The notes under the pieces: model-generated
Seen by the model: only the letters and a program-made list of their open reading frames with translations
What the model was told of the DNA's origin: nothing
The model's database searches: none
Assembly (NCBI RefSeq): GCF_010367435.1
Contig: NZ_WJWY01000013.1
Coordinates: forward strand, 1 to 59,390
Direction: 5' to 3'
Origin: Fusobacterium sp. IOR10
GTDB lineage: Bacteria; Fusobacteriota; Fusobacteriia; Fusobacteriales; Fusobacteriaceae
Length of the DNA: 59,390 nt
Made by a program: the position numbers and the translations under genes
Shown: piece after piece, positions 1 to 59,390 of the stretch
Numbering within the stretch: the first letter of the stretch is position 1
Layout: the number at the start of each line of letters is the position of its first letter

Positions 1-42
1 GAAATAGAATTTTAATTTATAGCAATTTAACAAAAATAAAAA

Positions 43-67
43 TTCCTTCAGCATAAAGCTGAAGGAA
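43..67 (-). terminator. Intrinsic terminator (shared TTCCTTCAGC family)
   Basis: A 10-bp perfect stem (TTCCTTCAGC / GCTGAAGGAA) with a 5-base loop is followed on the minus strand by a T-rich tract (TTTTTATTTTTG). It would end transcription coming leftward from the small gene at 242-493. The same stem occurs at three other sites in the window. Positions 68-181 hold no gene that I can support. Confidence 0.7.
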
Positions 68-181
68 CAAAAACATTATTTATTTTTTTATTTTTCTCCA
101 CCAACACCAGTTGACAAAGAACCATTATTATTTATTAGTTATTAACTTATAAATTTTCACGTAAAAAAAGAGTACCTGTTT

Positions 182-211
182 TCAGTTGTCGTATAATTTC
201 CGACAACTGAT
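182..211. repeat. Inverted repeat downstream of small gene
   Basis: The perfect 10-bp arms TCAGTTGTCG and CGACAACTGA flank a 10-base AT-rich spacer. No T-run follows directly on either strand, so this is not a classic terminator. It could be an RNA-stabilising hairpin at the 3' end of the gene at 242-493, or a binding site. Confidence 0.45.
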
Positions 212-241
212 ACAAAATACTAGTGGTTATTACTTTTATTA

Positions 242-493
242 TTATTTTTCATCCTCTGTTTCTTTTTCATCTTCAACTCTATTTTCAAGTTCTATCATTT
301 CAATCCATCCTTCACGAATACGTTCTTTAACAACAATTTCATTCTCAGGATACTTTTCCCTAAATTGTTTTGTGTATTGCTTAATTATTTTTTCACTGTT
401 TGAAGACAAACAATCTAAACAATTTCTATATTCTTCCCCATTTTGTATAATTGGCTTTCCATAAACTTTAACTACAAATTTATCTTTAATCAT
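242..493 (-). CDS. Small hypothetical protein, 83 aa
   Basis: I do not recognise this protein. It is short and hydrophilic, with a CLDC pair in the middle (residues about 26-29) and a very acidic C-terminus rich in Glu/Asp/Lys. There is no signal peptide or membrane segment. I chose the ATG at 493 because an AGGAG motif sits about 9 bases upstream; the in-frame TTG at 502 overlaps that Shine-Dalgarno and is unlikely to be used. It lies downstream of the cysE terminator and appears monocistronic. The CxxC may bind metal, but this is a guess. Confidence 0.6.
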   Translation of the reverse strand: MIKDKFVVKVYGKPIIQNGEEYRNCLDCLSSNSEKIIKQYTKQFREKYPENEIVVKERIREGWIEMIELENRVEDEKETEDEK

Positions 494-566
494 ATCTACC
501 AACTCCTATAAGTACTTTTTTAATTGAAATTCTAGTATACACTATATATTATACACTTTTTTTTAG

Positions 567-600
567 AAAAATGGGACTGTTTATTTAACAATCCCATTTT
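567..600 (-). terminator. Terminator after cysE
   Basis: The arms AATGGGATTGTT and AACAGTCCCATT (minus strand, one G-U wobble) are followed by TTTTTCT. The hairpin sits about 20 bases past the cysE stop and closes the transporter-cysK-cysE operon. The wobble is only compatible with RNA pairing on the minus strand, supporting that direction. Confidence 0.75.
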
Positions 601-621
601 TATTTTAATATTTATTTGTTT

Positions 622-1140
622 TTAACCTATTTTTTTTACCTTTCCTGGTATTCCTACAACAGTTGCATTTTCTGGAACATTTATCAGTACAACTGAATTT
701 GCTCCTATTTTACTGTTCTTTCCTATTGTTATATTTCCAAGAAGTTTAGCCCCTGTTCCAATAATACAATTATCTCCAACAGTTGGATGTCTTTTCACAC
801 CCTTTTCATTACCAGTTCCCCCTAGGGTTACTTGATGATACATCATCACATTATCACCAATTTCAGCTGTTTCTCCAATTACCACACCATTTCCATGATC
901 TATAAAAAGACCTTTTCCAATAACAGCTCCTGGATGAATTTCTATTCCTGTTAAAACTTTTGAAATTTGAGAAATTAGTCTAGCTATGAAAAATATTCTC
1001 TTTTTATAAAGAAAATGAGCTATCCTATGACTGATCAAACTATGAATTCCTGAGTATAAAAAAAGTACTTCTAACTTATTTCTAGCTGCTGGATCTAGCT
1101 TAACTACATTTTCCAAATCATAATTTAAATTCTTAAACAT
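622..1140 (-). CDS. cysE: Serine O-acetyltransferase (short EpsC/CysE type)
   Basis: The enzyme transfers acetyl from acetyl-CoA to L-serine, giving O-acetylserine, the first dedicated step of cysteine synthesis, in the cytoplasm. At 172 residues it is the short form that lacks the long N-terminal domain of the enterobacterial enzyme. A left-handed beta-helix of hexapeptide repeats fills about residues 65-165. The IHPGAVIG segment, the catalytic His82 in IDHGNG, and the VTLGGTG acetyl-CoA loop (about 104-110) are all present. It lies 8 bases after cysK, so the two are co-transcribed and the products may form the cysteine synthase complex. It is the last gene of the operon before a terminator. 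Confidence 0.93.
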
Positions 1141-1148
1141 TTTTTCTC

Positions 1149-2078
1149 CTAATATTTATATAAATCTGTTGATAAATATTTTTCTCCACCATCTGGAGAA
1201 ATTGTTAAAACTTTTTTACCAGGTCCTAATTTTTTAGCTACTTCTATAGCTGCATATATATTAGCCCCTGTTGATATACCAAATAATATTCCCTCTTCCT
1301 TTGCCACTTGTCTACAAGTTTCAAAGGCGTCTTCATCCTTAACTTTTATAACATGATCCATAATTGATACATCCATAACTTCAGGAATAAATCCTGCACC
1401 TATACCTTGTATCCCGTGGGGACCTGGTTTTCCACCTGATAAAACAGGGGATTTGCTTGGTTCAACTGCATAAAGTTTTATGTTTTCAAATTCTTTTTTT
1501 AATCTTTTACCATTTCCAATTAAAGTTCCACCTGTACCAACACCTGCAACAAAGGCATCTAAATCATCAAAATCCTTTATTATTTCCTCAGCTGTATTGT
1601 TATAGTGAGCTTGTGGATTAGCTATATTGTCAAATTGACCAGGTATAAAACTATTTTCAATAGTTTTTGCAAGTTCCTCAGCCTTGGCTATGGCTCCCTT
1701 CATACCTAATTTACCATCAGTTAATACCACTTCTCCACCATATGCCTTCATAATATTAATTCTTTCTTCACTCATTGTGTCAGGCATAACTATAACAACT
1801 CTGTAACCCTTTAGTTTCCCAATATAAACAAGACCTATACCTGTATTTCCACTTGTTGGTTCTATTATTGTTCCATTTATTTTTAAACGTCCACTTTCCT
1901 CTGCTCTTTGTATCATATTTAAAGCAATTCTATCCTTTGTACTTCCCCCTGGATTTCTTCCCTCTAATTTAATATATATATCTGCCATTTCAGTTTGGCA
2001 ATATGAACTTCCACACATATTATTCAATTTTAAAATTGGTGTGTTTCCTATTAATTCTAATACATTTTTTACTATCAT
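1149..2078 (-). CDS. cysK: Cysteine synthase (O-acetylserine sulfhydrylase)
   Basis: This PLP enzyme converts O-acetylserine plus sulfide into cysteine and acetate. The 309-residue length is normal for the family. The PLP lysine is Lys48 in GGSTKDR. The TSGNTG loop (about 74-79) that binds the substrate and the GTGGT phosphate-binding loop (about 182-186) are intact. It lies between the NSS transporter gene (48 bases upstream) and cysE (8 bases downstream). A stretch [10 protein letters not shown] near residues 21-30 carries extra cysteines absent from many homologues. CysM-type activity cannot be excluded from sequence alone, but pairing with cysE favours CysK. Confidence 0.95.
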
Positions 2079-2126
2079 TTACATTCCTCCTTTAAATTTG
2101 TATATGTTAATATATAATAATTGTTT

Positions 2127-3635
2127 TTAATCTGCTTTTTTCAAATAAAGAAATATTGAAGCTAAAAGCATAAGTAAAATTACTCCCCATCCAAATACTA
2201 ACTCTCCCATGAAGATACTTATATTACTTGTAAATAATCCTGATAATTTTTTCAATTCTTCTATTAAATTGGATATAACTGTTATTCCTAATATTAATGG
2301 TGTTACATATTTTAATAGGAAATTAAAGTATTTTCCAACTTTTATATCTGAATATTCATTAGCATCTATTCTTATTTTTTCAATTCCATAAATATAACAA
2401 ACCATTATAGTTTCAACTAATCCAAGTGTTGCTATTACATAATTTCCAACATGGGAATCAACTATATCTAATATATAATTAAATCCTGCAAAGGTTGAAA
2501 AACATATACTTCCTAAGAATCCAACTATTGAAATAATTGTAACTATTTTTTCCCTTGAAATTTTAAACTTATCTAAAGTAGCTGTTGTAAAGGCTTCTAA
2601 CATTGAAATACTAGAAGATAGCCCTGCAATAAACAAGCAAAGAAAGAATAAAAATCCTATCATACCTTGTAAAAATACATTTGAAGTTATTGTGCTTATG
2701 GCAATTGGGAAAGCTATAAAAGCTATTCCTGCTCCACTTCCAAAGGAATCAAATTCAACACCCATGTTTGTAACAAGATATCCTAAAGTTGAAAATACTG
2801 TAACCCCTGCAATTATATCAAAGGATGCATTTGCAGCAACTGTTATAATAGAACTACCAACAATATCAGCATCTTCCTTTAAATAAGATCCATAGGCTAT
2901 CATAACACCAACACCTAATGTTGTTGAAAAGAAAACTTGAGCATAGGCTGAAACCCAGATATTTGGATCTAATATTTTTGTAAAATCTGGAGTAAATAAT
3001 TGCTTTAATCCAAACATAGCCCCATTTAATCTAAGGGAATTTATCATAAACATAAGCATCATAATTATTAAAACTGGTGTAAATATTCTAGAAACCTTTT
3101 CGATTCCCTTTGAAATACCTTTTCTCACTATAATTAAATTAGATATCCAAACTATAATTACAAAGAAAAATAAGTACTTGCTTATTCCACTTCTAAAATC
3201 AAAGGGCCCTGAGGCACTTCCTGTTACCATTCCCATTAATTTTCCAGGATCTCCCATAAAATTAACTATTCCAAAGGCATGTCCCAAAGACCATACCATA
3301 AATATCATTGACACTGAGATAATTGTACAGTAAAACATCATTACAACTATAGGGACCATAACTTGCATCCAACCAATCCACTCATACTTTGCACTAATAG
3401 TTTTAAAAGCTTTTATAGATCCACCTCTAATTCTACGACCATATGTATACTCTAATATCATTAAAGGTATTGCACAAGAAAGTAAGGCTACTATATATGG
3501 AAAGAAAAAAGCACCTCCACCATTTTTATACGCTTGAAATGGAAATCTCCATAGGTTCCCAAGCCCCACTGCTGCACCAATAGCTGCAAAAATAAATCCT
3601 GATCGACTTGTCCATAGTTCTCTCTTCTTCTCCAT
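2127..3635 (-). CDS. Sodium-dependent amino-acid transporter (NSS family)
   Basis: This is a member of the neurotransmitter:sodium symporter family (LeuT/TnaT/MhsT-like), a membrane carrier that imports an amino acid with Na+. It has 502 residues with about 11-12 membrane helices. The hallmark first helix (GFIFAAIGAAVGLGNLWRFP, residues about 13-32) contains the unwound substrate/Na+ site. The start follows an AGGAGG site. The substrate is not evident from the protein, but the upstream leader peptide has Trp and Cys codons and the gene is followed by cysK-cysE. Candidates are therefore tryptophan (TnaT-like) or a sulfur/serine-related amino acid. Regulation is probably by attenuation at the terminator 45 bases upstream. 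Confidence 0.92.
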   Translation of the reverse strand: MEKKRELWTSRSGFIFAAIGAAVGLGNLWRFPFQAYKNGGGAFFFPYIVALLSCAIPLMILEYTYGRRIRGGSIKAFKTISAKYEWIGWMQVMVPIVVMMFYCTIISVSMIFMVWSLGHAFGIVNFMGDPGKLMGMVTGSASGPFDFRSGISKYLFFFVIIVWISNLIIVRKGISKGIEKVSRIFTPVLIIMMLMFMINSLRLNGAMFGLKQLFTPDFTKILDPNIWVSAYAQVFFSTTLGVGVMIAYGSYLKEDADIVGSSIITVAANASFDIIAGVTVFSTLGYLVTNMGVEFDSFGSGAGIAFIAFPIAISTITSNVFLQGMIGFLFFLCLFIAGLSSSISMLEAFTTATLDKFKISREKIVTIISIVGFLGSICFSTFAGFNYILDIVDSHVGNYVIATLGLVETIMVCYIYGIEKIRIDANEYSDIKVGKYFNFLLKYVTPLILGITVISNLIEELKKLSGLFTSNISIFMGELVFGWGVILLMLLASIFLYLKKAD

Positions 3636-3679
3636 TGTTCCTCCTAGTTTTTTATTTTTTTAAATTTGTTTATAAAAAA

Positions 3680-3702
3680 AACCTCAGGTTGCACCTGAGG
3701 TT
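3680..3702 (-). terminator. Attenuator-type terminator in the NSS-cysKE leader
   Basis: On the minus strand the perfect 10-bp stem AACCTCAGGT / ACCTGAGGTT with a 3-base loop is followed by eight T residues. It lies inside the transcribed leader, between the leader promoter (3924-3952) and the transporter start (3635). It would therefore stop transcription before the structural genes unless an alternative fold or antitermination intervenes. Confidence 0.8.
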
Positions 3703-3812
3703 CAAATTAATAAATTAACATTAATTATATATACACAGCTACACTTTCCTAATTAATTAATAAACCAAAATTAGTCTGTATCTGTTTTTTATAAAACAAT
3801 TACAAACTTTTT

Positions 3813-3884
3813 TTAGCACCAACACCAAGAAAATGTATTTTCAGAAGATATATTTTTTTTATAATTATTATTTAATTTTTTCAT
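3813..3884 (-). CDS. Putative Trp/Cys leader peptide, 23 aa, ends WCWC
   Basis: A short ORF with a strong Shine-Dalgarno (GGGAGG, 9 bases before ATG) encodes 23 residues starting MKKLNNNYKK and ending FSWCWC-stop, i.e. codons TGG TGT TGG TGC TAA. It begins about 33 bases after a consensus promoter start and is followed by an intrinsic terminator about 110 bases on. This layout is that of ribosome-mediated attenuation (trp-type) or of an arrest peptide (TnaC-type). Trp and Cys are the rarest residues in proteins, so two of each at the C-terminus is strongly non-random. The downstream genes are an NSS transporter, cysK and cysE. Whether Trp or Cys is sensed is not decidable here. No obvious antiterminator helix was found by eye. 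Confidence 0.7.
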   Translation of the reverse strand: MKKLNNNYKKNISSENTFSWCWC

Positions 3885-3923
3885 TTAATACATCCTCCCT
3901 GTTTTTTATTTTGTATTTGAGAT

Positions 3924-3952
3924 ATTTTAGCATTCTTTACTTAAAATGTCAA
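3924..3952 (-). promoter_or_regulatory. Consensus sigma-70 promoter of leader-NSS-cysKE operon
   Basis: On the minus strand TTGACA (3947-3952), a 17-base spacer and TAAAAT (3924-3929). Transcription would start near 3917, about 280 bases before the transporter ATG, leaving a long regulatory leader. Confidence 0.8.
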
Positions 3953-3969
3953 CTTTTTTTAAGCATATA

Positions 3970-5214
3970 TTATGACCTAACTTGACCATTACCTCTAATT
4001 ATATATTTAGTAGTTGTTAGCTCTCTTATACCCATAGGTCCTCTAGCATGCAATTTTTGAGTACTTATACCTATTTCCCCTCCAAATCCAAATTCTCCAC
4101 CATCTGTAAAACGAGTGGATGCATTAACATAAACACAAGCTGAATCCACTTCTTGTAGAAATTTTTCTGAATTTTCAAAGGAAGAAGTTATTATAGCCTC
4201 TGAATGTTTTGTGCTATATTTTTCAATGTGGTCAATGGCCTCTTCTATTGAAGCTACTGTTTTTATTGATATTTTCAAAGAAAGATATTCCTCTTCCCAG
4301 TCTGCATCAGTTGCTAATTTAAAATCCTTTAAATACTTTGAAGCCTTTTCATCTGCAATTATTTCAACTTTCTTTTCCTTTAATCTTTTTTCAATTTCCC
4401 CTAATAAACCTAGTTTACTTTCATGAATTAACAATGTCTCTAGGGCATTACAAACACCTGGTCTTTGAGTTTTCCCATTGATTAGAATATCAATACCCAT
4501 CTTATCATCTGCAAACTCATCTATGTATAGGTGACAAACCCCTGCACCTGTTTCTATAACTGGCACCTTGGATGTTTCGTTAATTGCTTTTTTCAAAGAT
4601 TTTCCACCTCTAGGAATTACAGCATCTATATATTTCACTTCACTTAAAAGTTCCCCAACTAATTTTCTATCTGTTTTTTCTATTAATTGAACAGCTCCCT
4701 TTGGCATTCCAGCCTTAATTCCAGCTTCTATTATTATTTTACTTAACGCTTTATTTGAATTTATAGCATCACTTCCACCTCTTAATATAATGGCATTTCC
4801 TGATTTTAAACAAAGACCAGCTGCGTCCACAGTAACATTTGGTCTAGATTCAAATATCATAGCTATTACACCTATTGGAACCCTAACTTGATCTATTTTC
4901 AATTCATTTTCAAGTTTCCATCCTTTAACTGTTTCTCCTATTGGATCTTGAAAATCTGCTATTTTTATTAGGGATTTTGACATTCCCTCTATTCTTTCTT
5001 TATTTAATTTTAATCTATCTAAAAAGGCCTCTGATAAATTTTTCTTTTTACCATTTTCTATGTCTTTATTATTTTCTATTAATATTTCATCAACTGAATT
5101 AATAAGAGCATCACTCATAGCCCTTAGAATTATATTTTTTTCCTTTACACTTAAGTTTGTTAATTTTCTAGATGCTTCCTTTGCATTTTTACAAATTTCT
5201 TCTATATAGCTCAT
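3970..5214 (-). CDS. proA: Gamma-glutamyl phosphate reductase
   Basis: This NADPH-dependent enzyme reduces glutamyl 5-phosphate to glutamate semialdehyde, the second step of proline synthesis. It has 414 residues, the normal length. It is an aldehyde-dehydrogenase-superfamily fold with the catalytic Cys255 in QRPGVCNALET and the FESRPNVT segment at about 121-128. It lies 9 bases after proB and is the last gene of a three-gene operon that starts with a glutamate-type carrier. The stop is about 20 bases before the start of the leader promoter of the next operon. I saw no strong terminator between them. Confidence 0.95.
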   Translation of the reverse strand: MSYIEEICKNAKEASRKLTNLSVKEKNIILRAMSDALINSVDEILIENNKDIENGKKKNLSEAFLDRLKLNKERIEGMSKSLIKIADFQDPIGETVKGWKLENELKIDQVRVPIGVIAMIFESRPNVTVDAAGLCLKSGNAIILRGGSDAINSNKALSKIIIEAGIKAGMPKGAVQLIEKTDRKLVGELLSEVKYIDAVIPRGGKSLKKAINETSKVPVIETGAGVCHLYIDEFADDKMGIDILINGKTQRPGVCNALETLLIHESKLGLLGEIEKRLKEKKVEIIADEKASKYLKDFKLATDADWEEEYLSLKISIKTVASIEEAIDHIEKYSTKHSEAIITSSFENSEKFLQEVDSACVYVNASTRFTDGGEFGFGGEIGISTQKLHARGPMGIRELTTTKYIIRGNGQVRS

Positions 5215-5223
5215 AATACCCCC

Positions 5224-6345
5224 TTAATTTCTGCTAATGTTGTTACTGTGTATTACCTCTAAGTATTCAGGTTCATTTAATATTTCTTCCAACTTACCAC
5301 TGTGACATCCCTTTATTAAATCAATTTCTGAAGAAGAATAGTTAACTATTCCTTTACCTATTTCCTTATCTTCACTAGAATACAATGACACTACATCACC
5401 TTTAACAAAATCTCCTATAACTTCTGTTACTCCCTTTGGAAGTAAACTTTTTCCAGCTATAACAGCATTTTTTGCACCTTCATCAACTATAATTTTCCCA
5501 TGTTTTCCTGAATTATATTTTATCCAATGCTTTCTAGATCCAACTGCCTTATCAAAGGGTAAGAAAAGTGTTCCAACCTGTGCTCCATTTAAAATCTCAA
5601 CAATTATATCAGGATCTTCCCCATTGGCAATTAGCATATTTATTCCTCTAGAAACTGTTATTTCTGCAGCTCTTATTTTAGTTGCCATTCCCCCTGTACC
5701 TAAGCTACTTCCAGCTCCTTTTCCCATATTCTTAATTTCCTCTGTAACTTCTTCAACTGTAGTTATTAATTTAGCTTCTGGGTCTTTTCTTGGATCTGCT
5801 GTATATAGTCCGTCAATGTCAGATAGTATTATTAATAGATCTGCATCTATTAAACTAGCAACAAGGGCTGACAAGGTATCATTGTCACCTATTTTTATTT
5901 CCTCTGTTAGCACAGAATCATTTTCATTTATTATTGGAATTATATCCTTACTTATAAGTTCAAAACAAGCATTTCTAGCATTTAAAAATCTTTGTCTATC
6001 TCCTAAATCTTCCCCTGTTAAAAGTAATTGTGCTATATTTTTATTGTATTCAAAGAATAATTTTTGATATAAATGAATAAGAGCAACTTGTCCAACTGCT
6101 GCTATTGCTTGTTTTTCAGGAATTGTTTTAGGTCTTTCTTTTAAATGTAATCTTCCCATACCTGCTCCAACTGCACCTGAACTTACAACAATAACCTCAT
6201 AGCCTAAGTTTTGAATATGAGATATATTTCTAACTAATTTTTCTATTTTATTTATATTAAGATATCCATTTTCATGAGTCAATGTTGATGTACCAATCTT
6301 AATTACAACTCTTTTTATATCTTTTAGTAATGATTTTCTATCCAT
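5224..6345 (-). CDS. proB: Glutamate 5-kinase with PUA domain
   Basis: This ATP-dependent kinase phosphorylates glutamate in the first and usually proline-inhibited step of proline synthesis. It has 373 residues: an amino-acid kinase domain (about 10-255, with IKIGTSTLT near the N-terminus and DIDGLYTADPR in the middle) and a C-terminal PUA domain (about 280-360), the long form of the family. It lies 23 bases after the symporter gene and 9 bases before proA. The short tail after the PUA domain (IHSNNISRN) is unremarkable. Feedback by proline is expected from the family. Confidence 0.95.
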   Translation of the reverse strand: MDRKSLLKDIKRVVIKIGTSTLTHENGYLNINKIEKLVRNISHIQNLGYEVIVVSSGAVGAGMGRLHLKERPKTIPEKQAIAAVGQVALIHLYQKLFFEYNKNIAQLLLTGEDLGDRQRFLNARNACFELISKDIIPIINENDSVLTEEIKIGDNDTLSALVASLIDADLLIILSDIDGLYTADPRKDPEAKLITTVEEVTEEIKNMGKGAGSSLGTGGMATKIRAAEITVSRGINMLIANGEDPDIIVEILNGAQVGTLFLPFDKAVGSRKHWIKYNSGKHGKIIVDEGAKNAVIAGKSLLPKGVTEVIGDFVKGDVVSLYSSEDKEIGKGIVNYSSSEIDLIKGCHSGKLEEILNEPEYLEVIHSNNISRN

Positions 6346-6368
6346 AACACAGCTCCTTTTAATATTTT

Positions 6369-7607
6369 TTAGCCTAATTTTTTATTTAACCAATCTTTTC
6401 CTTCAACTACTCTTGTTACAAGCATTGAAGCTATTGTATCTCCACTTGCATTTATCATTGTTGCTGGTGGATCAACTAAATATCCTATTGTTGCAATAAT
6501 TGGAAAGGCTTCAGGTGGGAAACCATACATTGTAACTATTAGCATTTCACCTATTAATCCTCCACCAGGAACTCCTGACATAACTACTCCCCCTGCTATT
6601 GCAAGTAGTATTGCACTTATGTAAGTTCCCATACCAGTAAATGGTATTTGGAATATTCCAAATAAAAATGAAATCTTTAAAATAGTACTAAATACTGTTC
6701 CATCCATATGAGCTGTTGCTCCTATTGGAAGAACTATATCTCTAATGTCCTTTGGAACACCTATGTTTTCACAAGCTTCTAAGTTAACAGGAAGAGTTGC
6801 TATACTACTTTGAGTGGCAACAGCTGTTACTGCTGGAGAAAAAACATGTTTTAAAGCTTTTACTCCCTCTTTTCCCCCTGAAATATATGCATATATTGGG
6901 AAAAATATAATCATATAAGCAAAACACAAGGGATAATAAATTGCTAGAGCCCTTGCATAAGATCCTATTAGATCCTTTCCATATTCCCCTATTAAAGCTG
7001 CAAAATAAGCTCCTAATCCAATTGGTGCATAGTACATTAAAAGACCTACCATTTTTAAAAATACTTCAGATAATGCATCTAATCCCCTTGAAACAATTTT
7101 CCCCTTTTCTCCTATTCCATTTACACACATTCCAAAAATTATTGCAAATATAATAAGTGGAAGCATATTTTTTCTAGAAATTAATTCTGGAAAATCTGTA
7201 ACTGTTAAGGCTGAAACAATTTGACCACCTGTTGAGAAAGGTTTTAACGCCACTGCTTGGGGCATGTTTAAAACTACTCCCTTTGCTGGTGGAAATATAT
7301 TAACTACAATTAGAACCAGTACTGCTGCTATTGCCCCTGTTCCAAAGAATATAAATAACAAACTTTTTAAAATTTTACCTAATCTTTTCATATCACTCAT
7401 AGATGAAATAGAACCACTTATAGTTACTAGAACCAGAGGTACAACTAATGTAAACATTCCATTTATAAATAGATCCCCTAGGGGTTTAAACATTTTAGCT
7501 TTTTCTCCCATTCTTAAGCCAACTAAACTTCCTAAAAATATAGCTCCTACTAAAATAATCGAAAATCTGTAAGCTTTCCATATACTTCCTTTATTTAACT
7601 TGTCCAT
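6369..7607 (-). CDS. Dicarboxylate/amino acid:cation symporter (GltP/SstT class)
   Basis: This is a DAACS (SLC1-like) membrane carrier for glutamate/aspartate or a similar substrate, driven by Na+ or H+. It has 412 residues with about 8 membrane helices and two re-entrant loops. The family signatures are visible: the serine-rich loop near TQSSIATLPVNLEAC, HMDGTVF, and PPATMINASGDTIAS near the C-terminus, which corresponds to the substrate/cation-binding helix. It is first in an operon with proB and proA, so glutamate is the most economical substrate guess: the operon would import and then reduce it to proline precursor. C4-dicarboxylate or serine transport is the alternative. Confidence 0.88.
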   Translation of the reverse strand: MDKLNKGSIWKAYRFSIILVGAIFLGSLVGLRMGEKAKMFKPLGDLFINGMFTLVVPLVLVTISGSISSMSDMKRLGKILKSLLFIFFGTGAIAAVLVLIVVNIFPPAKGVVLNMPQAVALKPFSTGGQIVSALTVTDFPELISRKNMLPLIIFAIIFGMCVNGIGEKGKIVSRGLDALSEVFLKMVGLLMYYAPIGLGAYFAALIGEYGKDLIGSYARALAIYYPLCFAYMIIFFPIYAYISGGKEGVKALKHVFSPAVTAVATQSSIATLPVNLEACENIGVPKDIRDIVLPIGATAHMDGTVFSTILKISFLFGIFQIPFTGMGTYISAILLAIAGGVVMSGVPGGGLIGEMLIVTMYGFPPEAFPIIATIGYLVDPPATMINASGDTIASMLVTRVVEGKDWLNKKLG

Positions 7608-7652
7608 ATAACCCTCCAGTATTATTTTTTTACAATCAACTAATTACTTTAG

Positions 7653-7658
7653 ATTATA
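7653..7658 (-). promoter_or_regulatory. Extended -10 promoter of symporter-proB-proA operon
   Basis: The minus-strand sequence TTGGTATAAT contains a perfect -10 (TATAAT) with an upstream TG extension. The -35 (TGGAAA at 17-base spacing) is weak. The start would lie about 40 bases before the symporter ATG. Confidence 0.55.
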
Positions 7659-7748
7659 CCAATTTTTACTGTACTTTTCCACTAATCCCTTAATTATTAT
7701 TCATTTATATATATATATTTTATATGTCTTATATGTATATATAAAAAA

Positions 7749-7770
7749 ATCCCACTCCTAAGAGTGGGAT
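7749..7770 (-). terminator. Terminator of first cold-shock gene
   Basis: The stem ATCCCACTC / GAGTGGGAT with a short loop is followed by seven T residues on the minus strand. It is identical to the terminator at 8204-8225, as expected from a duplicated unit. Confidence 0.85.
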
Positions 7771-7793
7771 AAATTATTCAGTTTAATCAAGAA

Positions 7794-7994
7794 CTACGCG
7801 ATTTCTACGTTAGCTGCTTGAGGACCTTTTTGTCCTTCTTTTACATCAAAAGTTACTGCTTGACCTTCGTCTAAAGTTTTGAATCCTTCTTTTTTGATTT
7901 CAGAGAAATGTACGAATAAGTCATTTCCTTCTTCAGAAGTGATAAATCCAAACCCTTTTTCTGCGTTAAACCATTTTACTGTTCCTTTGTTCAT
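7794..7994 (-). CDS. Cold-shock protein (CspA family), copy 1
   Basis: This is a 66-residue single cold-shock domain, a nucleic-acid chaperone acting in the cytoplasm. Both RNA-binding motifs are present: RNP1 as KGFGFIT (about 14-20) and RNP2 as LFVHFSEI (about 27-34). It differs from copy 2 by a single residue (Asp versus Glu at about 43). It has its own promoter, a leader of about 110 bases nearly identical to that of copy 2, and its own terminator. The long conserved leader suggests post-transcriptional control, as in cspA thermosensor leaders. Confidence 0.95.
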
Positions 7995-8112
7995 TGTGAT
8001 ACCTCCATAAAATACTTTTAATTGAATAGATAAAGACTAGTTTTGAACTTAAGTACTTATTTCGATACCCCATTTACCAAAGCTAAATTTCTTTTGATCT
8101 ACTTCTACAAGA

Positions 8113-8141
8113 ATTATACACTAAATACAAAAATTTGTCAA
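8113..8141 (-). promoter_or_regulatory. Perfect consensus promoter, csp copy 1
   Basis: TTGACA (8136-8141), 17-base spacer, TATAAT (8113-8118) on the minus strand, i.e. the exact sigma-70 consensus. The transcript would carry an untranslated leader of about 110 bases. Confidence 0.85.
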
Positions 8142-8203
8142 CTGAATTCTTTTTTATTAACAACTTAATTCTTTCTGTTAATTTAAATTTTTGGTAAAAA
8201 AAA

Positions 8204-8225
8204 ATCCCACTCCTAAGAGTGGGAT
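8204..8225 (-). terminator. Terminator of second cold-shock gene
   Basis: The same ATCCCACTC / GAGTGGGAT stem as the first copy, followed by a T-run on the minus strand. Confidence 0.85.
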
Positions 8226-8255
8226 GAAAATTATTCTTTTTTTTTATATCAAGAA

Positions 8256-8456
8256 CTACGCGATTTCTACGTTAGCTGCTTGAGGACCTTTTTGTCCTTC
8301 TTTTACATCAAAAGTCACTGCTTGACCTTCTTCTAAAGTTTTGAATCCTTCTTTTTTAATTTCAGAGAAATGTACGAATAAATCGTTTCCTTCTTCAGAA
8401 GTGATAAATCCAAATCCTTTTTCTGCGTTAAACCATTTTACTGTTCCTTTGTTCAT
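8256..8456 (-). CDS. Cold-shock protein (CspA family), copy 2
   Basis: This 66-residue cold-shock domain protein is nearly identical to copy 1 (RNP1 KGFGFIT, RNP2 LFVHFSEI). The frame stays open upstream, but the start used here is the ATG of MNKGTVKWF at 8456. It has the GGAGG-type Shine-Dalgarno (TATGGAGGTATCACA) and matches the family length; the upstream codons belong to the leader. The two genes have matching promoters, leaders, coding regions and terminators, so they arose by a recent tandem duplication of the whole transcription unit. Confidence 0.95.
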
Positions 8457-8572
8457 TGTGATACCTCCATAAAATACTTTTATTGAATAGATAAAGACTA
8501 GTTTTGAACTTAAGTACTTATTTCGATACCTCATTTCACAAAGCTAAGTTTCTTTTAATCTAATTCATAAAT

Positions 8573-8601
8573 AGTATACCTTATATATGGAATTTTGTCA
8601 A
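8573..8601 (-). promoter_or_regulatory. Promoter of csp copy 2
   Basis: TTGACA (8596-8601), 17-base spacer, TATACT (8573-8578) on the minus strand. The sequence just upstream (GAATTCAG) is shared with copy 1. Confidence 0.8.
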
Positions 8602-8613
8602 CTGAATTCTTTT

Positions 8614-11133
8614 TTATTTCATTGATTTTCCTTTGTTTTTCCAATTGAAAATCATAGCTTTAGACTCTTTTACAATGTCTTCCACTGTTAATTTTTCTGG
8701 AATAACATCTCCTAAAACTTCTGCCTTTATATTCCCTGGTTTAATGGATTTAGATCCATAAGGCATAGCTTCATAAGTTCCTGAGATTCCAATTACTGTT
8801 ATTGGAACATTTAATTCCTTAGAAAGAACAGCGAAAAACTTTTTGAAATTTTGTAATTCTCCATCTCTAGTTCTTGCTCCCTCTGGGAAAATAACTAAAT
8901 TTTTATTTGATTTTAAAACCTTAGCTGCAATTTGTAAGCTTTCTTTTAAGTTTTTGTTAATATCAACTAACACAATATTTCCGTGATCTGCTATAAATTT
9001 CATCACTGGTTTTTCAAAATGTTTTTTAATTGCAAAATAATATGTGTCCTTTGCTTGTTTGTTGTTAAATAATTTAGAAACAACTAGAGCATCTATGAAA
9101 CTTTCATGATTACAAATGTATATTCTTCTATCCTTTGATATTTTTTCCAAACCTTTTTTCTTTAGTCTCAAATAAATTGATAACATGGGAGATATTAAAA
9201 TTCTTGTTAATGTAACTATCGAACTTTTAGGTAAAGTATAGTTAACCTCTTCATTTAAAAGAATTTCTTTCCAATCTATGTTTTCCTCATGGTAGAAATT
9301 ACTATTTTGTCTAATATATTCACAAATCTTTCTAATTGTTTTAACTGTTCCAACTTCATCTTCATCAATTTCAAAACCAAAAGTTTTTTCAATAAAGGCA
9401 TTCATTTCAACTATATCCAAAGAATCCATCCCCACATCTATTTCAATATGAGAATCTGGAGTTATTTCTTCCCCATGTTCTTTTTTTATGTATTCATACA
9501 GAGCTTTAAACTCAACAGTATCATATTCCTTGTCTTCTTTTTTTGCCTCTGTTTTCTTTTTAGTTTCTTCCTTTATACTGCTTTTGCTCTCTTCTCCATC
9601 TTCTATTAGATCCTTAAACATAAATCTTCTTAATTTTCCAAGTTTAGTTTTAGGTAATTCCTCTTTGACTATTTTTATTTCTAGTATTTTTCTATATTTT
9701 GGAGCAGTTACATTATAGCTATCAACAATTTCCCATTTTAGAGTTTCTGTAATATTATTTATTTTTCTTTCCTCTACAATCTTAAAATTAGGATAGATCA
9801 AAGCTAGTAAATGGTTTTTATGTTCAACTATTCCTATATCTTGAATTATGTCTGTTCCCTTTAATATTTCATTTTCTATTTCCACAGGATTTATATTTTT
9901 ACCATTTGATAAAACTATCATTTCCTTTTTTCTTCCTATAATTGAGATATAGCCATTTTCTATTTTAGCTAAATCCCCAGTGTGGAACCATCCATCTTCA
10001 TCTATTGCTTCCTTTGTAGCTTTAGGATTATTATAGTAACCCTTCATAACATTTCTACCCTTTACAAGGAATTCTCCATCCTCTGCTATTTTAGCTGTAA
10101 CTCCAGGTATTAAAGTTCCAACAGTTCCTATTCTAATATCATTTTCCCTATTAAAAGCTATAATTGGAGATGTTTCTGTTAACCCATATCCCTCTAATAC
10201 TCTAATTCCCAAAGTACTAAAGTCCTCTAGTATTTCTGGATTTATTTTAGCTCCCCCTGAAACTAGGTATCTTATATTTCCACCTAGAGCCTCATGAATC
10301 TTTTTAAAAATTAATCTACTAAACTTTTCATTATTTATTTTCTTACATAATTTAAATAATTTTGCTGTAAAAGATTTTTTATTTATCTTATCCATTAATC
10401 CCTTATGTATCATTTCCCAAAGTCTAGGAACCCCAACAAATATTGTAATTTTATGCTTTTGTAATGTACTCATTATTGAACTTGCTGAAAGATCATCTAA
10501 CAATACAATTAATGCCCCTATATGTATAGCTATAAGTAAATTTATTGAAAGGGGAAACATATGATGAAATGGTAACAACGCTAGCATTTTATCCTCTGGT
10601 GTTGACATTTTTATTTCTGTTGTTGCATCTACATTTGACATTAAATTATCAAAGGTTAACATTACACCCTTTGGTTGTCCTGTTGTTCCTGATGTATACA
10701 GTAGTACAGCTACATCTTCTGGCTCAGGTGATCTTATAACATTTTCATCAACTTTAAAATCCTCTGGTATAGTTATCACTTGAGTGTTTATTACTTTGAT
10801 TTCTTTCCCAGAAAGTTTAACTGCCTCAAGAGCTGTGTCATAATTTTTTGTTGAAGTTAAAATATATTTAGGATCACAATCTGATAGAACATACTCTAGT
10901 TCTTCAGCATTATATGAAGCATCAACATTTACTGGAATACCCTTTGCATCCCATAATCCAAAGAAATTGAATATAAATTCTGGTCTATTTTCCAAGAAAT
11001 TTACTACCCTATCTCCCTTTTGAATTTTTAATATTGATGAAAAATACTTTGCTGCCCTTATTACCTCTGTATAAGAATACTTTCTATCCTTATAGGCTAT
11101 AGCTTCCTTATTAAAATCCTTTACAAATTCCAT
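8614..11133 (-). CDS. Acyl-activating enzyme / ACP / acyltransferase fusion
   Basis: This is an 839-residue three-part protein. Residues about 1-530 form an AMP-binding ligase (LYTSGTTGQPKGVML near 145; YGLTETSP; TGDLAKI; KKEMIVLSNGKNI) that adenylates a fatty acid. Residues about 545-625 form an acyl-carrier domain with phosphopantetheine attachment at Ser571 in GMDSLDI. Residues about 640-839 form a PlsC-type glycerolipid acyltransferase (His676/Asp681 of NHESFID and FPEGART at 749). A likely job is to activate free fatty acids, load them on the built-in carrier and pass them to a lysophospholipid at the membrane face, like E. coli Aas but with reversed domain order and an internal ACP. The link between the domains is rich in Lys/Glu. 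Confidence 0.88.
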   Translation of the reverse strand: MEFVKDFNKEAIAYKDRKYSYTEVIRAAKYFSSILKIQKGDRVVNFLENRPEFIFNFFGLWDAKGIPVNVDASYNAEELEYVLSDCDPKYILTSTKNYDTALEAVKLSGKEIKVINTQVITIPEDFKVDENVIRSPEPEDVAVLLYTSGTTGQPKGVMLTFDNLMSNVDATTEIKMSTPEDKMLALLPFHHMFPLSINLLIAIHIGALIVLLDDLSASSIMSTLQKHKITIFVGVPRLWEMIHKGLMDKINKKSFTAKLFKLCKKINNEKFSRLIFKKIHEALGGNIRYLVSGGAKINPEILEDFSTLGIRVLEGYGLTETSPIIAFNRENDIRIGTVGTLIPGVTAKIAEDGEFLVKGRNVMKGYYNNPKATKEAIDEDGWFHTGDLAKIENGYISIIGRKKEMIVLSNGKNINPVEIENEILKGTDIIQDIGIVEHKNHLLALIYPNFKIVEERKINNITETLKWEIVDSYNVTAPKYRKILEIKIVKEELPKTKLGKLRRFMFKDLIEDGEESKSSIKEETKKKTEAKKEDKEYDTVEFKALYEYIKKEHGEEITPDSHIEIDVGMDSLDIVEMNAFIEKTFGFEIDEDEVGTVKTIRKICEYIRQNSNFYHEENIDWKEILLNEEVNYTLPKSSIVTLTRILISPMLSIYLRLKKKGLEKISKDRRIYICNHESFIDALVVSKLFNNKQAKDTYYFAIKKHFEKPVMKFIADHGNIVLVDINKNLKESLQIAAKVLKSNKNLVIFPEGARTRDGELQNFKKFFAVLSKELNVPITVIGISGTYEAMPYGSKSIKPGNIKAEVLGDVIPEKLTVEDIVKESKAMIFNWKNKGKSMK

Positions 11134-11155
11134 ATTTCCTCCGCAGTTTTTATAT

Positions 11156-11305
11156 TTATAAATTATCTATTATTTCTTCTAGTTCTTTTTTGTCTTTAGT
11201 GGATAAGTCTATCCCTTTTTTTAATTTTACCAAAACTTCTGAATCTTGACCTGTCATACTTCTTTCTAACATTTTAATTATCATTTTTATATAAAAGTTC
11301 ATCAT
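11156..11305 (-). CDS. Small hypothetical protein, 48-49 aa
   Basis: A short ORF lies between the hemolysin III-type gene and the acyl-activating fusion. It encodes an amphipathic, charged peptide beginning MMNFYIKMIIKMLERSMTGQ and ending KELEEIIDNL. AGGAG lies just upstream (11308-11312), overlapping the stop of the preceding gene, so translation is probably coupled. The second ATG at 11302 has the better spacing (5 bases) and is the likelier start. I do not recognise a family. Position and codon style match its neighbours, which favours a real gene. Confidence 0.55.
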   Translation of the reverse strand: MMNFYIKMIIKMLERSMTGQDSEVLVKLKKGIDLSTKDKKELEEIIDNL

Positions 11306-11310
11306 TTCTC

Positions 11311-11940
11311 CTAAACTATATAGTAAATAGACAAGAAATTAAAGAAACTTCCTCCTATTACAAACATATGCCATATACAGTGACTAAATTTTAATCTTTT
11401 CATCATATAAAATAAAGCTCCCACTGAATAAGTTATTCCACCTATAATTAAAAAATCTAAAGATATGCTACTTAAAGCTAGTTTAATATCTTTAAATACA
11501 AACATTATCATCCAACCCATAAACAAATAAATTAATGTTGAAACTCCTTTAAATCTACCTGTAAAAAAGATTTTAAAAATAATACCAAGAAATGTAAGTC
11601 CCCATTGGGCAGCAAAAATAATCCATCTAGTTCTACCATGTAATACAGTAAAAATATATGGGGTATAAGACGCTGAAATTAAAACATAAATAGCCACATG
11701 GTCTAAAACCCTAAATGTATTTTTTGTTTTTCCTTGTTTTAAAATATGATATGTTCCTGACATTGAATATAGAAATATTAATGCTAATCCAAAAATTACG
11801 CATCCCACTGTATATCCCACTTCAAATGTTTTAGAAGATTTCATAACCATTAAAATTAAAGCAACTAATGACAACCCTGCTCCTATATAATGACTTATTG
11901 CATTTAGATATTCTTCTAAATTTTGTCTCATTTTTATCAC
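11311..11940 (-). CDS. Hemolysin III family (PAQR-type) membrane protein
   Basis: A 209-residue integral membrane protein with seven predicted helices. The conserved family residues are present: the first-helix ISHYIGAG, SGTYHIL, RVLDHVAIYVLISASYTP and the C-terminal HCIWHMFVIGG histidines. These match the metal-site pattern of the hemolysin III / PAQR superfamily (YqfA/YplQ group). A hydrolase or lipid-related role has been suggested for relatives; real haemolysis is unproven for most. It probably heads a small operon with the 49-residue ORF and the acyl-activating fusion, which fits a lipid-linked function. Confidence 0.85.
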   Translation of the reverse strand: MIKMRQNLEEYLNAISHYIGAGLSLVALILMVMKSSKTFEVGYTVGCVIFGLALIFLYSMSGTYHILKQGKTKNTFRVLDHVAIYVLISASYTPYIFTVLHGRTRWIIFAAQWGLTFLGIIFKIFFTGRFKGVSTLIYLFMGWMIMFVFKDIKLALSSISLDFLIIGGITYSVGALFYMMKRLKFSHCIWHMFVIGGSFFNFLSIYYIV

Positions 11941-11998
11941 CTCCTAACATAATCATATCTCATTATTTAATTTTTGTCCATATTTTTAAAATTTAAAA

Positions 11999-12027
11999 TT
12001 GACATTTTATTGCTTTTAATTTATCAT
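11999..12027 (+). promoter_or_regulatory. Promoter of nitroreductase gene
   Basis: TTGACA (11999-12004), 17-base spacer, TATCAT (12022-12027). An AGGAGG ribosome site follows at about 12054. Confidence 0.75.
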
Positions 12028-12067
12028 CTACTTATAGTTTTATTATTATATTTAGGAGGCTTAATGT

Positions 12068-12640
12068 ATGAACAAAAGTATTTTTTTAAAAAATCGTTCT
12101 TATAGATCTTTTACAAGTAGAAGTATTTACAAGGAAGAGTTAATTAAAATGATTGAAAATGCTAGACTTGGAGCCAGTGCTAGAAATGCTCAGAATATTA
12201 GATACTCTATAGTTTGGGAAAAAGATTTATGTGATGAAATCTTTCCTAACATTGCTTGGGCTGGAGGGATAAAGTGGAACCCTTCTGAAAATCAATGTCC
12301 TAGAGGTTATATTATTTTATGTTTGCCAAACAATAGAAACCTTAATTATAATTATAATTATTTTGATATGGGAATAGCTGCACAAAATATACTATTAACT
12401 GCAACAGAAATGAATCTAGGAGGATGTATCGTTGCTTCCTTTAATAAAGATAGAATACAAAGTCTTTTAAATATTCCTGATAGTTACAGTCCAGAAATAT
12501 TAATTGCCCTTGGGGAACCTGCAGAAAAATCTTCTATTTTTAATGCTATAAACAAGGAAACTAACTATTATCGTGATATTGAAAATCATCATATGTATGT
12601 GCCTAAAATTTGTACATGTGACCTTATATTAAAAAAATAG
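12068..12640 (+). CDS. Nitroreductase family protein
   Basis: An FMN-dependent oxidoreductase of the nitroreductase superfamily, 190 residues, cytoplasmic. The N-terminal RSYRSFTSRSI and the ARLGASARNAQNIRY segment are the phosphate/FMN-binding parts. The middle FDMGIAAQNILLTATEMNLGGC corresponds to the family helix and loop that cover the flavin, and IALGEPAE sits near the C-terminus. The final CTCDLILKK tail has a CxC motif. The physiological substrate is unknown. It stands alone, with its own promoter upstream and a terminator downstream. Confidence 0.85.
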   Translation: MNKSIFLKNRSYRSFTSRSIYKEELIKMIENARLGASARNAQNIRYSIVWEKDLCDEIFPNIAWAGGIKWNPSENQCPRGYIILCLPNNRNLNYNYNYFDMGIAAQNILLTATEMNLGGCIVASFNKDRIQSLLNIPDSYSPEILIALGEPAEKSSIFNAINKETNYYRDIENHHMYVPKICTCDLILKK

Positions 12641-12646
12641 AGCAAA

Positions 12647-12670
12647 AGCAGGAATATTAATATTCCTGCT
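12647..12670 (+). terminator. Terminator after nitroreductase gene
   Basis: The stem AGCAGGAATA / TATTCCTGCT with a TTAA loop is followed by six T residues. It may also serve the converging cysteine desulfidase gene, since A residues precede it. Confidence 0.8.
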
Positions 12671-12695
12671 TTTTTGTATACCTATCTATTTATTT

Positions 12696-13979
12696 TTATT
12701 TGTTTGATAATATATCAATTACAGTCATGTCAATTTCTTTCATTCCTTCATTTGAAAGTCTTGCTACATTATCCATTGTATCTTCTATTTTTTCACTAAC
12801 TATTCCATCTGTTTTACTAGCTCTAACCCCTGCTATTGAATATTTTGCTGCTAATACTGCTTCCCCAGAACAAGAACATAATTTTGCTGAACATCCGTCC
12901 TTTGCACCATCACACATCATCCCTGTAATACTTGAAAACATATTATTCATAGCACCTTTTATTTCTGCTAGTTTTCCTCCTAATAACCAAGTGATTCCAG
13001 CTGAAGCAGCTGTTCCACCTAACATACCACCACAGATTGGAGATAATCTTCCTAAGTTACATTTCATTCTAAGCATAACTAAAATACTAATAAATAAAGC
13101 TCTTAACATTTTTTCTCTAGGTAGTTTTAAATAGGAAGCCACTGCTATTACAGGTAAACTTGTTTGGAAACCTTGGTTTCCACTTCCTGCAATTGTCATT
13201 GCTGAAAAGGGACCTCCACCCATTCTCATGTCTGCTGCTGCAGATGTTACCATTTTCACATGGTTTACAATGTCATCTGATAAAGTTTTTTCTTCAATTA
13301 ATCTTTTAATTGTTCTTCCAATGTGCATACCATAATCTTTTTTTAGCCCCTCTTCTGAAGCTGCTAAATTCATATTTATACATTCATCTAAAAATTCCAA
13401 ATCTTTAACATCTATAGTTTCTGCCACTTCTATTAATTCCTTAACAGTGAACTTGGAAATATCCATATATTTTTCTTCAGTTGAATTTTCACCTGGCTTA
13501 TTTTCTAATTTATTTAAAATAACTTCTCCATTTTTTTCAACTTTTACTAAATTATCGTGTCTATCTAAAGTTAGAGTTTCAACTTTTTCATGCTCATTAG
13601 TTGCTAAAACTTCTATGTAAAATCTACTATCCTTCATAGCTTCCATTTCTACAAAGTTGTCTTTTACAAGTGCTTCAGCCTTTGAAATTAATTCAGGAGT
13701 AACACCTTTGAAAATTTCCATATCATTGTTTTCCTTTGTTAATAAATATCCTAAAGCTGATGCTAGTTTAATTCCAGATTCATCTGTATTTGGTAATTTA
13801 ACACAAAAGGCATTTTTAAAAATATTTGAACTTATTTTTAATTTTATTTTTGTAGCTGGTTTTTCCAAATATCTACATGTATTTGATACTGCTAGTCCTA
13901 TTGCAACTGGTTCTGTACAACCCATACTAGGTTTCATTTCAGATTTAGCTAATTTTATAAAATCTGCATATTTATTCAT
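12696..13979 (-). CDS. cyuA: L-cysteine desulfidase (CyuA/YhaM, UPF0597 family)
   Basis: An iron-sulfur enzyme that breaks L-cysteine into pyruvate, ammonia and sulfide in anaerobes. It has 427 residues, as expected. Family signatures: KPSMGCTEPVAIGLA at the N-terminus (Cys21), RMGGGPFSAMTIAGSGNQG in the middle, and the cysteine-rich C-terminal part (MKCNLGRLSPICGG and MMCDGAKDGCSAKLC) that supplies the 4Fe-4S ligands. Upstream is a canonical sigma-54 promoter and a palindromic site. The next gene upstream encodes a sigma-54 activator, so expression is probably induced by cysteine or a related signal. It complements cysK-cysE elsewhere in the window by running the opposite way. Confidence 0.9.
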   Translation of the reverse strand: MNKYADFIKLAKSEMKPSMGCTEPVAIGLAVSNTCRYLEKPATKIKLKISSNIFKNAFCVKLPNTDESGIKLASALGYLLTKENNDMEIFKGVTPELISKAEALVKDNFVEMEAMKDSRFYIEVLATNEHEKVETLTLDRHDNLVKVEKNGEVILNKLENKPGENSTEEKYMDISKFTVKELIEVAETIDVKDLEFLDECINMNLAASEEGLKKDYGMHIGRTIKRLIEEKTLSDDIVNHVKMVTSAAADMRMGGGPFSAMTIAGSGNQGFQTSLPVIAVASYLKLPREKMLRALFISILVMLRMKCNLGRLSPICGGMLGGTAASAGITWLLGGKLAEIKGAMNNMFSSITGMMCDGAKDGCSAKLCSCSGEAVLAAKYSIAGVRASKTDGIVSEKIEDTMDNVARLSNEGMKEIDMTVIDILSNK

Positions 13980-14021
13980 TACCCCACCTCTTTAATTTAT
14001 TTTATTTCTCAAGTATATAAT

Positions 14022-14038
14022 AAGCAATTTACGTGCCA
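14022..14038 (-). promoter_or_regulatory. Sigma-54 (-24/-12) promoter of cyuA
   Basis: On the minus strand TGGCACGTAAATTGCTT matches the sigma-54 consensus TGGCAC-N5-TTGCW at every conserved position (GG at -24, GC at -12, correct spacing). It lies about 45 bases before the cyuA start. Confidence 0.9.
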
Positions 14039-14088
14039 TTTTACACCTCTGCTTTTCCCGGACATCTCAATTTAAAGTTCCATCTTTT

Positions 14089-14106
14089 TTTATCAGATTT
14101 GATAAA
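14089..14106. promoter_or_regulatory. Palindrome, candidate activator site (UAS) for cyuA
   Basis: TTTATCA-N4-TGATAAA, a perfect 7-bp inverted repeat, lies about 60-75 bases upstream of the sigma-54 promoter on the cyuA side. This is the usual place for a sigma-54 enhancer-binding protein. The same TTATCA-N4-TGATAA pattern recurs 57 bases away in the hairpin at 14141-14168. Confidence 0.6.
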
Positions 14107-14140
14107 TTTCAAAATTTTATTTTTGGAAACAATTGAAAAG

Positions 14141-14168
14141 AAAGGGTTATCATAAATGATAACCCTTT
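14141..14168 (-). terminator. Terminator of the sigma-54 regulator, with embedded second palindrome
   Basis: The arms AAAGGGTTATCAT / ATGATAACCCTTT are 13 bp with a 2-base gap, followed on the minus strand by TCTTTTC. It lies 20 bases past the regulator stop. Its centre repeats the TTATCA-N4-TGATAA motif of the candidate UAS, so it may serve as both terminator and binding site. Confidence 0.6.
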
Positions 14169-14188
14169 CTCAAAATTGATAAATTAAT

Positions 14189-15637
14189 TTATAGTTTATA
14201 TGCAGATAATTTTCTATATAAAGTTGCTCTGCTTATACCTAATTTTTTAGCTAAAGCATCCTTTTCTTCTAAAGTATTTATATTTTTTGTTAAATCCTTA
14301 AGAATATTTCTTTCATAATCTTCAATTATTTCTGAAAGATTTTTATTTGAAATACCCATCCTATGATTTTTACTTATTTGTACTGGTAGATCTTTAAGTT
14401 CTATATAGTTTCCCTCTATAACATTTTCAATATATTCTATTATATTTCTAAGTTCCCTAACATTTCCTGACCAATCATAATTTATCATGGCTCTTTTAGC
14501 CTCAGTTGTTACACCTAAAACATTTTTAGAGAGTTTTTTATTATATAGTTTTATAAAGTAATCTATAAAGTTAATTATATCCTCTTTTCTTTCTCTCAAA
14601 GCTGGAATTTTTATAGGAATAACATTAATTCTATAATATAAATCTTCCCTAAATGTCTTTTCTTCAACCATTTTTTCTAAATTTTTATTAGTAGCACAAA
14701 TAACCCTAACATTTATAGGTATTGAACATTTCCCACCAACTCTTTCTATCTTTTCTTCCTGTAAAACTCTAAGAAGTTTTTTTTGTACATGAAGGGGCAT
14801 ATCCCCTATTTCATCTAAAAATAAAGTACTGTTGTTAGCTAGTTCAAATTTACCTATATGTCCGCTTTTTTTCGCCCCTGTAAAAGCTCCCTCTTCATAT
14901 CCAAAAAGTTCACTTTCCACAAGATTTTCAGGAATAGCCCCGCAATTTATAGATATCATAAGTTTATCTTTCCTATCACTTACTGAATGAATATATTTTG
15001 CTAATAAATCCTTTCCAGTACCACTTTCCCCTGTTATAACAACTGTTGAACTAGATTTTCCAATTTTATCACATAGGTTTAAAATATTCTTAATAGATTC
15101 ATTTTTACCTATGAATTTATTTCTTCTAACTTCAATACTTTGAGAATTTATAACATCATTTATTTGTCCTTCTAATTTTCTCTTTTCCATAGCTAGCTGG
15201 ATTTTACTTTCTAATAATAAGCTCATATATTTTAAAAATTCTTCCATGGAAGCTCTTTTTTCTAACAAACATTTTTTTTGGTTTTTATTAAAGGCAATTA
15301 TTCCTATAACTCCTATTACCTCATTATTTAAGCTAATAGGTTCTGCTATATTTGCAAGTTCCCTGCATTGATCTCTTTTTTCACATTGATCCCTTTTCTC
15401 ACATTTATCACAAGCCCCTTGCTCTAGACAATCTCTAACTTTTTTCTTATTACCCTTTAATATTATTTCTCCAAAAAAAGAATCCTCAGGTATTTTTTCC
15501 CCTAATCTTTCTAAATACTCCCCTGTTCCAGCTACCCTTATTAAATTTTTATCCACAATAGTCACGTCTGCCTCTAATATAGAAGAAATGGCCATGGCAT
15601 AATTTTGAATAAATTCTAACTCCAATACATTTTTCAT
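14189..15637 (-). CDS. Sigma-54-dependent transcriptional activator with Cys-rich sensor
   Basis: A 482-residue enhancer-binding protein. Residues about 1-150 form a PAS/GAF-like sensor holding a compact cysteine cluster (Cys70, 76, 79, 85, 91) that includes a tandem CEKRDQ repeat. Residues about 170-410 are the AAA+ domain (Walker A GESGTGKD at 203-210; GAFTGA at 250-255, the sigma-54 contact loop; Walker B LFLDEIGD). The C-terminus (about 440-482) is a Fis-type helix-turn-helix (KKLGISRATLYRKL). It is transcribed toward cyuA, which has a sigma-54 promoter, so cyuA is the natural target. The cysteines suggest a thiol, metal or Fe-S signal. It starts 9 bases after addA. Confidence 0.9.
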   Translation of the reverse strand: MKNVLELEFIQNYAMAISSILEADVTIVDKNLIRVAGTGEYLERLGEKIPEDSFFGEIILKGNKKKVRDCLEQGACDKCEKRDQCEKRDQCRELANIAEPISLNNEVIGVIGIIAFNKNQKKCLLEKRASMEEFLKYMSLLLESKIQLAMEKRKLEGQINDVINSQSIEVRRNKFIGKNESIKNILNLCDKIGKSSSTVVITGESGTGKDLLAKYIHSVSDRKDKLMISINCGAIPENLVESELFGYEEGAFTGAKKSGHIGKFELANNSTLFLDEIGDMPLHVQKKLLRVLQEEKIERVGGKCSIPINVRVICATNKNLEKMVEEKTFREDLYYRINVIPIKIPALRERKEDIINFIDYFIKLYNKKLSKNVLGVTTEAKRAMINYDWSGNVRELRNIIEYIENVIEGNYIELKDLPVQISKNHRMGISNKNLSEIIEDYERNILKDLTKNINTLEEKDALAKKLGISRATLYRKLSAYKL

Positions 15638-15646
15638 TAGTTCCCC

Positions 15647-18600
15647 CTAATTATTTTCCATATTGATTTCCAAATATATTTTTTCTATATTATAACTATC
15701 TAATACCCCTAGTTTCTCCAAAGACTGGGAAACTAATTTTTCATAGTTTTCTATTTGTTCTTCCTCATGTCCCCCAGTTTTATAATCCACAATAAAAACC
15801 TTTCCCTTTTCTTCTAAACTTGGTTTTTTTATCATTAGTCTATCTATTCTATAAAGGCTCTTATCCTCTTCAGAATATATTGGATATTCATTATAGATAA
15901 AATCCCAAGATTCTGAAAATATATCTTCCTTATCCCTTATGTTTCTTTCTATAAATTTCCTTGAAAATAACTTTTCTAAAAAGTTTTCCTCATACAAGGC
16001 ACCATATTTGGAAATTGTTTTTTCCCTAGCTAATATTATTTCATCTTCCCTTGCATATTTAATGTTTTCAAAGAAATAATGCACAACAGTACCTAGAATC
16101 TTTTTTTCTTCCCTTTCAATGGTAAAGTTTTCCCTTTCATTTGTAAGTTTATTAATGTTTTCTTCTAATTTTTCACTGTCATAGGAAAGTTCTCTAAAAT
16201 CAATATTTAGTTTTTCATTTTCCTTGGATTTTTTCATATCTTCTATTTTTTCTTCTTCCTTTGTTCTTTCCTTTAAATAGACTTCACCTAAAGTATATAC
16301 TAACTGAGAATTGAAATAATTTGCCCCTACTAATTTTTGAAAGTCTCCATTTTTACTAACCTTGTCAATTACTATAAAAAGATTTTTTTTAGGACGAGTT
16401 AGAGCCACATAAATATTATTTATCTCCTCTTCAGCTTCCTTTCTTTTTTTATCACTGGCATAGTCAAATTGATCCTCTAAATAAGTGAAAATCTTTTCAT
16501 ATGAACTTTCTGTTATTAAATAGTCATCTACTTTTTTGTAATTGTCATTTATCTTTATATTAAATTGAAAACCTTTATTCCCAGAATTATTTCCTTCCTT
16601 ATGAATATAAAAAACTGTATCAAATTCAAGACCCTTTGATTTATGAATTGTCATTAGGGCTACTCCATTATATTCCTTTGTTGACTCTTGCCTATACTGG
16701 CTAGAATCATTGTTTTCCTTTACCTCTTCTATTAATTCCTCTACAAATTCAAATTCCTTGCATTTTTCCAAGAACTTATATACATTCTTAATATCACTTT
16801 CACTTGTATACTTATCTAGCACACCAAAATCTTTTATTATCTCTTCTATAACTGTATAAAGTTTAAAATTATTCTCCCTATACATATTTTTATATTTAAT
16901 TATTTTATCATATACTTTTTTCTCATCTTGATTTTCAAAATTAAAGTTATCTAAATTATCTAAATTTAAAAGTATTTTTTTTAAAGAGTCATCCCCAATA
17001 AATATTAGATCATCCCTTAAAAATTCAATTAAATAAAAATTATTCTCTGTTATAAAGTATTTAAACAAAGTTAATATTGGACTTACAACCCTTGATTCAA
17101 ATATACTCAATCTAGTTTCTAGAAAATATGGAATTTTATTTTCTGAAAGGGCAAAGGCCATTTTATTTAAAATCTTATTACTTCTAGCTAATATTCCTAT
17201 TCCCTTATATTGTCCATTATAATTTTCTTTAAGTAATTTTATAATTTCTTTATATGAAAATTCATCATCCTTACTATCTCCCTTTGAGTACAGTCCTACA
17301 AAGCCTTTACTTTCACTTTTATTTCCATTAACCCTATTAAATTCCCAAGAAATATCCCCTAAGGACTTTGAATAGTTTTCAAAAAAGCTATTTGTAAAAT
17401 CAACTATTCTTTTTTCACTTCTATAACAAGTATCCAAACTTTCAACTTCACAATCTATAATATTTGGAAGTTTCATAAATAGGTTTTTATCCCCATCCCT
17501 CCATCCATATATACTTTGCTTTTCATCTCCAACACAGATTACATTCTTTGCACTTTCCACAAAGGGAGATAAGATTTTCCATTGAACTACACTTGTATCT
17601 TGAAATTCATCTATAAATATTGTTGTAGCTTCACTTTCAAGGATTTCCTTCATGTAAGTTGTTATCTTATTGTTTTCATCTAAAAGATTAAGCTCATTAT
17701 TTCCAATATATTTAAGTGTATAATTAGTTATATCACTGTGGGTAAACTTATGCTCTTTAAATTTTATTTCATCATAAATTCCATATATATCGTCTAAAAA
17801 GGATAACATTTCCCTTTCATAGGATATAACTTTATCATTGTATATTCTTTTGGAAATTTCACTTTTAAGATCATCCATTATTTCCATTTGATCTTGAAAT
17901 AATTCCAAAACATATTCATCTTTCCCTGCTCTTATTTTTCTACCATCTAATATATATTTATCATCTAGTATTGTCTTCCAATTATTTAGTAAGAACTTTT
18001 CCTTTTCTAAATATGTATCTAATCCTAGATACTCCTTATATAATTTTTTAACATGCTCTACTATTGGAGTGCTTTCCTTTTTTTTATATTCTCTTATTTT
18101 TTCCAAAACACTTAACATTTCATCAATTTGTGTCATCTCTTGAGAAACATCATAGGGCTCTCTTTCTCTTTTTTCAAGTAGAATGTACTTCCATCTATGA
18201 TTTATAATTCCCCCTAAAGTATCAATATGTTTTTCAACATTTCTCTCTAAATTAGTTTCAAAAAATTTCTGAAACAACTTAAAATTCTTCTCACTTGAGG
18301 TTATTTTTTCAAAACATTTCTTTAAAATTTCATAGTTTTCAAAATCCTCTATAATTTCAAAGGTGTTAATATTTAACATCTTTGACACGGAATTTTTAAA
18401 AATAATATTTTTAAAACCATCAATTGTATAAACTTTTAAATTATCCTTGTTTAACACAATATTTTCATATATTTTTTTCATATTAACTTCATCTATATTT
18501 ATTTTAGGATATAGGTTTTCTATGGATTTTTTTATATTAATCCCCTCTTCATCCATAATACATAGACTTTTTAAGAAATCCACTATTCTTTTTTTTATTT

Positions 18601-18736
18601 CAGAGGTTGCCTTTCTTGTGAAAGTCATAACTATAATATCATTTTGAGGTTCCCCATTTATTAATGAAATTACATATTCCAATGCTAATCTATATGTTTT
18701 CCCTGTACCTGCACTAGCTTTTAATATTTTCTTCAT
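15647..18736 (-). CDS. addA: ATP-dependent helicase/nuclease subunit A (RecB/AddA-like)
   Basis: A 1029-residue UvrD-family helicase with a C-terminal nuclease, one half of an AddAB-type double-strand-break resection enzyme. Walker A is ASAGTGKT at residues 8-15. The DE motif is in TIFIDEFQDTS; VCVGDEKQSIYGWRDGD and ALMTIHKSKGLEFDTVF are other superfamily-1 motifs. The PD-(D/E)XK nuclease lies at the end (Asp984-Tyr-Lys986-Thr-Gly). It overlaps addB by 23 bases, indicating translational coupling. The protein is shorter than Bacillus AddA (about 1230), mainly in the central inserts. The downstream regulator gene is 9 bases away. Confidence 0.88.
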   Translation of the reverse strand: MKKILKASAGTGKTYRLALEYVISLINGEPQNDIIVMTFTRKATSEIKKRIVDFLKSLCIMDEEGINIKKSIENLYPKINIDEVNMKKIYENIVLNKDNLKVYTIDGFKNIIFKNSVSKMLNINTFEIIEDFENYEILKKCFEKITSSEKNFKLFQKFFETNLERNVEKHIDTLGGIINHRWKYILLEKREREPYDVSQEMTQIDEMLSVLEKIREYKKKESTPIVEHVKKLYKEYLGLDTYLEKEKFLLNNWKTILDDKYILDGRKIRAGKDEYVLELFQDQMEIMDDLKSEISKRIYNDKVISYEREMLSFLDDIYGIYDEIKFKEHKFTHSDITNYTLKYIGNNELNLLDENNKITTYMKEILESEATTIFIDEFQDTSVVQWKILSPFVESAKNVICVGDEKQSIYGWRDGDKNLFMKLPNIIDCEVESLDTCYRSEKRIVDFTNSFFENYSKSLGDISWEFNRVNGNKSESKGFVGLYSKGDSKDDEFSYKEIIKLLKENYNGQYKGIGILARSNKILNKMAFALSENKIPYFLETRLSIFESRVVSPILTLFKYFITENNFYLIEFLRDDLIFIGDDSLKKILLNLDNLDNFNFENQDEKKVYDKIIKYKNMYRENNFKLYTVIEEIIKDFGVLDKYTSESDIKNVYKFLEKCKEFEFVEELIEEVKENNDSSQYRQESTKEYNGVALMTIHKSKGLEFDTVFYIHKEGNNSGNKGFQFNIKINDNYKKVDDYLITESSYEKIFTYLEDQFDYASDKKRKEAEEEINNIYVALTRPKKNLFIVIDKVSKNGDFQKLVGANYFNSQLVYTLGEVYLKERTKEEEKIEDMKKSKENEKLNIDFRELSYDSEKLEENINKLTNERENFTIEREEKKILGTVVHYFFENIKYAREDEIILAREKTISKYGALYEENFLEKLFSRKFIERNIRDKEDIFSESWDFIYNEYPIYSEEDKSLYRIDRLMIKKPSLEEKGKVFIVDYKTGGHEEEQIENYEKLVSQSLEKLGVLDSYNIEKIYLEINMENN

Positions 18737-21371
18737 ATTTATAGCTCTCCTCTCTTCTGCAAATGTTTATATAGTCACAATTATTGCACATTGTTTTTTT
18801 ATCTGTTCTTTTATAATGCTCTAGTTTCACAAAATCTAAGAATATATTATTTAAACTTTCCCTTGTAAATATATTTTTATCTTCAACTTTTCCTTCTAAT
18901 TTAAAAACATTATACATTATTTTCTCAACTTCCATATCTCCCCCATACATAATAAGAGAGTAAATATCTAGCTGTCCATCTTGTTTCCCACCAGTTTTAT
19001 AGTCTATTAAAGTGTTTCCAGTGGAAGTTTCTATTGCTAAATCTATTCTTCCCTTAATTAAAATTTCAGGATTTTCCTTTAATTTAGAATAATCACTTTT
19101 ATATACTTTTTCCTTTTCACTGTAGAAACTATTTATTTTTTTATTTTTAAATCTTTTTTCCAAATAATTATAAAATTCAAATATACTGTTTTTTATTGCA
19201 GGGTATATAATTTTATTTAAATATATATCAACGTATACAGGTATTTTCATTTTATCTGATTTTTTAGCCATTCTTATATACTTATCCACCATTTGTTCAT
19301 CAACTTTAAAATTCCCTGATTTTTCTATTTGTTCTCTCATTATTATTCCAACTTGTTCAAATATTTTATGAACTGTAGTTCCAAGTAGTCTAAGGGATGT
19401 TCCATACACTAACTCTTCTTCTTTTTCTAACTTCATAATTTTATTTAAAAAATATTTGTATTCACAAGATGATAACATTATTACATCATAGGCTCCTAGG
19501 GATATTTGATTATCCTTTAGATTTTCAAAATTCTTTTTTAATTCCATGGTATTTCTTTCAATATTAAAATCTCTTTTTTTATACAAGGCATCCTTTATTA
19601 TTTCATTTATATTTTCTTCAGTTAAGTTCTTATTTTCAACTTCTATGTTATTTTCTAGTATAAGTTCCTCTAGAAAAACTGATTTTTCTATTCCCTTTTC
19701 TTCATTTTTCTTTGTAAATATTATACTTTCCCTTGAATTAAATATCCCTTGAACAAACCTTTGTTTTAGAATATTTATTTTATCATCTAAAGTTGGGAAA
19801 TTATTTTCTTCCCTTTGACTCTCTGTGAAAATAAAGGAATCCTTTATATTTCCAGGTAAGTTTTCATTGGTTATATCTATGAAATAGCTATCCTTATTAT
19901 AATTTAACCTAGCGTCCATTAGATTTTTAATTAATCCCACAGTTTCAGTTGATTTTTCCCTTTCAACTTCCCTTATTTCAATTCCTTCTAAATATTTTAT
20001 CAATAATTTATATATAGATGCTCCTACATTTTCTTTGAACAAACCATTGAAACCAACTTCTCCACACAGTCTTTCACTGGATTTTATGTTTCCCAAAACC
20101 TCATAAAATTTTTCCATTAAATCCTTGTACTTGATTTCTTGAAAGTTTTCTAAACCTATTTTCTTTAAATAATTATAGAATTCATCAACAGTTTTATAAT
20201 TTGAAAGTTCTTGCAAGTCATCATAAATTTTATAGAAACCCTCTCTAAAATCATTCATTTCTTCACTGTTGTAATTATATCTTTTAAAGATCCATCCTAT
20301 GTTCTCTTCATCTATGGTATTTTTATTTAAATACCTATATTCATTTTCAATTAAAATTTTATAGAAATTTAATATATTTCCATTAATATTATAAATTTTG
20401 CAAAATATTTCATCACTTAGGCATTTAGCTAGAACCTCAACACCTATCCCCTCTTCCTTTTTAAATTCAATTGAGTTTAATAGATCACATTGCCTACTCA
20501 TGAACCTATATAGTTTAGTATCATCTAGTACTTTTAACTGTTGAGATTTAAAGTGTTTTGGTAGTGTTTTATGAAAGTTATTTCTTTCTGGATTAGGGGT
20601 AAATATATCAAAGGGACTATCCCCCTTTCCATGTAAAAATATTAGATTTAGCATTTCTTCTAAATTTTCATTTGTCTCATAAATTTGTACTTGGATATTT
20701 CTTATTCCATCTAGGGACACCTTTTCTAATTTTAATAACTCTTCATTATAGTCATCCTTTTTACATTGCAATAATAAACTCACTTGAACTTTATCTTCTA
20801 TTTCCCCTATTATTTTCCTATGCAAATTTGAAAAATCAAATATATCCACAAATATTATTTTTTCATAAGAATCAAAAAAATCCCTATTAAAGTTTTCATA
20901 GGATTCTAACCAATCACTTGGCAAATAATTTTTTTCACTTAAAAATTTATCATAGATTTTTTTTATTCTATGAAGTCTATCAATATAGTCCCTTTGCCAT
21001 TTTTGAAGATTTTTTATATTTGAAACTAAACTAAGATTTTTTTCCCTGTAATATTTGAAAAATAAATCTGCTAAATCTATAATATCATAGTAGTTTTTTA
21101 TATTTAATTCTTCTTTTATTTTTTTATTTAAATTTTGATAAAAGGTCAAAGGTCTTTTAGCATCTGTTAGAAGCTTTCTATTTGTTTTAAATATATATTT
21201 ATTAAATTCATCTAAAGTAAGTAACATCCCTTCAGGTTTCAATATATTTTTTTCTCTATTTCTCATATATGTATTTTTTAAAGAATAATCACTAAATACA
21301 ATAATTGTTTTTTCATCTGATTTTAACTTTTTTAGAAAATTATCTTGATATTGAAAATACTTTATATCCAT
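18714..21371 (-). CDS. addB: AddB-like nuclease subunit with Fe-S cysteines
   Basis: The partner of AddA, 885 residues. The N-terminal part is a diverged inactivated helicase fold in which I see no clear Walker A. The C-terminal third is a PD-(D/E)XK nuclease with LIDYKTGGKQDGQLDIY. The four iron-sulfur cysteines that typify AddB are placed as expected: one before the nuclease (SSCEYKYFL) and three at the end (CNNCDYINIC). Residue identity elsewhere is too low to judge by eye. It is the first gene of the operon; a TATAAT lies about 40 bases upstream. Confidence 0.85.
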   Translation of the reverse strand: MDIKYFQYQDNFLKKLKSDEKTIIVFSDYSLKNTYMRNREKNILKPEGMLLTLDEFNKYIFKTNRKLLTDAKRPLTFYQNLNKKIKEELNIKNYYDIIDLADLFFKYYREKNLSLVSNIKNLQKWQRDYIDRLHRIKKIYDKFLSEKNYLPSDWLESYENFNRDFFDSYEKIIFVDIFDFSNLHRKIIGEIEDKVQVSLLLQCKKDDYNEELLKLEKVSLDGIRNIQVQIYETNENLEEMLNLIFLHGKGDSPFDIFTPNPERNNFHKTLPKHFKSQQLKVLDDTKLYRFMSRQCDLLNSIEFKKEEGIGVEVLAKCLSDEIFCKIYNINGNILNFYKILIENEYRYLNKNTIDEENIGWIFKRYNYNSEEMNDFREGFYKIYDDLQELSNYKTVDEFYNYLKKIGLENFQEIKYKDLMEKFYEVLGNIKSSERLCGEVGFNGLFKENVGASIYKLLIKYLEGIEIREVEREKSTETVGLIKNLMDARLNYNKDSYFIDITNENLPGNIKDSFIFTESQREENNFPTLDDKINILKQRFVQGIFNSRESIIFTKKNEEKGIEKSVFLEELILENNIEVENKNLTEENINEIIKDALYKKRDFNIERNTMELKKNFENLKDNQISLGAYDVIMLSSCEYKYFLNKIMKLEKEEELVYGTSLRLLGTTVHKIFEQVGIIMREQIEKSGNFKVDEQMVDKYIRMAKKSDKMKIPVYVDIYLNKIIYPAIKNSIFEFYNYLEKRFKNKKINSFYSEKEKVYKSDYSKLKENPEILIKGRIDLAIETSTGNTLIDYKTGGKQDGQLDIYSLIMYGGDMEVEKIMYNVFKLEGKVEDKNIFTRESLNNIFLDFVKLEHYKRTDKKTMCNNCDYINICRREESYKYEENIKS

Positions 21372-21436
21372 ATTATTTCCATCCTTTTAATATTTTTGTA
21401 TACACCCTTATTATACTAGATTTTCATAAAAAAAAA

Positions 21437-21457
21437 TACCACAAAGTATTTGTGGTA
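21437..21457 (-). terminator. Terminator of the YiiX-like lipoprotein gene
   Basis: The stem TACCACAAA / TTTGTGGTA with a 3-base loop is followed on the minus strand by eight T residues. The addB promoter must lie between this and 21371. Confidence 0.8.
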
Positions 21458-21518
21458 TTGGTCTATTAAATAAAATATTTATTCTAATTTCTATATTTTT
21501 AAAAATTTTCTCAATTTG

Positions 21519-22073
21519 TTATAAATTAACTTTTCCTAAACTATTAAAATTTACAAAATCATAGGGGAAGATAAATGTTTTATTTTTATTTAAATTAAAA
21601 TTTGAGTCATATTTTAAATCTTTTACAGTTTTGAAATATATTAGCCATACAAATTTCGAACAATAAAAATTTTTAGAATCATTAACTTCGTCCAATAATC
21701 CATATTTAGAATGGCTATACTCTTTTAAATTTTTTAAAAATGTTTTCTTAAATTTATCATCAAACTTATTATATCTTAAAATAATTATTTTGCGTTCATC
21801 AAATAACCAAGAATTAATTTTAGTTTTGTGATATCCAGTACCTAATTTAGGATATTCTCCAACTTCTGAGTCTGAAACCATTACTCCCACATGTCCAAAC
21901 CAAGTTAAAGGAGATGTTAAAACCTTATTTTTTATTATTATATCCCCTGTTTGCAATTTATCCATATAATAAATTGTACTTTTACTATCTTTCCAATCAT
22001 TAGTTTTTATATTAGTATTAGAACACCCAATAAAAAATATAAAACTAAAAATATAGACAAGCTTATATGACAT
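21519..22073 (-). CDS. Lipoprotein with YiiX/YycO-type papain-like fold
   Basis: A 184-residue lipoprotein: a hydrophobic signal peptide ending in the lipobox FIGC (Cys17). The mature part resembles the permuted NlpC/P60-like YiiX/YycO family, with LQTGDIIIKN, a catalytic His61 in FGHVGVM and a catalytic Cys138 in NFYCSKFVW. In this family the His precedes the Cys, unlike ordinary NlpC/P60 enzymes. It may cut an amide or peptide bond in the envelope; the substrate is unknown. It is monocistronic, ended by the hairpin at 21437. The assignment rests on motif order and spacing only. Confidence 0.75.
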   Translation of the reverse strand: MSYKLVYIFSFIFFIGCSNTNIKTNDWKDSKSTIYYMDKLQTGDIIIKNKVLTSPLTWFGHVGVMVSDSEVGEYPKLGTGYHKTKINSWLFDERKIIILRYNKFDDKFKKTFLKNLKEYSHSKYGLLDEVNDSKNFYCSKFVWLIYFKTVKDLKYDSNFNLNKNKTFIFPYDFVNFNSLGKVNL

Positions 22074-22184
22074 ATCTTCTCCTATTTAAATGGTTTATTT
22101 TAATTCTTATTTATGTTATTATATACTAAATAATACTAATATGTAAAATATTTTTATTTAAAATTAATTAAAGGGGAAAAATTT

Positions 22185-22580
22185 ATGAAAAAAAGTTTAT
22201 GTTTGTTAATTATTGCTATTTCTTTACTGTTTACAAGTTGTGCTACTATTATGACTGGAACTGATCAAAAGCTTTCATTTAATTCTAATGTTCCAAATGC
22301 TAAAGTATACATCGATGGACAGTATAGAGGGACTACTCCTATTATTTTATCACTAAAAACTAAGGATAGCCACGATATAAGAATAGAAGCGCCAGGATTT
22401 GCTCCTTATTCAAATGTTATTCAAAAAAGAGTAACTGGTTGGGTTTGGGGAAATATTGTCTTTGGTGGAATAATTGGATTAGGAATTGATGCTATAACAG
22501 GTGGATTATATGTTTTCAATCAAGACAATATAACAGGAAGCCTTGTTAAAGTTCCTGTAGGACAATTAAAAAGAAACTAA
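22185..22580 (+). CDS. PEGA-domain lipoprotein
   Basis: A 131-residue lipoprotein: signal peptide with lipobox LFTSC (Cys19), then a PEGA-type beta domain at about residues 35-80 (VPNAKVYIDGQYRGTTP is the classic start). A glycine-rich hydrophobic segment follows (VFGGIIGLGIDAITGGLYVF, about 97-115), which could be a membrane anchor. PEGA modules are found on surface-exposed or wall-associated proteins. No enzyme motif is visible. The gene starts after an AAAGGGG site and ends at a bidirectional terminator. Confidence 0.82.
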   Translation: MKKSLCLLIIAISLLFTSCATIMTGTDQKLSFNSNVPNAKVYIDGQYRGTTPIILSLKTKDSHDIRIEAPGFAPYSNVIQKRVTGWVWGNIVFGGIIGLGIDAITGGLYVFNQDNITGSLVKVPVGQLKRN

Positions 22581-22600
22581 TTTGTTTATATAAATAAATA

Positions 22601-22627
22601 AAGATTCCTACATTTTGTAGGAATCTT
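22601..22627. terminator. Bidirectional terminator between PEGA gene and 5S rRNA
   Basis: The arms AAGATTCCTAC / GTAGGAATCTT with an ATTTT loop. A T-run follows on the plus strand and a weaker TTTATTT tract on the minus strand, so it can end both the lipoprotein mRNA and the 5S transcript. Confidence 0.8.
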
Positions 22628-22668
22628 TTTTATTATACTATTAGTTAATTTTTCCAAAAAATATAAAA

Positions 22669-22786
22669 GCTTAGGAACTTCCTATCCTCCCAGGGGGCTG
22701 CCCCCCAAGTACTTTCAGCGTTTACAAGCTTAACTTCCAGGTTCGGTATGTAACTGGGTGTACCCTTGTAGCTATTGTTCCTAAGC
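22669..22786 (-). rRNA. rrf: 5S ribosomal RNA (solitary copy)
   Basis: About 118 bases on the minus strand match 5S rRNA: perfect terminal helix GCTTAGGAAC / GTTCCTAAGC, loop A/helix II region CCCAGTTACATACCGAACC, the conserved GAAGTTAAGC, and the loop E/helix IV part ending GGGAGGATAGGAAG. No 16S, 23S or tRNA genes adjoin it. It has its own promoter ending a few bases upstream and a terminator 40 bases downstream. Confidence 0.93.
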
Positions 22787-22793
22787 AAATATA

Positions 22794-22822
22794 ATGATAT
22801 CATATATAATAAATAATGTCAA
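22794..22822 (-). promoter_or_regulatory. Promoter of the 5S rRNA gene
   Basis: TTGACA (22817-22822), 17-base spacer, TATCAT (22794-22799) on the minus strand, placed so transcription starts at or just before the mature 5' end. The -35 begins directly after the stop codon of the upstream gene. Confidence 0.85.
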
Positions 22823-23095
22823 CTATTTTTTAACCTTATTTATTACTTCTTTTATTTTAATTTGAATGTGATTGTATCCAATATCTTTCACATGGGGTAA
22901 GTTACATTTTGAACAATCCTTTATCCCATTTTTGTTGTAAGAGAAATTTCCCCCACAGTCATCCCCTAGGCAATACAAAGGACAGTAACAAAAAAGACAG
23001 TTAAACTTCTCCTCTGCATCCTTCATAGAGTGACAAGGAAAATATTCACATTTTTTATTTTGAAAAAATTTATAATTACTAGTTTTGTTTTGCAT
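22823..23095 (-). CDS. Cysteine-rich small-domain protein
   Basis: A 90-residue cytoplasmic protein with nine cysteines, in the pattern CEYFPCH, CLFCYCPLYCLGDDCGG and CSKCNLPH. This fits the cysteine-rich small domain family (Pfam Cys_rich_small / PF04071), which probably binds metal or an Fe-S cluster; members often sit near cobamide or redox genes. I set the start at the ATG at 23095 because GGAG lies 6 bases before it. Three earlier in-frame codons are possible (frame open from 23113). It overlaps the end of the MORN gene by 17 bases, so translation is likely coupled. Confidence 0.75.
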   Translation of the reverse strand: MQNKTSNYKFFQNKKCEYFPCHSMKDAEEKFNCLFCYCPLYCLGDDCGGNFSYNKNGIKDCSKCNLPHVKDIGYNHIQIKIKEVINKVKK

Positions 23096-23567
23096 TTTCT
23101 TCTCCATTTGCATATAAAGTATTTTTCTCTAAAACATCATAGTACTCTGTAGTATAAGTTTTCCAACTTCCAATAGGCTTTCCTTTTCTTAATTTTCCAG
23201 CTACTCTAAGTCTTCCATCTGTATAAAATATTTTATAGTTACCGTTATCTAGACCTTTTTTATATTTAGTTTCTAAATATTTTTCACCATTTGAACTATA
23301 TAATATATATTTTCCATGAAGTTTTCCATCCTTCCAATTTTCAATGGACTTTATATTTCCATTACTGTAGAAATATATCCACTTACCATCTGGTTTTCCG
23401 TTTTTGTAAAATTCTCTATTCTTACCTTTTTTCACCATTCCTGTAAAGGGGTATCTTGTAGTTTTCTCAATTGTAATTCCATTTACATCTTTTACTTGGT
23501 TATAGTTCAGTGTAGAAGAATAAGAAAATATATTGATTATAAACATAAGTACAAATATTTTTTTCAT
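23079..23567 (-). CDS. MORN-repeat protein (YwqK-like), exported
   Basis: A 162-residue protein with an N-terminal signal peptide (FVLMFIINIFSYSSTLN). The rest is a run of MORN/YwqK-type repeats with the pattern YxNGxxxGxWxxY: EFYKNGKPDGKWIYFYSNG, WKDGKLHGKYILYSSNG and later copies (about residues 50-140). Such repeats form an elongated beta sheet and often act as protein- or membrane-binding scaffolds. The family name as antitoxin comes from distant relatives and is not supported here. It is the middle gene of an operon with rseC-like and the Cys-rich gene. Confidence 0.8.
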   Translation of the reverse strand: MKKIFVLMFIINIFSYSSTLNYNQVKDVNGITIEKTTRYPFTGMVKKGKNREFYKNGKPDGKWIYFYSNGNIKSIENWKDGKLHGKYILYSSNGEKYLETKYKKGLDNGNYKIFYTDGRLRVAGKLRKGKPIGSWKTYTTEYYDVLEKNTLYANGEENAKQN

Positions 23568-23582
23568 AACCCCTCCACTTTA

Positions 23583-24020
23583 TTATTTTGTATCACAAGT
23601 TTCTTGATTCATTTCTCCATTATCCTTTTCAACCTTTAAAACTTCCATTTGAATTTTTTCCTTTACTACAAATTTATCTATTAAATGTATTCCTAAGAAA
23701 GTAATAACTAAAAATAAAAATGACATTGCTGCTGATCCTTTTTCTTCATAACCTAATCTTGTTCCAACATTAAATCCAACAACCATCATTATAACTGGAA
23801 CTATATATACTAAGAAACCTATTTTTAAAAATTTAGAATCTTTCATTTGAAAAGTTACAATATCTCCAATTTCAACTCTTTGCTCAACTGTAATAGTTAA
23901 TTCCTTGGCCGCCTTTGTATCTTCTCCACATCCTGAACAATGGGAACAAGTACTTTCTCTATACATTATTAGAGTTACTTTATTACCATCTATAGCAACT
24001 ACTTTACCACTACTTTTCAT
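23583..24020 (-). CDS. rseC: RseC/MucC-like redox-associated membrane protein
   Basis: A 145-residue SoxR-reducing system protein RseC family member. The N-terminal cytoplasmic part has a cysteine cluster CSHCSGCG (about residues 20-27), a likely Fe-S or metal site. Two membrane helices (about 73-92 and 98-118) follow. In Fusobacteria and Clostridia such genes often accompany the Rnf electron-transfer complex, but no rnf genes are seen here. It is first in its operon, 15 bases before the MORN gene, with a promoter at 24068-24097. Confidence 0.82.
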   Translation of the reverse strand: MKSSGKVVAIDGNKVTLIMYRESTCSHCSGCGEDTKAAKELTITVEQRVEIGDIVTFQMKDSKFLKIGFLVYIVPVIMMVVGFNVGTRLGYEEKGSAAMSFLFLVITFLGIHLIDKFVVKEKIQMEVLKVEKDNGEMNQETCDTK

Positions 24021-24067
24021 ATTGACCTCCTATTTCCTTCCCTTACAAATTTATACCTCATATATAT

Positions 24068-24097
24068 TTTATACCATTTCTTTATGAAAGTTGTCAA
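24068..24097 (-). promoter_or_regulatory. Promoter of rseC-MORN-Cys-rich operon
   Basis: TTGACA (24092-24097), 18-base spacer, TATAAA (24068-24073) on the minus strand, about 50 bases before the rseC start. Confidence 0.65.
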
Positions 24098-24127
24098 CAA
24101 TTACTCTCATAATACATTGTTTAATTC

Positions 24128-24156
24128 TTGAAAACTTACTTTTGTTATGATAAAAT
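24128..24156 (+). promoter_or_regulatory. Promoter of the maf-mreB-scpB-gat region
   Basis: TTGAAA (24128-24133), 17-base spacer, TAAAAT (24151-24156), about 45 bases before the first gene at 24203. It is divergent from the rseC promoter. Confidence 0.7.
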
Positions 24157-24202
24157 ACAATGTATGATAGATTTTATTTAGTTTTAACTTTAGGAGTAAA
24201 AT

Positions 24203-24820
24203 ATGAATTATTTTATTGAACATTTAAGTGAATATTTTGGTCTATTCTATATACCTTTTTTAGGGGTTATTATTTCTGACTTCTTTATAATTTTTATAAA
24301 GGATAGGAATAAAAAAACATTTTATAGAACACGGTTATTCTTTGGAACTATTTTTGTTATTTCTTTAGCAATCCTAGTTTTATTTTTAAAATTACAATTT
24401 TCTGGGAATTTAAATGAAGAGAATATTATTCAATATGGACTTAATGATATTAATCTTGGATTTTTCATTATATTCTTTGCAACAATTTTAATAGAAAACT
24501 TTAAATTACATTTTATTTGGTTAATCTTAGGATTTATTATTTTTATCTGTTTATTTTTTCTACTTGGAAAAGAAGTTATTAGATGTATTAAATATCTCCA
24601 TCTTAGAAATAAAAAAATTAAAGCTTTAAAATTACAAAAAGCAATAATTGATAAAAAAATTGCCATTAAAGAGGAACTAGAAAAGGAAGAATTTAAGAAA
24701 TATGAAAAACAACGTTTAGCCCTTGATTTAACAATAAAAGAAAAAGTTGATGAAGCTTTCAAAAATAAATCTTTACCTATTTTTGAAGATGAAGAAAAGG
24801 AGGAAGGAGAAGAATTATGA
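24203..24820 (+). CDS. Hypothetical membrane protein with acidic coiled-coil tail
   Basis: 205 residues, not recognised. Helices are predicted at about residues 14-31, 44-63, 84-98 and 102-123. The long C-terminal part (about 130-205) is charged and heptad-like (ALKLQKAIIDKKIAIKEELE and on), a probable coiled coil that ends in an acidic DEEKEEGEEL tail. It overlaps the maf start by 4 bases (ATGA), so it is translationally coupled. Its position beside maf and mreB suggests an envelope or cell-shape role, by context only. Confidence 0.8.
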   Translation: MNYFIEHLSEYFGLFYIPFLGVIISDFFIIFIKDRNKKTFYRTRLFFGTIFVISLAILVLFLKLQFSGNLNEENIIQYGLNDINLGFFIIFFATILIENFKLHFIWLILGFIIFICLFFLLGKEVIRCIKYLHLRNKKIKALKLQKAIIDKKIAIKEELEKEEFKKYEKQRLALDLTIKEKVDEAFKNKSLPIFEDEEKEEGEEL

Positions 24821-25395
24821 TTCTTGCGTCAAAATCTCCAAGAAGAAAGGAAATTCTTGAAAATTTTGGTTTTAATTTACAAATAAAAACTAAAGAAATA
24901 GAAGAAACTAGCTCCAAAGAAAATATTATAGAGAAAATCAAAGACATTTCAAATAAAAAAGCTTATGAGGTTGCAAATGAAAATAAAGATGACTTTATTG
25001 TAAGTGCTGATACAATTGTTTCTATTAACAACAAAATACTTGGAAAACCAAAAAACCAAGAGGATGTTTATAATATGTTAAGGGAACTTTCTGGAAAATC
25101 CCATGAAGTTATAACTGCTTTTTCAATAATCAATATTAACAAAAATATTTGTTATTCAGATGCTGAGATCACAAAAGTTTTTTTCAATGAAATAACTGAT
25201 GCTGACATTAAATGGTATATAGAAACTAAAGAACCCTTTGATAAAGCTGGAAGTTATGGAATTCAAGGAAAGGGGGCTTTGTTTGTTAATAAAATAGAAG
25301 GGGATTTCTTTTCTGTTATGGGATTTCCTTTAGGTAAATTTTTAAGAGCTTTAAAAAAATTAAATATAGATTTAAATTGTTTAGAAAAACTATAA
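24817..25395 (+). CDS. maf: Maf-type nucleoside triphosphate pyrophosphatase
   Basis: A 192-residue house-cleaning enzyme that hydrolyses modified or non-canonical nucleotides such as dTTP/UTP analogues, releasing pyrophosphate. Family motifs: N-terminal ILASKSPRRKEIL, the acidic SADTIVSI (about residues 67-74), and KEPFDKAGSYGIQGKGA near the C-terminus. Length is normal. Linked to septum control in Bacillus. It lies between the coupled membrane protein and mreB, in the usual maf-mreB order. Confidence 0.93.
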   Translation: MILASKSPRRKEILENFGFNLQIKTKEIEETSSKENIIEKIKDISNKKAYEVANENKDDFIVSADTIVSINNKILGKPKNQEDVYNMLRELSGKSHEVITAFSIININKNICYSDAEITKVFFNEITDADIKWYIETKEPFDKAGSYGIQGKGALFVNKIEGDFFSVMGFPLGKFLRALKKLNIDLNCLEKL

Positions 25396-25410
25396 CTTGA
25401 GGTGAATTTA

Positions 25411-26457
25411 ATGAAAAACATATTTAACAGATTTTTAAGCCTGTTTTCTGAAGATTTAGGAATAGACTTGGGTACTTCTAATACTCTTATATGTGTTAGA
25501 AAAAAAGGCATACTACTTAACACTCCCTCTGTAGTAGCTTTCAACAACAGATCAAAGGAAGTTTTTGCTGTGGGAGAAGAAGCTAAAAATATGATAGGAA
25601 GAACCCCTGCCAACATAGAGGCTATCAGACCACTTAAAAATGGAGTTATAGCTGATTATGAAGTTACTGAAAAAATGTTAAGAGCATTTTATAAAATAGT
25701 AACCAATGGAAAAAAATTATCTGCACCTAGGGTTTTAATTTGTGTTCCTGCAGGAGTTACTCAAATTGAAAAAAGAGCTGTTATAGATATTAGTAGAGAA
25801 GCTGGAGCTAGGGAAGCCTTCCTTATTGAAGAACCTATGGCTGCTGCTATTGGAGCTGGAATAGATGTGTTTCAACCTGAAGGAAATCTAATTGTAGATA
25901 TTGGAGGAGGAACCACTGAAATTGGTGTTGTTTCTCTAGGAGGAATCGTTATAACTAAATCTTTAAAAATAGCTGGAGATAAATTTGACTCCCTTATAAT
26001 TGATTACATTAGAAAATCTCATAACATTCTTATTGGATACAAAACAGCAGAAACTTTAAAAAAAGAAATTGGAGCAGCTGTTACTTTGGAAGAGGAATTA
26101 TCATATGGAATAAGTGGAAGAAACCTTATATCTGGACTTCCTGTTAACATTGAAATAACTTCCACTGAAATATCATCAGCACTGGAAGAAACAACTGACC
26201 TAATAGTGGAAGAAATTAAACTTATACTTGAAAAAACCCCTCCTGAACTTGCTTCAGATATTAAAAAAACAGGGATTTATTTAACAGGTGGTGGAGCATT
26301 GCTTAGGGGGTTAGATAAAAAACTTTCCCATTCTTTAAAGCTAAATGTCACTGTTGTTGAAAATCCTTTAAATGCTGTAATTGATGGTATTTCTATTTTC
26401 TTAGAAAACTTCAACAAATATATACCAGTTTTAATGTCTACTGAAAATAATTATTAA
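25411..26457 (+). CDS. mreB: Rod-shape determining protein MreB
   Basis: A bacterial actin homologue, 348 residues, that guides lateral cell-wall synthesis under the membrane. Motifs: DLGIDLGTSNTLI (phosphate 1), VDIGGGTTEIGVVSLGG (phosphate 2), and LTGGGALLRGL (adenosine region). An open GTG at 25402 lies inside the Shine-Dalgarno (GAGGTG), so the ATG at 25411 is preferred. A short amphipathic N-terminus (MKNIFNRFLSLFS) fits a membrane-binding helix. mreC and mreD are not adjacent, which is unusual compared with many rods. Confidence 0.93.
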   Translation: MKNIFNRFLSLFSEDLGIDLGTSNTLICVRKKGILLNTPSVVAFNNRSKEVFAVGEEAKNMIGRTPANIEAIRPLKNGVIADYEVTEKMLRAFYKIVTNGKKLSAPRVLICVPAGVTQIEKRAVIDISREAGAREAFLIEEPMAAAIGAGIDVFQPEGNLIVDIGGGTTEIGVVSLGGIVITKSLKIAGDKFDSLIIDYIRKSHNILIGYKTAETLKKEIGAAVTLEEELSYGISGRNLISGLPVNIEITSTEISSALEETTDLIVEEIKLILEKTPPELASDIKKTGIYLTGGGALLRGLDKKLSHSLKLNVTVVENPLNAVIDGISIFLENFNKYIPVLMSTENNY

Positions 26458-26518
26458 TTTTAGTTTATAAATGTAGGGTTTAACACTCTACATTTATATT
26501 TTAATTAGGAGGAAAATT

Positions 26519-27067
26519 TTGGATAACAAAAATCAATTGGATGATATTAAAAATCAAATTGAAGCCATTTTGTTAATTGGTGGTGAAGATATAAAAATAA
26601 AAGATTTATGTGAATTTTTTTCCCTATCTATTGATAAAATAATCCCTATAATTTATGAATTAAAGGGGGAACGGAAATATTCTGGGATAAACATTGAAAT
26701 TAATGGAGATTTCATTTACCTTGTATCAAATGCTAAATACGGAGAAATTGTTAATAATTTCTTTGAACAAGAAAAAAAACCTAGAAAATTATCCATTCCA
26801 TCCCTTGAAACTTTATCAATAATCGCTTATAATCAACCTATTACAAAATCTGAAATAGAAAGTATTAGGGGAGTAAAAGTAGATAGTATCGTGGGAACTA
26901 TGGAATCTAAAAAATTTATTAGAGTTTGTGGGAAAAAAGAAAGTATAGGAAGGCCTAACCTCTATGAGGTTACTGAAAAATTCCTTAAATATTTAGGTAT
27001 TGACACTGTGGAAGAATTACCTAAATATTTTGAATTTAAGCAACATTTAAATGATTTAAACAACTAA
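26519..27067 (+). CDS. scpB: Segregation and condensation protein B
   Basis: The winged-helix kleisin partner of the SMC-ScpA condensin complex, acting on the chromosome. It has 182 residues. Two winged-helix domains are visible. The central IPSLETLSIIAYNQPITKSEIESIRGV is the family signature, followed by GRPNLYEVTEKFL. The start codon is TTG at 26519, directly 8 bases after AGGAGG; no better ATG exists upstream. scpA is not next to it. It lies between mreB and the pseudouridine synthase gene. Confidence 0.9.
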   Translation: MDNKNQLDDIKNQIEAILLIGGEDIKIKDLCEFFSLSIDKIIPIIYELKGERKYSGINIEINGDFIYLVSNAKYGEIVNNFFEQEKKPRKLSIPSLETLSIIAYNQPITKSEIESIRGVKVDSIVGTMESKKFIRVCGKKESIGRPNLYEVTEKFLKYLGIDTVEELPKYFEFKQHLNDLNN

Positions 27068-27085
27068 ATTTTAAAAGGATAAATA

Positions 27086-27799
27086 ATGGAAAAGATTAGA
27101 ATAAATAAGTACCTAGCTAGTTTAGGAATAGATTCTCGAAGAGCAATAGATAGAATGGTTGACAGTGGAAGAATTACTGTAAATAATAAGGTGGCCACTG
27201 CAGGTTTAAAAGTTGATAGCACTGATAAAATATTTATTGATGGAACTTCAATTAAAAAAACAAAAAATGAAAAATTATATTTTATGGTAAATAAACCTCA
27301 AAAGGTTTTATCTGCTGTTAAGGATACTAGAGGAAGAAAACTTGTTACTAAATTAGTTAAAACTGAAGAAAGAATATTCCCAATAGGAAGACTTGATTAT
27401 GACACTGAAGGATTAATTATTTTAACAAATGATGGGGAAATTTATAATAAAGTCATCCATCCTAGAACTGAAATTTACAAAACATATTATGTGGAAGTTT
27501 CAGGAAGTGTTAGTATGACTAGTTTAAACAAAATAAAAAAAGGTATTTTAATTGAAGATAAAATGACTCTACCTGCAAAGGCAAAGGTTATCTCTTCAAC
27601 TACTGCTCGTACAACACTTAATATAGCTATTAAAGAGGGTAGAAACAGACAAATAAGAAAAATGTTTGATCTTGTTGGACATAAAGTGATGTTTTTAAAA
27701 AGAATATCCATTGGAGAATTGGAGCTAGATCCTGCTTTAAAACCAGGAGAATCTAGACCACTTAAAAAGAAAGAAGTAAATTATTTAAACTCTATTTAA
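27086..27799 (+). CDS. rRNA pseudouridine synthase (RluB/RsuA family)
   Basis: A 237-residue enzyme that isomerises uridine in ribosomal RNA. Residues about 3-50 form an S4 RNA-binding domain (RINKYLASLGIDSRR). The catalytic domain has the family motif GRLDYDTEGLIIL with the catalytic Asp104, and the conserved IKEGRNRQIRKM at about 197-208. The scpB-rluB order is common in Firmicutes and Fusobacteria, favouring RluB (23S position 2605 in E. coli numbering), but RsuA or RluE-type specificity cannot be excluded. Confidence 0.9.
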   Translation: MEKIRINKYLASLGIDSRRAIDRMVDSGRITVNNKVATAGLKVDSTDKIFIDGTSIKKTKNEKLYFMVNKPQKVLSAVKDTRGRKLVTKLVKTEERIFPIGRLDYDTEGLIILTNDGEIYNKVIHPRTEIYKTYYVEVSGSVSMTSLNKIKKGILIEDKMTLPAKAKVISSTTARTTLNIAIKEGRNRQIRKMFDLVGHKVMFLKRISIGELELDPALKPGESRPLKKKEVNYLNSI

Positions 27800-27820
27800 A
27801 ATCAAATTAGGAGGAAACAA

Positions 27821-28108
27821 ATGGCTTTAACTAAAGAAGAAGTACTAAATGTTGCAAAACTTGCAAGACTTGAATTTAGTCCTAAAGAAATTGAAAAATA
27901 TCAAAAAGAACTTAATGACATACTAAATTATATTGATATGTTAGATGAAGTTGATGTTAGTGAAACAACAGTATTATCCCAAGTAAATGATGATGTTAAC
28001 AACTTAAGAGAAGATGTTATAAAGGACTCTCTTTCTGTTGAAGAAGCTCTATCAAATGCTCCAGAATCTATTGATGGATCATTAATCGTACCTAAAGTTA
28101 TGGGATAA
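27821..28108 (+). CDS. gatC: Asp/Glu-tRNA amidotransferase subunit C
   Basis: A small 95-residue subunit of the GatCAB amidotransferase that tethers GatA to GatB and helps convert Glu-tRNA(Gln) or Asp-tRNA(Asn) into the amidated form. The start MALTKEEVLNVAKLARLEF and the middle DILNYIDMLDEVDVSETTV are typical. It lies 26 bases before gatA and follows AGGAGG. The gatC-gatA-gatB order is the usual one. Confidence 0.95.
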   Translation: MALTKEEVLNVAKLARLEFSPKEIEKYQKELNDILNYIDMLDEVDVSETTVLSQVNDDVNNLREDVIKDSLSVEEALSNAPESIDGSLIVPKVMG

Positions 28109-28134
28109 TAAAATTTAATCTAGGAGGATTTTGC

Positions 28135-29604
28135 ATGAATAATATTTGTAACTTTACAGCTTTAGAGCTTAGAGACAAAATAGCAAAGAGAGAAATAACT
28201 GCTGTGGATGCTTTAAAGGCTGTATATGAAAAAATAGAAAAAACTGACAATGTAATTGGAAGTTTTGTTTACTTAAGAAAAGAAGCAGCTTTAAAAGAAG
28301 CTAAAATAATTGATGAAAAAATAGAAAATGGAGAAAAAGTTGGGATTCTTGCTGGAGTTCCAGTTTCTGTTAAGGATAATATGGTTTCTTTAGACGATCT
28401 AACTACATCTTGTTCTAAAATTCTTTATAATTACAAGGGAATATATGACGCCACTGTTGTTAAAAAATTAAAAGAAGCAGGGGCAATTATAATAGGAAAA
28501 ACCAATATGGATGAGTTTGCAATGGGAGGAAGTACAAAAACTTCATACCAAAAGCTAACTAAAAATCCTTGGGATACTTCAAAGGTTCCTGGAGGAAGTA
28601 GTGGAGGAGCTGCAGCTTCAATAGCTGCTAAACAATGCTTTATTTCCCTAGGTTCTGACACTGGAGGAAGTATTAGACAACCTGCTTCTTTTTGTGGAGT
28701 TGTAGGTCTTAAACCAACTTATGGAAGAGTTTCTAGATATGGGCTAATGGCCTTTGCATCTTCTTTGGATCAAATTGGACCTGTTGCTAAAAATGTAACT
28801 GACATAGCTTTAACTATGAATGTTATTGCTGGACCTGATGAATATGACGCCACTGTTAGTCCAAGAGAAGTTCCTGACTATACTAAATCTTTAAATAAAG
28901 ATATTAAAGGAATGAAAATAGGTATTCCAAAGGAATATTTTGTTCAAGGATTAAATCCTGAAATAAAAAGAATAATGGATGAATCAATTGAAAAATTCAA
29001 AAGTCTTGGAGCTGAAATTGTAAATGTATCTCTACCTCACACTAAATATGCTCTACCAACTTACTATGTTCTAGCACCTGCTGAAGCAAGTTCAAATCTA
29101 GCTAGATTTGATGGAATAAGATATGGTTACAGAAGTCCAAATGCAAAGGACTATATTGACCTATATGTTAAATCTAGAAGTGAAGGATTTGGTACAGAGG
29201 TAAAAAGAAGAATAATGATAGGTACCTATGTTTTAAGTGCTGGTTTCTACGATGCATATTTTAAAAAGGCTCAAAAGGTTAGAGCTCTTATTAAAAAAGA
29301 TTTTGACGATGTTTTTGAAAAAGTAGATATTATTCTTACACCTGTTGCTCCATCAACTGCCTTTGCTCTTGATGCAGTAAAAACACCACTAGAATTATAT
29401 TTAGAAGATATATTTACACTTTCTGCTAATCTTGCAGGAATTCCTGGGCTTTCTATACCAGCTGGAATTGCTAATAATTTACCTGTAGGTGTTCAATTAT
29501 TAGGAAAACATTTTGGAGAGGAAAACTTAATTGCTGCAGGACACGCATTTGAAAAAATAAGAGGGGAATTTAAACTTCCTGAAGGAGCTGATAATAATGA
29601 ATAA
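28135..29604 (+). CDS. gatA: Asp/Glu-tRNA amidotransferase subunit A
   Basis: The amidase subunit, 489 residues, that frees ammonia from glutamine. The Ser-cisSer-Lys triad is intact: Lys80 (SVKDN), cis-Ser155 (GGSSGGAAA) and catalytic Ser179 (GSDTGGSIRQPA). The ammonia passes to GatB. Its last 8 bases overlap gatB, so translation is coupled. Confidence 0.96.
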   Translation: MNNICNFTALELRDKIAKREITAVDALKAVYEKIEKTDNVIGSFVYLRKEAALKEAKIIDEKIENGEKVGILAGVPVSVKDNMVSLDDLTTSCSKILYNYKGIYDATVVKKLKEAGAIIIGKTNMDEFAMGGSTKTSYQKLTKNPWDTSKVPGGSSGGAAASIAAKQCFISLGSDTGGSIRQPASFCGVVGLKPTYGRVSRYGLMAFASSLDQIGPVAKNVTDIALTMNVIAGPDEYDATVSPREVPDYTKSLNKDIKGMKIGIPKEYFVQGLNPEIKRIMDESIEKFKSLGAEIVNVSLPHTKYALPTYYVLAPAEASSNLARFDGIRYGYRSPNAKDYIDLYVKSRSEGFGTEVKRRIMIGTYVLSAGFYDAYFKKAQKVRALIKKDFDDVFEKVDIILTPVAPSTAFALDAVKTPLELYLEDIFTLSANLAGIPGLSIPAGIANNLPVGVQLLGKHFGEENLIAAGHAFEKIRGEFKLPEGADNNE

Positions 29605-31033
29605 ACAATGGGAATCAGTAATTGGACTTGAAGTCCACCTTCAACTTAAAACTGGTACAAAGGTTTGGTGTAGTTGTAGTACTGACTATGATTCTGATAA
29701 ACCTAATACACATACTTGTCCTATTTGTTTAGGACATCCTGGAGCTTTACCAAAGCTTAATAAAAAAGTTTTAGAGTATGCTATTAAAGCAGGACTTGCT
29801 CTAAACTGTAAAATAAATAATGAAAGTACCTTTGATAGAAAAAATTATTTCTATCCTGATACTCCTAAAAACTATCAAATAACTCAATTTGATAATTCCT
29901 ATGCTGGAAAAGGTTATCTTAATATTAATGTAAATGGAAAAGAAAGAACAATTGGAATTACTAAAATTCAAATAGAAGAAGACGCTGGTAAATCTATTCA
30001 TGGGGCAAATGAATCATATATTAATTTTAACAGAGCTTCAATGCCTCTTATTGAAATAATATCAGAACCTGATATGAGAAGTTCAAATGAAGCCTATGAA
30101 TATTTAACTCTTCTTAGAAATACTCTTAAATATACAAGAATAAGTGATGTATCCATGGAACTTGGTTCTTTAAGATGTGACGCTAATATTTCAGTTCATC
30201 ACAAGGGAGAACCTTTTGGAACTAGAGTGGAAGTTAAAAATCTAAACTCTTTTAAAGCTGTTGCTAGGGCTATAGATTATGAAATTAATAGACAGATCAA
30301 TGTTATTGAAGCTGGGGGAGAAATTCATCAAGAAACTAGAAATTGGGATGATGAAACTCAAATAACAAAAATCATGAGAAGTAAAGAGGAAGCTATGGAT
30401 TATAGATACTTCCCTGAACCTGATTTATTAAAGGTTGTTGTAACTGATGAAGAAATAAGTAAAATCAAAGAAACTATGCCTGAAGATATTGTAGCTAAAA
30501 TAAATAGATTTGTAACTGACTACAAAATTCCTCAATATGACGCTGACATTCTTTGTTTAGATATTGAACTTGCAAATTATTTTGAAAAAGTTGTTAAGGA
30601 AAGCAACAACCCTAAAATTAGTTCTAGTTGGATTCTTAATGAAGTTTTAAAATATCTAAAGGATAACCATATGGAAATTGGTAACTTCCCTATTTCTCCT
30701 GAGGATTTAGGAAAAATAATTAAACTTATTGATAAAGATGTTATTTCTTCAAAAATAGCTAAAAAATTATTTGAAATTAAATTAAATGATAAAAGGGATC
30801 CTGAAGTTATTGTTAAAGAGGAAAAAATGGCTCAAGTTGCTGATAGTGGAGCTATTGAAGCCCTTGTAGATGATGTACTTAAGAATAATCCTAAACTAAT
30901 TGAAGATTATCACAATGCTGATGAAGGTAGAAAACCTAGGGTTCTTAAGGGACTTATGGGTCAATGTATGAAACTTTCCAAAGGTAAGGCTAATCCTAAA
31001 ATGGTTACTGATCTTTTATTAAAAAAACTATAA
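29597..31033 (+). CDS. gatB: Asp/Glu-tRNA amidotransferase subunit B
   Basis: The kinase/transamidase subunit, 478 residues. The N-terminal catalytic cradle contains the zinc-binding cysteines (WCSCSTDY and HTCPICLGHPGALP). The C-terminal YqeY-like tail (about 400-478) contacts tRNA. The gene ends 41 bases before the small ORF at 31075. A functional GatCAB implies that tRNA-Gln and/or tRNA-Asn are made by the indirect route. Confidence 0.96.
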   Translation: MNKQWESVIGLEVHLQLKTGTKVWCSCSTDYDSDKPNTHTCPICLGHPGALPKLNKKVLEYAIKAGLALNCKINNESTFDRKNYFYPDTPKNYQITQFDNSYAGKGYLNINVNGKERTIGITKIQIEEDAGKSIHGANESYINFNRASMPLIEIISEPDMRSSNEAYEYLTLLRNTLKYTRISDVSMELGSLRCDANISVHHKGEPFGTRVEVKNLNSFKAVARAIDYEINRQINVIEAGGEIHQETRNWDDETQITKIMRSKEEAMDYRYFPEPDLLKVVVTDEEISKIKETMPEDIVAKINRFVTDYKIPQYDADILCLDIELANYFEKVVKESNNPKISSSWILNEVLKYLKDNHMEIGNFPISPEDLGKIIKLIDKDVISSKIAKKLFEIKLNDKRDPEVIVKEEKMAQVADSGAIEALVDDVLKNNPKLIEDYHNADEGRKPRVLKGLMGQCMKLSKGKANPKMVTDLLLKKL

Positions 31034-31074
31034 ATTTTAATTATAAATTGCAATAAATTAAAGGGGGTATACTC

Positions 31075-31293
31075 ATGTTAGAATTATTAAAGGAATTAAA
31101 TGCCGAAAAATTTGATATTGTATGTGCTGGAAGAAAATACTACAGCGTTAGAATTGTAGGATGCAAACATAATTTTTTAATTGTTGAAACTAAACAAGAC
31201 AATAAAATGCTTGTTAATGTTGACTCTATTTCAACTATAACACCTGCAAAGGATTTTGCATATGGAACTATAGTTAAAAATATTAGATTGTAG
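31075..31293 (+). CDS. Small hypothetical protein, 72 aa
   Basis: Not recognised with certainty. The 72 residues read as a compact beta-rich, SH3/Sm-like fold (FDIVCAGRKYYSVRIVGCKH, then LIVETKQDNKMLVNVDSIST). No signal peptide or helix-turn-helix is evident. It follows an AAGGGGG site and ends 24 bases before the terminator, so it is the last gene of the gat operon. The Sm/Hfq-like appearance is a guess from residue pattern. Confidence 0.75.
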   Translation: MLELLKELNAEKFDIVCAGRKYYSVRIVGCKHNFLIVETKQDNKMLVNVDSISTITPAKDFAYGTIVKNIRL

Positions 31294-31316
31294 TATATAA
31301 ACATAGTATATATAAA

Positions 31317-31347
31317 CAGTTCCTTCAGCTTTAAGCTGGAGGAACTG
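31317..31347 (+). terminator. Terminator of the gat operon (shared TTCCTTCAGC family)
   Basis: The stem CAGTTCCTTCAGC / GCTGGAGGAACTG with a TTTAA loop and one G-U wobble in the plus-strand RNA, followed by TTTTTTATTTTT. The wobble fits plus-strand use. Confidence 0.85.
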
Positions 31348-31417
31348 TTTTTTATTTTTATTAATCGAGATTGAATCTATTACTTATTTATCATTTTGAA
31401 AAATTAATCTTTTCTTT

Positions 31418-32539
31418 TTATAAAGTTTCATTAAAACTTTGAAGTCTTGTTTTTATTTGTTCAAAAGATGTCATTTCTAAGTCTATTTCTATCATAATAT
31501 TTCTTATATTTTTATCATTTAATTCTTTATAATATATTGGATAATCAAATTCTTCTGGATCACAGAATTTCATCATACATACTATAACCGCATCTGCCTC
31601 ATATTTTTCATACATATCTATCAACATTTTCCCTCTTACCTTTTTAGGATCTGTTGCTAGTGCACATCCGTCAAAATCTTGCCACCATTTTGCTAATCTT
31701 TCTAGAGGAGTTTTTCCTTCAGGTACATCAATTCTAAATTGACGAGATTCTTGAGCTAAATCATCTGCAACAACTGCAAAATTTTCTGATTTCATTATTT
31801 CTAATACTTCTCTTGGTTCTGCCATTATTCCAGTTAAAATAACTTTTTTACCTTCCCAAGGTTCTATTTTTAATTTTTTTATCTCATTTATAAAATCTCT
31901 AACATATTCTGTATGTTGCTTTTTAGTTATAAACCATCTTGATTTAATAACATTATGCCTAATTATTGGATCTATTATTTGAGGATATTTTGCTGCTATT
32001 TCAGTAAACTCTCTCATAACTTTTCTGTTTTCATTATAAATTTCTATACTTTTATTTATAGCTTCATCTGTAATTTTAACATCTAATATTTCTTCTAATT
32101 TTCTACGAACTATTTTATATTCTTCTTCTAAAAATAAATTAGCTGCTTTTATTTTTCTATTTTGAGGATGAGTAAATACTATAGTTTGACATTTCCCATG
32201 CCATTTTTGACTGAAACATTTTAAAGTATCACAAGGAACAGACATTAATACTGCAGATAGATTATCAAAAGCTCCTTCTAATTCCATTTCCATAATTGAT
32301 TGCATAATTGAACAAGCAAAAGCTGGCAAATATGTTCTTGCTTTTGATATTTCATGATGTCCACCCCAAATACCTACTGGTAAATATCCCGCTGCATCTA
32401 TTAGTTCTTCTGGTGCATATACTGGTAAAACTCCTACTGCCCCTTTTCCTGTTTCTTTTTTATGATTTTTTATTGCTTCTACTGGATTTGATGATATATG
32501 TTCAAATAAATCAATAAATTTTTTTAAATTTTCTTCCAT
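31418..32539 (-). CDS. lcdB: 2-Hydroxyacyl-CoA dehydratase, smaller subunit (LcdB/HgdB-like)
   Basis: One half of the oxygen-sensitive dehydratase that removes water from a 2-hydroxyacyl-CoA by a ketyl-radical mechanism, here proposed to act on lactoyl-CoA. It has 373 residues, close to the 374 of known LcdB. Conserved cysteines for the 4Fe-4S cluster lie in FACSIMQSIME, VPCDTLKC and MKFCDPEEFDYP. I use the ATG at 32539; a GTG at 32554 falls on the Shine-Dalgarno GTGGAGG. It directly follows the larger subunit and ends the minus-strand arm. HgdB of glutamate fermenters is an alternative; the neighbouring lactate genes favour lactate. Confidence 0.85.
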   Translation of the reverse strand: MEENLKKFIDLFEHISSNPVEAIKNHKKETGKGAVGVLPVYAPEELIDAAGYLPVGIWGGHHEISKARTYLPAFACSIMQSIMEMELEGAFDNLSAVLMSVPCDTLKCFSQKWHGKCQTIVFTHPQNRKIKAANLFLEEEYKIVRRKLEEILDVKITDEAINKSIEIYNENRKVMREFTEIAAKYPQIIDPIIRHNVIKSRWFITKKQHTEYVRDFINEIKKLKIEPWEGKKVILTGIMAEPREVLEIMKSENFAVVADDLAQESRQFRIDVPEGKTPLERLAKWWQDFDGCALATDPKKVRGKMLIDMYEKYEADAVIVCMMKFCDPEEFDYPIYYKELNDKNIRNIMIEIDLEMTSFEQIKTRLQSFNETL

Positions 32540-32554
32540 ATCTTTAACCTCCAC

Positions 32555-33814
32555 TTAGTTTTCTTCATTCATTATTTCATCTAATGCTTGTACACGAGTT
32601 TCATATTGAGCTGGTGAATAATTTCTAGGATCTGTTTGGTCTCCATCGAAACTAGTAAATGGTAATCCTGTTTTTTCTTGAACTATTGCAGCTGTTTCAG
32701 AGTTCAAGAAACTCATTAATTTACAACTTCTATTTGTATGATAAAGAACTCCATCACATTTTCCATCTTGTACTACATCTGTTAATACTTTAGCTCTATT
32801 ATCTAAACAAGTATTAATATATATTCTAGTATAAGCCTCTGCCATTGAACTCATATCACCTGGAGTATATTCTAGATTCCATAATCCTGGGTAAGCAGAT
32901 CCTGTCATTATAATTCCTAAATTTTTAAGTGTCTTAAATGTATGTCCTAAATTAGGCCAAACAGCAATCCCTTCCCAAGTAATTCTTTTCTTTTCATTTC
33001 CTTTTAAAGCATATTGTTTATTTTTTAATTTTTCTTCTAATTCATCTGCAAATTTCTTAAATGTTATTTCTGCATAGTCTCTACTTCTTGCACAAACTAT
33101 TAAAGCCATATAGTTAAACATATCAAAACAGTTTAATGGAGATGGTTTGTATTGAGACATTTTAGCAAGTCTATTCCATTGTGCTACTGAACGTTGAGTT
33201 TGTTTTTGAACCTCTAAAAATTTATCATAATCGAATTTCTTTCCTGTAATTTTTTCTAATTGACTTATAGCTTCTTCAAATTGAGACGCTATATAATTTT
33301 TAGCATATTGAGGAATTGGCATTGTATGATTAAATGGAACATCTATAATAATACATGGTATATTTAATTCCTTTGCTAAATTTTCATACCATTTCAATAA
33401 AGTATTACAAATATTATTACAAGTAATAACTAAATCAGGTAAAGGTACATCTGCTGCTGGGGAATTTTTTAATTTTTCTGGAACTTTTCCTGTTAAAGCT
33501 TTTTCTTTTAATAATTCCATATACCCTAAATTTACTCTAGCATAAGAACATATATCTAGTGAGTAACCTTTTTGATCAGCTACTTCTAACATGTCCAATG
33601 ATCCTTTTCTTGCTCCTATTCCTGCTGCATGAGTTTCAGGATAAACCATGGCTATATCCATTGCTACACAAAATTCTGGTGGTGCCACTGAAGCTGACCA
33701 ACAAACTAAACGTCCTTCTTTTTTAGCTTGTCTTGCTTCTTCATCCAATGTTCCTTGATAATAAGCTAGTAATTCTTTAGAGCTCATATTCTTTATATCT
33801 TTTTTCTCATCCAT
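32555..33814 (-). CDS. lcdA: 2-Hydroxyacyl-CoA dehydratase, larger subunit (LcdA/HgdA-like)
   Basis: The partner subunit, 419 residues (known LcdA is about 428). Family features: VCWSASVAPPEFCVAMDI near residues 37-54, then DICSYARVNLG, ITCNNICNTLLKWY, and LYHTNRSCKLMS close to the C-terminus; these cysteines bind a second 4Fe-4S cluster. It lies 3 bases after the activator gene and is followed at once by lcdB. The SFDGDQTDPRNYS tail near residue 390 is also typical of the family. The exact substrate is inferred from context. Confidence 0.85.
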   Translation of the reverse strand: MDEKKDIKNMSSKELLAYYQGTLDEEARQAKKEGRLVCWSASVAPPEFCVAMDIAMVYPETHAAGIGARKGSLDMLEVADQKGYSLDICSYARVNLGYMELLKEKALTGKVPEKLKNSPAADVPLPDLVITCNNICNTLLKWYENLAKELNIPCIIIDVPFNHTMPIPQYAKNYIASQFEEAISQLEKITGKKFDYDKFLEVQKQTQRSVAQWNRLAKMSQYKPSPLNCFDMFNYMALIVCARSRDYAEITFKKFADELEEKLKNKQYALKGNEKKRITWEGIAVWPNLGHTFKTLKNLGIIMTGSAYPGLWNLEYTPGDMSSMAEAYTRIYINTCLDNRAKVLTDVVQDGKCDGVLYHTNRSCKLMSFLNSETAAIVQEKTGLPFTSFDGDQTDPRNYSPAQYETRVQALDEIMNEEN

Positions 33815-33817
33815 AAC

Positions 33818-34612
33818 TTAATCATCTCTCCTTTTTTTTAAAATTTCTTCATATGCATATATTGCTGCTCCTAAAGCTCCAGTTAATTGAGGATTTGAAG
33901 CAACTATCACATTTCTATTTAAAGTTTCTCTTAATGCACGAACAACTCCTGTATTTTTAGCAACTCCTCCACACATAACTATATCATCTTCTAGTGGAGT
34001 CCTTTTAGCTAACCCACTAACTTTATGAGCTACTGAATTATGAACACCTGCTATTATATTTTCTGTTGTTGCCCCTTTAGATAGTTGAGATATAACTTCT
34101 GATTCTGCAAAAACTGTGCATGTACTACTTACAGTAACTGGAGCCTCTGCTTTTTCATCATAACCCTTCATTTCATCCAAAGGAATTTCTAAAATTTTTG
34201 ACATAACAGTTATAAACCTTCCTGTTCCTGCAGCACATTTATCATTCATAAAAAATTTATCTATTTTACCTTTAGGATTTAAACTGATTGCCTTTGCATC
34301 CTGACCACCAATGTCTATAATAGTTCTTGCTTTTGGAACTAAAAAGTGAATACCTTTAGCATGACAACTTATTTCACTTATCTGTTTATCTGCTTCAGAA
34401 AAACCAAATCTACCATATCCAGTTACAACAATTTGCTCTACATCTTTTCTTTCTAGTTTAGATTTTTTCAAAACATTTTCTAATATTATTTTAGGTCCTT
34501 TGCTTCCTATCCCCACTTGCAAAACATCTGTTGCTATAATTTCTTTTCCATTTTTCAAAATAACTGCCTTAGAAGATGATGACCCAATATCTACTCCAGC
34601 TGTATAGTGCAT
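33818..34612 (-). CDS. lcdC: ATP-dependent activator of 2-hydroxyacyl-CoA dehydratase
   Basis: A 264-residue BadF/HgdC-type activator that carries a 4Fe-4S cluster shared by a homodimer and fires one low-potential electron into the dehydratase using ATP. The actin-like ATPase motifs GVDIGSSSSKAV (start) and IIDIGGQDAKAI (about 98-109) are present. The two cluster cysteines are Cys126 (KCAAGTGRF) and Cys165 (SSTCTVF). The gene is in the order activator-lcdA-lcdB, as in dehydratase clusters of Clostridia and Fusobacteria. Confidence 0.92.
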   Translation of the reverse strand: MHYTAGVDIGSSSSKAVILKNGKEIIATDVLQVGIGSKGPKIILENVLKKSKLERKDVEQIVVTGYGRFGFSEADKQISEISCHAKGIHFLVPKARTIIDIGGQDAKAISLNPKGKIDKFFMNDKCAAGTGRFITVMSKILEIPLDEMKGYDEKAEAPVTVSSTCTVFAESEVISQLSKGATTENIIAGVHNSVAHKVSGLAKRTPLEDDIVMCGGVAKNTGVVRALRETLNRNVIVASNPQLTGALGAAIYAYEEILKKRRDD

Positions 34613-34634
34613 ATTTCCTCCTAACTAATTTGTG

Positions 34635-35051
34635 TTAATCTCTTTTTATTGGTCCTATTGTTTGAACAAATTCAGTAAGTATCCCTTGTGAATATTTAGG
34701 TCTCATAAAGTTAACTATTATATCATCTGTTCCTGTAACAGCCTTTTTCTCTAACATTTCTAATCCTTTTTCTTCCATTTCTTTTCTAACTGCCTCTACA
34801 TCTTCAACCTCAAAAGCTAAATGAGCTATTCCTCCTTTTCCTTTATTATATTCTTTAAGTACTCCAGCTCTAGGAATTATAAACTCTATAGGACTACTAT
34901 TATCAGGATATTTTGTAAAAATTAAATCAGCTTGGTAAGCTTCTACATATCCGCTGTAGTCTATTTCTAACCCCATTGTTTCAATATATGAATGGGCTTT
35001 TTCTAAAGTTGGTAAGACTATTCCTACATGATGCATTCTCATTGGTTTCAT
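34635..35051 (-). CDS. VOC-family protein, methylmalonyl-CoA epimerase-like
   Basis: 138 residues with two vicinal-oxygen-chelate repeats. The presumed metal ligands are His8 (HHVGIV), Glu56 (IEFI), His77 (IAHLAFEV) and Glu127 (LTEFVQ), the layout of methylmalonyl-CoA epimerase. It is the first gene of the dehydratase operon and 22 bases before lcdC. Methylmalonyl-CoA genes are absent here, so a true epimerase for that substrate is unlikely by context. A stereo-inversion of lactoyl-CoA, which would let both lactate isomers enter the R-specific dehydratase, is an attractive inference. Start chosen at the AAGGAGG-preceded ATG. Confidence 0.8.
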   Translation of the reverse strand: MKPMRMHHVGIVLPTLEKAHSYIETMGLEIDYSGYVEAYQADLIFTKYPDNSSPIEFIIPRAGVLKEYNKGKGGIAHLAFEVEDVEAVRKEMEEKGLEMLEKKAVTGTDDIIVNFMRPKYSQGILTEFVQTIGPIKRD

Positions 35052-35216
35052 TATAAATCTCCTCCTTAAACTTGTAAATTTTTAATGTATTTCATTAGAA
35101 CAAATAAACTATTTTCTATATCTATATGATACTCTTTGTACACTAATTTTGAAAATGATTTCTCTTGACTTTAGTTGCCTTTTATTTTATCAACTAGTTA
35201 TTTGCTATAGATTAAG

Positions 35217-35260
35217 TTGACTATTCTAATTTTTTAATATATGATAGAAATAACGTTATT
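35217..35260 (+). promoter_or_regulatory. Promoter and palindrome before the regulator gene
   Basis: TTGACT (35217-35222), 17-base spacer, TATGAT (35240-35245). A perfect 12-bp palindrome AATAACGTTATT (35249-35260) overlaps the likely start and could be an operator. The 261-base space also has a second TTGACT/TATCAA pair at 35165-35193. The minus-strand promoter of the dehydratase arm is not clear by eye. Confidence 0.5.
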
Positions 35261-35312
35261 AGTTTTCATCGATGCATTAAATAATATAATACAAAATTGA
35301 AGGAGAGATATT

Positions 35313-36797
35313 ATGGGAAAAAAAAATTATGGAAATACACTTAGGAATCTATTAACTTTTTCTGAAATCAAGTTTTTAATACTTGGCAATTACTTGGGCT
35401 ATGATGTATCTTATATTAGCAAATGGTGTAGTGGAGTTAAACTTCCAAGTTCTAAATCAATTAAAGAAATAAATGAAAAAATTTCTGATTTAGTTTCTTC
35501 TGAAATAATCAGTTTAAATAAAGAAAATGAATTTTTTAATAAATTTAATATTGAAAAACCAAGAAAAAATATTTCAATAAATTCTAAAATACTTGTAGAA
35601 AAAATTTATAATTTATTAAATAGTTCTTATTTAGAATGTTCATCTTGCGAAGAAAAAGAAACTCCTGATCTTTTTTTAATTGAAAATACACAAATTAAAT
35701 CATTTTTAAATACAATATTGAGGCAACAAATAAATGAAGCTGATCTTAGTCTCAAATTTTATATGACTCTAGATATTACAACAGTTGACTGTCTTTATAT
35801 AATTTCTCTACTTTCTAAAATGAAACCTGAAAATTTAAAGATAAAGATATATCTTGGAATTCCTCTTTTAGCTGATGATAATAAATCTATTGAAAATATA
35901 AAACAAATATATATGATTTTAAATCAATTTGTAAATATAAATTTTGAGCTTTATAATAGCTCCTATTTTGAACATTTAAACACTATAGTTATTAAGGATA
36001 AAATAGCTTTTATTTATTCTCTTAACAACGATGGAAAGTTTGAAACTTTAATCTCTACAACCAATAAATATAAAATAAAAAAACTTTTATCTACTCTTAA
36101 CAAATCTATGAATTCTTTAAATAGAGTGTTTTCAATAAAAGATCATAATTGTTTAATAAAAAAAGCTTATAGAACTAACTTTTACACTCATGATAATTTT
36201 AACTTTTTACTTACAACTGGATTTGAATTTTTGATATCACAAAACATTATTCAAAATATACTAAATTATGCTTTAAAAAACAACTTCTCAAAAAAAGAAT
36301 TAATAAGTATGCAAGACTTAATGATTACTTGGAATGAAATGTTTGAGAAAGCTTCTATTAATTTCTTTGTATTTAAATCTTCTATTTTAAAATATTTCCA
36401 GGAAAAAACAATTTATTTTATGAATGTGGAATATAAAATGACTCCTGATGAAATATTAGAGCATTATAATTATTTTATAAGTGCTCTTAAAAGCAATCCT
36501 AAAATAAAAATTTATGTTATTGATGATAATCTATTAAATTTAGACTATTTGGACTTTAAAATTTCTGTATTTTGCAATAAAGATAGTGTTTTTTTAAAAA
36601 ATGTTGCCTTACTTTCAGAAAACAAAGATGATTTTTTAAGTACTGTTAACAATTATTCTACAGTTAGACACATTAATCTTGTATTTGATAAATTAAAAAA
36701 TTCTAAATTTTGTAACGAATTTTCTATAGAAGAAATCGAAAATTCATGGGAAAAATATAATCATATGATATTAAAAATAATGAATTTGCACTCTTAA
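35313..36797 (+). CDS. Unrecognised regulator-like protein, 494 aa
   Basis: The protein starts with a probable helix-turn-helix: LTFSEIKFLILGNYLGYDVS followed by YISKWCSGVKLPSSKSIKEI (residues about 14-53) reads like an XRE-type fold, where a phage-repressor-like helix precedes YISKW. The remaining 400 residues match nothing I know and are Asn/Lys/Ile-rich. A segment at about 150-270 looks like an alpha/beta ligand domain. It lies between the two arms of the acrylate-pathway locus and is the only regulator-like gene between them, so it probably controls one or both arms. It has its own promoter and a strong terminator. Alternative: a sensor or toxin-like protein that merely sits there. Confidence 0.6.
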   Translation: MGKKNYGNTLRNLLTFSEIKFLILGNYLGYDVSYISKWCSGVKLPSSKSIKEINEKISDLVSSEIISLNKENEFFNKFNIEKPRKNISINSKILVEKIYNLLNSSYLECSSCEEKETPDLFLIENTQIKSFLNTILRQQINEADLSLKFYMTLDITTVDCLYIISLLSKMKPENLKIKIYLGIPLLADDNKSIENIKQIYMILNQFVNINFELYNSSYFEHLNTIVIKDKIAFIYSLNNDGKFETLISTTNKYKIKKLLSTLNKSMNSLNRVFSIKDHNCLIKKAYRTNFYTHDNFNFLLTTGFEFLISQNIIQNILNYALKNNFSKKELISMQDLMITWNEMFEKASINFFVFKSSILKYFQEKTIYFMNVEYKMTPDEILEHYNYFISALKSNPKIKIYVIDDNLLNLDYLDFKISVFCNKDSVFLKNVALLSENKDDFLSTVNNYSTVRHINLVFDKLKNSKFCNEFSIEEIENSWEKYNHMILKIMNLHS

Positions 36798-36800
36798 AAA

Positions 36801-36834
36801 AAAGACATATAGGTTCTGAAACCTATATGTCTTT
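36801..36834 (+). terminator. Terminator of the regulator gene
   Basis: The arms AAAGACATATAGGT / ACCTATATGTCTTT form a 14-bp stem with a 6-base loop, followed by TTTT. It isolates the regulator from the acyl-CoA dehydrogenase operon. Confidence 0.9.
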
Positions 36835-36864
36835 TTTTATTCACTTATATTCATATTTATTCAC

Positions 36865-36925
36865 TTGAATAACTCTTTTAAAACATATACTATTTTATGT
36901 AGATACGCTTTAAAACTTTTAAAGC
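36865..36925 (+). promoter_or_regulatory. Promoter of acyl-CoA dehydrogenase-etf-lctP-pct operon, with palindrome
   Basis: TTGAAT (36865-36870), 17-base spacer, TACTAT (36888-36893). At 36907-36925 GCTTTAAAA-C-TTTTAAAGC is a 9-bp inverted repeat just past the start point, a plausible operator. An AAGGGG ribosome site follows at 36950. Confidence 0.6.
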
Positions 36926-36962
36926 TATATTTTAAAAATTAAATATAAAAGGGGTGTTATTT

Positions 36963-38114
36963 ATGTACAGTTTAAAATTCACTGAAGAACAAGAACGTAT
37001 TTGTCAAATGGTCAAAGATTTTTCTTTAAATGAAGTTGCTCCAGGGGCTAAAGAAAGAGATATTAATGGAGACTTCTTAGGAACTAGAGATTTATTGAAA
37101 AAAATGGGTAAGCTAGGTTTAATGGGAATTCCTTATGACAAAAAATATGGAGGAGCTGGACTTGGATATCTTGAATATGCCTTAGCTGGTTTCGAACTTA
37201 ATAAAGTAGATGCTTCACTTGGTATTTCTTATTCAGTTCATATCTCTTTAGGAACTGGACCTATATATAATTTTGGTAACGAAGAACAAAAACAAAAATA
37301 TCTTCCTAAATTATGTTCTGGAGAATATATTGCAGCTTTTGGTCTAACTGAACCTTGTGCTGGTAGTGATGCTAGTGCTAGTCAATGTACTGCTGTTAAA
37401 AAAGGAGATAAATATATATTAAATGGTACTAAATGTTTTACTACCAATGGAGAATTTGCAGATGTTATTGTTGTATTTGCAATGACTAATCCTGAATTAG
37501 GAACAAAAGGAATTAGTGCATTTATAGTTGAACCTAAAAATTATCCTGGAATTAAATTTATAAAAAGAGAAGCTAAAATGGGAATAAGAGCTTCTGTTCA
37601 AAATGTTGTTGAAATGGAAAATTTAGAAGTTCCAGCTGAAAACTTATTAGGTCAAGAAGGAAAAGGTTTCAAAATAGCTATGGCTACTCTTGATTGTGGA
37701 AGAATTGGAGTTGCTGCTCATGCAGTTGGTATTGCTAAAGGAGCTTATGAATATGCTTTAAATTATTCTAAAGAAAGAGTTCAATTTGGAAAACCTATTT
37801 CTAAACTTCAAGTTATTGCTTTTAAATTAGCTGATATGTATAATAAAATTGAGGCTGCTGAAGCAGTTACATTAAAAGCTGCTTGGACTAAGGATGAACA
37901 TGCACCTTATTCTATTCCTGCTGCTGTTGCTAAATTAACTGCTACAAATGTAGCTATGGAAGTTACTACTGAAGCTGTTCAAGTTTTAGGTGGTACAGGA
38001 TTTACTATGGATCACCCTGTTGAAAGAATGATGAGAGATGCTAAAATCACTCAAATTTATGAAGGAACTAATGAAATTCAAAAATTAGTTATCTCTGGAG
38101 CTATTTTAAGATAA
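36963..38114 (+). CDS. Acyl-CoA dehydrogenase (acryloyl-CoA reductase component)
   Basis: A 383-residue FAD flavoenzyme of the short-chain acyl-CoA dehydrogenase type. Signatures: FGLTEPCAGSDA (FAD/substrate loop, about 131-142), the arginine-rich VERMMRDAKITQIYEGTNE at the C-terminus, and the catalytic base Glu367. The GTG at 36954 overlaps the ribosome site, so I use the ATG at 36963. With etfB and etfA next to it, this is the reductase arrangement known for acryloyl-CoA reductase of Anaerotignum propionicum. The butyryl-CoA dehydrogenase/Etf bifurcating complex is the alternative and cannot be separated by sequence alone. A stable hairpin follows before etfB. Confidence 0.88.
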   Translation: MYSLKFTEEQERICQMVKDFSLNEVAPGAKERDINGDFLGTRDLLKKMGKLGLMGIPYDKKYGGAGLGYLEYALAGFELNKVDASLGISYSVHISLGTGPIYNFGNEEQKQKYLPKLCSGEYIAAFGLTEPCAGSDASASQCTAVKKGDKYILNGTKCFTTNGEFADVIVVFAMTNPELGTKGISAFIVEPKNYPGIKFIKREAKMGIRASVQNVVEMENLEVPAENLLGQEGKGFKIAMATLDCGRIGVAAHAVGIAKGAYEYALNYSKERVQFGKPISKLQVIAFKLADMYNKIEAAEAVTLKAAWTKDEHAPYSIPAAVAKLTATNVAMEVTTEAVQVLGGTGFTMDHPVERMMRDAKITQIYEGTNEIQKLVISGAILR

Positions 38115-38123
38115 TTTAATTTT

Positions 38124-38154
38124 CAAAGAGAAATAGTTTTACTATTTCTCTTTG
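38124..38154 (+). other. Strong hairpin between dehydrogenase and etfB
   Basis: CAAAGAGAAATAGT / ACTATTTCTCTTTG is a 14-bp stem with a 3-base loop lying in the 46-base gap. It lacks a proper T-run (ATTTTATGG follows), so it is more likely an mRNA stabiliser or partial terminator. It would raise the dehydrogenase level relative to the downstream genes. Confidence 0.65.
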
Positions 38155-38174
38155 ATTTTATGGAAGGAGTTCTT

Positions 38175-38942
38175 ATGAAAATTATTGTTATTGTAAATGA
38201 AACTTTTCCCACAGATCAAAATTTAACACTAGAAAACATTAATGAAAAAAAAATTTTAAATCCTTATGATGAATTTGCCATACAAAAAGCTTCTGAAATA
38301 AAAAATACTGAAACTAATGAAATCATTATTTTTATGATTTCCAAATCTGATAATTTATATTGTTTGAAAACTTGTTTAGGACTAGGAGGTACTTCTGGTA
38401 ATCTCATTATTTTTAAAGGAAATAATCCTAAAGATCTTGCATCTATTCTTGTTAAAGAGATTAAAAAACAGGGAACCTTTGATTTGATCTTAACAGGAGA
38501 ACAAGATGTTAATAATCCTAGAGGAGACATTCCTTATATGATAAATAGCTTGTTAGATGTTCCTTTAATTAGTCATTGCTTAGATATCCACTATTCTAAT
38601 AATAAACTAATTTGTAAAAAGGAAACTGACGATTTTTTAGAGGAAATTTCAATAAACTTACCTTGTATAATATCTTTTAGAAAAAATGTTTATGAACCTA
38701 AATACCCATCAATTAATGACATTATGTCTATTAACGAGAAACCTATTTTTTTAAATTATTATAATAAAAGTGAAAATAATCTTTATTTAAAACTAAAAAT
38801 TTATAATGTTAAACGTCAAAATAAAATTTATAAAAATATTGATTCTGATAAAGCTATTAAAAAAATATCAACTTATTTAGATGAATGGGGTTTAAATGGA
38901 GGATTATATGAATATATTAATTTATTTAAATCAAAAAAATAA
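38175..38942 (+). CDS. etfB: Electron-transfer flavoprotein beta subunit
   Basis: The 255-residue small Etf subunit (AMP or second FAD site), which shuttles electrons to or from the acyl-CoA dehydrogenase. The start MKIIVIVNETFP, LNPYDEFAIQKASEIK and the DLILTGEQDVNNPRGDIPYMI segment match the family; DVP-LISHCLDIHY follows. I use the ATG at 38175 after AAGGAG; a frame-open ATG at 38160 precedes the ribosome site. It overlaps etfA by about 35 bases. The C-terminal third is diverged and Lys/Asn-rich compared with other EtfB, so bifurcating behaviour cannot be judged. Confidence 0.85.
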   Translation: MKIIVIVNETFPTDQNLTLENINEKKILNPYDEFAIQKASEIKNTETNEIIIFMISKSDNLYCLKTCLGLGGTSGNLIIFKGNNPKDLASILVKEIKKQGTFDLILTGEQDVNNPRGDIPYMINSLLDVPLISHCLDIHYSNNKLICKKETDDFLEEISINLPCIISFRKNVYEPKYPSINDIMSINEKPIFLNYYNKSENNLYLKLKIYNVKRQNKIYKNIDSDKAIKKISTYLDEWGLNGGLYEYINLFKSKK

Positions 38943-39891
38943 TTATTTAAGTGACTATTCTAAAGAACTTTTGAATATAGCTTCTAATTTGACAAAAAAT
39001 AAAGATTTTAATATTTATTTAGTTTCCCTTTATTCTGAATCATTAAAAAATTTAAAAAACGATTTAAAAAACTGGAATATAAAAAAAATTTTTTTTATAT
39101 TAAATAAAGATAATTATTATATCTATCCTACAAAAATATCACATATATTAGCCTCTCTGAAAAAAGATTTAAATATTGATGTAATTATTATGGGAAATAG
39201 TCTTTTTGAATTGGATATTGCTCCTTATTTATCTATGAGACTAGAATTTGACTATATTCCAAATATTTCATCCTTTTTTTTGGAAAATAATCAAATCATT
39301 TTTGATAGATTAATTTATGGAACTAAAGCTCTAGAAAAAAGCACATATAATTTAAAAAATCTTGTTTGTATTTTCAATAATAATATAAATAAAAATCAAC
39401 CTTGGAAAATTAATGCTAACAAGTATAATAATATACCAATTGATTTTATAAAATATAAATCAAATGAAAATATTTTATATGAATTGAAGAACCGAGTTTT
39501 AAAAAAACAGAAAAAACATCCTTTAGAAACTTCTAAAATTGTTATTGGAGTTGGAAAAGGGATTCAAAATCCTGAAAATTTTCAATTAATTGAAAATTTA
39601 GCTAATATTTTAGGAGCCGGTATAGGGGTAACTAGATCTGTAGTAGATCATGGATGGAGGCCAGAGTATGAAAAAATTGGGCAAACTGGAAAGATTATAA
39701 AACCTGATCTTTACATTGCTATTGGACTATCTGGAGCTATGCAACATATAGCTGGAGTTAAACAAGCTAGACATATTCTTTCTATCAATAATAACCCTAA
39801 TGCTGAAATCTTCAAATACTCTGACTTAGGTATTGTTGGAGATTTATTTGAAATAATTCCTAAATTAATTACTTATCTTAATCATTTATAA
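38908..39891 (+). CDS. etfA: Electron-transfer flavoprotein alpha subunit
   Basis: The 327-residue FAD-bearing Etf subunit. The C-terminal FAD domain is well conserved: KIVIGVGKGIQNPEN, GAGIGVTRSVVDHGW, IGQTGKIIKPDLYIAIGLSGAMQHIAGV. The N-terminal half (about 1-190) is strongly diverged and very AT-rich. A frame-open ATG at 38896 lies in the ribosome site, so the ATG at 38908 (after GGAGGA) is preferred. Overlap with etfB shows translational coupling. It pairs with the acyl-CoA dehydrogenase to reduce acryloyl-CoA. Confidence 0.88.
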   Translation: MNILIYLNQKNNYLSDYSKELLNIASNLTKNKDFNIYLVSLYSESLKNLKNDLKNWNIKKIFFILNKDNYYIYPTKISHILASLKKDLNIDVIIMGNSLFELDIAPYLSMRLEFDYIPNISSFFLENNQIIFDRLIYGTKALEKSTYNLKNLVCIFNNNINKNQPWKINANKYNNIPIDFIKYKSNENILYELKNRVLKKQKKHPLETSKIVIGVGKGIQNPENFQLIENLANILGAGIGVTRSVVDHGWRPEYEKIGQTGKIIKPDLYIAIGLSGAMQHIAGVKQARHILSINNNPNAEIFKYSDLGIVGDLFEIIPKLITYLNHL

Positions 39892-39905
39892 AGCGGAGGT
39901 AATTT

Positions 39906-41486
39906 ATGAAATTATTTTTATCTTTAACACCCTTACTAATTATATTAATTGGTATTGTCGGTCTTAAAAAACCAGCTAAATGGGTTTCTATTTTTGCAAT
40001 TATTTACACATTAATAATATCTTATTTTCTTTTTAATATAGCAAATGAAATTCTTTTTACTCAAACAAAAAAAGGTATTGTAGATGGTTTTAAAATGGTT
40101 TATATGATTTGGTCTGCCTTTTTAGTATTGAGCATGCTAATTAGAACTGGAGCAATGAACAAAATTAAAGAATGTATTGCAAATTTAACTACTGATAAAC
40201 GAAAACAAGTTATTATTATTGGATTTTGTTTTGGTGGATTCTTGGAAGGAGTTGCTGGAGCTGGAACTCCTGCTGCTATTGCCGCTCCTTTCCTAATGAT
40301 TTTAGGAATACCTGCTTTAGATGCGGCTATTGCTTCCCTAATTTTTAATGGAATAGCCGCATCCTTAGGAGCTGCTGGTTTTACAACTATTGGAGGCTTT
40401 ACTCCTTTTTTATCTGGCATAGGAATAGATGAAATTAAAAATCTTATTGTCCATATTCCTTATTTTATAACTAATACACCTCCAACTTCAGTAGATATAC
40501 ATGCTACTATACTAAATATCTCCATGATTACAGGTTTAATACATTTTTGGGGAGCTTTAATAGCTCCTTTCATAGTACTTTCTGTTCTTTGGGGAAAAAA
40601 ATGTTTTGATAAAGATATCTGTTGCTTTTCATTAATAGTTGGATTTTGTTACGGAATTTCTTTAGTGGTAATAGGTTCTTTCGTTGGAGCTGAATTTCCT
40701 ACTATATGTGCTGGTATTTTCTCACTATTTGGAGCTATCTTTTACATTAAATATTTTAATAAGGAAACTATCATTCCATATTTATTTAAAATAAATATTA
40801 ACAAAGAAATAGAAAAAAACAATATGAAACCTATAACTGCAATGAGTACGTATTTGCTTCTTCTAATTTTGCTTCCTTTAGTTCGTTTTTTTGCTCCAAG
40901 TTGTTTTTTAAGTTTAGGTTTTTCAATTTGGATTGGAACTACAATTTTATTTGTTTGCTTCTTTGGATCTATAATTTTAAAATCGACTAATAATTTTTTA
41001 TTATACGCAAAGGAAGCATTTAACAATGTTTCTGGGGCTTTAATTGCTATGTCAGCTTTACTATCTATAGCTAATTTAATGAAAGTGACTGGAATGCTTA
41101 ATATTATTGCAACTTTCTTGGCACTTCATACTGGAATGCTTTATCCAGGAATAGCTGTTTTTATCGGATCTTTAGGATCTTTTGTTACTGGTACTACAAC
41201 AGGATCAAATATAATGTTTGCTCCAATGCATTATGAAGCTGTTAAAATTTTAAATATTAATTTACCTGCAGTTCTTGGTGCTCAAAATGCAGGAGGAGCT
41301 CTTGGAAATATGATTTGTCCTAATAATGTTGTTGCTGTATGTGCAACTGTTAATATGCAAAATTCTGAAGGATTAGTTATGAGAAGAGTTTTTAAGCCAA
41401 TTGTTTTTCTTTGGATAGTTTATGCATCTCTTGCACTAATTTACTCTTATATTTTATTCCCACTGTTACCTGTTATACTTAAATAA
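39906..41486 (+). CDS. lctP: L-lactate permease (LctP family)
   Basis: A 526-residue membrane carrier for lactate (also glycolate in relatives) with about 13-14 helices. Family signatures: VIIIGFCFGGFLEGVAGAGTPAAIAAPFL (about 101-129), IGSLGSFVTGTTTGSNIMFAPMHYE and LGAQNAGGALGNMICPNNVVAVCATV near residues 445-480. It lies 14 bases after etfA and 14 before the CoA-transferase, in one operon. Its presence identifies lactate as the substrate of this locus. Coupling ion (H+ or Na+) cannot be told from sequence. Confidence 0.95.
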   Translation: MKLFLSLTPLLIILIGIVGLKKPAKWVSIFAIIYTLIISYFLFNIANEILFTQTKKGIVDGFKMVYMIWSAFLVLSMLIRTGAMNKIKECIANLTTDKRKQVIIIGFCFGGFLEGVAGAGTPAAIAAPFLMILGIPALDAAIASLIFNGIAASLGAAGFTTIGGFTPFLSGIGIDEIKNLIVHIPYFITNTPPTSVDIHATILNISMITGLIHFWGALIAPFIVLSVLWGKKCFDKDICCFSLIVGFCYGISLVVIGSFVGAEFPTICAGIFSLFGAIFYIKYFNKETIIPYLFKININKEIEKNNMKPITAMSTYLLLLILLPLVRFFAPSCFLSLGFSIWIGTTILFVCFFGSIILKSTNNFLLYAKEAFNNVSGALIAMSALLSIANLMKVTGMLNIIATFLALHTGMLYPGIAVFIGSLGSFVTGTTTGSNIMFAPMHYEAVKILNINLPAVLGAQNAGGALGNMICPNNVVAVCATVNMQNSEGLVMRRVFKPIVFLWIVYASLALIYSYILFPLLPVILK

Positions 41487-41500
41487 AAGGAGGAAGTTTT

Positions 41501-43063
41501 ATGATTACAAATTTTGTTTCTCTTAGAGAAGCTATAAATGTAATAAAAAATAATGATACAATTGTTACTTCTGGTTTTGTTGGATGTAGTAATCCAGAAG
41601 GTCTAGAGGTTGCTTTGGAAGAAAGATTTTTAGAAACAAATACACCAATGGGTTTAACTTTATTCTATGCTGCTGGACAAGGAGATGGAAAAGATAGATC
41701 TGTCAATCATATTGCTCATGAAGGCTTGCTAAAAAAAGTAGTTGCTGGACATTTTAATAAAGCTCCAAAATTAGGAGAGCTAATTATAAATAATAAAATT
41801 CAAGCATATAATGTTCCTCAAGGAGCCCTTTGCCATATGTTAAGAGATGTTGCTGGAGGTAAAATAGGTACTTTTACGCATGTTGGGTTAAATACTTTTG
41901 CAGACCCTAGAATAGAAGGGGGTCGATTAAATGACATCACTACAGAGGATATAGTAAAACTTGTTAATATTAATGGAAAAGAAAATCTTTTCTATAAACC
42001 TATGAAATTTGATATTGGGCTTATAAAAGGAAGTTTTGCTGATGAAAGAGGTAATATCTCTTTGGAAAAAGAAGGAGTTACTACAGAATGTATTTCCATT
42101 GCACAAGCTGTTCATAACTGTGGAGGTAAAGTTATTGTTCAAGTAGATAAAATAGTAAAAACAGGTAGTTTAGATCCTAAATTAGTTAAAATACCTGGTA
42201 TTTATGTAGATTATGTAGTTGAAATTGAAGAGCCACATTTGAAACAACAAGTTTATGATATTCAGTATGAAGCTGAGTTAGCAGGAAATACAATAATTAG
42301 TGCTAATTCTTATATTAAAACTATGGAATTAAATGCTAAAAAAATTATTGCTAGAAGAGCAACTATGGAAATTGAAAAAGGAAGCATTGGAAATTTAGGA
42401 ATAGGAGTTCCTGAGTATGTTTCTGCTGTTGCCACAGAAGAACAAATAAGCGATTATATGGTTTTAACTGTTGAATCTGGTCCTGTTGGTGGAATACCTC
42501 AATCAGGAATGAGATTTGGAACTTCTATCAATGCAGATGCTATTATAGATCAACCTTATCAATTTGATTTTTATGATGGTGGAGGACTTGATATTGCTTT
42601 CTTAGGATTAGCTCAAGCAGATAAATACGGTAATCTAAATGTAAGCAAATTTGGAAAGAATATATCAGGATGTGGGGGATTTGTTAGTATCAGTCAAAAT
42701 GCTAAAAAAGTTATTTTCTGTGGAACTTTCACTGCAAAGGGGCTTAAAATTCAGGTTGCTGATGGAAAATTAAAAATATTAAATGAAGGTGCTAAGAAAA
42801 AATTTGTAGATACTGTTCAACAAATAACTTTTTCTGGAAACTATGCTAGAAAAGTTGGCCAACCAGTTTTCTATATAACTGAAAGAGCTGTATTTGAATT
42901 AAAAAAAGAAGGATTTACTTTAATTGAAATAGCTCCTGGAGTAGATTTACAAAAAGATATTTTAAACCTAATGGATTTCAAACCATTAATATCTGAAGAT
43001 TTAAAATTAATGGACTCTCGAATATTCCAAGACAAACCTATGGGTCTTAAAAATAATAGATAA
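41501..43063 (+). CDS. pct: Propionate (lactate) CoA-transferase
   Basis: A 520-residue class I CoA-transferase that moves CoA from propionyl-CoA or acetyl-CoA to lactate. The two fused halves (alpha about 1-270, beta about 280-520) are typical of the YdiF/Pct type. The catalytic glutamate is Glu325 in LTVESGPVGG, matching Glu324 of Anaerotignum propionicum Pct. GFVGCSNPEG near the N-terminus is the CoA-binding oxyanion part. It is the last gene of the operon and closes the cycle of the acrylate route by loading lactate as lactoyl-CoA. Confidence 0.92.
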   Translation: MITNFVSLREAINVIKNNDTIVTSGFVGCSNPEGLEVALEERFLETNTPMGLTLFYAAGQGDGKDRSVNHIAHEGLLKKVVAGHFNKAPKLGELIINNKIQAYNVPQGALCHMLRDVAGGKIGTFTHVGLNTFADPRIEGGRLNDITTEDIVKLVNINGKENLFYKPMKFDIGLIKGSFADERGNISLEKEGVTTECISIAQAVHNCGGKVIVQVDKIVKTGSLDPKLVKIPGIYVDYVVEIEEPHLKQQVYDIQYEAELAGNTIISANSYIKTMELNAKKIIARRATMEIEKGSIGNLGIGVPEYVSAVATEEQISDYMVLTVESGPVGGIPQSGMRFGTSINADAIIDQPYQFDFYDGGGLDIAFLGLAQADKYGNLNVSKFGKNISGCGGFVSISQNAKKVIFCGTFTAKGLKIQVADGKLKILNEGAKKKFVDTVQQITFSGNYARKVGQPVFYITERAVFELKKEGFTLIEIAPGVDLQKDILNLMDFKPLISEDLKLMDSRIFQDKPMGLKNNR

Positions 43064-43085
43064 CCTAATTATTAAAAACAAAATT

Positions 43086-43113
43086 GTTCCTTCAGCATTT
43101 ACACTGAAGGAAC
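43086..43113 (+). terminator. Terminator of the lactate operon (shared TTCCTTCAGC family)
   Basis: The arms GTTCCTTCAG / CTGAAGGAAC, 10 bp, with a loop of about 8 bases, then CTTCTATTT. It may also end the converging efflux operon; its minus-strand tail is T-rich (AATTTTGTTTTT). Confidence 0.7.
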
Positions 43114-43119
43114 TTCTAT

Positions 43120-43551
43120 TTAACGGGCTACTATATTTTTCATATTATTTAAAATTTTATCTAAAATTTTTAAAGTGATTTCATAATCTTCATCAGAACA
43201 TCCTTCTAAAATCTCTTTTTTAAAATGACTTCCTTCAAATTTTATATTTTTACAAAGTTCTTCTCCCTTAGGTGAAATATAAAGTTTAAAAGCTCTTTTA
43301 TCTTGAGAATCTGAAATTTTTTCTATGAAATTATTTTCTAGAAGTTTTGTAACAGCTTTTGTTGTAGTTGCTTTATCAATACATAATTCCTTGCTTAAAC
43401 TTATTTGAGATATTCCTGGGGAATTTAGTATGGATAAAATAAAGGGAGCTAAATTAGTTCTTATATGATATTTTTGAAATCTTTGATTTAAAATAATTAC
43501 TTGATATCTATAAAGAATTGAAATAGTTTGCATTAATTCTAATTTTTTCAT
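43120..43551 (-). CDS. MarR-family transcriptional regulator
   Basis: A 143-residue winged helix-turn-helix repressor. The recognition region GISQISLSKELCIDKATTTKAVTKLLENNFIE (about residues 54-85) and the wing DSQDKRAFKLYISPKGEEL are typical. It is the last gene of an operon behind an HlyD adaptor and a membrane protein, 4 bases after the latter. The operon promoter carries two matching palindromes, so it probably represses its own operon and lets go on binding a small, maybe aromatic, ligand. Confidence 0.88.
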   Translation of the reverse strand: MKKLELMQTISILYRYQVIILNQRFQKYHIRTNLAPFILSILNSPGISQISLSKELCIDKATTTKAVTKLLENNFIEKISDSQDKRAFKLYISPKGEELCKNIKFEGSHFKKEILEGCSDEDYEITLKILDKILNNMKNIVAR

Positions 43552-43555
43552 AAAT

Positions 43556-44572
43556 TTATCCTTCCTGTAAGTTTTTATTTTCTGATAAGCTCCTATTAGG
43601 TAAAAGTTTTAAAATAAAAAGAATAATTCCCATAACAAAAGTTATCATATTTGATCTTAAAAAGCATTTATAAACAGCTGCTGCATCTAAATTAATATAA
43701 AGAGTTAAGGGTACAACTAATCCAGAAATTAAAGTGGCATTTGAGTATATTTCTTCTAGGCCTTTATTGTAAACAAGATTCTTTACAATGGGAATAAACA
43801 TTAAAAGTAATCCCAAGGTCATTAAAGGTACATTTTGAATCATTCCATATAACAGAACACTAAATACTGCTGAAATTAAACATGCTTTAAAATGAATCTT
43901 TATATTTACCACTGCCTTAAATTTCAAATACTCCATATCAAAACCTTTAAATAGAGCAATTAAACATGCGTAAGCAAAGAAAGCAAACCTCCATTCAAAA
44001 ACCATGAAAAAATCCCAAAACAAAAGAAGAAAAAATGCAAAAAAGTGAATTTCCCACATTTTAATTTTAGATTCTTTTAATGTTTTCATTTCTTTTTCTT
44101 TTAAATTACTTGGAAATAATTTAAAAGTAACTGTTATTAAAATAAACACCCAAAATAACTGTCCAAAATATTGAAAAATTTCAAGTTCAAAAGTGGATTT
44201 CAAATAACTTCCAAATATAGAAGCATAAACGAAACAAAAATTAAACATAAAAACATCCATTTCCTTATACCTATGTGAAAATAGTTTTAAAGTAGTTACA
44301 AACATTGTGTACACTATTATATTTTGTAACTGGGGAAACAAGTGAAAAATTTCAGTTAAAATAAGTCCAAAAATTAAGCCAGCACATATAACCCCTATTC
44401 TTATAAGTAAAACCTTAAGATTATATCTTCTTAGAGACATTATTATTATAACAGAATGAAAAGAAATAAAAAAGGGATTTGTAAAATGGGACAAGTGAGC
44501 TCCAACTAATCCAACAATAATCACAAATAATATTCTATTAAATAATTCTTTCAATTCTTTTTCTTCATTCAT
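43556..44572 (-). CDS. FUSC/DUF2955-like membrane transporter
   Basis: A 338-residue integral membrane protein with about 9-10 helices in two bundles (about 13-100 and 170-320), separated by a charged cytoplasmic segment (KLFPSNLKEKEMKTLKESK). This resembles the aromatic-acid exporter/FUSC and DUF2955 group that teams with HlyD-type adaptors. No strong motif fixes the substrate. It lies 10 bases after the adaptor gene and 4 bases before marR. The assignment is by topology and neighbours. Confidence 0.75.
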   Translation of the reverse strand: MNEEKELKELFNRILFVIIVGLVGAHLSHFTNPFFISFHSVIIIMSLRRYNLKVLLIRIGVICAGLIFGLILTEIFHLFPQLQNIIVYTMFVTTLKLFSHRYKEMDVFMFNFCFVYASIFGSYLKSTFELEIFQYFGQLFWVFILITVTFKLFPSNLKEKEMKTLKESKIKMWEIHFFAFFLLLFWDFFMVFEWRFAFFAYACLIALFKGFDMEYLKFKAVVNIKIHFKACLISAVFSVLLYGMIQNVPLMTLGLLLMFIPIVKNLVYNKGLEEIYSNATLISGLVVPLTLYINLDAAAVYKCFLRSNMITFVMGIILFILKLLPNRSLSENKNLQEG

Positions 44573-44582
44573 AAAATATCTC

Positions 44583-45653
44583 CTAGTAAATATAATTTAT
44601 AATAGCTACAATTTTCATCCATAAAGTTGTTATTAAAGAAAGAAATCTATTGTTTTCATCAATAACTGCAACTGCTGCCTTTGATCCTGAACTAATATTT
44701 ACTTTTAAAGGTAATTTATCATCTAAAACAATCTTAACTCTATTTCTTCCTGTAGTTCTTATCCAACGGGTATTTTCCTTTATACTTTGAAATTTTTCTG
44801 GGGAAGTATATCCTGATTCCAATAAAAATCCTACTTTTTTAATATGTCCTGTAAATATTTTTCCTGGAATTGCATCAAAAACCACTAAAGTTTTTTCCCC
44901 TTCCCTTAGATTAACTATACTTTTTTCCATATAATCCACATAAACTGACAAATTTTCAATATTATATATATATCCATAATTTTTATTATTAAAAATCATC
45001 TGTCCCTTACGCAGCTGATGAATTGAAACTTCCCCTGGAAATGGAGCCTTTACAATACTACTATTTAAATCTTTCTTCACTTTTTTTATTTGGGATTCTA
45101 TTACCTTTAAAAAGTTATTTTTACTTGATATATCTCCCCTTTGTATTTCAAAGGATTTAAGGGATAATTTAGCCATTTGAAACTCCTCCTTTGAAGTTTC
45201 ATAACTTAATTTATATTTTTCATATTCACTAACTGAAATTAATTTTTTTGAATAAAGTTTTTCATATCTAGAATAATCAATTTTAGAATTTATTAATATT
45301 TTATTTAGTTTGATTATTTCTTTTTTGCTCTCTAATATTTTATAATCTAAAGAAAAAAGACGATCTTTTTCAATGTTATATTTATATTCTAATTCTTGTA
45401 AATTTATTTTAAGCTTATTATTATCTATCTTAAGTATTTTTTGATTCAATGAAACTTTCTGTCCATCTTTCACATAAATTTCTTCTATTTTTCCATTAAT
45501 CTCACTGGAAATAGGATATAATTCATATTCAACAAATCCTCTTCCTGAATAGGGAGTATAATATGCTAATAATGCTGAAATTACAAAAACTATTACAAAT
45601 AATATAAGCAATAGATAGTAAGTTATTTTTAAATCTTTTAGATGTTTAATCAT
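44583..45653 (-). CDS. HlyD-family membrane-fusion adaptor
   Basis: A 356-residue periplasmic adaptor (EmrA/YibH-like). One N-terminal membrane helix (about 12-32) is followed by a biotinyl-lipoyl half (YELYPISSEINGKIEEIYVK then DGQKVSLNQKILKID), a long alpha-helical hairpin (about 80-175), and the second lipoyl half (IVKAPFPGEVSIHQLRKGQMI). It links the inner-membrane transporter to the outer envelope, implying a two-membrane cell. It is the first gene of the operon, after AGGAGG. Confidence 0.9.
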   Translation of the reverse strand: MIKHLKDLKITYYLLLILFVIVFVISALLAYYTPYSGRGFVEYELYPISSEINGKIEEIYVKDGQKVSLNQKILKIDNNKLKINLQELEYKYNIEKDRLFSLDYKILESKKEIIKLNKILINSKIDYSRYEKLYSKKLISVSEYEKYKLSYETSKEEFQMAKLSLKSFEIQRGDISSKNNFLKVIESQIKKVKKDLNSSIVKAPFPGEVSIHQLRKGQMIFNNKNYGYIYNIENLSVYVDYMEKSIVNLREGEKTLVVFDAIPGKIFTGHIKKVGFLLESGYTSPEKFQSIKENTRWIRTTGRNRVKIVLDDKLPLKVNISSGSKAAVAVIDENNRFLSLITTLWMKIVAIINYIY

Positions 45654-45679
45654 GATTCCTCCTGAAGTATGTATAAATT

Positions 45680-45697
45680 TAGTTGCACAAGAAACTA
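45680..45697. promoter_or_regulatory. Operator 2, TAGTT-N8-AACTA
   Basis: On the minus strand TAGTT-TCTTGTGC-AACTA, just downstream of the -10 of the hlyD promoter. Same half-sites and spacing as operator 1. Likely MarR binding site. Confidence 0.55.
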
Positions 45698-45698
45698 C

Positions 45699-45727
45699 AT
45701 GATATCATAATATAGTTGCTACTGCAA
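45699..45727 (-). promoter_or_regulatory. Promoter of hlyD-transporter-marR operon
   Basis: TTGCAG (45722-45727), 17-base spacer, TATCAT (45699-45704) on the minus strand. The -35 lies inside operator 1 and the start lies near operator 2, so repression by occlusion is plausible. Confidence 0.65.
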
Positions 45728-45730
45728 CTA
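45713..45730. promoter_or_regulatory. Operator 1, TAGTTGC-N4-GCAACTA
   Basis: A perfect 7-bp inverted repeat with 4-base spacer, overlapping the -35. The shared TAGTT-N8-AACTA core recurs at 45680-45697. Both are the size of MarR sites. Confidence 0.65.
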
Positions 45731-45771
45731 TATTCCCATCTCTTTTTATTTATTTTTATTAAAATTAAAAA

Positions 45772-45796
45772 TTCCTCCAGCATAAAGCTGAAGGAA
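45772..45796 (-). terminator. Terminator of the ppx-...-DUF2207 operon (shared TTCCTTCAGC family)
   Basis: On the minus strand TTCCTTCAGC / GCTGGAGGAA with a TTTAT loop and one G-U wobble (consistent only with minus-strand RNA), then TTTTTAATTTT. It lies about 33 bases past the last gene of the long operon. Confidence 0.8.
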
Positions 45797-45828
45797 CTAA
45801 ATTTTATATTTTTTCTTTTAAGAAAGCT

Positions 45829-47511
45829 TTACCAGCTTCCTCCTCCACCTCCACCAGCTCCTCCACCAGCAGAACCTCCTCCCATTGAAGACATTCCACC
45901 ACCAAAGTTAGATGGGGCTTTAGGTGCAGACATCATATCTTGATTCACCCTTGCCATTGAACGATTTAAACTAGACATAAACATATAAAGCATAAAAGTA
46001 TTTCCCATTGTACTAGATCTATACCAATTAGGAGGAGTTGTAACTAAATCATTAAACTTATTAGCCCAAACTTCACTTACTCCTAAAACTATTGTATATG
46101 GTAATATATCATAAAAATAACTTGGATTTTCTTTTATTAAAGCTTCTAGTTTATCCTTTTCAGTAACTGTTAAAAATCTCTTGAATCCAAGGACTCTTCC
46201 TAGAACATTATTTGCAAACTCTGTTCTTTTTCTTATTTTCCCAGTGAAATAAAGAGTTGTTAGCAATGATATTAAAACTACTATTATTAGTATAAAGGAT
46301 TTTTCAATTTCAGGCTGACCATATTCATTAAAAAAGAACATTGTACTTAAAAATATAGCTAGTATTGAAAATACCCTTAATTTATCTCCTATTTTTAAAA
46401 TTTTAGGCACATAAACAGTTTTCTTTCCCATTATTAAATCTATTTTAAAAATTTTAGCTGCCTTATTTATATGCTCATAAAAAGAATCTTTTAAATCATT
46501 TACATTAACTTCATTATCTTGAGCATAGGAAAATAACGAATCAAATAAATATTTTTCATATTCATTTGTTGATACTATTTCCTTTAATTTAATAAATTTC
46601 AAAGAAGATTTTGAAAACATATTTTTCTTTTCAACTTCTTCTATTATTAAATATCCCTTACTTGCCCAATAAATAATTAAACTGGTAATATCCTTTAAAT
46701 CAACTCTATTATCAATATAGTATCCAATTTCTGTTGGATTCATTTTTTCTGGTGGATAAAATTCAACTGTTTCCACAATTTCATTCTTATCACTATATTT
46801 TTTATAGAATATGTAAGCTATTATTGGAGCAGATATATATATTAATCCTAATAATAAAATCAACATATAATATTTAGCCTTTGCATTTCCCACATTGAAA
46901 TAACCTTCTTCCAATGGAAGAGCTAGAGTAACACTTTCTCCAGGAGCTAATTCTCTTGTAGTATAACCATTAATATCTAAACCATTAACAGTCCAAACAA
47001 CTCCACTAGTATTTGTACTTCCATATTTTCCAAGGGTAAAGTTTATTTTTTCAGGATCAAAGGCCTTTGGCATTTGAATATGAAAGGAAACATTTTTTAT
47101 AACTGTATCCCAATCGTTTCCAATTAAATTATAATAAACTTCATCATATTTTGAATTTTTATCCCATCCTAAATCATAATCATATGAAATTTTATACTTC
47201 TTTAAACCTGTTAAATGTATATTAGGATCACCTAATCTCAAATAAATATAAGAACCTTTATCTGTATAGCTTGATTTTTCATTTGAAACTAAATTTGTTA
47301 ATTTTATTTTTCTATTGTTAAATTTTGTTGGAATAACTCTATATATTCCCCTTCTACTTTCTAAAAAATTTACATTTATGTCCTCATTTACTGAATATAC
47401 ATTTTTTTCATTAACTTTTAAATTAACATTATAGTTATTAATAACATAGCCACCATCTCCAAAGGCCAAACTAACTATAAGAAAAAATAAACTAAAACTC
47501 CACTTTAACAT
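45829..47511 (-). CDS. DUF2207 membrane protein with Gly-rich tail
   Basis: A 560-residue protein: signal peptide (LFFLIVSLAFG), an extracytoplasmic beta domain (about 25-210, DUF2207), membrane helices near 215-235 and a pair near 378-420, a cytoplasmic part, and a C-terminal glycine/serine tail (repeats of GGG ending GGSW). This tail is common to DUF2207/TPM-associated proteins. It overlaps lemA by 20 bases, and the LemA-DUF2207 pair is a known association. Function is unknown; envelope stress or stalk-like roles are guesses. Confidence 0.85.
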   Translation of the reverse strand: MLKWSFSLFFLIVSLAFGDGGYVINNYNVNLKVNEKNVYSVNEDINVNFLESRRGIYRVIPTKFNNRKIKLTNLVSNEKSSYTDKGSYIYLRLGDPNIHLTGLKKYKISYDYDLGWDKNSKYDEVYYNLIGNDWDTVIKNVSFHIQMPKAFDPEKINFTLGKYGSTNTSGVVWTVNGLDINGYTTRELAPGESVTLALPLEEGYFNVGNAKAKYYMLILLLGLIYISAPIIAYIFYKKYSDKNEIVETVEFYPPEKMNPTEIGYYIDNRVDLKDITSLIIYWASKGYLIIEEVEKKNMFSKSSLKFIKLKEIVSTNEYEKYLFDSLFSYAQDNEVNVNDLKDSFYEHINKAAKIFKIDLIMGKKTVYVPKILKIGDKLRVFSILAIFLSTMFFFNEYGQPEIEKSFILIIVVLISLLTTLYFTGKIRKRTEFANNVLGRVLGFKRFLTVTEKDKLEALIKENPSYFYDILPYTIVLGVSEVWANKFNDLVTTPPNWYRSSTMGNTFMLYMFMSSLNRSMARVNQDMMSAPKAPSNFGGGMSSMGGGSAGGGAGGGGGGSW

Positions 47512-48046
47512 TTTTCTTTTCCTCTTGATTTTCTATTTTAAAGAATGGAGATTTTTTGAAACCAAACATATTAGCAACTATTACATTGGGAAATGTTTCA
47601 CAACTAGTATTATAGTTTCTTACAGTTCCATTATAATATTTTCTAGATTGTAAAATATCAGTTTCTATATTTGAAAGCTCATCTTGTAATTTCATGAAAT
47701 TTTGATTTGCTTTTAACTCAGGATAAGCTTCTTTCAAAGCAAATAACTTACCTAAAGCTCCTGAAATCATGTTTTCATTTTCTATTTTTTCTGAGGGAGT
47801 TGTAGCAGACATATATCTATTTCTAGCTGCTATTACTCTTTCTAGAGTTTCTCCTTCATAATCCTTGTAACCTTTAACTGTTGAAACTAAATTAGGAATA
47901 AGATCATATCTTTTTTTCAAATATGCATCTATTGTTGAAAAGGCTTCCTCAACAAAATTTCTTCCCTTTACAAGCTTGTTATAAACACCTACAAATAACA
48001 TTACTATAAAAGCAATTACTAAAAGTATTACAATTACTGCTATCAT
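47492..48046 (-). CDS. lemA: LemA family protein
   Basis: A 184-residue membrane-anchored helical protein. The N-terminal anchor is about residues 3-24. NKLVKGRNFVEEAFSTIDAYLKKRYDLIPNLV is the family core, with IETDILQSRKYYNGTVRNYN toward the C-terminus. LemA proteins form a four-helix rod; the role is unclear, though linked to envelope and two-component signalling in some bacteria. It overlaps the DUF2207 gene and follows the SDR gene by 19 bases. Confidence 0.93.
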   Translation of the reverse strand: MIAVIVILLVIAFIVMLFVGVYNKLVKGRNFVEEAFSTIDAYLKKRYDLIPNLVSTVKGYKDYEGETLERVIAARNRYMSATTPSEKIENENMISGALGKLFALKEAYPELKANQNFMKLQDELSNIETDILQSRKYYNGTVRNYNTSCETFPNVIVANMFGFKKSPFFKIENQEEKKNVKVEF

Positions 48047-48065
48047 AATTCCCTCCTTGAAACAT

Positions 48066-48812
48066 TTATTTTTTATTTTGAATCCTTTTTAACATTTTTA
48101 ATTGAAATCTCCTAGGAATAAAATTTGAGATAAAAACCAGTAACTTGTTAATCACTCCTGGAATACAAATTTCCTTCCCTCTAAAATAGTCCCTAAGAGC
48201 TATTTTAGCCACATTGGAAGCTTCCATAATATAAAAACCCTGTGCTTTTTCCATTCCATTGAACTTGGTTTTAGTTGGTCCAGGTAAAAGACACATTACC
48301 CTTATTTTTCTATCTCTTAATTCCTCTGAGATACCATTTGAAAATGATTTCACATAGGATTTACTAGCATAATAAGTTGCAAATAGTGGGCCACCACTTT
48401 GGCACGCCCCTGTTGAAGAAACATTTATTATTCCCTTATTTTCATTTCCCTTTACTTCCTTTAAAAATTTATGTGTCATATATGTAAGGGCTACTATATT
48501 TAAATCTATTATATTTTTATTTTTTTCCCAAGATAAGGTACAAAAATTTGAAATATAACCTACCCCTGCATTATTTATTAAAAGATCAACTGAAATCTTC
48601 ATATTTTTTAATTTTATAAAAATATCATCTATTTCCTTTTCATTTGTTATGTCTGCTCTAATTGGAATAAAACTTAAAGGAAATTCCCCTTGTATAGTTT
48701 CAAGTTCTTTTTCTGTTCTTGATACTCCAATAACTTTATCCCCTCTGTTAATAAACTCCAAGGCTAGACTACGCCCTATTCCCTTAGTTACCCCTGTTAT
48801 TAATACATACAT
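48066..48812 (-). CDS. Short-chain dehydrogenase/reductase
   Basis: A 248-residue NAD(P)-dependent oxidoreductase. The N-terminal nucleotide motif is ITGVTKGIGRS (TGxxxGIG, about 5-15); LLINNAGVG and ISVD follow; the active-site pair is YYASK (Tyr/Lys, about 149-153) with Ser at about 133. The classical SDR fold is complete. The C-terminus has a hydrophobic segment (GVINKLLVFISNFIPRRFQ), perhaps membrane binding. Substrate unknown. It lies 14 bases after the L,D-transpeptidase gene. Confidence 0.88.
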   Translation of the reverse strand: MYVLITGVTKGIGRSLALEFINRGDKVIGVSRTEKELETIQGEFPLSFIPIRADITNEKEIDDIFIKLKNMKISVDLLINNAGVGYISNFCTLSWEKNKNIIDLNIVALTYMTHKFLKEVKGNENKGIINVSSTGACQSGGPLFATYYASKSYVKSFSNGISEELRDRKIRVMCLLPGPTKTKFNGMEKAQGFYIMEASNVAKIALRDYFRGKEICIPGVINKLLVFISNFIPRRFQLKMLKRIQNKK

Positions 48813-48826
48813 AACTCCTCCAATAA

Positions 48827-49993
48827 TTAAAATATAATAAACATTACATTTTCTTTAGGTCTTTGATAGTTAGAATTTATATTTCTTTTTTGACCTTCTA
48901 AAACCCAGTCAAATAAAAATTTAGCATGTTCCTCTGTATTTCTTATGCATTTTCTTGTTCCCTTATAAGTTCCTAATCCTCTTTCCTTTTCATCTAGGAA
49001 AAAGTCTTTGTTCTTATTTTCCACATATTCAAGGGGAGTTCCATGAAGATATCCTCCACCACTGAATCTTATAGCGTATCTTGCCATTCCTGAATTTCTA
49101 CCATAAACATCTCTGTATTCCATTTCATACTTTACATTTGGAACTACATAAGAACCTCTTGGTGTTTCAAAACCTAAAGTGCTTTCTAACCCTGTTTTCC
49201 CATAAATATAAGATATTAAAGTCCATTCACCGTTAATTTTTTCAAACATACCTAGGTTTTGATTTTCTATATCTGCAACTATAGCTTTCTTAAAACCTTT
49301 AGCTATATTTGGATTACTAGTTATATAACTTTTTTCTATTTTCAAAGGTGATTCTTTTATCCCTTGAACATCTACCATTGCATATTTTCCCTCTTCTTTT
49401 AATACTGTCATTATAGATCTGTCTGGAACATGTAATACTAAATTTTCAGGTTCGTATATTCCAATAATATTTTGATCCAAAGAAACTCCGTATTTATCCT
49501 TTTTTCTGTTCATTTCTTCATTATATGGATTAGGTTTATAAGAATGAGTGGATACTAGTTTCAACCCTTTCTTCTTAGAAACGTTAATAAATGTTTCTAA
49601 ATCCTTTATGCTTCCAAGCATTTTTTCAAATCTAAATTGTTTAAAATGAACTATTCCACCAGATACATAACCAATTTCATTTCCAACTTGTACCTTGTAC
49701 CAAATACTTTTTCTAACTTGAATTTTTTCTAAAGCTCTAAATTTTGAATTAAAAGGGGCTTTTAATATAATCCCTGATCCTGTACTTGGCTTTTTTCTAA
49801 TATTTCCTGTAACTGTTTTTATAAAAACATAGTCTAAAAGTTTTGGTAAATCACTACCCTTATACTTTATATTAGTTTTTACATTTGGAGAAACCTTATT
49901 ATCATAAACAGCCTTTACTGTACTTGAAAAAGATAATGTTGTCATTGCAAACAATAAACCTATTACTAATTTCTTTTTTATACTCACTTCCAT
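48827..49993 (-). CDS. L,D-transpeptidase (YkuD) with SH3-like domain
   Basis: A 388-residue exported protein. Signal peptide at about 1-25; an SH3-like wall-binding domain (about 50-115; VKAVYDNKVS, IRKKPSTGSGI); an extended middle; and a YkuD catalytic domain at about 235-370 with His317 (LHGTP) and catalytic Cys349 (KCIRN). It forms 3-3 peptidoglycan cross-links or attaches proteins. The usual SHGC motif is altered to RKCIR, a feature of a YkuD subgroup. It lies 9 bases after the DUF3343 gene and 14 before the SDR gene. I saw no obvious lipobox. Confidence 0.85.
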   Translation of the reverse strand: MEVSIKKKLVIGLLFAMTTLSFSSTVKAVYDNKVSPNVKTNIKYKGSDLPKLLDYVFIKTVTGNIRKKPSTGSGIILKAPFNSKFRALEKIQVRKSIWYKVQVGNEIGYVSGGIVHFKQFRFEKMLGSIKDLETFINVSKKKGLKLVSTHSYKPNPYNEEMNRKKDKYGVSLDQNIIGIYEPENLVLHVPDRSIMTVLKEEGKYAMVDVQGIKESPLKIEKSYITSNPNIAKGFKKAIVADIENQNLGMFEKINGEWTLISYIYGKTGLESTLGFETPRGSYVVPNVKYEMEYRDVYGRNSGMARYAIRFSGGGYLHGTPLEYVENKNKDFFLDEKERGLGTYKGTRKCIRNTEEHAKFLFDWVLEGQKRNINSNYQRPKENVMFIIF

Positions 49994-50002
49994 CTCCTTA
50001 AT

Positions 50003-50263
50003 TTATAAAATTTTCTCTATTTTCTTCTTAAAACCATTTTTTTCCACGTAAAAAATGCTTATTTCTTCATTTCTTTCTTTTAATATATTTATAATCTTAT
50101 CTTTATCTTCTAATTTTAATTTTATAGATAAACCACAGTTAGCTGAAATTTCAGTTGGCAAAGGTATTATTCTACAATTTATTTTATTTTCTAAAAATAT
50201 CTTTTCTAATTGCATAACCAAATGAGTTGAATCTGCTGAAGCAATTATAAATTTTTCTTCCAT
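50003..50263 (-). CDS. DUF3343 putative Se/S carrier protein
   Basis: An 86-residue protein of the DUF3343 (putative Se/S carrier-like) family: the FIIASADSTHLVMQLEKIFLE start, IPLPTEISANCGLSIKLKLED and a single conserved Cys at about residue 46 (SANCGLS). The family often sits by selenium or sulfur carrier genes such as YedF. It lies directly after the SelB-YedF gene (11 bases), which supports a role in selenium or sulfur delivery. The exact step is unproven. Confidence 0.85.
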   Translation of the reverse strand: MEEKFIIASADSTHLVMQLEKIFLENKINCRIIPLPTEISANCGLSIKLKLEDKDKIINILKERNEEISIFYVEKNGFKKKIEKIL

Positions 50264-50274
50264 TTTTCCTTCCT

Positions 50275-52608
50275 CTAAACTCTCAATATTTTAGTTGCCT
50301 TCATTTGTCTTTCAACTATAGTATACATATTTGTTAGGCTTCCAACCTTTAATTTATCTTGTACATGATAGTAATTAACACAAGTTCCACAAGATAAAAT
50401 TTCAACTCCCATAGTTTCTAGCTTTTTTAAATCTTCAACTGTATTTTCATTAACAGTGGATAACATAACTCCTTTATTATACATAACAATTGTTTTAGGT
50501 AAATTTTCCATTTCAGTTAAAGAATAAATAAATCCCTTTATTAAAATATCCCCTAATTCTTTGTCCCCATTACCCATTTCATCTGAGGCTAAAACAACAA
50601 CTATATTCTCTTCATCTGTTTCTTCCTTCTTTTTTTCTTCTAATTTTGTTATTGTAATTTTAAAATTGTTGTCTTCCTTAGAATCAACATATGTATGCCC
50701 CATTTCTTTTACCATTTTTTCAACATTTTCCTTAGCTGTTTCGTTGTCTACTAATACTTCAACTTCCCCAGTTAAAATTTCCTTTAAAGCTTTTTTTGTC
50801 ATAATTACAGGCATTGGACAAATTTGGCCTACTGCATTTACTTTTTTCATAATCCCTCTCCTATTTGCATATCTAAATTTTTTATCTCTAATTGTTATCC
50901 TTAACTTATCTAACTTCTCTAAAATTAATATTGCACTTTCTCTACTTGTTCCTAGTAATTCTTTACATTCCCTAAGCTCTATTCTATCATGTTCCATTAT
51001 ATAATTTAATATTAATTTTTCAGCTTCTTTAAAGAACCCCTTTAACATAAAGGTATTATCATTTAAAATAACTATCATGTTTTTTTCAAACATATATTTA
51101 TGAACCCTTTGAAATTCCTCTTCTTCTAAAAAATCTTTTTTTATTAATTGATAATTTTTAGGAGAAAATTTCCCTTCCTTATATATTTTAAATATTTTTT
51201 CCTTTATTTCTTTTTGTAATTTAGTTAATTTAATCTTCCTATTTTTTAAATTAATCATTGTAAGATTAACTTCTATCTTTTCTTGGAAAATATCTTCCTC
51301 TAGTAAGGCTCTGTATTCTAGATTTCCAAATTCAGGGAAAAATCTATTTTTTATTTCTATTTTTGATATTCCACCTAGTAAATTATTTCCTTCAAAGGAT
51401 GAATTTAAAAATGAAATTATTTTTTCTATTCTAATTATTAAATCTTTCTTTGAAATATAAATGTTTTTATCTTTATTTAATAAAAATACCTCTTCTTTTT
51501 TTCCCAAAGCCCTATCTTTTAATTTATCTATATAATTTATATTATCTTTCTTTGTTTTTTCTCCAAATAAATTAATTACTCTAATTCCCCCAAGGGTATC
51601 TGAAGAAGAAAAATTTCTTATAATTCCCAAATCTCCTTCTAGTAAATATGTTTCTTTTTCTAGTTTTATTTGAGCAAAATTATTGTCCTTAAAAAAACTT
51701 ATTCTTCCTATAATTTCATTTGTTCCAATATAAACTTTTATTCTCTGATTGTTTTTTAACACTTTATTTTTAAGGGGAGAAAAAAAGATGTCTATTCTAT
51801 TTGAAGATTTCAAATTTGAACTATTAGTTATTAAGTTTCCCCTTTTAACATCCTTTGAATTTATATTCCCAATATTTAAAGCACATCTATTTCCAGAATC
51901 TAATTTATCAATTTTAATTCCATGGGACTCAATTCCCTTTACTTTAATTTTAATGTTTTGAGGATATAAATTTAACATATCATTTACCTTTACTTCCCCT
52001 GAGTATATGCTTCCAGTTACAACAGTTCCAAATCCCTTTACTGAAAAACTTCTATCCACATACATTTTAAAATCCATCTCACTGGAAGAATTTTTTGATA
52101 TATTTAATGTGTCCTTTAATAGGTACTCTCTTACCTGTTCATAGGAATCTCCATCATTAATTGAAGTTTCAAATATTTTTGCCCCTTCTAAAAAAGAACC
52201 TTTCAATTCTTTTTCTATTTCAGTTTTTACCCTTTGAACCCTTTCTGTTGACACTAAATCTCTTTTTGTTAAAACTATTATACCCCTTTGTACACCTAAT
52301 AATTTTGAAATATTAAAATGTTCAATAGTTTGAGGCATTATCCCATCGTCTAAGGCTATTACCAGTATCAAATAATTTATTCCACATGCTCCTGCCACCA
52401 TATTTTTTATAAATTTTTCATGCCCTGGCACATCTATAATCCCAATTTTCCTTCCCTCTTCTTCTAAAAATGAAAATCCAATATCTATTGTCATTCCTCT
52501 TTTTTTTTCTTCTGGAAGTCTATCTGTGTCTATCCCTGTGATATGTTTTATCAACGTTGTTTTCCCATGATCTATATGTCCAGAAGTTCCTATTATTATA
52601 TTTTTCAT
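50275..52608 (-). CDS. selB: SelB elongation factor fused to YedF
   Basis: A 777-residue in-frame fusion. Residues 1-586 are SelB, the GTPase that carries selenocysteinyl-tRNA to UGA/SECIS: GTSGHIDHGKTTLIK (P-loop), DVPGHEKF (G3), TKRD (G4), then SelB domains 2-3 and C-terminal winged helices that bind SECIS RNA. Residues 587-777 are a complete YedF: an N-terminal TusA/SirA domain (VGQICPMPV) and a DsrE-like part with CGTCVNYY. At the junction an AGGAG-type site precedes the in-frame ATG at 50848-50850, so YedF may also be made on its own. I saw no stop between the parts. It overlaps selA by 4 bases. Confidence 0.9.
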   Translation of the reverse strand: MKNIIIGTSGHIDHGKTTLIKHITGIDTDRLPEEKKRGMTIDIGFSFLEEEGRKIGIIDVPGHEKFIKNMVAGACGINYLILVIALDDGIMPQTIEHFNISKLLGVQRGIIVLTKRDLVSTERVQRVKTEIEKELKGSFLEGAKIFETSINDGDSYEQVREYLLKDTLNISKNSSSEMDFKMYVDRSFSVKGFGTVVTGSIYSGEVKVNDMLNLYPQNIKIKVKGIESHGIKIDKLDSGNRCALNIGNINSKDVKRGNLITNSSNLKSSNRIDIFFSPLKNKVLKNNQRIKVYIGTNEIIGRISFFKDNNFAQIKLEKETYLLEGDLGIIRNFSSSDTLGGIRVINLFGEKTKKDNINYIDKLKDRALGKKEEVFLLNKDKNIYISKKDLIIRIEKIISFLNSSFEGNNLLGGISKIEIKNRFFPEFGNLEYRALLEEDIFQEKIEVNLTMINLKNRKIKLTKLQKEIKEKIFKIYKEGKFSPKNYQLIKKDFLEEEEFQRVHKYMFEKNMIVILNDNTFMLKGFFKEAEKLILNYIMEHDRIELRECKELLGTSRESAILILEKLDKLRITIRDKKFRYANRRGIMKKVNAVGQICPMPVIMTKKALKEILTGEVEVLVDNETAKENVEKMVKEMGHTYVDSKEDNNFKITITKLEEKKKEETDEENIVVVLASDEMGNGDKELGDILIKGFIYSLTEMENLPKTIVMYNKGVMLSTVNENTVEDLKKLETMGVEILSCGTCVNYYHVQDKLKVGSLTNMYTIVERQMKATKILRV

Positions 52609-53993
52609 ATTAGTCCTTTTCTTTTATAGATTTGAAAAACATTATTACAAACATCCTCTATATCATTCTCTTGTATTGTTTTTAAATCCAATATAAATTT
52701 ATTATTTCTAATAATCCCAATAATTGAAAGTTTATTTTTCCTAAATAATTTTTCTAAAACACTTCCCTTTTCCATTTGAAATTCTATACCATAACTATCT
52801 ATTTCCTCTTGGGGCATTGACCCTCCCCCTATATTCCCTTTAGTTTCTATAATTCTATGCTCTATTTTAAACTTAGATAATATATTACTCATTACTTTAC
52901 ATCTACCTAAAACTTCTTCCTTTGTTTCTGTTATCATTTTTAATGTTGGTATTTTTTTTACTGCTTCATTTTTATTTAAATATATTTCAAATACAGACTC
53001 TAATATTGCAACTGTAAGTTTATCAATTCTTATGGTTCTTAAATATTGATTTTTTTTCAGCCTATCTATATATTTCTTCTTTCCAATTATTATTCCAGCT
53101 TGGGATCCACCAAAGAGCTTATCCCCACTAAAAGTTATAATATCCATACCTGATTCAATACTTTGAAAAACTGTAGGTTCATTTACTATATTATATTTTG
53201 AAAAATTTATAAAATTCCCACTTCCTAAATCCTCCATTGAAATTAGGTTCTTATCCCTAGCTAATTTAGCTATTTCTTCCTTGGAAGCTTCATGGGTAAA
53301 TCCTTGTATTTTATAATTTGAAGTGTGTACCTTCATTAAAATTCTAGTATTTTCATTTATTTTTTCCAAATAATCCTCTATATAGGTTTTATTAGTTGCT
53401 CCAACTTCAACTAGTTTTGCCCCTGAAAATTCCATTATTTTAGGTATTCTAAAGGATCCTCCAATTTCTACTAATTCTCCCCTTGAAACTATAATTTCCT
53501 TTCCATTTGCAAATTCATTTAAACAAAGGAGTACAGCTGCTGCATTATTATTTACAACAAGGGCTGCTTCTCCCCCTGTTACCTGTAATATTAATTTTTC
53601 TAAATTTGAATACCTATCTCCTCTTTTTCCTTCATTGATGTTATATTCTAGGTTGTTATATGAGGTAAGTATGTTATATATTTTATTTCCAATATCCTTT
53701 GAATATATGCTTCTACCTAAGTTTGTATGGATTATTGTACCTGTTCCATTTATAACCTTTACTATTTTTTCCTTGGATTTTTTTTCAATTCTAAGTTTTA
53801 TATCTTCTATTATTTGTACCTGTGTAAAATCTTTTATTTCTTCTTGTAAAATATCCTGTCTAAATTTATCTATACTATCTTTTATACACTGTAAAAAATC
53901 ATAGTTACTAATATCTTCTTTTATTTTTTTTAAAGACTCTACATTTTGTAAATAATCAACTTTTGGTAATTTTTTTAGTAAATCTTTCTTCAT
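52605..53993 (-). CDS. selA: L-seryl-tRNA(Sec) selenium transferase
   Basis: A 462-residue PLP enzyme that turns Ser-tRNA(Sec) into Sec-tRNA(Sec) with selenophosphate. The motifs INGTGTIIHTNLGRS (about 84-98) and ITFSGDKLFGGSQAG (PLP Lys) are present, as is LIEGSLRIPKI-like (VEIGGSFRIPKIME). Length is normal. It lies 5 bases after selD and 4-base overlaps selB. The selC tRNA gene is not found in this window. Confidence 0.95.
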   Translation of the reverse strand: MKKDLLKKLPKVDYLQNVESLKKIKEDISNYDFLQCIKDSIDKFRQDILQEEIKDFTQVQIIEDIKLRIEKKSKEKIVKVINGTGTIIHTNLGRSIYSKDIGNKIYNILTSYNNLEYNINEGKRGDRYSNLEKLILQVTGGEAALVVNNNAAAVLLCLNEFANGKEIIVSRGELVEIGGSFRIPKIMEFSGAKLVEVGATNKTYIEDYLEKINENTRILMKVHTSNYKIQGFTHEASKEEIAKLARDKNLISMEDLGSGNFINFSKYNIVNEPTVFQSIESGMDIITFSGDKLFGGSQAGIIIGKKKYIDRLKKNQYLRTIRIDKLTVAILESVFEIYLNKNEAVKKIPTLKMITETKEEVLGRCKVMSNILSKFKIEHRIIETKGNIGGGSMPQEEIDSYGIEFQMEKGSVLEKLFRKNKLSIIGIIRNNKFILDLKTIQENDIEDVCNNVFQIYKRKGLI

Positions 53994-53998
53994 ATAAT

Positions 53999-55024
53999 TT
54001 ACCTCACTATTATTTTTTTCCCACTAGCATCTTCCACAGTTCCAACAACAGAGGATTTTATATCCAACTTGGATAATTCTTCCATAATATCCCTTAAATA
54101 AATTGAAGAAACTGAAAATAGAAGTCCCCCTGAAGTTTGAGGGTCAAATAATATTTCTTCCATCCAAAATGGAATATTATCAAATTCCACCTGTCCTTCT
54201 AAGTATTTTCTATTTTTCTGTCCACTACTTGTTATAAAAAATTCCTTTGCAAATTCCTTTGCACCATCTAAGTATGGAATTAACTCACTTTCTATTATAA
54301 ATGTTTTTTCAGAAGCTGCTGCCATTTCATAAAGATGTCCTAAAAATCCAAAACCTGTTATATCTGTACAGGCAGTTACTGGATATTTCACCATTATTTC
54401 TGAAGCGTATTTATTTAAAGTTGTCATATTTTTTATAATCTCTTTCATTTGATTCTCTGTTGCTTCGCCTATTTTAGAAGCTGTTGTTATTATTCCTGTT
54501 CCTAAGGGCTTTGTTAAAATAAGAACGTCCCCTGTTTCACAACCATAATTTTTTAATATTTTATTTGGATTACAGACCCCTGTAATAGAAAGTCCATATT
54601 TAGCCTCTTGATCATGAATAGAGTGCCCACCACTTAGGACTGCCCCTGCTTCAAGAACTTTTTTAGCTCCCCCTTGCATTATTTCCTCTAACCCTTGAAT
54701 ATCTTCCTTCTCTGGATAACAAACTATATTCATAGCAGTTATTGGTTTCCCCCCCATTGCATATACATCACTTAGGGAATTTGCTGCTGCTATTTGTCCA
54801 AAAATATATGGATCTTCAACCATAGGGGTAAAGAAATCTAAGGTTTGAATAATTGCTGTTTCTTCATTTATTTTATAAACTGATGCATCATCTGATTTAT
54901 CATATCCTACAATTAAATTTTCATCCTTTTTAACTGGGATATTTTTTAGTACTTTAGAAAGAACCTCTGGTCCTATCTTACTAGATCAACCACCTACTGA
55001 ACATCTATTTAGTAAAAATTTCAT
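53999..55024 (-). CDS. selD: Selenide, water dikinase (selenophosphate synthetase) with in-frame UGA
   Basis: The enzyme makes selenophosphate from selenide and ATP. Reading from the ATG at 55024 (after AAGGGGG) gives 341 residues with codon 13 a TGA (54986-54988), in the position of the catalytic Cys/Sec of SelD (GGU-SSK). A conventional ORF call would start only at 54823 and miss the whole active site. A hairpin 13 bases after the TGA (54956-54978) is a candidate SECIS. Further features: DDASVY after the Sec region, SLSDVYAMGGKPITAMN, and DITGFGFLGHLYEM. The gene lies 36 bases after the histidine kinase and 5 bases before selA. Confidence 0.92.
54956..54978 (-). promoter_or_regulatory. Candidate bacterial SECIS element of selD
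   Basis: On the minus strand AGA-TA-GGACC-AGA-GGTTC-TT-TCT: a 5-bp stem with one G-U pair, a 3-base loop, a symmetrical 2x2 internal loop and a 3-bp lower stem. It begins 7 bases after the UGA, with the apical loop 17-19 bases from it, within the range of bacterial SECIS. Only a fold check and homologue alignment can confirm. Confidence 0.55.
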
Positions 55025-55060
55025 GTACATCCCCCTTATATTTTAAATATTTATACGTTA

Positions 55061-57358
55061 TTATAGCATATTTTGTAACAATTCATATAAATCTTTAGGA
55101 GTTATTGGCTTTGATATATGCCCATTCATTCCTGCTTCTAAACACCTTTTCACTGTTTCTGAAAAAGCATCTGCTGTCATTGCATAGATTTTTATTTTTT
55201 TAGAATAATCTAGTTTTGATTCTCTAATTAATTTAGTTCCATCATACCCATCAACTTCTGGCATTTTTATATCCATTAAAATTAAATCAAAATATTTATT
55301 CCCCTTTTCCATAAATTTATTGTGGGCAATTTTCCCATTTTCAGCAACTTCCACTTCTATTCCAACATTTTCTAATATTTTTCTTATTATCATTGCATTT
55401 ATTTCATTGTCCTCTGCAACAAGTATTTTTTTCCCTGAAAAATTATATTTAGTTACATAATCAATAGATGATTTTTCCTCTTTTATTTTATTCCCCTCTT
55501 CTAGGAATAATTCCACAATAAAAATTGTCCCCTTATCCTTAACACTTTTTACTTTTATTTTTCCACCCATTAGTTCAATCATGCTCTTTGTTATAGAAAG
55601 GCCAAGTCCACTACCTCCGTATCTTCTAGCAGTATCACAAGATTCCTGTTCAAATTTATGAAATAATCTGTCCTTTAATTCTTCACTCATTCCACATCCT
55701 GTATCCTTAATCATAAATTTAAGTTTAATTTCACCTGTTTCCCTTTTATATTCACTGATTTTTAAGTCTATTCTTCCTCCCTTTTCAGTAAATTTATATG
55801 AGTTACTAATTAAATTTAAAAGAACTTGATTTATTCTAAAAATATCTCCCTTTAATTGTTCATTAACTATATTTGTATATTCAATATTTAAGTTTATACC
55901 CTTTTTTTCACATTGGTATAAATACATGTTATTAATATATGACTCTATTTCTCTTATATTAAACTGTTCAATTGACAATTTTATTTTATTAGTTTCTATT
56001 GCTGAAATATCCAAAACATTATTTATTAATTTTAATAATAGACTGGAAGATTCTTGTATTATTTTCAAATATTCTTTAACTTTATTATTTTTATCATCCT
56101 TTAACTCTATATTAATTAGTTCTGTAAGACCTATTATGGAACTCATGGGAGTTCTTATTTCATGACTCATATTTGCTAAGAAATCACTTTTAGCCTCTGT
56201 TTTAAGTTTGGCATTTTCTGTTAATTTTTTTTGTTTAATTAAATTATTATAGTAAATTTTAGCTATTGAAATACTAAAAATAATTATAATTAATAGCAAA
56301 ACATAAATTATAGAAGTTGAATGTTCCTCTACAAATGATTTAGGTTTATTTATAAAATTAATCTTATCTTTTATTTCATCCTTTAATTTTAAATTGAATT
56401 TTTTATACACTTCATAATTTATTACTGTTTTAGGCTCGCATACTTGAACATCTATATCTTTAGCACTTTCCCCAGCTAAAATTCTATTAACCATAAGTGC
56501 TGCCTTATCACCCATTTCTTCAAAATCTATAATAGTTCCACCTAAAAGTCCAAATTCAATTCCTGTATCAGTTCTAAAGACAGGTACAGAGGAATTTTTA
56601 GACATAATTGTACTAGCTTGTTTCACATTATAATTATTTCCTTCTCTATCGTTATTAAAATCTAAAAAAACAAGTATATCTTCTCCTAATTTTAAATTTG
56701 ATAATTTTTTCTGTATTTCTTCTAAAGTAAGCTGAGAAGTATTTATATAAGATATACTCATATTTTTAAAATCTCCTAAAGCTCTAATTAATTGACTCTT
56801 AGACCCATCAGATGTTTTAGTATCATCAACTATAGCTACTACTCTTTTCCCAAATGGAAATATTTCCTTAGCTATGTCCAAGGTGCTTTTACAGTAATAT
56901 TTTTCAAGTACCCCTGTTATTAAGGGATCCTTACTAGCTTCCATTCCTCTTTCAATATCATTTATTCCTAAAAAAACTATTGGTTTATTTAAAAAATATT
57001 TTTTCTGTCTTTCTAAAACATAATCTAGGGCATTGTCATCCCCTGCTATAATAACCTTATAATCCTTATAATGTTTCATTTTTTTTTCAACTTGGAAATC
57101 AATATCTTCTTTTATTTCTGAATATTTAAATTCCTTAGTATCCATAAATATATAATCGATATTTATACAATCATCTATATTTTCAGAAAATCCCTTTAAT
57201 TGCTTTGGTACTGATACCCAGTTATAGGAATAGGAGCTGATAAATAGAATTTTATCAGTTTTTTTTCTTCCTTGAGCATTCTCACAATATAATATTTGAA
57301 ATAAAAACATAAATATTATTGTAGTATATAATTTCAAACTTATTTTTTTTGATTTCAT
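55061..57358 (-). CDS. Hybrid sensor histidine kinase with ABC-sugar-like sensor
   Basis: A 765-residue membrane receptor kinase. Signal/anchor at 8-25; a periplasmic region 35-345 resembling ABC substrate-binding proteins (KILFISSYSYNWVSVP, VIIAGDDNALDYV); a membrane helix at 350-369; HisKA with phospho-His399 (MSHEIRTP); HATPase with NLISNSYKF and GSGLGLSI; and a receiver domain with phospho-Asp696 (LILMDIKMPEVDG). The receiver lies at the end without an HPt domain or output domain. No response regulator gene is adjacent. It is second in a ten-gene operon, 13 bases after the ppx-like gene and 36 before selD. Confidence 0.9.
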   Translation of the reverse strand: MKSKKISLKLYTTIIFMFLFQILYCENAQGRKKTDKILFISSYSYNWVSVPKQLKGFSENIDDCINIDYIFMDTKEFKYSEIKEDIDFQVEKKMKHYKDYKVIIAGDDNALDYVLERQKKYFLNKPIVFLGINDIERGMEASKDPLITGVLEKYYCKSTLDIAKEIFPFGKRVVAIVDDTKTSDGSKSQLIRALGDFKNMSISYINTSQLTLEEIQKKLSNLKLGEDILVFLDFNNDREGNNYNVKQASTIMSKNSSVPVFRTDTGIEFGLLGGTIIDFEEMGDKAALMVNRILAGESAKDIDVQVCEPKTVINYEVYKKFNLKLKDEIKDKINFINKPKSFVEEHSTSIIYVLLLIIIIFSISIAKIYYNNLIKQKKLTENAKLKTEAKSDFLANMSHEIRTPMSSIIGLTELINIELKDDKNNKVKEYLKIIQESSSLLLKLINNVLDISAIETNKIKLSIEQFNIREIESYINNMYLYQCEKKGINLNIEYTNIVNEQLKGDIFRINQVLLNLISNSYKFTEKGGRIDLKISEYKRETGEIKLKFMIKDTGCGMSEELKDRLFHKFEQESCDTARRYGGSGLGLSITKSMIELMGGKIKVKSVKDKGTIFIVELFLEEGNKIKEEKSSIDYVTKYNFSGKKILVAEDNEINAMIIRKILENVGIEVEVAENGKIAHNKFMEKGNKYFDLILMDIKMPEVDGYDGTKLIRESKLDYSKKIKIYAMTADAFSETVKRCLEAGMNGHISKPITPKDLYELLQNML

Positions 57359-57371
57359 TTATATACCTCCA

Positions 57372-58295
57372 CTAATTATCTAAAGTTATCATTGCTCCCT
57401 CTAGTCCATCACATTCAGATGCCACTATCTCCTCTTTATTTAATAAAGACATAACTTTTAAAATTATTAAAGTTCCAGTTACAACATTTTCTCCTCTTTC
57501 AGCTTGAAGCCCTACGATTTTTTTTCTTTCTTCTAAATTTTTACTTAAGAATAGTTTTAAATTGTCCTCTAAATTTTTTCTAGTTAATCTATATTTATGG
57601 ACCTTAGTTGTGTCATAGTTTATCATTTTTTCATAAACACTTACATTTGTTGTAATGGTTCCTGCTACTCCAACAAATGTAAAATCCTTATCCTTAAATT
57701 TTTCTATTTCTTTTATATTTTTTTCAACATCCTCTTGAAATTCATTTATTTTTTCATAGTTATCATTTTGAAAATATTTTCTAGTTTCTCTAACTGCACC
57801 TAATTTAAAACTTTTAATATATTCTATATTTTCCAAATCTCCAAAAATAAATTCAGTACTTCCTCCCCCTATGTCCATAAGAAGAATCTTTCCTTTAAAC
57901 TCTGAACTAGTTCCTAAAGAGGTCATTTTTCCCTCTTCATTACCTGTTATTATATTTATTCTCAAATTAGTTTCTGTAAATATTCTTTTCTTAATTTCCT
58001 CTTTATTTTTTGCTTCTCTAATGGCTGAAGTTGCAAAAACAACTACCTTTTCACATTTATACTCTTCTATTTTTTTATTATAATATTTAATTATCTCAAT
58101 TAGTTTGTTAATTCCAGATACATTGATACTTGAATCATTTTCTATAAAGTTCCCAAGTTTTGTTATTCTTGTCTCCTTATATATTTTCTCTAAAATTCTA
58201 ATTTTCCCTTCTTTTTCTTCCACCTTTCCTAGAAACAATCTGCAAGAATTTGTCCCTATATCTATAACTCCCTTTATATATTTATTCTTATACAT
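57372..58295 (-). CDS. Ppx/GppA-family phosphatase
   Basis: A 307-residue ASKHA-fold phosphatase acting on polyphosphate or pppGpp. The motifs KGVIDIGTNSCRLFLGKV (phosphate 1), VVFATSAIREAKN and LLMDIGGGSTEFI (phosphate 2) are present. At 307 residues it is the short form with no C-terminal HD domain, as in several Firmicutes and Fusobacteria. It is the first gene of the long minus-strand operon. Ppx versus GppA cannot be separated by sequence alone. Confidence 0.88.
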   Translation of the reverse strand: MYKNKYIKGVIDIGTNSCRLFLGKVEEKEGKIRILEKIYKETRITKLGNFIENDSSINVSGINKLIEIIKYYNKKIEEYKCEKVVVFATSAIREAKNKEEIKKRIFTETNLRINIITGNEEGKMTSLGTSSEFKGKILLMDIGGGSTEFIFGDLENIEYIKSFKLGAVRETRKYFQNDNYEKINEFQEDVEKNIKEIEKFKDKDFTFVGVAGTITTNVSVYEKMINYDTTKVHKYRLTRKNLEDNLKLFLSKNLEERKKIVGLQAERGENVVTGTLIILKVMSLLNKEEIVASECDGLEGAMITLDN

Positions 58296-58424
58296 TTTTC
58301 CACCTTTTCATTAAATTTTTCCATCTTAATATTATTATACTATGTTATAATAGTGTTAACCTAATTATACATAAATTTTAAAGGTTATACAAACTAAAAA
58401 TAAATTACAAAACAAGGAGGAAAA

Positions 58425-59258
58425 ATGAAAACAATTAAAACTTTTTTACTAATGTCTGTGATGACTTTTATTCTAATGGCTATTGGTAATGCACTTGGAG
58501 GTAGACAAGGAACTATAATAGCTCTACTTTTTGCAGGAGTTGGAAATTTTATCTCTTATTGGTATAGTGATAAACTGGTTCTTAAAATGTATAAAGCTAC
58601 ACCTGTTTCTACAAATTCAGATGTTTATAAATTAGTCCAAGGACTTACTAAAAGGGCAAATCTTCCAATGCCTAAGGTCTATAGAATTAATTCTTCACAG
58701 CCAAATGCCTTTGCAACAGGAAGAAATCCTGAGAATGCTGCTGTAGCTGTTACAACTGGCCTTCTTAATATCTTAGATGACAATGAACTTTCAGGGGTTA
58801 TTGCTCATGAACTTGGACATGTTAAACATAGGGATATACTTATTGGAACTGTTGCTGCTACCTTTGCTGGGGCAATTGCCTTTCTTGCTAATATGGCCAA
58901 ATGGGCTGCAATATTTGGAGGAAGAGATGATGATAGGGAAAATCCCATTGCTTTAATAGGAGTTGCTATTTTTGCTCCAATAGCTGCCATGCTTGTTCAG
59001 ATGGCTATTTCTAGAACTAGAGAGTACAAAGCTGATGAATATGGTGCTAAAATAAGTGGAAACCCTTTATTCCTAGCTAGAGCCCTTAGAAAACTAGAAA
59101 TTGGAGTTAGTACTAATCCTATGAAAGTTAATCCTGCCACTGAAAATATGTTTATTATCAGTCCCTTTTCTTCTAGGGAAAAAATGGCTAAATTATTTTC
59201 CACTCATCCTGCAACTTCAGATAGAATTGCAAGATTAGAGGAAATGTCTAGAGGTTAA
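58425..59258 (+). CDS. htpX: Membrane metalloprotease HtpX (M48)
   Basis: A 277-residue zinc endopeptidase of the cytoplasmic membrane, which degrades misfolded membrane proteins. The zinc motif is HELGH (His128, Glu129, His132), with the third ligand Glu in EYKADEYGA (about 205). Helices at about 7-23, 28-46, 142-160 and 176-190. It follows an AAGGAGG site and is monocistronic, ended by the hairpin at 59281-59310. Divergent from the ppx operon. Confidence 0.95.
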   Translation: MKTIKTFLLMSVMTFILMAIGNALGGRQGTIIALLFAGVGNFISYWYSDKLVLKMYKATPVSTNSDVYKLVQGLTKRANLPMPKVYRINSSQPNAFATGRNPENAAVAVTTGLLNILDDNELSGVIAHELGHVKHRDILIGTVAATFAGAIAFLANMAKWAAIFGGRDDDRENPIALIGVAIFAPIAAMLVQMAISRTREYKADEYGAKISGNPLFLARALRKLEIGVSTNPMKVNPATENMFIISPFSSREKMAKLFSTHPATSDRIARLEEMSRG

Positions 59259-59280
59259 TTAAAATGGGTCTATAATATTT

Positions 59281-59310
59281 GGTGTTGGTATTTGTAAAAA
59301 TACTAATGCC
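59281..59310 (+). terminator. Terminator of htpX
   Basis: The arms GGTGTTGGTATTT / AAATACTAATGCC form a 13-bp stem (with wobbles) around a GTAA loop, followed by TTTATTTTTT. Confidence 0.8.
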
Positions 59311-59331
59311 TTTATTTTTTGCAAAAAAAAA

Positions 59332-59360
59332 TTGAGACAAATAAAAAAATCCGTTACAAT
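59332..59360 (+). promoter_or_regulatory. Promoter of a gene beyond the window
   Basis: TTGAGA (59332-59337), 17-base spacer, TACAAT (59355-59360), followed at 59378-59385 by AGAAAGGA, a likely ribosome site. The next gene would begin past 59390. Confidence 0.65.
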
Positions 59361-59390
59361 TAAGTTGCGACACCAAAAGAAAGGATGTGA

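Follow-up and report, generated by a model that had tools for sequence, protein, structure and literature searches.

A predicted ribosome-mediated attenuator with tryptophan and cysteine codons ahead of a transporter-cysK-cysE operon in Fusobacterium

Results

Our computational analysis of a 59,390-nucleotide stretch of DNA from Fusobacterium sp. IOR10 (contig NZ_WJWY01000013.1; hereafter the window) points to a ribosome-mediated attenuator through which poor charging of tRNA-Trp or tRNA-Cys probably switches on a transporter-cysK-cysE operon; the support for this model is wholly computational. The sensing of Trp by the leader, as charged tRNA-Trp, is well supported, and Cys, through tRNA-Cys, is a likely second input that rests on one lineage.

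The initial annotation of this DNA described a promoter, a Shine-Dalgarno sequence, a short ORF ending in Trp-Cys-Trp-Cys (WCWC), an intrinsic terminator and then an NSS-family transporter followed by cysK and cysE. We located all of these parts, and the leader-transporter-cysK-cysE locus lies entirely on the minus strand in window coordinates (Table 1). The spacer between the leader stop and the terminator is 109 nt. In a second genome of the genus, G006, the final seven leader codons and the stop are identical to those of the window (24/24 nucleotides). The exact WCWC pattern, TGGTGYTGGTGYTA, occurs 24 times across 98 genomes of the phylum, and it closes a short, Shine-Dalgarno-led ORF before a terminator only in the window genome (G000) and in G006; the remaining 22 matches were rejected as leaders, being located within coding sequence, out of frame or at other sites. 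Because the only TGGTGYTGGTGYTA copies that are true leaders are those of G000 and G006, and because the RNA element is kept in 16 genomes, the WCWC leader of the window is not a chance ORF. A WCWC-pattern match in another genome (L159, G012:C128) lies in a candidate SAM-riboswitch-type leader, not in a leader ORF.

Table 1. Features of the leader, its RNA segments and the downstream genes, in window coordinates.
Feature	Position	Strand	Details
Promoter	3952-3924	-	-35 TTGACA, 3952-3947; TG-extended -10 TAAAAT, 3929-3924; spacer 17 nt; 11/12 consensus match; G006 identity 27/29
Leader Shine-Dalgarno GGGAGG	3899-3894	-	Read from sequence; present in every family leader
Leader ORF MKKLNNNYKKNISSENTFSWCWC, 23 codons, ending WCWC-stop	3884-3813	-	W20 3827-3825, C21 3824-3822, W22 3821-3819, C23 3818-3816, stop 3815-3813; homologous W-only leaders in relatives
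Segment 0 TACATTTTCTTGG, codons 16-20	3837-3825	-	Predicted ribosome-free partner of segment 3, window and G006
Segment 1 AGTTTGTAATTGTTTT (starts AGTTTGTA)	3808-3793	-	4 nt past leader stop; G006 16/16 identical
Segment 2 AAAACAGATACAGACT (ends ACAGATACARACT)	3788-3773	-	Partner 1 or 3
Segment 3 AGGAAAGTGTAGCTG (family motif TGTATCTG); core TGTAGCTG, 3743-3736	3750-3736	-	Partner 0, 2 or 4
A/U-rich hairpin inside 3:4 antiterminator	3726-3705	-	Predicted in window and G006
Intrinsic terminator	3703-3672	-	Stem 3703-3679 (11 pairs, 5 GC), then T8; G006 identity 29/30
Segment 4 CAGGTGCA	3697-3690	-	Spans the terminator loop and the 3' half of its 5' arm; 3:4 is the antiterminator
NSS-family Na+ symporter, TnaT type	3635-2127	-	NF037979 above cut-off; ATG at 3635
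cysK, cysteine synthase A	2078-1149	-	TIGR01139, 423 bits (cut-off 351)
cysE, serine O-acetyltransferase	1140-622	-	TIGR01172, 244 bits (cut-off 211)

Scanning upstream of NSS transporters uncovered leaders in relatives that have the same layout as that of the window and encode visibly related peptides: MKNYNLIKLNNIASMDAFYWWRS (G004), MKNYNLINKNNITSVDTFYWWRSF (G001), MKIYNLITRKNISSVDTFWWWSF (G003), MKKFYQFNKNINNTSLSHWWSS (G002), MNSFKLNILKNNIASNSSVLFWWWP (G009) and MKKQLDILKINTSLTETVLFWWWP (G065 and others). Downstream of the stop, the family has in common AGTTTGTA...GATACAAACT.ATTTT...TGTATCTG and then the terminator, whose loop or inner arm reads CAGATACA, CAGATATA or CAGGTATA in relatives and CAGGTGCA in the window and G006. 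The element is present in one copy each in 7/7 same-genus genomes and 9 from a second genus; the pattern for its first half is absent from all other genomes of the 98 in the phylum, and a reversed control pattern has no match in any of the 98. A covariance model trained on 10 relatives, excluding the window and G006, matches the window at 3836-3765 on the minus strand (E=2.3e-10) and G006 (E=1.6e-10). Since the model was trained without these two sequences, this test establishes that the window belongs to a new Fusobacteriaceae family of Trp-leader RNAs.

Conservation of the WCWC codons in relatives had been suggested as a check on the initial annotation, and the two amino acids fare differently. 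Each of the 15 leaders read carries Trp codons close to its stop, whereas Cys codons are missing from all 13 W-only leaders and are confined to the two cysK-cysE genomes, G000 and G006. The W-only leaders carry WW or WWW near their ends, and the ends vary across the family (WCWC, WWWP, WWRS, WWWSF, WWSS). In the relatives examined, what follows the element is an MhsT-like transporter, mostly as a lone gene. In G000 and G006 it sits 3' of proBA and 5' of the TnaT-type transporter and cysK-cysE, and an orthologue of the MhsT-like transporter is absent from both genomes (best matches 36% and 35%). Within the 7 genomes of the genus, our searches find cysE and a WCWC leader only in these two, which are also the only ones with a trpB above cut-off and a cysK match at E<=1e-60. 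The WCWC leader and the TnaT-type transporter-cysK-cysE operon co-occur, and do so only in 2 genomes. This coincidence of Cys codons with cysteine genes in the sequences is strong but not proof, because it represents one evolutionary event and the 6-nt repeat TTGGTGTTGGTG is within reach of slippage. Leader ORFs rich in Trp and Cys were not found ahead of cysK-cysE operons in other genera, and a scan of genome contigs, which returned mostly Clostridia and was informative for tnaA synteny, gave none with such leaders.

The genes of the operon are closely spaced, with gaps of 48 nt between the transporter and cysK and 8 nt between cysK and cysE. A terminator scan detected no strong terminator between the three genes, the sole weak match lying inside cysK, so the transporter, cysK and cysE likely share one transcript. 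The sequence relatives of the transporter in the PDB are LeuT and MhsT. Its close homologues lie directly 3' of genes with a tryptophanase-like end in several Clostridia and one Desulfovibrio sp., giving the window transporter both marks of the TnaT type, NSS membership and tryptophanase linkage in homologues. In G000 and G006, a 74% paralogue of the transporter is found near a gene with a tryptophanase-like start; in G002, the gene adjoining the transporter is a tryptophanase by NCBIfam and is the counterpart of this tryptophanase-like gene. TnaT of Symbiobacterium, an NSS protein, is described as transporting Trp (as cited in PMC2494555). Based on this precedent and on the tryptophanase linkage, we propose that the window transporter is likely a tryptophan importer, a substrate assigned only from gene neighbours. 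Three loci (L031, L032, L041) have TnaT-type paralogues near a tryptophanase-like gene, without leader ORFs, and also carry one or two putative HTH regulators whose ends read ...SEKTIYRYLK. Downstream of cysE on the same strand, a small ORF (242-502, minus strand) of about 86 amino acids, possibly shorter given an internal ATG, precedes a terminator at 68-42 and may belong to the operon as its fourth gene; in G006, nothing comparable was seen after cysE.

The four segments downstream of the leader stop can pair in series, as 1:2, 2:3 and 3:4, with segment 4 also forming part of the terminator hairpin. The motif of segment 2 is nearly the same as that of segment 4, so segment 3 must choose between them. 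Counted across 11 distinct sequences on a gapless composite of the four segments, which was used in place of a full-element alignment because MAFFT misaligned segment 3 across the full element, the 1:2 helix is 93% paired. Its outer 8 pairs are 100% paired, and the helix also shows compensatory changes: both bases differ at 3 pairs (10 cells), a signal reached in 0/500 shuffles. The 2:3 and 3:4 helices persist across the same 11 sequences, at 91% and 95.5% paired against 7-70% in slid controls (at most 50% for 2:3 and at most 70% for 3:4), although both counts are biased upward by the use of patterns to locate the composite segments. Both helices show wobble variation and no double changes, as expected if segment 3 is bound to pair with both partners. 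In the window, a T-to-G change in segment 3 creates a mismatch in both 2:3 and 3:4, and because this one base mismatches segments 2 and 4 alike the switch of the window is weaker than that of G006. We looked for a direct antiterminator in which the WCWC codons pair with the terminator and found none. The spacer of about 110 bases, which the initial annotation considered long for classic attenuation and took to make an extra factor or an arrest mechanism possible, is filled by segments 2 and 3 and the A/U hairpin, and we see no need for an extra factor.

We next consider how a ribosome affects these pairings, folding the RNA as far as the terminator loop with positions -12 to +16 of the P site masked as ribosome-bound. 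As the ribosome is swept along the leader, the order of states is alike in the window and G006. In ribosome-free folds, it is segment 0 (codons 16-20) that holds segment 3. Placing W20, C21 or W22 in the A site gives 1:2 together with 3:4 (about 7-8 pairs) in both sequences, and 3:4 still forms with C23 there. With the ribosome at the stop, 1:2 falls, 2:3 rises to 4.3 pairs in the window and 8.4 in G006, and 3:4 drops to 3.4 and 0.8 pairs, respectively, the size of this stop-state switch depending on the fold boundaries, as seen for G006. Of the dinucleotide-shuffled spacers, 3/300 and 2/300 reached the switching score of the real sequences. Sweeps of the W-only relatives run in the same direction as the window for most; those of G004, G003 and G002 are not clean. 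The locus has a translatable leader ORF before the terminator, and the predicted choice between antiterminator and terminator depends on the ribosome.

Under the model that we propose, RNA polymerase would start at about 3918 and a ribosome would follow on the leader ORF. A stall with W20, C21 or W22 in the A site would leave segment 1 free to pair with segment 2; segment 3 would then be available to capture segment 4 from the terminator, and transcription would continue. When Trp and Cys are plentiful, the ribosome would proceed to the stop codon and mask the first part of segment 1, 2:3 would form, segment 4 would be released, and the terminator would form and stop transcription. In a transcript without a ribosome, segment 0 would take segment 3 and the terminator would again form. 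We infer both the kinetics of these steps and termination in vivo. Should the mechanism hold, the RNA would have to respond to a C21 stall as it does to a Trp stall, however the Cys codon arose, so a response to Cys would be expected on physical grounds. Regulation by charged tRNA-Trp, tRNA-Cys or both, as the initial annotation had it, accordingly stands for Trp, on the leader family, the alternative pairings and the folds, and is only probable for Cys.

Discussion

The serious rival to a leader that reads both amino acids is an attenuator of otherwise equal mechanism that senses Trp only, with Cys codons that are incidental, cysteine rarely being limiting enough to matter. Such codons could have arisen, for example, by tandem duplication of the 6 nt TTGGTG in an ancestral W-only leader, and TTGGTGTTGGTG is indeed a perfect 6-nt repeat; the remaining family members sense Trp only, and WCWC occurs in just one lineage. 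However, the Cys codons appear exactly where cysK-cysE joined and in none of the 13 W-only leaders, a C21 stall is predicted to be no less effective than a Trp stall in switching the RNA, and the WCWC stretch is unchanged between G000 and G006. We consider the Trp-only explanation unlikely on this evidence, though well short of negligible. With modest confidence, we favour a history in which a Trp-only ancestor gained Cys codons once cysteine-synthesis genes joined, such that shortage of either amino acid would open the operon. To the same modest degree, we lean toward a two-input leader whose codons track gene content across unlinked pathways, Trp being imported and Cys synthesised.

Two further explanations depart from tRNA charging altogether. 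In TnaC, a Trp lies about 12 residues before the terminal Pro, tnaA lies downstream and there is no intrinsic terminator. The TnaC peptide of the E. coli tna operon is arrested by excess Trp, with Rho-dependent termination (PMC8429421), and the initial annotation allowed for an arrest mechanism. On such a reading, excess Trp (or Cys) would stall the ribosome at or near the stop and induce the operon. The two systems share a Trp-containing leader peptide and a Trp-transport context, the sensor codons here abut the stop, and the transporter belongs to a Trp-transporter family that is often linked to tryptophanase. Against this, holding a ribosome at the stop is predicted to shift the RNA toward 2:3 and the terminator, the off state, and the leader ends differ among relatives, unlike an arrest motif. 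The locus was rejected as a member of the TnaC class, given that the TnaC motif with its Trp-to-Pro spacing is absent, the terminator is intrinsic and the operon is not tnaA; we regard nascent-peptide arrest as very improbable. Slightly less probable still is that there is no regulation at all, merely a constitutive terminator or pause beside a chance short ORF. Short ORFs led by a Shine-Dalgarno do arise by chance in AT-rich genomes, and our case is made from sequence, but an element that 16 genomes from two genera each carry exactly once, with compensatory base pairs and with Trp codons near the stop in every leader read, is hard to reconcile with chance. A T-box at the locus was rejected, as RF00230 matched neither the window at gathering score nor the interval 3600-3980 at E<=5; no Rfam leader or riboswitch family reaches gathering score in the window, where only 5S rRNA matched.

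The proposed attenuator resembles those of trp, his and leu operons (E. coli trpL and hisL; actinobacterial trp, PMC1262725) in its Shine-Dalgarno-led leader ORF, sensor codons near the stop, mutually exclusive hairpins, intrinsic terminator and, here by prediction, read-through on starvation. It differs in belonging to another phylum, in controlling a transporter and in having a segment 2 that repeats the terminator-loop motif. Parity differs as well, as there are five segments and four alternative hairpins here, and for this reason segment 1 has to stay uncovered when the ribosome stalls. In E. coli trpL, segment 1 is covered by the stalled ribosome. Leaders with codons of more than one amino acid have precedents, the thr attenuator having Thr and Ile codons. 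The ilvGMEDA leader is likewise described as responding to multiple amino acids (Lawther and Hatfield 1980, cited in PMC3783181). As in the present case, the genes downstream of these two leaders concern the amino acids of the leader codons, but those amino acids share a pathway, whereas Trp import and Cys synthesis do not.

Cys codons in short ORFs upstream of cysteine genes are known from the poly-Cys uORFs of mycobacteria (PMC1262725; Canestrari 2020, as cited in PMC13236596) and from uORFC-8-2 before cysS in Rhodobacterales (PMC8632094); these leaders contain Cys only and are unrelated in sequence, and those of mycobacteria have no intrinsic terminator. NSS transporters of the Bacillus cereus group are under the control of Trp, Leu and Phe T-boxes (PMC2494555), so that here too an NSS transporter is controlled by charging of the tRNA of its likely substrate; a T-box binds the tRNA directly, whereas in our model a translating ribosome would read charging.

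Leader peptides were once thought to be confined to Proteobacteria and Actinobacteria, bar a his case in Bacilli (PMC2965389), and an early survey found no T-boxes in Fusobacteriota (PMC2494555). In the literature that we searched, no leader-peptide attenuator is described for Fusobacteriota, and neither this leader family nor a Trp+Cys leader is described, though absence there is not proof. Our analysis adds an uncatalogued leader-RNA family for Fusobacteriota. It also supplies a before-and-after case, W-only leaders with a lone transporter versus a W+C leader with cysteine genes, so that the acquisition of new inputs by attenuators becomes directly testable by reporter. In addition, leaders of this kind offer a sequence-based clue to the substrates of poorly annotated NSS transporters.

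Other leaders precede NSS transporters in the genomes that we searched. A second, unrelated Trp leader (g13 WWW; for example, MRAQYWWSYIEKLYNNLKNVRYWLWSIDNISLSM) lies before orthologues of the window transporter at L040 (G029), L042 (G018), L043 (G036), L142 (G071), L143 (G070) and L144 (G072). These were rejected as family members, since in them a leader TGTTAGA pairs with a terminator loop TCTARCA, a different RNA; the pairing is stall-dependent in 4/6 folds, forms without a ribosome too in G071 and is absent in G036. At L047 (G022:C29), a Leu-rich leader, MKNIIVKKLKFNNVLLLLADLL, lies upstream of an NSS transporter (3203-4678, minus strand) with a terminator 111 nt past the leader stop, and by its sequence is probably a Leu attenuator on another NSS transporter. 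At L253 (G015:C5), a leader, MFLNSINWWSSTKFNKLNSTKPNI, followed by a terminator lies upstream of an NSS gene and may represent a third type of Trp leader. A T-box (RF00230) is found ahead of the trp biosynthesis operon of G006 (L231:12663-12392, minus strand), so that, together with the proposed leader attenuator, G006 would have two forms of tRNA-charging control side by side. The trp operon of G000 (L230) keeps a similar terminator, and its contig starts too close to show a T-box. Elsewhere in the window, two adjacent cold-shock-protein genes (7794-7994 and 8256-8534, minus strand) are nearly identical.

What the first reader, a model, noticed from the sequence alone, without database searches (positions are those of the whole stretch)
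13980..14188. Sigma-54 promoter and twin palindromes controlling L-cysteine desulfidase
Seen: an exact -24/-12 element (TGGCACGTAAATTGCTT) before cyuA; a TTTATCA-N4-TGATAAA palindrome upstream; and the same TTATCA-N4-TGATAA core inside the terminator hairpin of the sigma-54 activator gene, 57 bases away. Known: sigma-54 activators bind paired upstream sites. Inference: both palindromes bind the neighbouring activator, and one doubles as terminator. Sigma-54 control of cysteine breakdown differs from the known Lrp-type control in enterobacteria.
Basis: partly seen in the sequence, partly recalled or inferred. Interest (0 to 1): 0.65.

Follow-up and report, generated by a model that had tools for sequence, protein, structure and literature searches.

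The report
Sigma-54 enhancer array controlling cysteine desulfidase
A bacterium probably switches on its cysteine-degrading, sulfide-releasing enzyme with a sigma-54 promoter, and the DNA sites its activator most likely binds also form the apparent stop signal of the activator gene; this kind of control is already known in Clostridioides difficile, so the system is largely a new member of a known kind.

Summary
An exact -24/-12 promoter (14038..14023) precedes cyuA. Two exact TTATCA-N4-TGATAA palindromes lie at 14090 and 14147, the second inside the activator gene's terminator-like hairpin. I add a third site (TTATCAATTTTGAGAA, 14182..14167), 20 bp from the second.

rpoN is present. In this genome 5 of 7 TTMTCA-N4-TGAKAA sites lie upstream of two sigma-54 promoters: cyuA, and a symporter-like gene on another contig. 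The 36-bp composite of the two upstream sites occurs exactly at 3 places in 98 genomes of the phylum: these two, and cyuA of one congener.

The activator-cyuA pair groups with Anaerotignum (Bacillota) pairs in both gene trees, which fits lateral transfer. Those pairs carry TTCTCA-N4-TGAGAA-type sites. Relatives of the activator next to more distant cyuA genes carry TTTTCA-N3-TGAAAA-type sites, usually right after the regulator's stop codon.

Sigma-54 control of a cysteine desulfidase by a neighbouring activator is published for C. difficile (SigL, CdsR, cdsB) and predicted in other Clostridiales. So this is a new member of a known kind. Its least expected part is the overlap of enhancer site and terminator, which recurs in other lineages. 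Binding and termination are inferred, not measured.

The parts
12696..13979 (-). cyuA/cdsB-type L-cysteine desulfidase (427 aa)
   Evidence: Pfam SDH_alpha E 1.2e-54; full-length match to solved L-cysteine desulfidase 9he0, E 3.5e-32; Cys316, Cys356, Cys363 align with the three conserved cluster cysteines and Cys21/Glu23 with Cys23/Glu25 of MmCyuA (mapping read by me with a +2 numbering offset)
14023..14038 (-). sigma-54 -24/-12 promoter TGGCACGTAAATTGCT
   Evidence: exact consensus match; 7 matches to TGGCAY-N5-TTGCW in the 2.03-Mb genome
14090..14105 (.). activator site C, TTATCAAATCTGATAA read on the minus strand
   Evidence: counterpart at the same distance from ATG (-125) in G034
14147..14162 (.). 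activator site B, TTATCATTTATGATAA read on the minus strand, inside the terminator-like hairpin
   Evidence: counterparts in G034 and at contig C45
14167..14182 (.). activator site A, TTATCAATTTTGAGAA read on the minus strand, 20 bp from site B and overlapping the 5' arm of the hairpin
   Evidence: counterparts in G034 and C45
14138..14171 (-). intrinsic-terminator-like hairpin of the activator gene (15-bp stem, 4-nt loop)
   Evidence: not called by the consensus terminator scan
14189..15637 (-). sigma-54 enhancer-binding protein (482 aa): N-terminal sensory domain with three conserved cysteines, AAA+ domain with GAFTGA, Fis-type HTH; no PAS domain
   Evidence: Sigma54_activat E 1.6e-70, HTH_8; alignment with 8 relatives
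12644..12673 (-). terminator after cyuA, which suggests a single-gene transcript
   Evidence: terminator scan

Best explanation
The activator at 14189-15637 is a short, PAS-less enhancer-binding protein of the CdsR kind. It binds three dyad sites, TTATCA-N4-TGAKAA, placed between its own stop codon and the sigma-54 promoter. By DNA looping and ATP hydrolysis it opens sigma-54 RNA polymerase at that promoter, so that cyuA is made when cysteine is in excess. Two of the sites (A and B) are interleaved with the apparent intrinsic terminator of the activator gene, so the same DNA serves as enhancer and as terminator. The same A+B element also precedes a sigma-54 promoter in front of a symporter-like gene on contig C45, so uptake and breakdown of the amino acid would be induced together. 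Shown: the sequences, their conservation and positions, rpoN, gene identities by homology, and predicted RNA folding. Inferred: binding, sigma-54 dependence, cysteine as inducer, termination, and the symporter's identity and substrate.
For: rpoN present. Exact promoter. The relaxed motif TTMTCA-N4-TGAKAA has 7 sites in the genome: 3 before cyuA, 2 before the C45 promoter, 2 inside coding sequence. The composite A+B has 0 mismatches at exactly 3 places in 98 genomes. Site positions relative to ATG are identical in the window and G034 (-202, -182, -125). Activator and cyuA each group with the Anaerotignum pair (100/99 and 100/100), whose cyuA upstream regions also carry N4 sites. Of 27 upstream regions examined, 25 carry TNTCA-N3/4-TGANA-type sites. 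C. difficile precedent: SigL, CdsR and a region with two inverted repeats are needed for cysteine-induced cdsB expression (PMC5767170).
Against: No binding or expression data. Only one close cyuA orthologue exists in the phylum, so conservation of the exact TTATCA form rests on two species plus the C45 copy. In G034 the symporter-like gene's upstream region has no such site. The window genome's second cyuA-like gene on C40 has no sigma-54 match upstream. The terminator's T-run is short and the consensus scan missed it. L169 and L182 have a neighbouring activator but no such sites. The C45 gene is cut off by the contig end, and its N-terminus gives no Pfam match. The relaxed motif's genome-wide total (7) is no higher than its reversed control (7); only the clustering stands out.
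Confidence: 0.85

Rival explanations
1. The promoter and palindromes A and C are regulatory, but palindrome B is only the stem of a terminator that resembles the site by chance.
For: Terminator stems are palindromes by nature; site B is the only one of the three built into a long stem.
Against: The same TTATCA-N4-TGATAA core with site A exactly 20 bp away occurs at C45 behind a different upstream gene and in G034, while the whole genome has only 5 exact cores. The outer arms keep GAAAGG...CCTTTC in all three while the base next to the core varies.
Confidence: 0.12
2. The palindromes bind a different regulator (repressor or another activator); the neighbouring activator acts elsewhere.
For: The genome encodes 9 high-scoring sigma-54 activators; the C45 promoter has no activator gene in the 1.5 kb upstream that I examined.
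Against: Site type follows activator type across phyla: short PAS-less activators have N4 sites and the longer activators sampled have N3 sites, mostly abutting the activator's own stop codon. One exception is L218, with N4-like sites and a divergent activator that seems to have the longer form.
Confidence: 0.06
3. The hairpin acts as an attenuator or RNA-level switch of a readthrough transcript into cyuA rather than as part of an enhancer.
For: The activator and cyuA are codirectional and the hairpin lies between them.
Against: No Rfam match in 11900-16000; the element also precedes the C45 promoter behind an unrelated gene; the sigma-54 promoter and site C lie downstream of it.
Confidence: 0.05

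Closest known systems
C. difficile SigL-CdsR-cdsB (PMC5767170, abstract and passages read; PMC7438776, passages)
   Same: Activator gene just upstream of the desulfidase gene, -24/-12 promoter, upstream inverted repeats about 21 bp apart (-179..-190 and -200..-211), cysteine desulfidase as target.
   Different: CdsR has 591 aa with a PAS domain; this activator has 482 aa without one. Three sites here, two interleaved with a terminator-like hairpin. Different phylum.
CdsR regulons predicted in Clostridiales (PMC6615313, passages read; site logos in its Fig. 3 not readable here)
   Same: Comparative prediction of sigma-54 promoter plus activator site before cdsB in C. difficile, C. botulinum, C. 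sporogenes, C. scatologenes.
   Different: Species set is Clostridiales only; the passages read mention no terminator overlap. Two motif groups (CdsR1/2) are named, but I could not compare their logos.
Longer-activator + cyuA pairs found here in the same family (16 loci) and in Thermotalea, Anaerosolibacter and Peptostreptococcus
   Same: Activator next to cyuA, sigma-54-like promoter, repeated dyads after the activator gene.
   Different: N3 spacing (TTTTCA-N3-TGAAAA or TCTCA-N3-TGAGA), activators of 590-646 aa; cyuA only 31-37% identical to the window's.
Anaerotignum activator-cyuA pairs (L170, L171, L194)
   Same: Short activator (54-57% identity), cyuA 47-49% identity, N4 dyads, sigma-54-like promoter.
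   Different: Core TTCTCA-N4-TGAGAA-like instead of TTATCA-N4-TGATAA; no stable hairpin overlapping a site was found.

Membership tests
sigma-54-dependent promoter | -24 GG / -12 GC with correct spacing | tested here: met
   TGGCACGTAAATTGCT
sigma-54-dependent promoter | rpoN in the genome | tested here: met
   PF04552 at G000:C1:94844-95284, E 2.9e-42
sigma-54-dependent promoter | mapped transcription start and loss of transcription without rpoN | not testable with these tools
   needs the bench
sigma-54 enhancer-binding protein | AAA+ domain with GAFTGA loop and Fis-type HTH | tested here: met
CdsR/cdsB system | activator adjacent to a cysteine desulfidase gene with a sigma-54 promoter between them | tested here: met
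CdsR/cdsB system | activator with PAS, AAA+ and Fis domains, as described for CdsR | tested here: not met
   no PAS domain; the region between sensory and AAA+ domains is missing. Hence 'works like CdsR, short form', not filed as a CdsR orthologue
CdsR/cdsB system | inverted-repeat activator sites upstream of the promoter | tested here: met
   sites start -202, -182, -125 from ATG, promoter at -59
CdsR/cdsB system | cysteine-induced expression | not testable with these tools
   needs the bench
L-cysteine desulfidase CyuA | three conserved cluster cysteines and Cys/Glu near the cluster | tested here: met
intrinsic terminator | stable GC-containing hairpin followed by a T-run | tested here: inconclusive
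   hairpin strong; T-run TTCTTTTC is short and not called by the scan

The most novel reading that the evidence does not exclude
The A+B element is a portable enhancer-terminator: one stretch of DNA that insulates the downstream gene from upstream readthrough, ends the activator's transcript, and recruits the activator. Tandem copies of a palindromic enhancer site can pair with each other in RNA, so regulators whose sites abut their own stop codon could gain a terminator at little cost. Activator binding and readthrough could then influence each other and give feedback on activator level.
Probability: 0.3. Interest if true: 0.5.

Novelty: new member of a known kind. Interest (0 to 1): 0.38.

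Why it matters
It extends sigma-54 control of cysteine breakdown and sulfide release, as a prediction, beyond Clostridiales to a second phylum, where about half of the genomes examined carry rpoN and many pair an activator with a cyuA gene. It gives a concrete site sequence and a two-promoter regulon that can be tested. The enhancer-terminator overlap is a simple, testable case of dual use of regulatory DNA that recurs in several lineages.

Tried and rejected
Chance origin of the palindromes: rejected for the exact form, though the two-mismatch form is at chance level and the relaxed genome-wide count (7) equals its reversed control (7); the argument rests on clustering. A binomial estimate for 5 of 7 sites falling within 250 bp upstream of the 7 promoter matches gave about 1e-14; it treats sites as independent and the 250-bp limit was chosen afterwards, so I use it only as a rough guide.

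Riboswitch or other known RNA: none reached threshold. Wider conservation of the exact composite: one further hit with 3 mismatches in G013 looks like chance. Conservation of the symporter's site in G034: not found; its upstream region lacks site and promoter and holds only what looks like a remnant of the upstream gene. Symporters elsewhere in the genus (30 loci scanned): no N4 composite, one single-mismatch site in L144. First named-genome scan with the two-sequence cyuA alignment returned no relatives; the second, with eight sequences, returned 80 loci. Papers on sigma-54 and cysteine in Fusobacterium: searches listed none evidently on this subject; searches listed none that is evidently about enhancer sites inside terminators. 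These searches cover only the open-licence library, and I judged by the listings.

Full report
What is there. On the minus strand the order is: activator gene (15637..14189), sites A (14182..14167) and B (14162..14147), site C (14105..14090), sigma-54 promoter (14038..14023), cyuA (13979..12696), terminator (12673..12644). It omits the strand and site A. The exact palindrome gave a mean of 0.06 per shuffled window, and 0 of 100 shuffles had two. Loosened to two mismatches it is at chance.

The genes. The activator has a Sigma54_activat domain, GAFTGA and a Fis-type HTH; the best NCBIfam match, PrdR, is far below its cut-off (386 against 795 bits), so no named subfamily fits. The N-terminal 150 residues match no Pfam family above cut-off, with weak GAF-like hits. 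In an alignment of 9 activators three cysteines and a following glutamate of this domain are invariant; my guess is a thiol or metal sensor, which nothing here tests. CyuA matches a solved L-cysteine desulfidase over its whole length. Its Cys316, Cys356 and Cys363 align with the three conserved cluster cysteines of MmCyuA, and Cys21/Glu23 with Cys23/Glu25 (PMC12647591, passages read; I read the mapping off the alignment with a numbering offset of two).

Sigma-54. rpoN is in this genome. In the phylum 53 of 98 genomes have a match at E <= 0.001, 48 of 98 over the curated cut-off. The genome has 12 matches to the activator domain, 9 of them strong, and 7 matches to TGGCAY-N5-TTGCW.

A second promoter. 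Of the 5 exact TTATCA-N4-TGATAA sites in the genome, two are in the window, two lie inside coding sequence, and one is at C45:9320, 109 bp upstream of another sigma-54 match (C45:9444). There the sequence repeats A+B: TTATCAAAAATGAGAA, then 20 bp on TTATCATTATTGATAA within a GAAAGG...CCTTTC hairpin. The gene downstream is cut by the contig end. Its first residues resemble the start of a gene at the end of G034 contig C7 that matches the symporter family PF00375 weakly (E 1e-4, below cut-off; sequence). The symporter identity is therefore likely, not proven; Pfam gave nothing for the C45 fragment.

Conservation. The composite TTATCA-N4-TGANAAAGGN-TTATCA-N4-TGATAA occurs with 0 mismatches at exactly 3 places in 98 genomes: window, C45, and G034 before its cyuA. 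G034 is in the same genus; its cyuA is 78% identical, its activator 79%, the gene upstream of the activator is the same helicase (read by eye), and its three sites stand at identical distances from ATG (-202, -182, -125). Matches to cyuA exist in 51 of 98 genomes, and all others are at most 37% identical.

Relatives. Around many of those distant cyuA genes the same family carries a 590-aa-class activator and up to three TTTTCA-N3-TGAAAA dyads right after the activator's stop codon. Of 27 upstream regions compared (window, G034, C45, 16 of the same family, 8 from named genomes), 25 have TNTCA-N3/4-TGANA-type sites; L169 and L182 do not. The 16 were picked because an activator lies next to cyuA; the other cyuA loci of the phylum were not put through that count, but several congeners (L102, L108-L110, L115) show sigma-54 matches and N3-like sequences without an adjacent activator in the stretch fetched. 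N4 sites go with short, PAS-less activators (window, G034, L170, L171, L194), N3 sites with longer ones (a PAS match was seen in only some of the longer ones). L218, left out of the 27 because its activator is divergent, is an exception: N4-like sites with an activator that seems to have the longer form.

Origin. The named-genome scan gave 80 loci, the best 47-51% identical, from Clostridium transplantifaecale and Anaerotignum. Of the 80, 8 have a GAFTGA-type activator in the locus, and all 8 also have a sigma-54-like match within 500 bases of cyuA (some loci held less than 2500 bases upstream, and the number with a promoter match but no activator was not counted). Activator tree (28 rows; rows without a Walker match in my script, L169 and L218 among them, were dropped): window + G034 + three Anaerotignum form a group at 100/99. 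CyuA tree (30 rows): window + G034 group with L169 and Anaerotignum at 100/100, inside Bacillota, away from the family's other cyuA genes. Transfer of the two-gene unit from Bacillota is the simplest reading; the direction is inferred from the sampled rows.

Enhancer and terminator. The activator's 3' hairpin contains site B, and its 5' arm overlaps site A (-22.8 kcal/mol, z -6.6). C45 and G034 fold alike. In an ungapped hairpin search, 8 of 27 regions had a hairpin of -13 kcal/mol or better overlapping a site (window, G034, C45, L101, L103, L126, L192, L224). L175 adds one with a bulge (-15.5). In Thermotalea (L192) and Anaerosolibacter (L224) the hairpin consists of two sites paired with each other. 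Two tandem palindromes are self-complementary by construction, so this may arise easily. In the other 18 of 27 the overlap is weak or absent, so it is not a fixed feature of the system.

Known or new. C. difficile cdsB is induced by cysteine through SigL and the neighbouring CdsR, and the upstream stretch containing two inverted repeats is required (PMC5767170, abstract and passages). CdsR regulons were predicted in several Clostridiales (PMC6615313, passages). A mapped SigL promoter for cdsB is listed in PMC7438776 (passages). A 2011 survey reports that F. nucleatum lacks sigma-54 (PMC3162934, passages). The organism here is unnamed; that the phylum is Fusobacteriota is my inference and no call names it. 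The finding is thus a new member of a known kind, with the short activator, the N4 site and the terminator overlap as its particular traits.

Noticed in passing
window 15188-15637 (-): The activator's sensory domain has an invariant C-x2-C-x5-C-x-E motif in nearly all of 9 relatives, and in the window a six-residue stretch (CEKRDQ) is duplicated within it. It could be a thiol or metal sensor.
   Followed up: partly
window 15637-15647: The activator starts 9 bases after a RecB/AddA-like helicase gene, and the same gene precedes it in G034, so it may be transcribed with a DNA-repair operon.
   Followed up: partly
G000:C40:921-2180 (L111): A second cyuA-like gene (32% identity) in the same genome lacks a sigma-54 match upstream, whereas cyuA-like genes in congeners (L102, L108-L110, L115) have one.
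   Followed up: partly
G031:C12:15594-19630; G032:C21; G033:C98; G036:C32: In congeners rpoN, a CdsR-like activator and an SDF symporter gene lie close together.
   Followed up: no
L145, L148 (G035:C8, G031:C7): A different activator type (no Fis-type C-terminus) precedes a sigma-54 match, a small redox-protein-like gene and a symporter gene; in G031 a cyuA gene follows.
   Followed up: no
window 7930-7945 and 8392-8407: The same 16-base stretch occurs twice, 462 bases apart, which suggests a repeat in that region.
   Followed up: no
L169 upstream of cyuA: Clostridium transplantifaecale has the closest cyuA outside the genus and a sigma-54 match, but a different neighbouring activator and different dyads (AGTAAAATATATTTTACT).
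   Followed up: no
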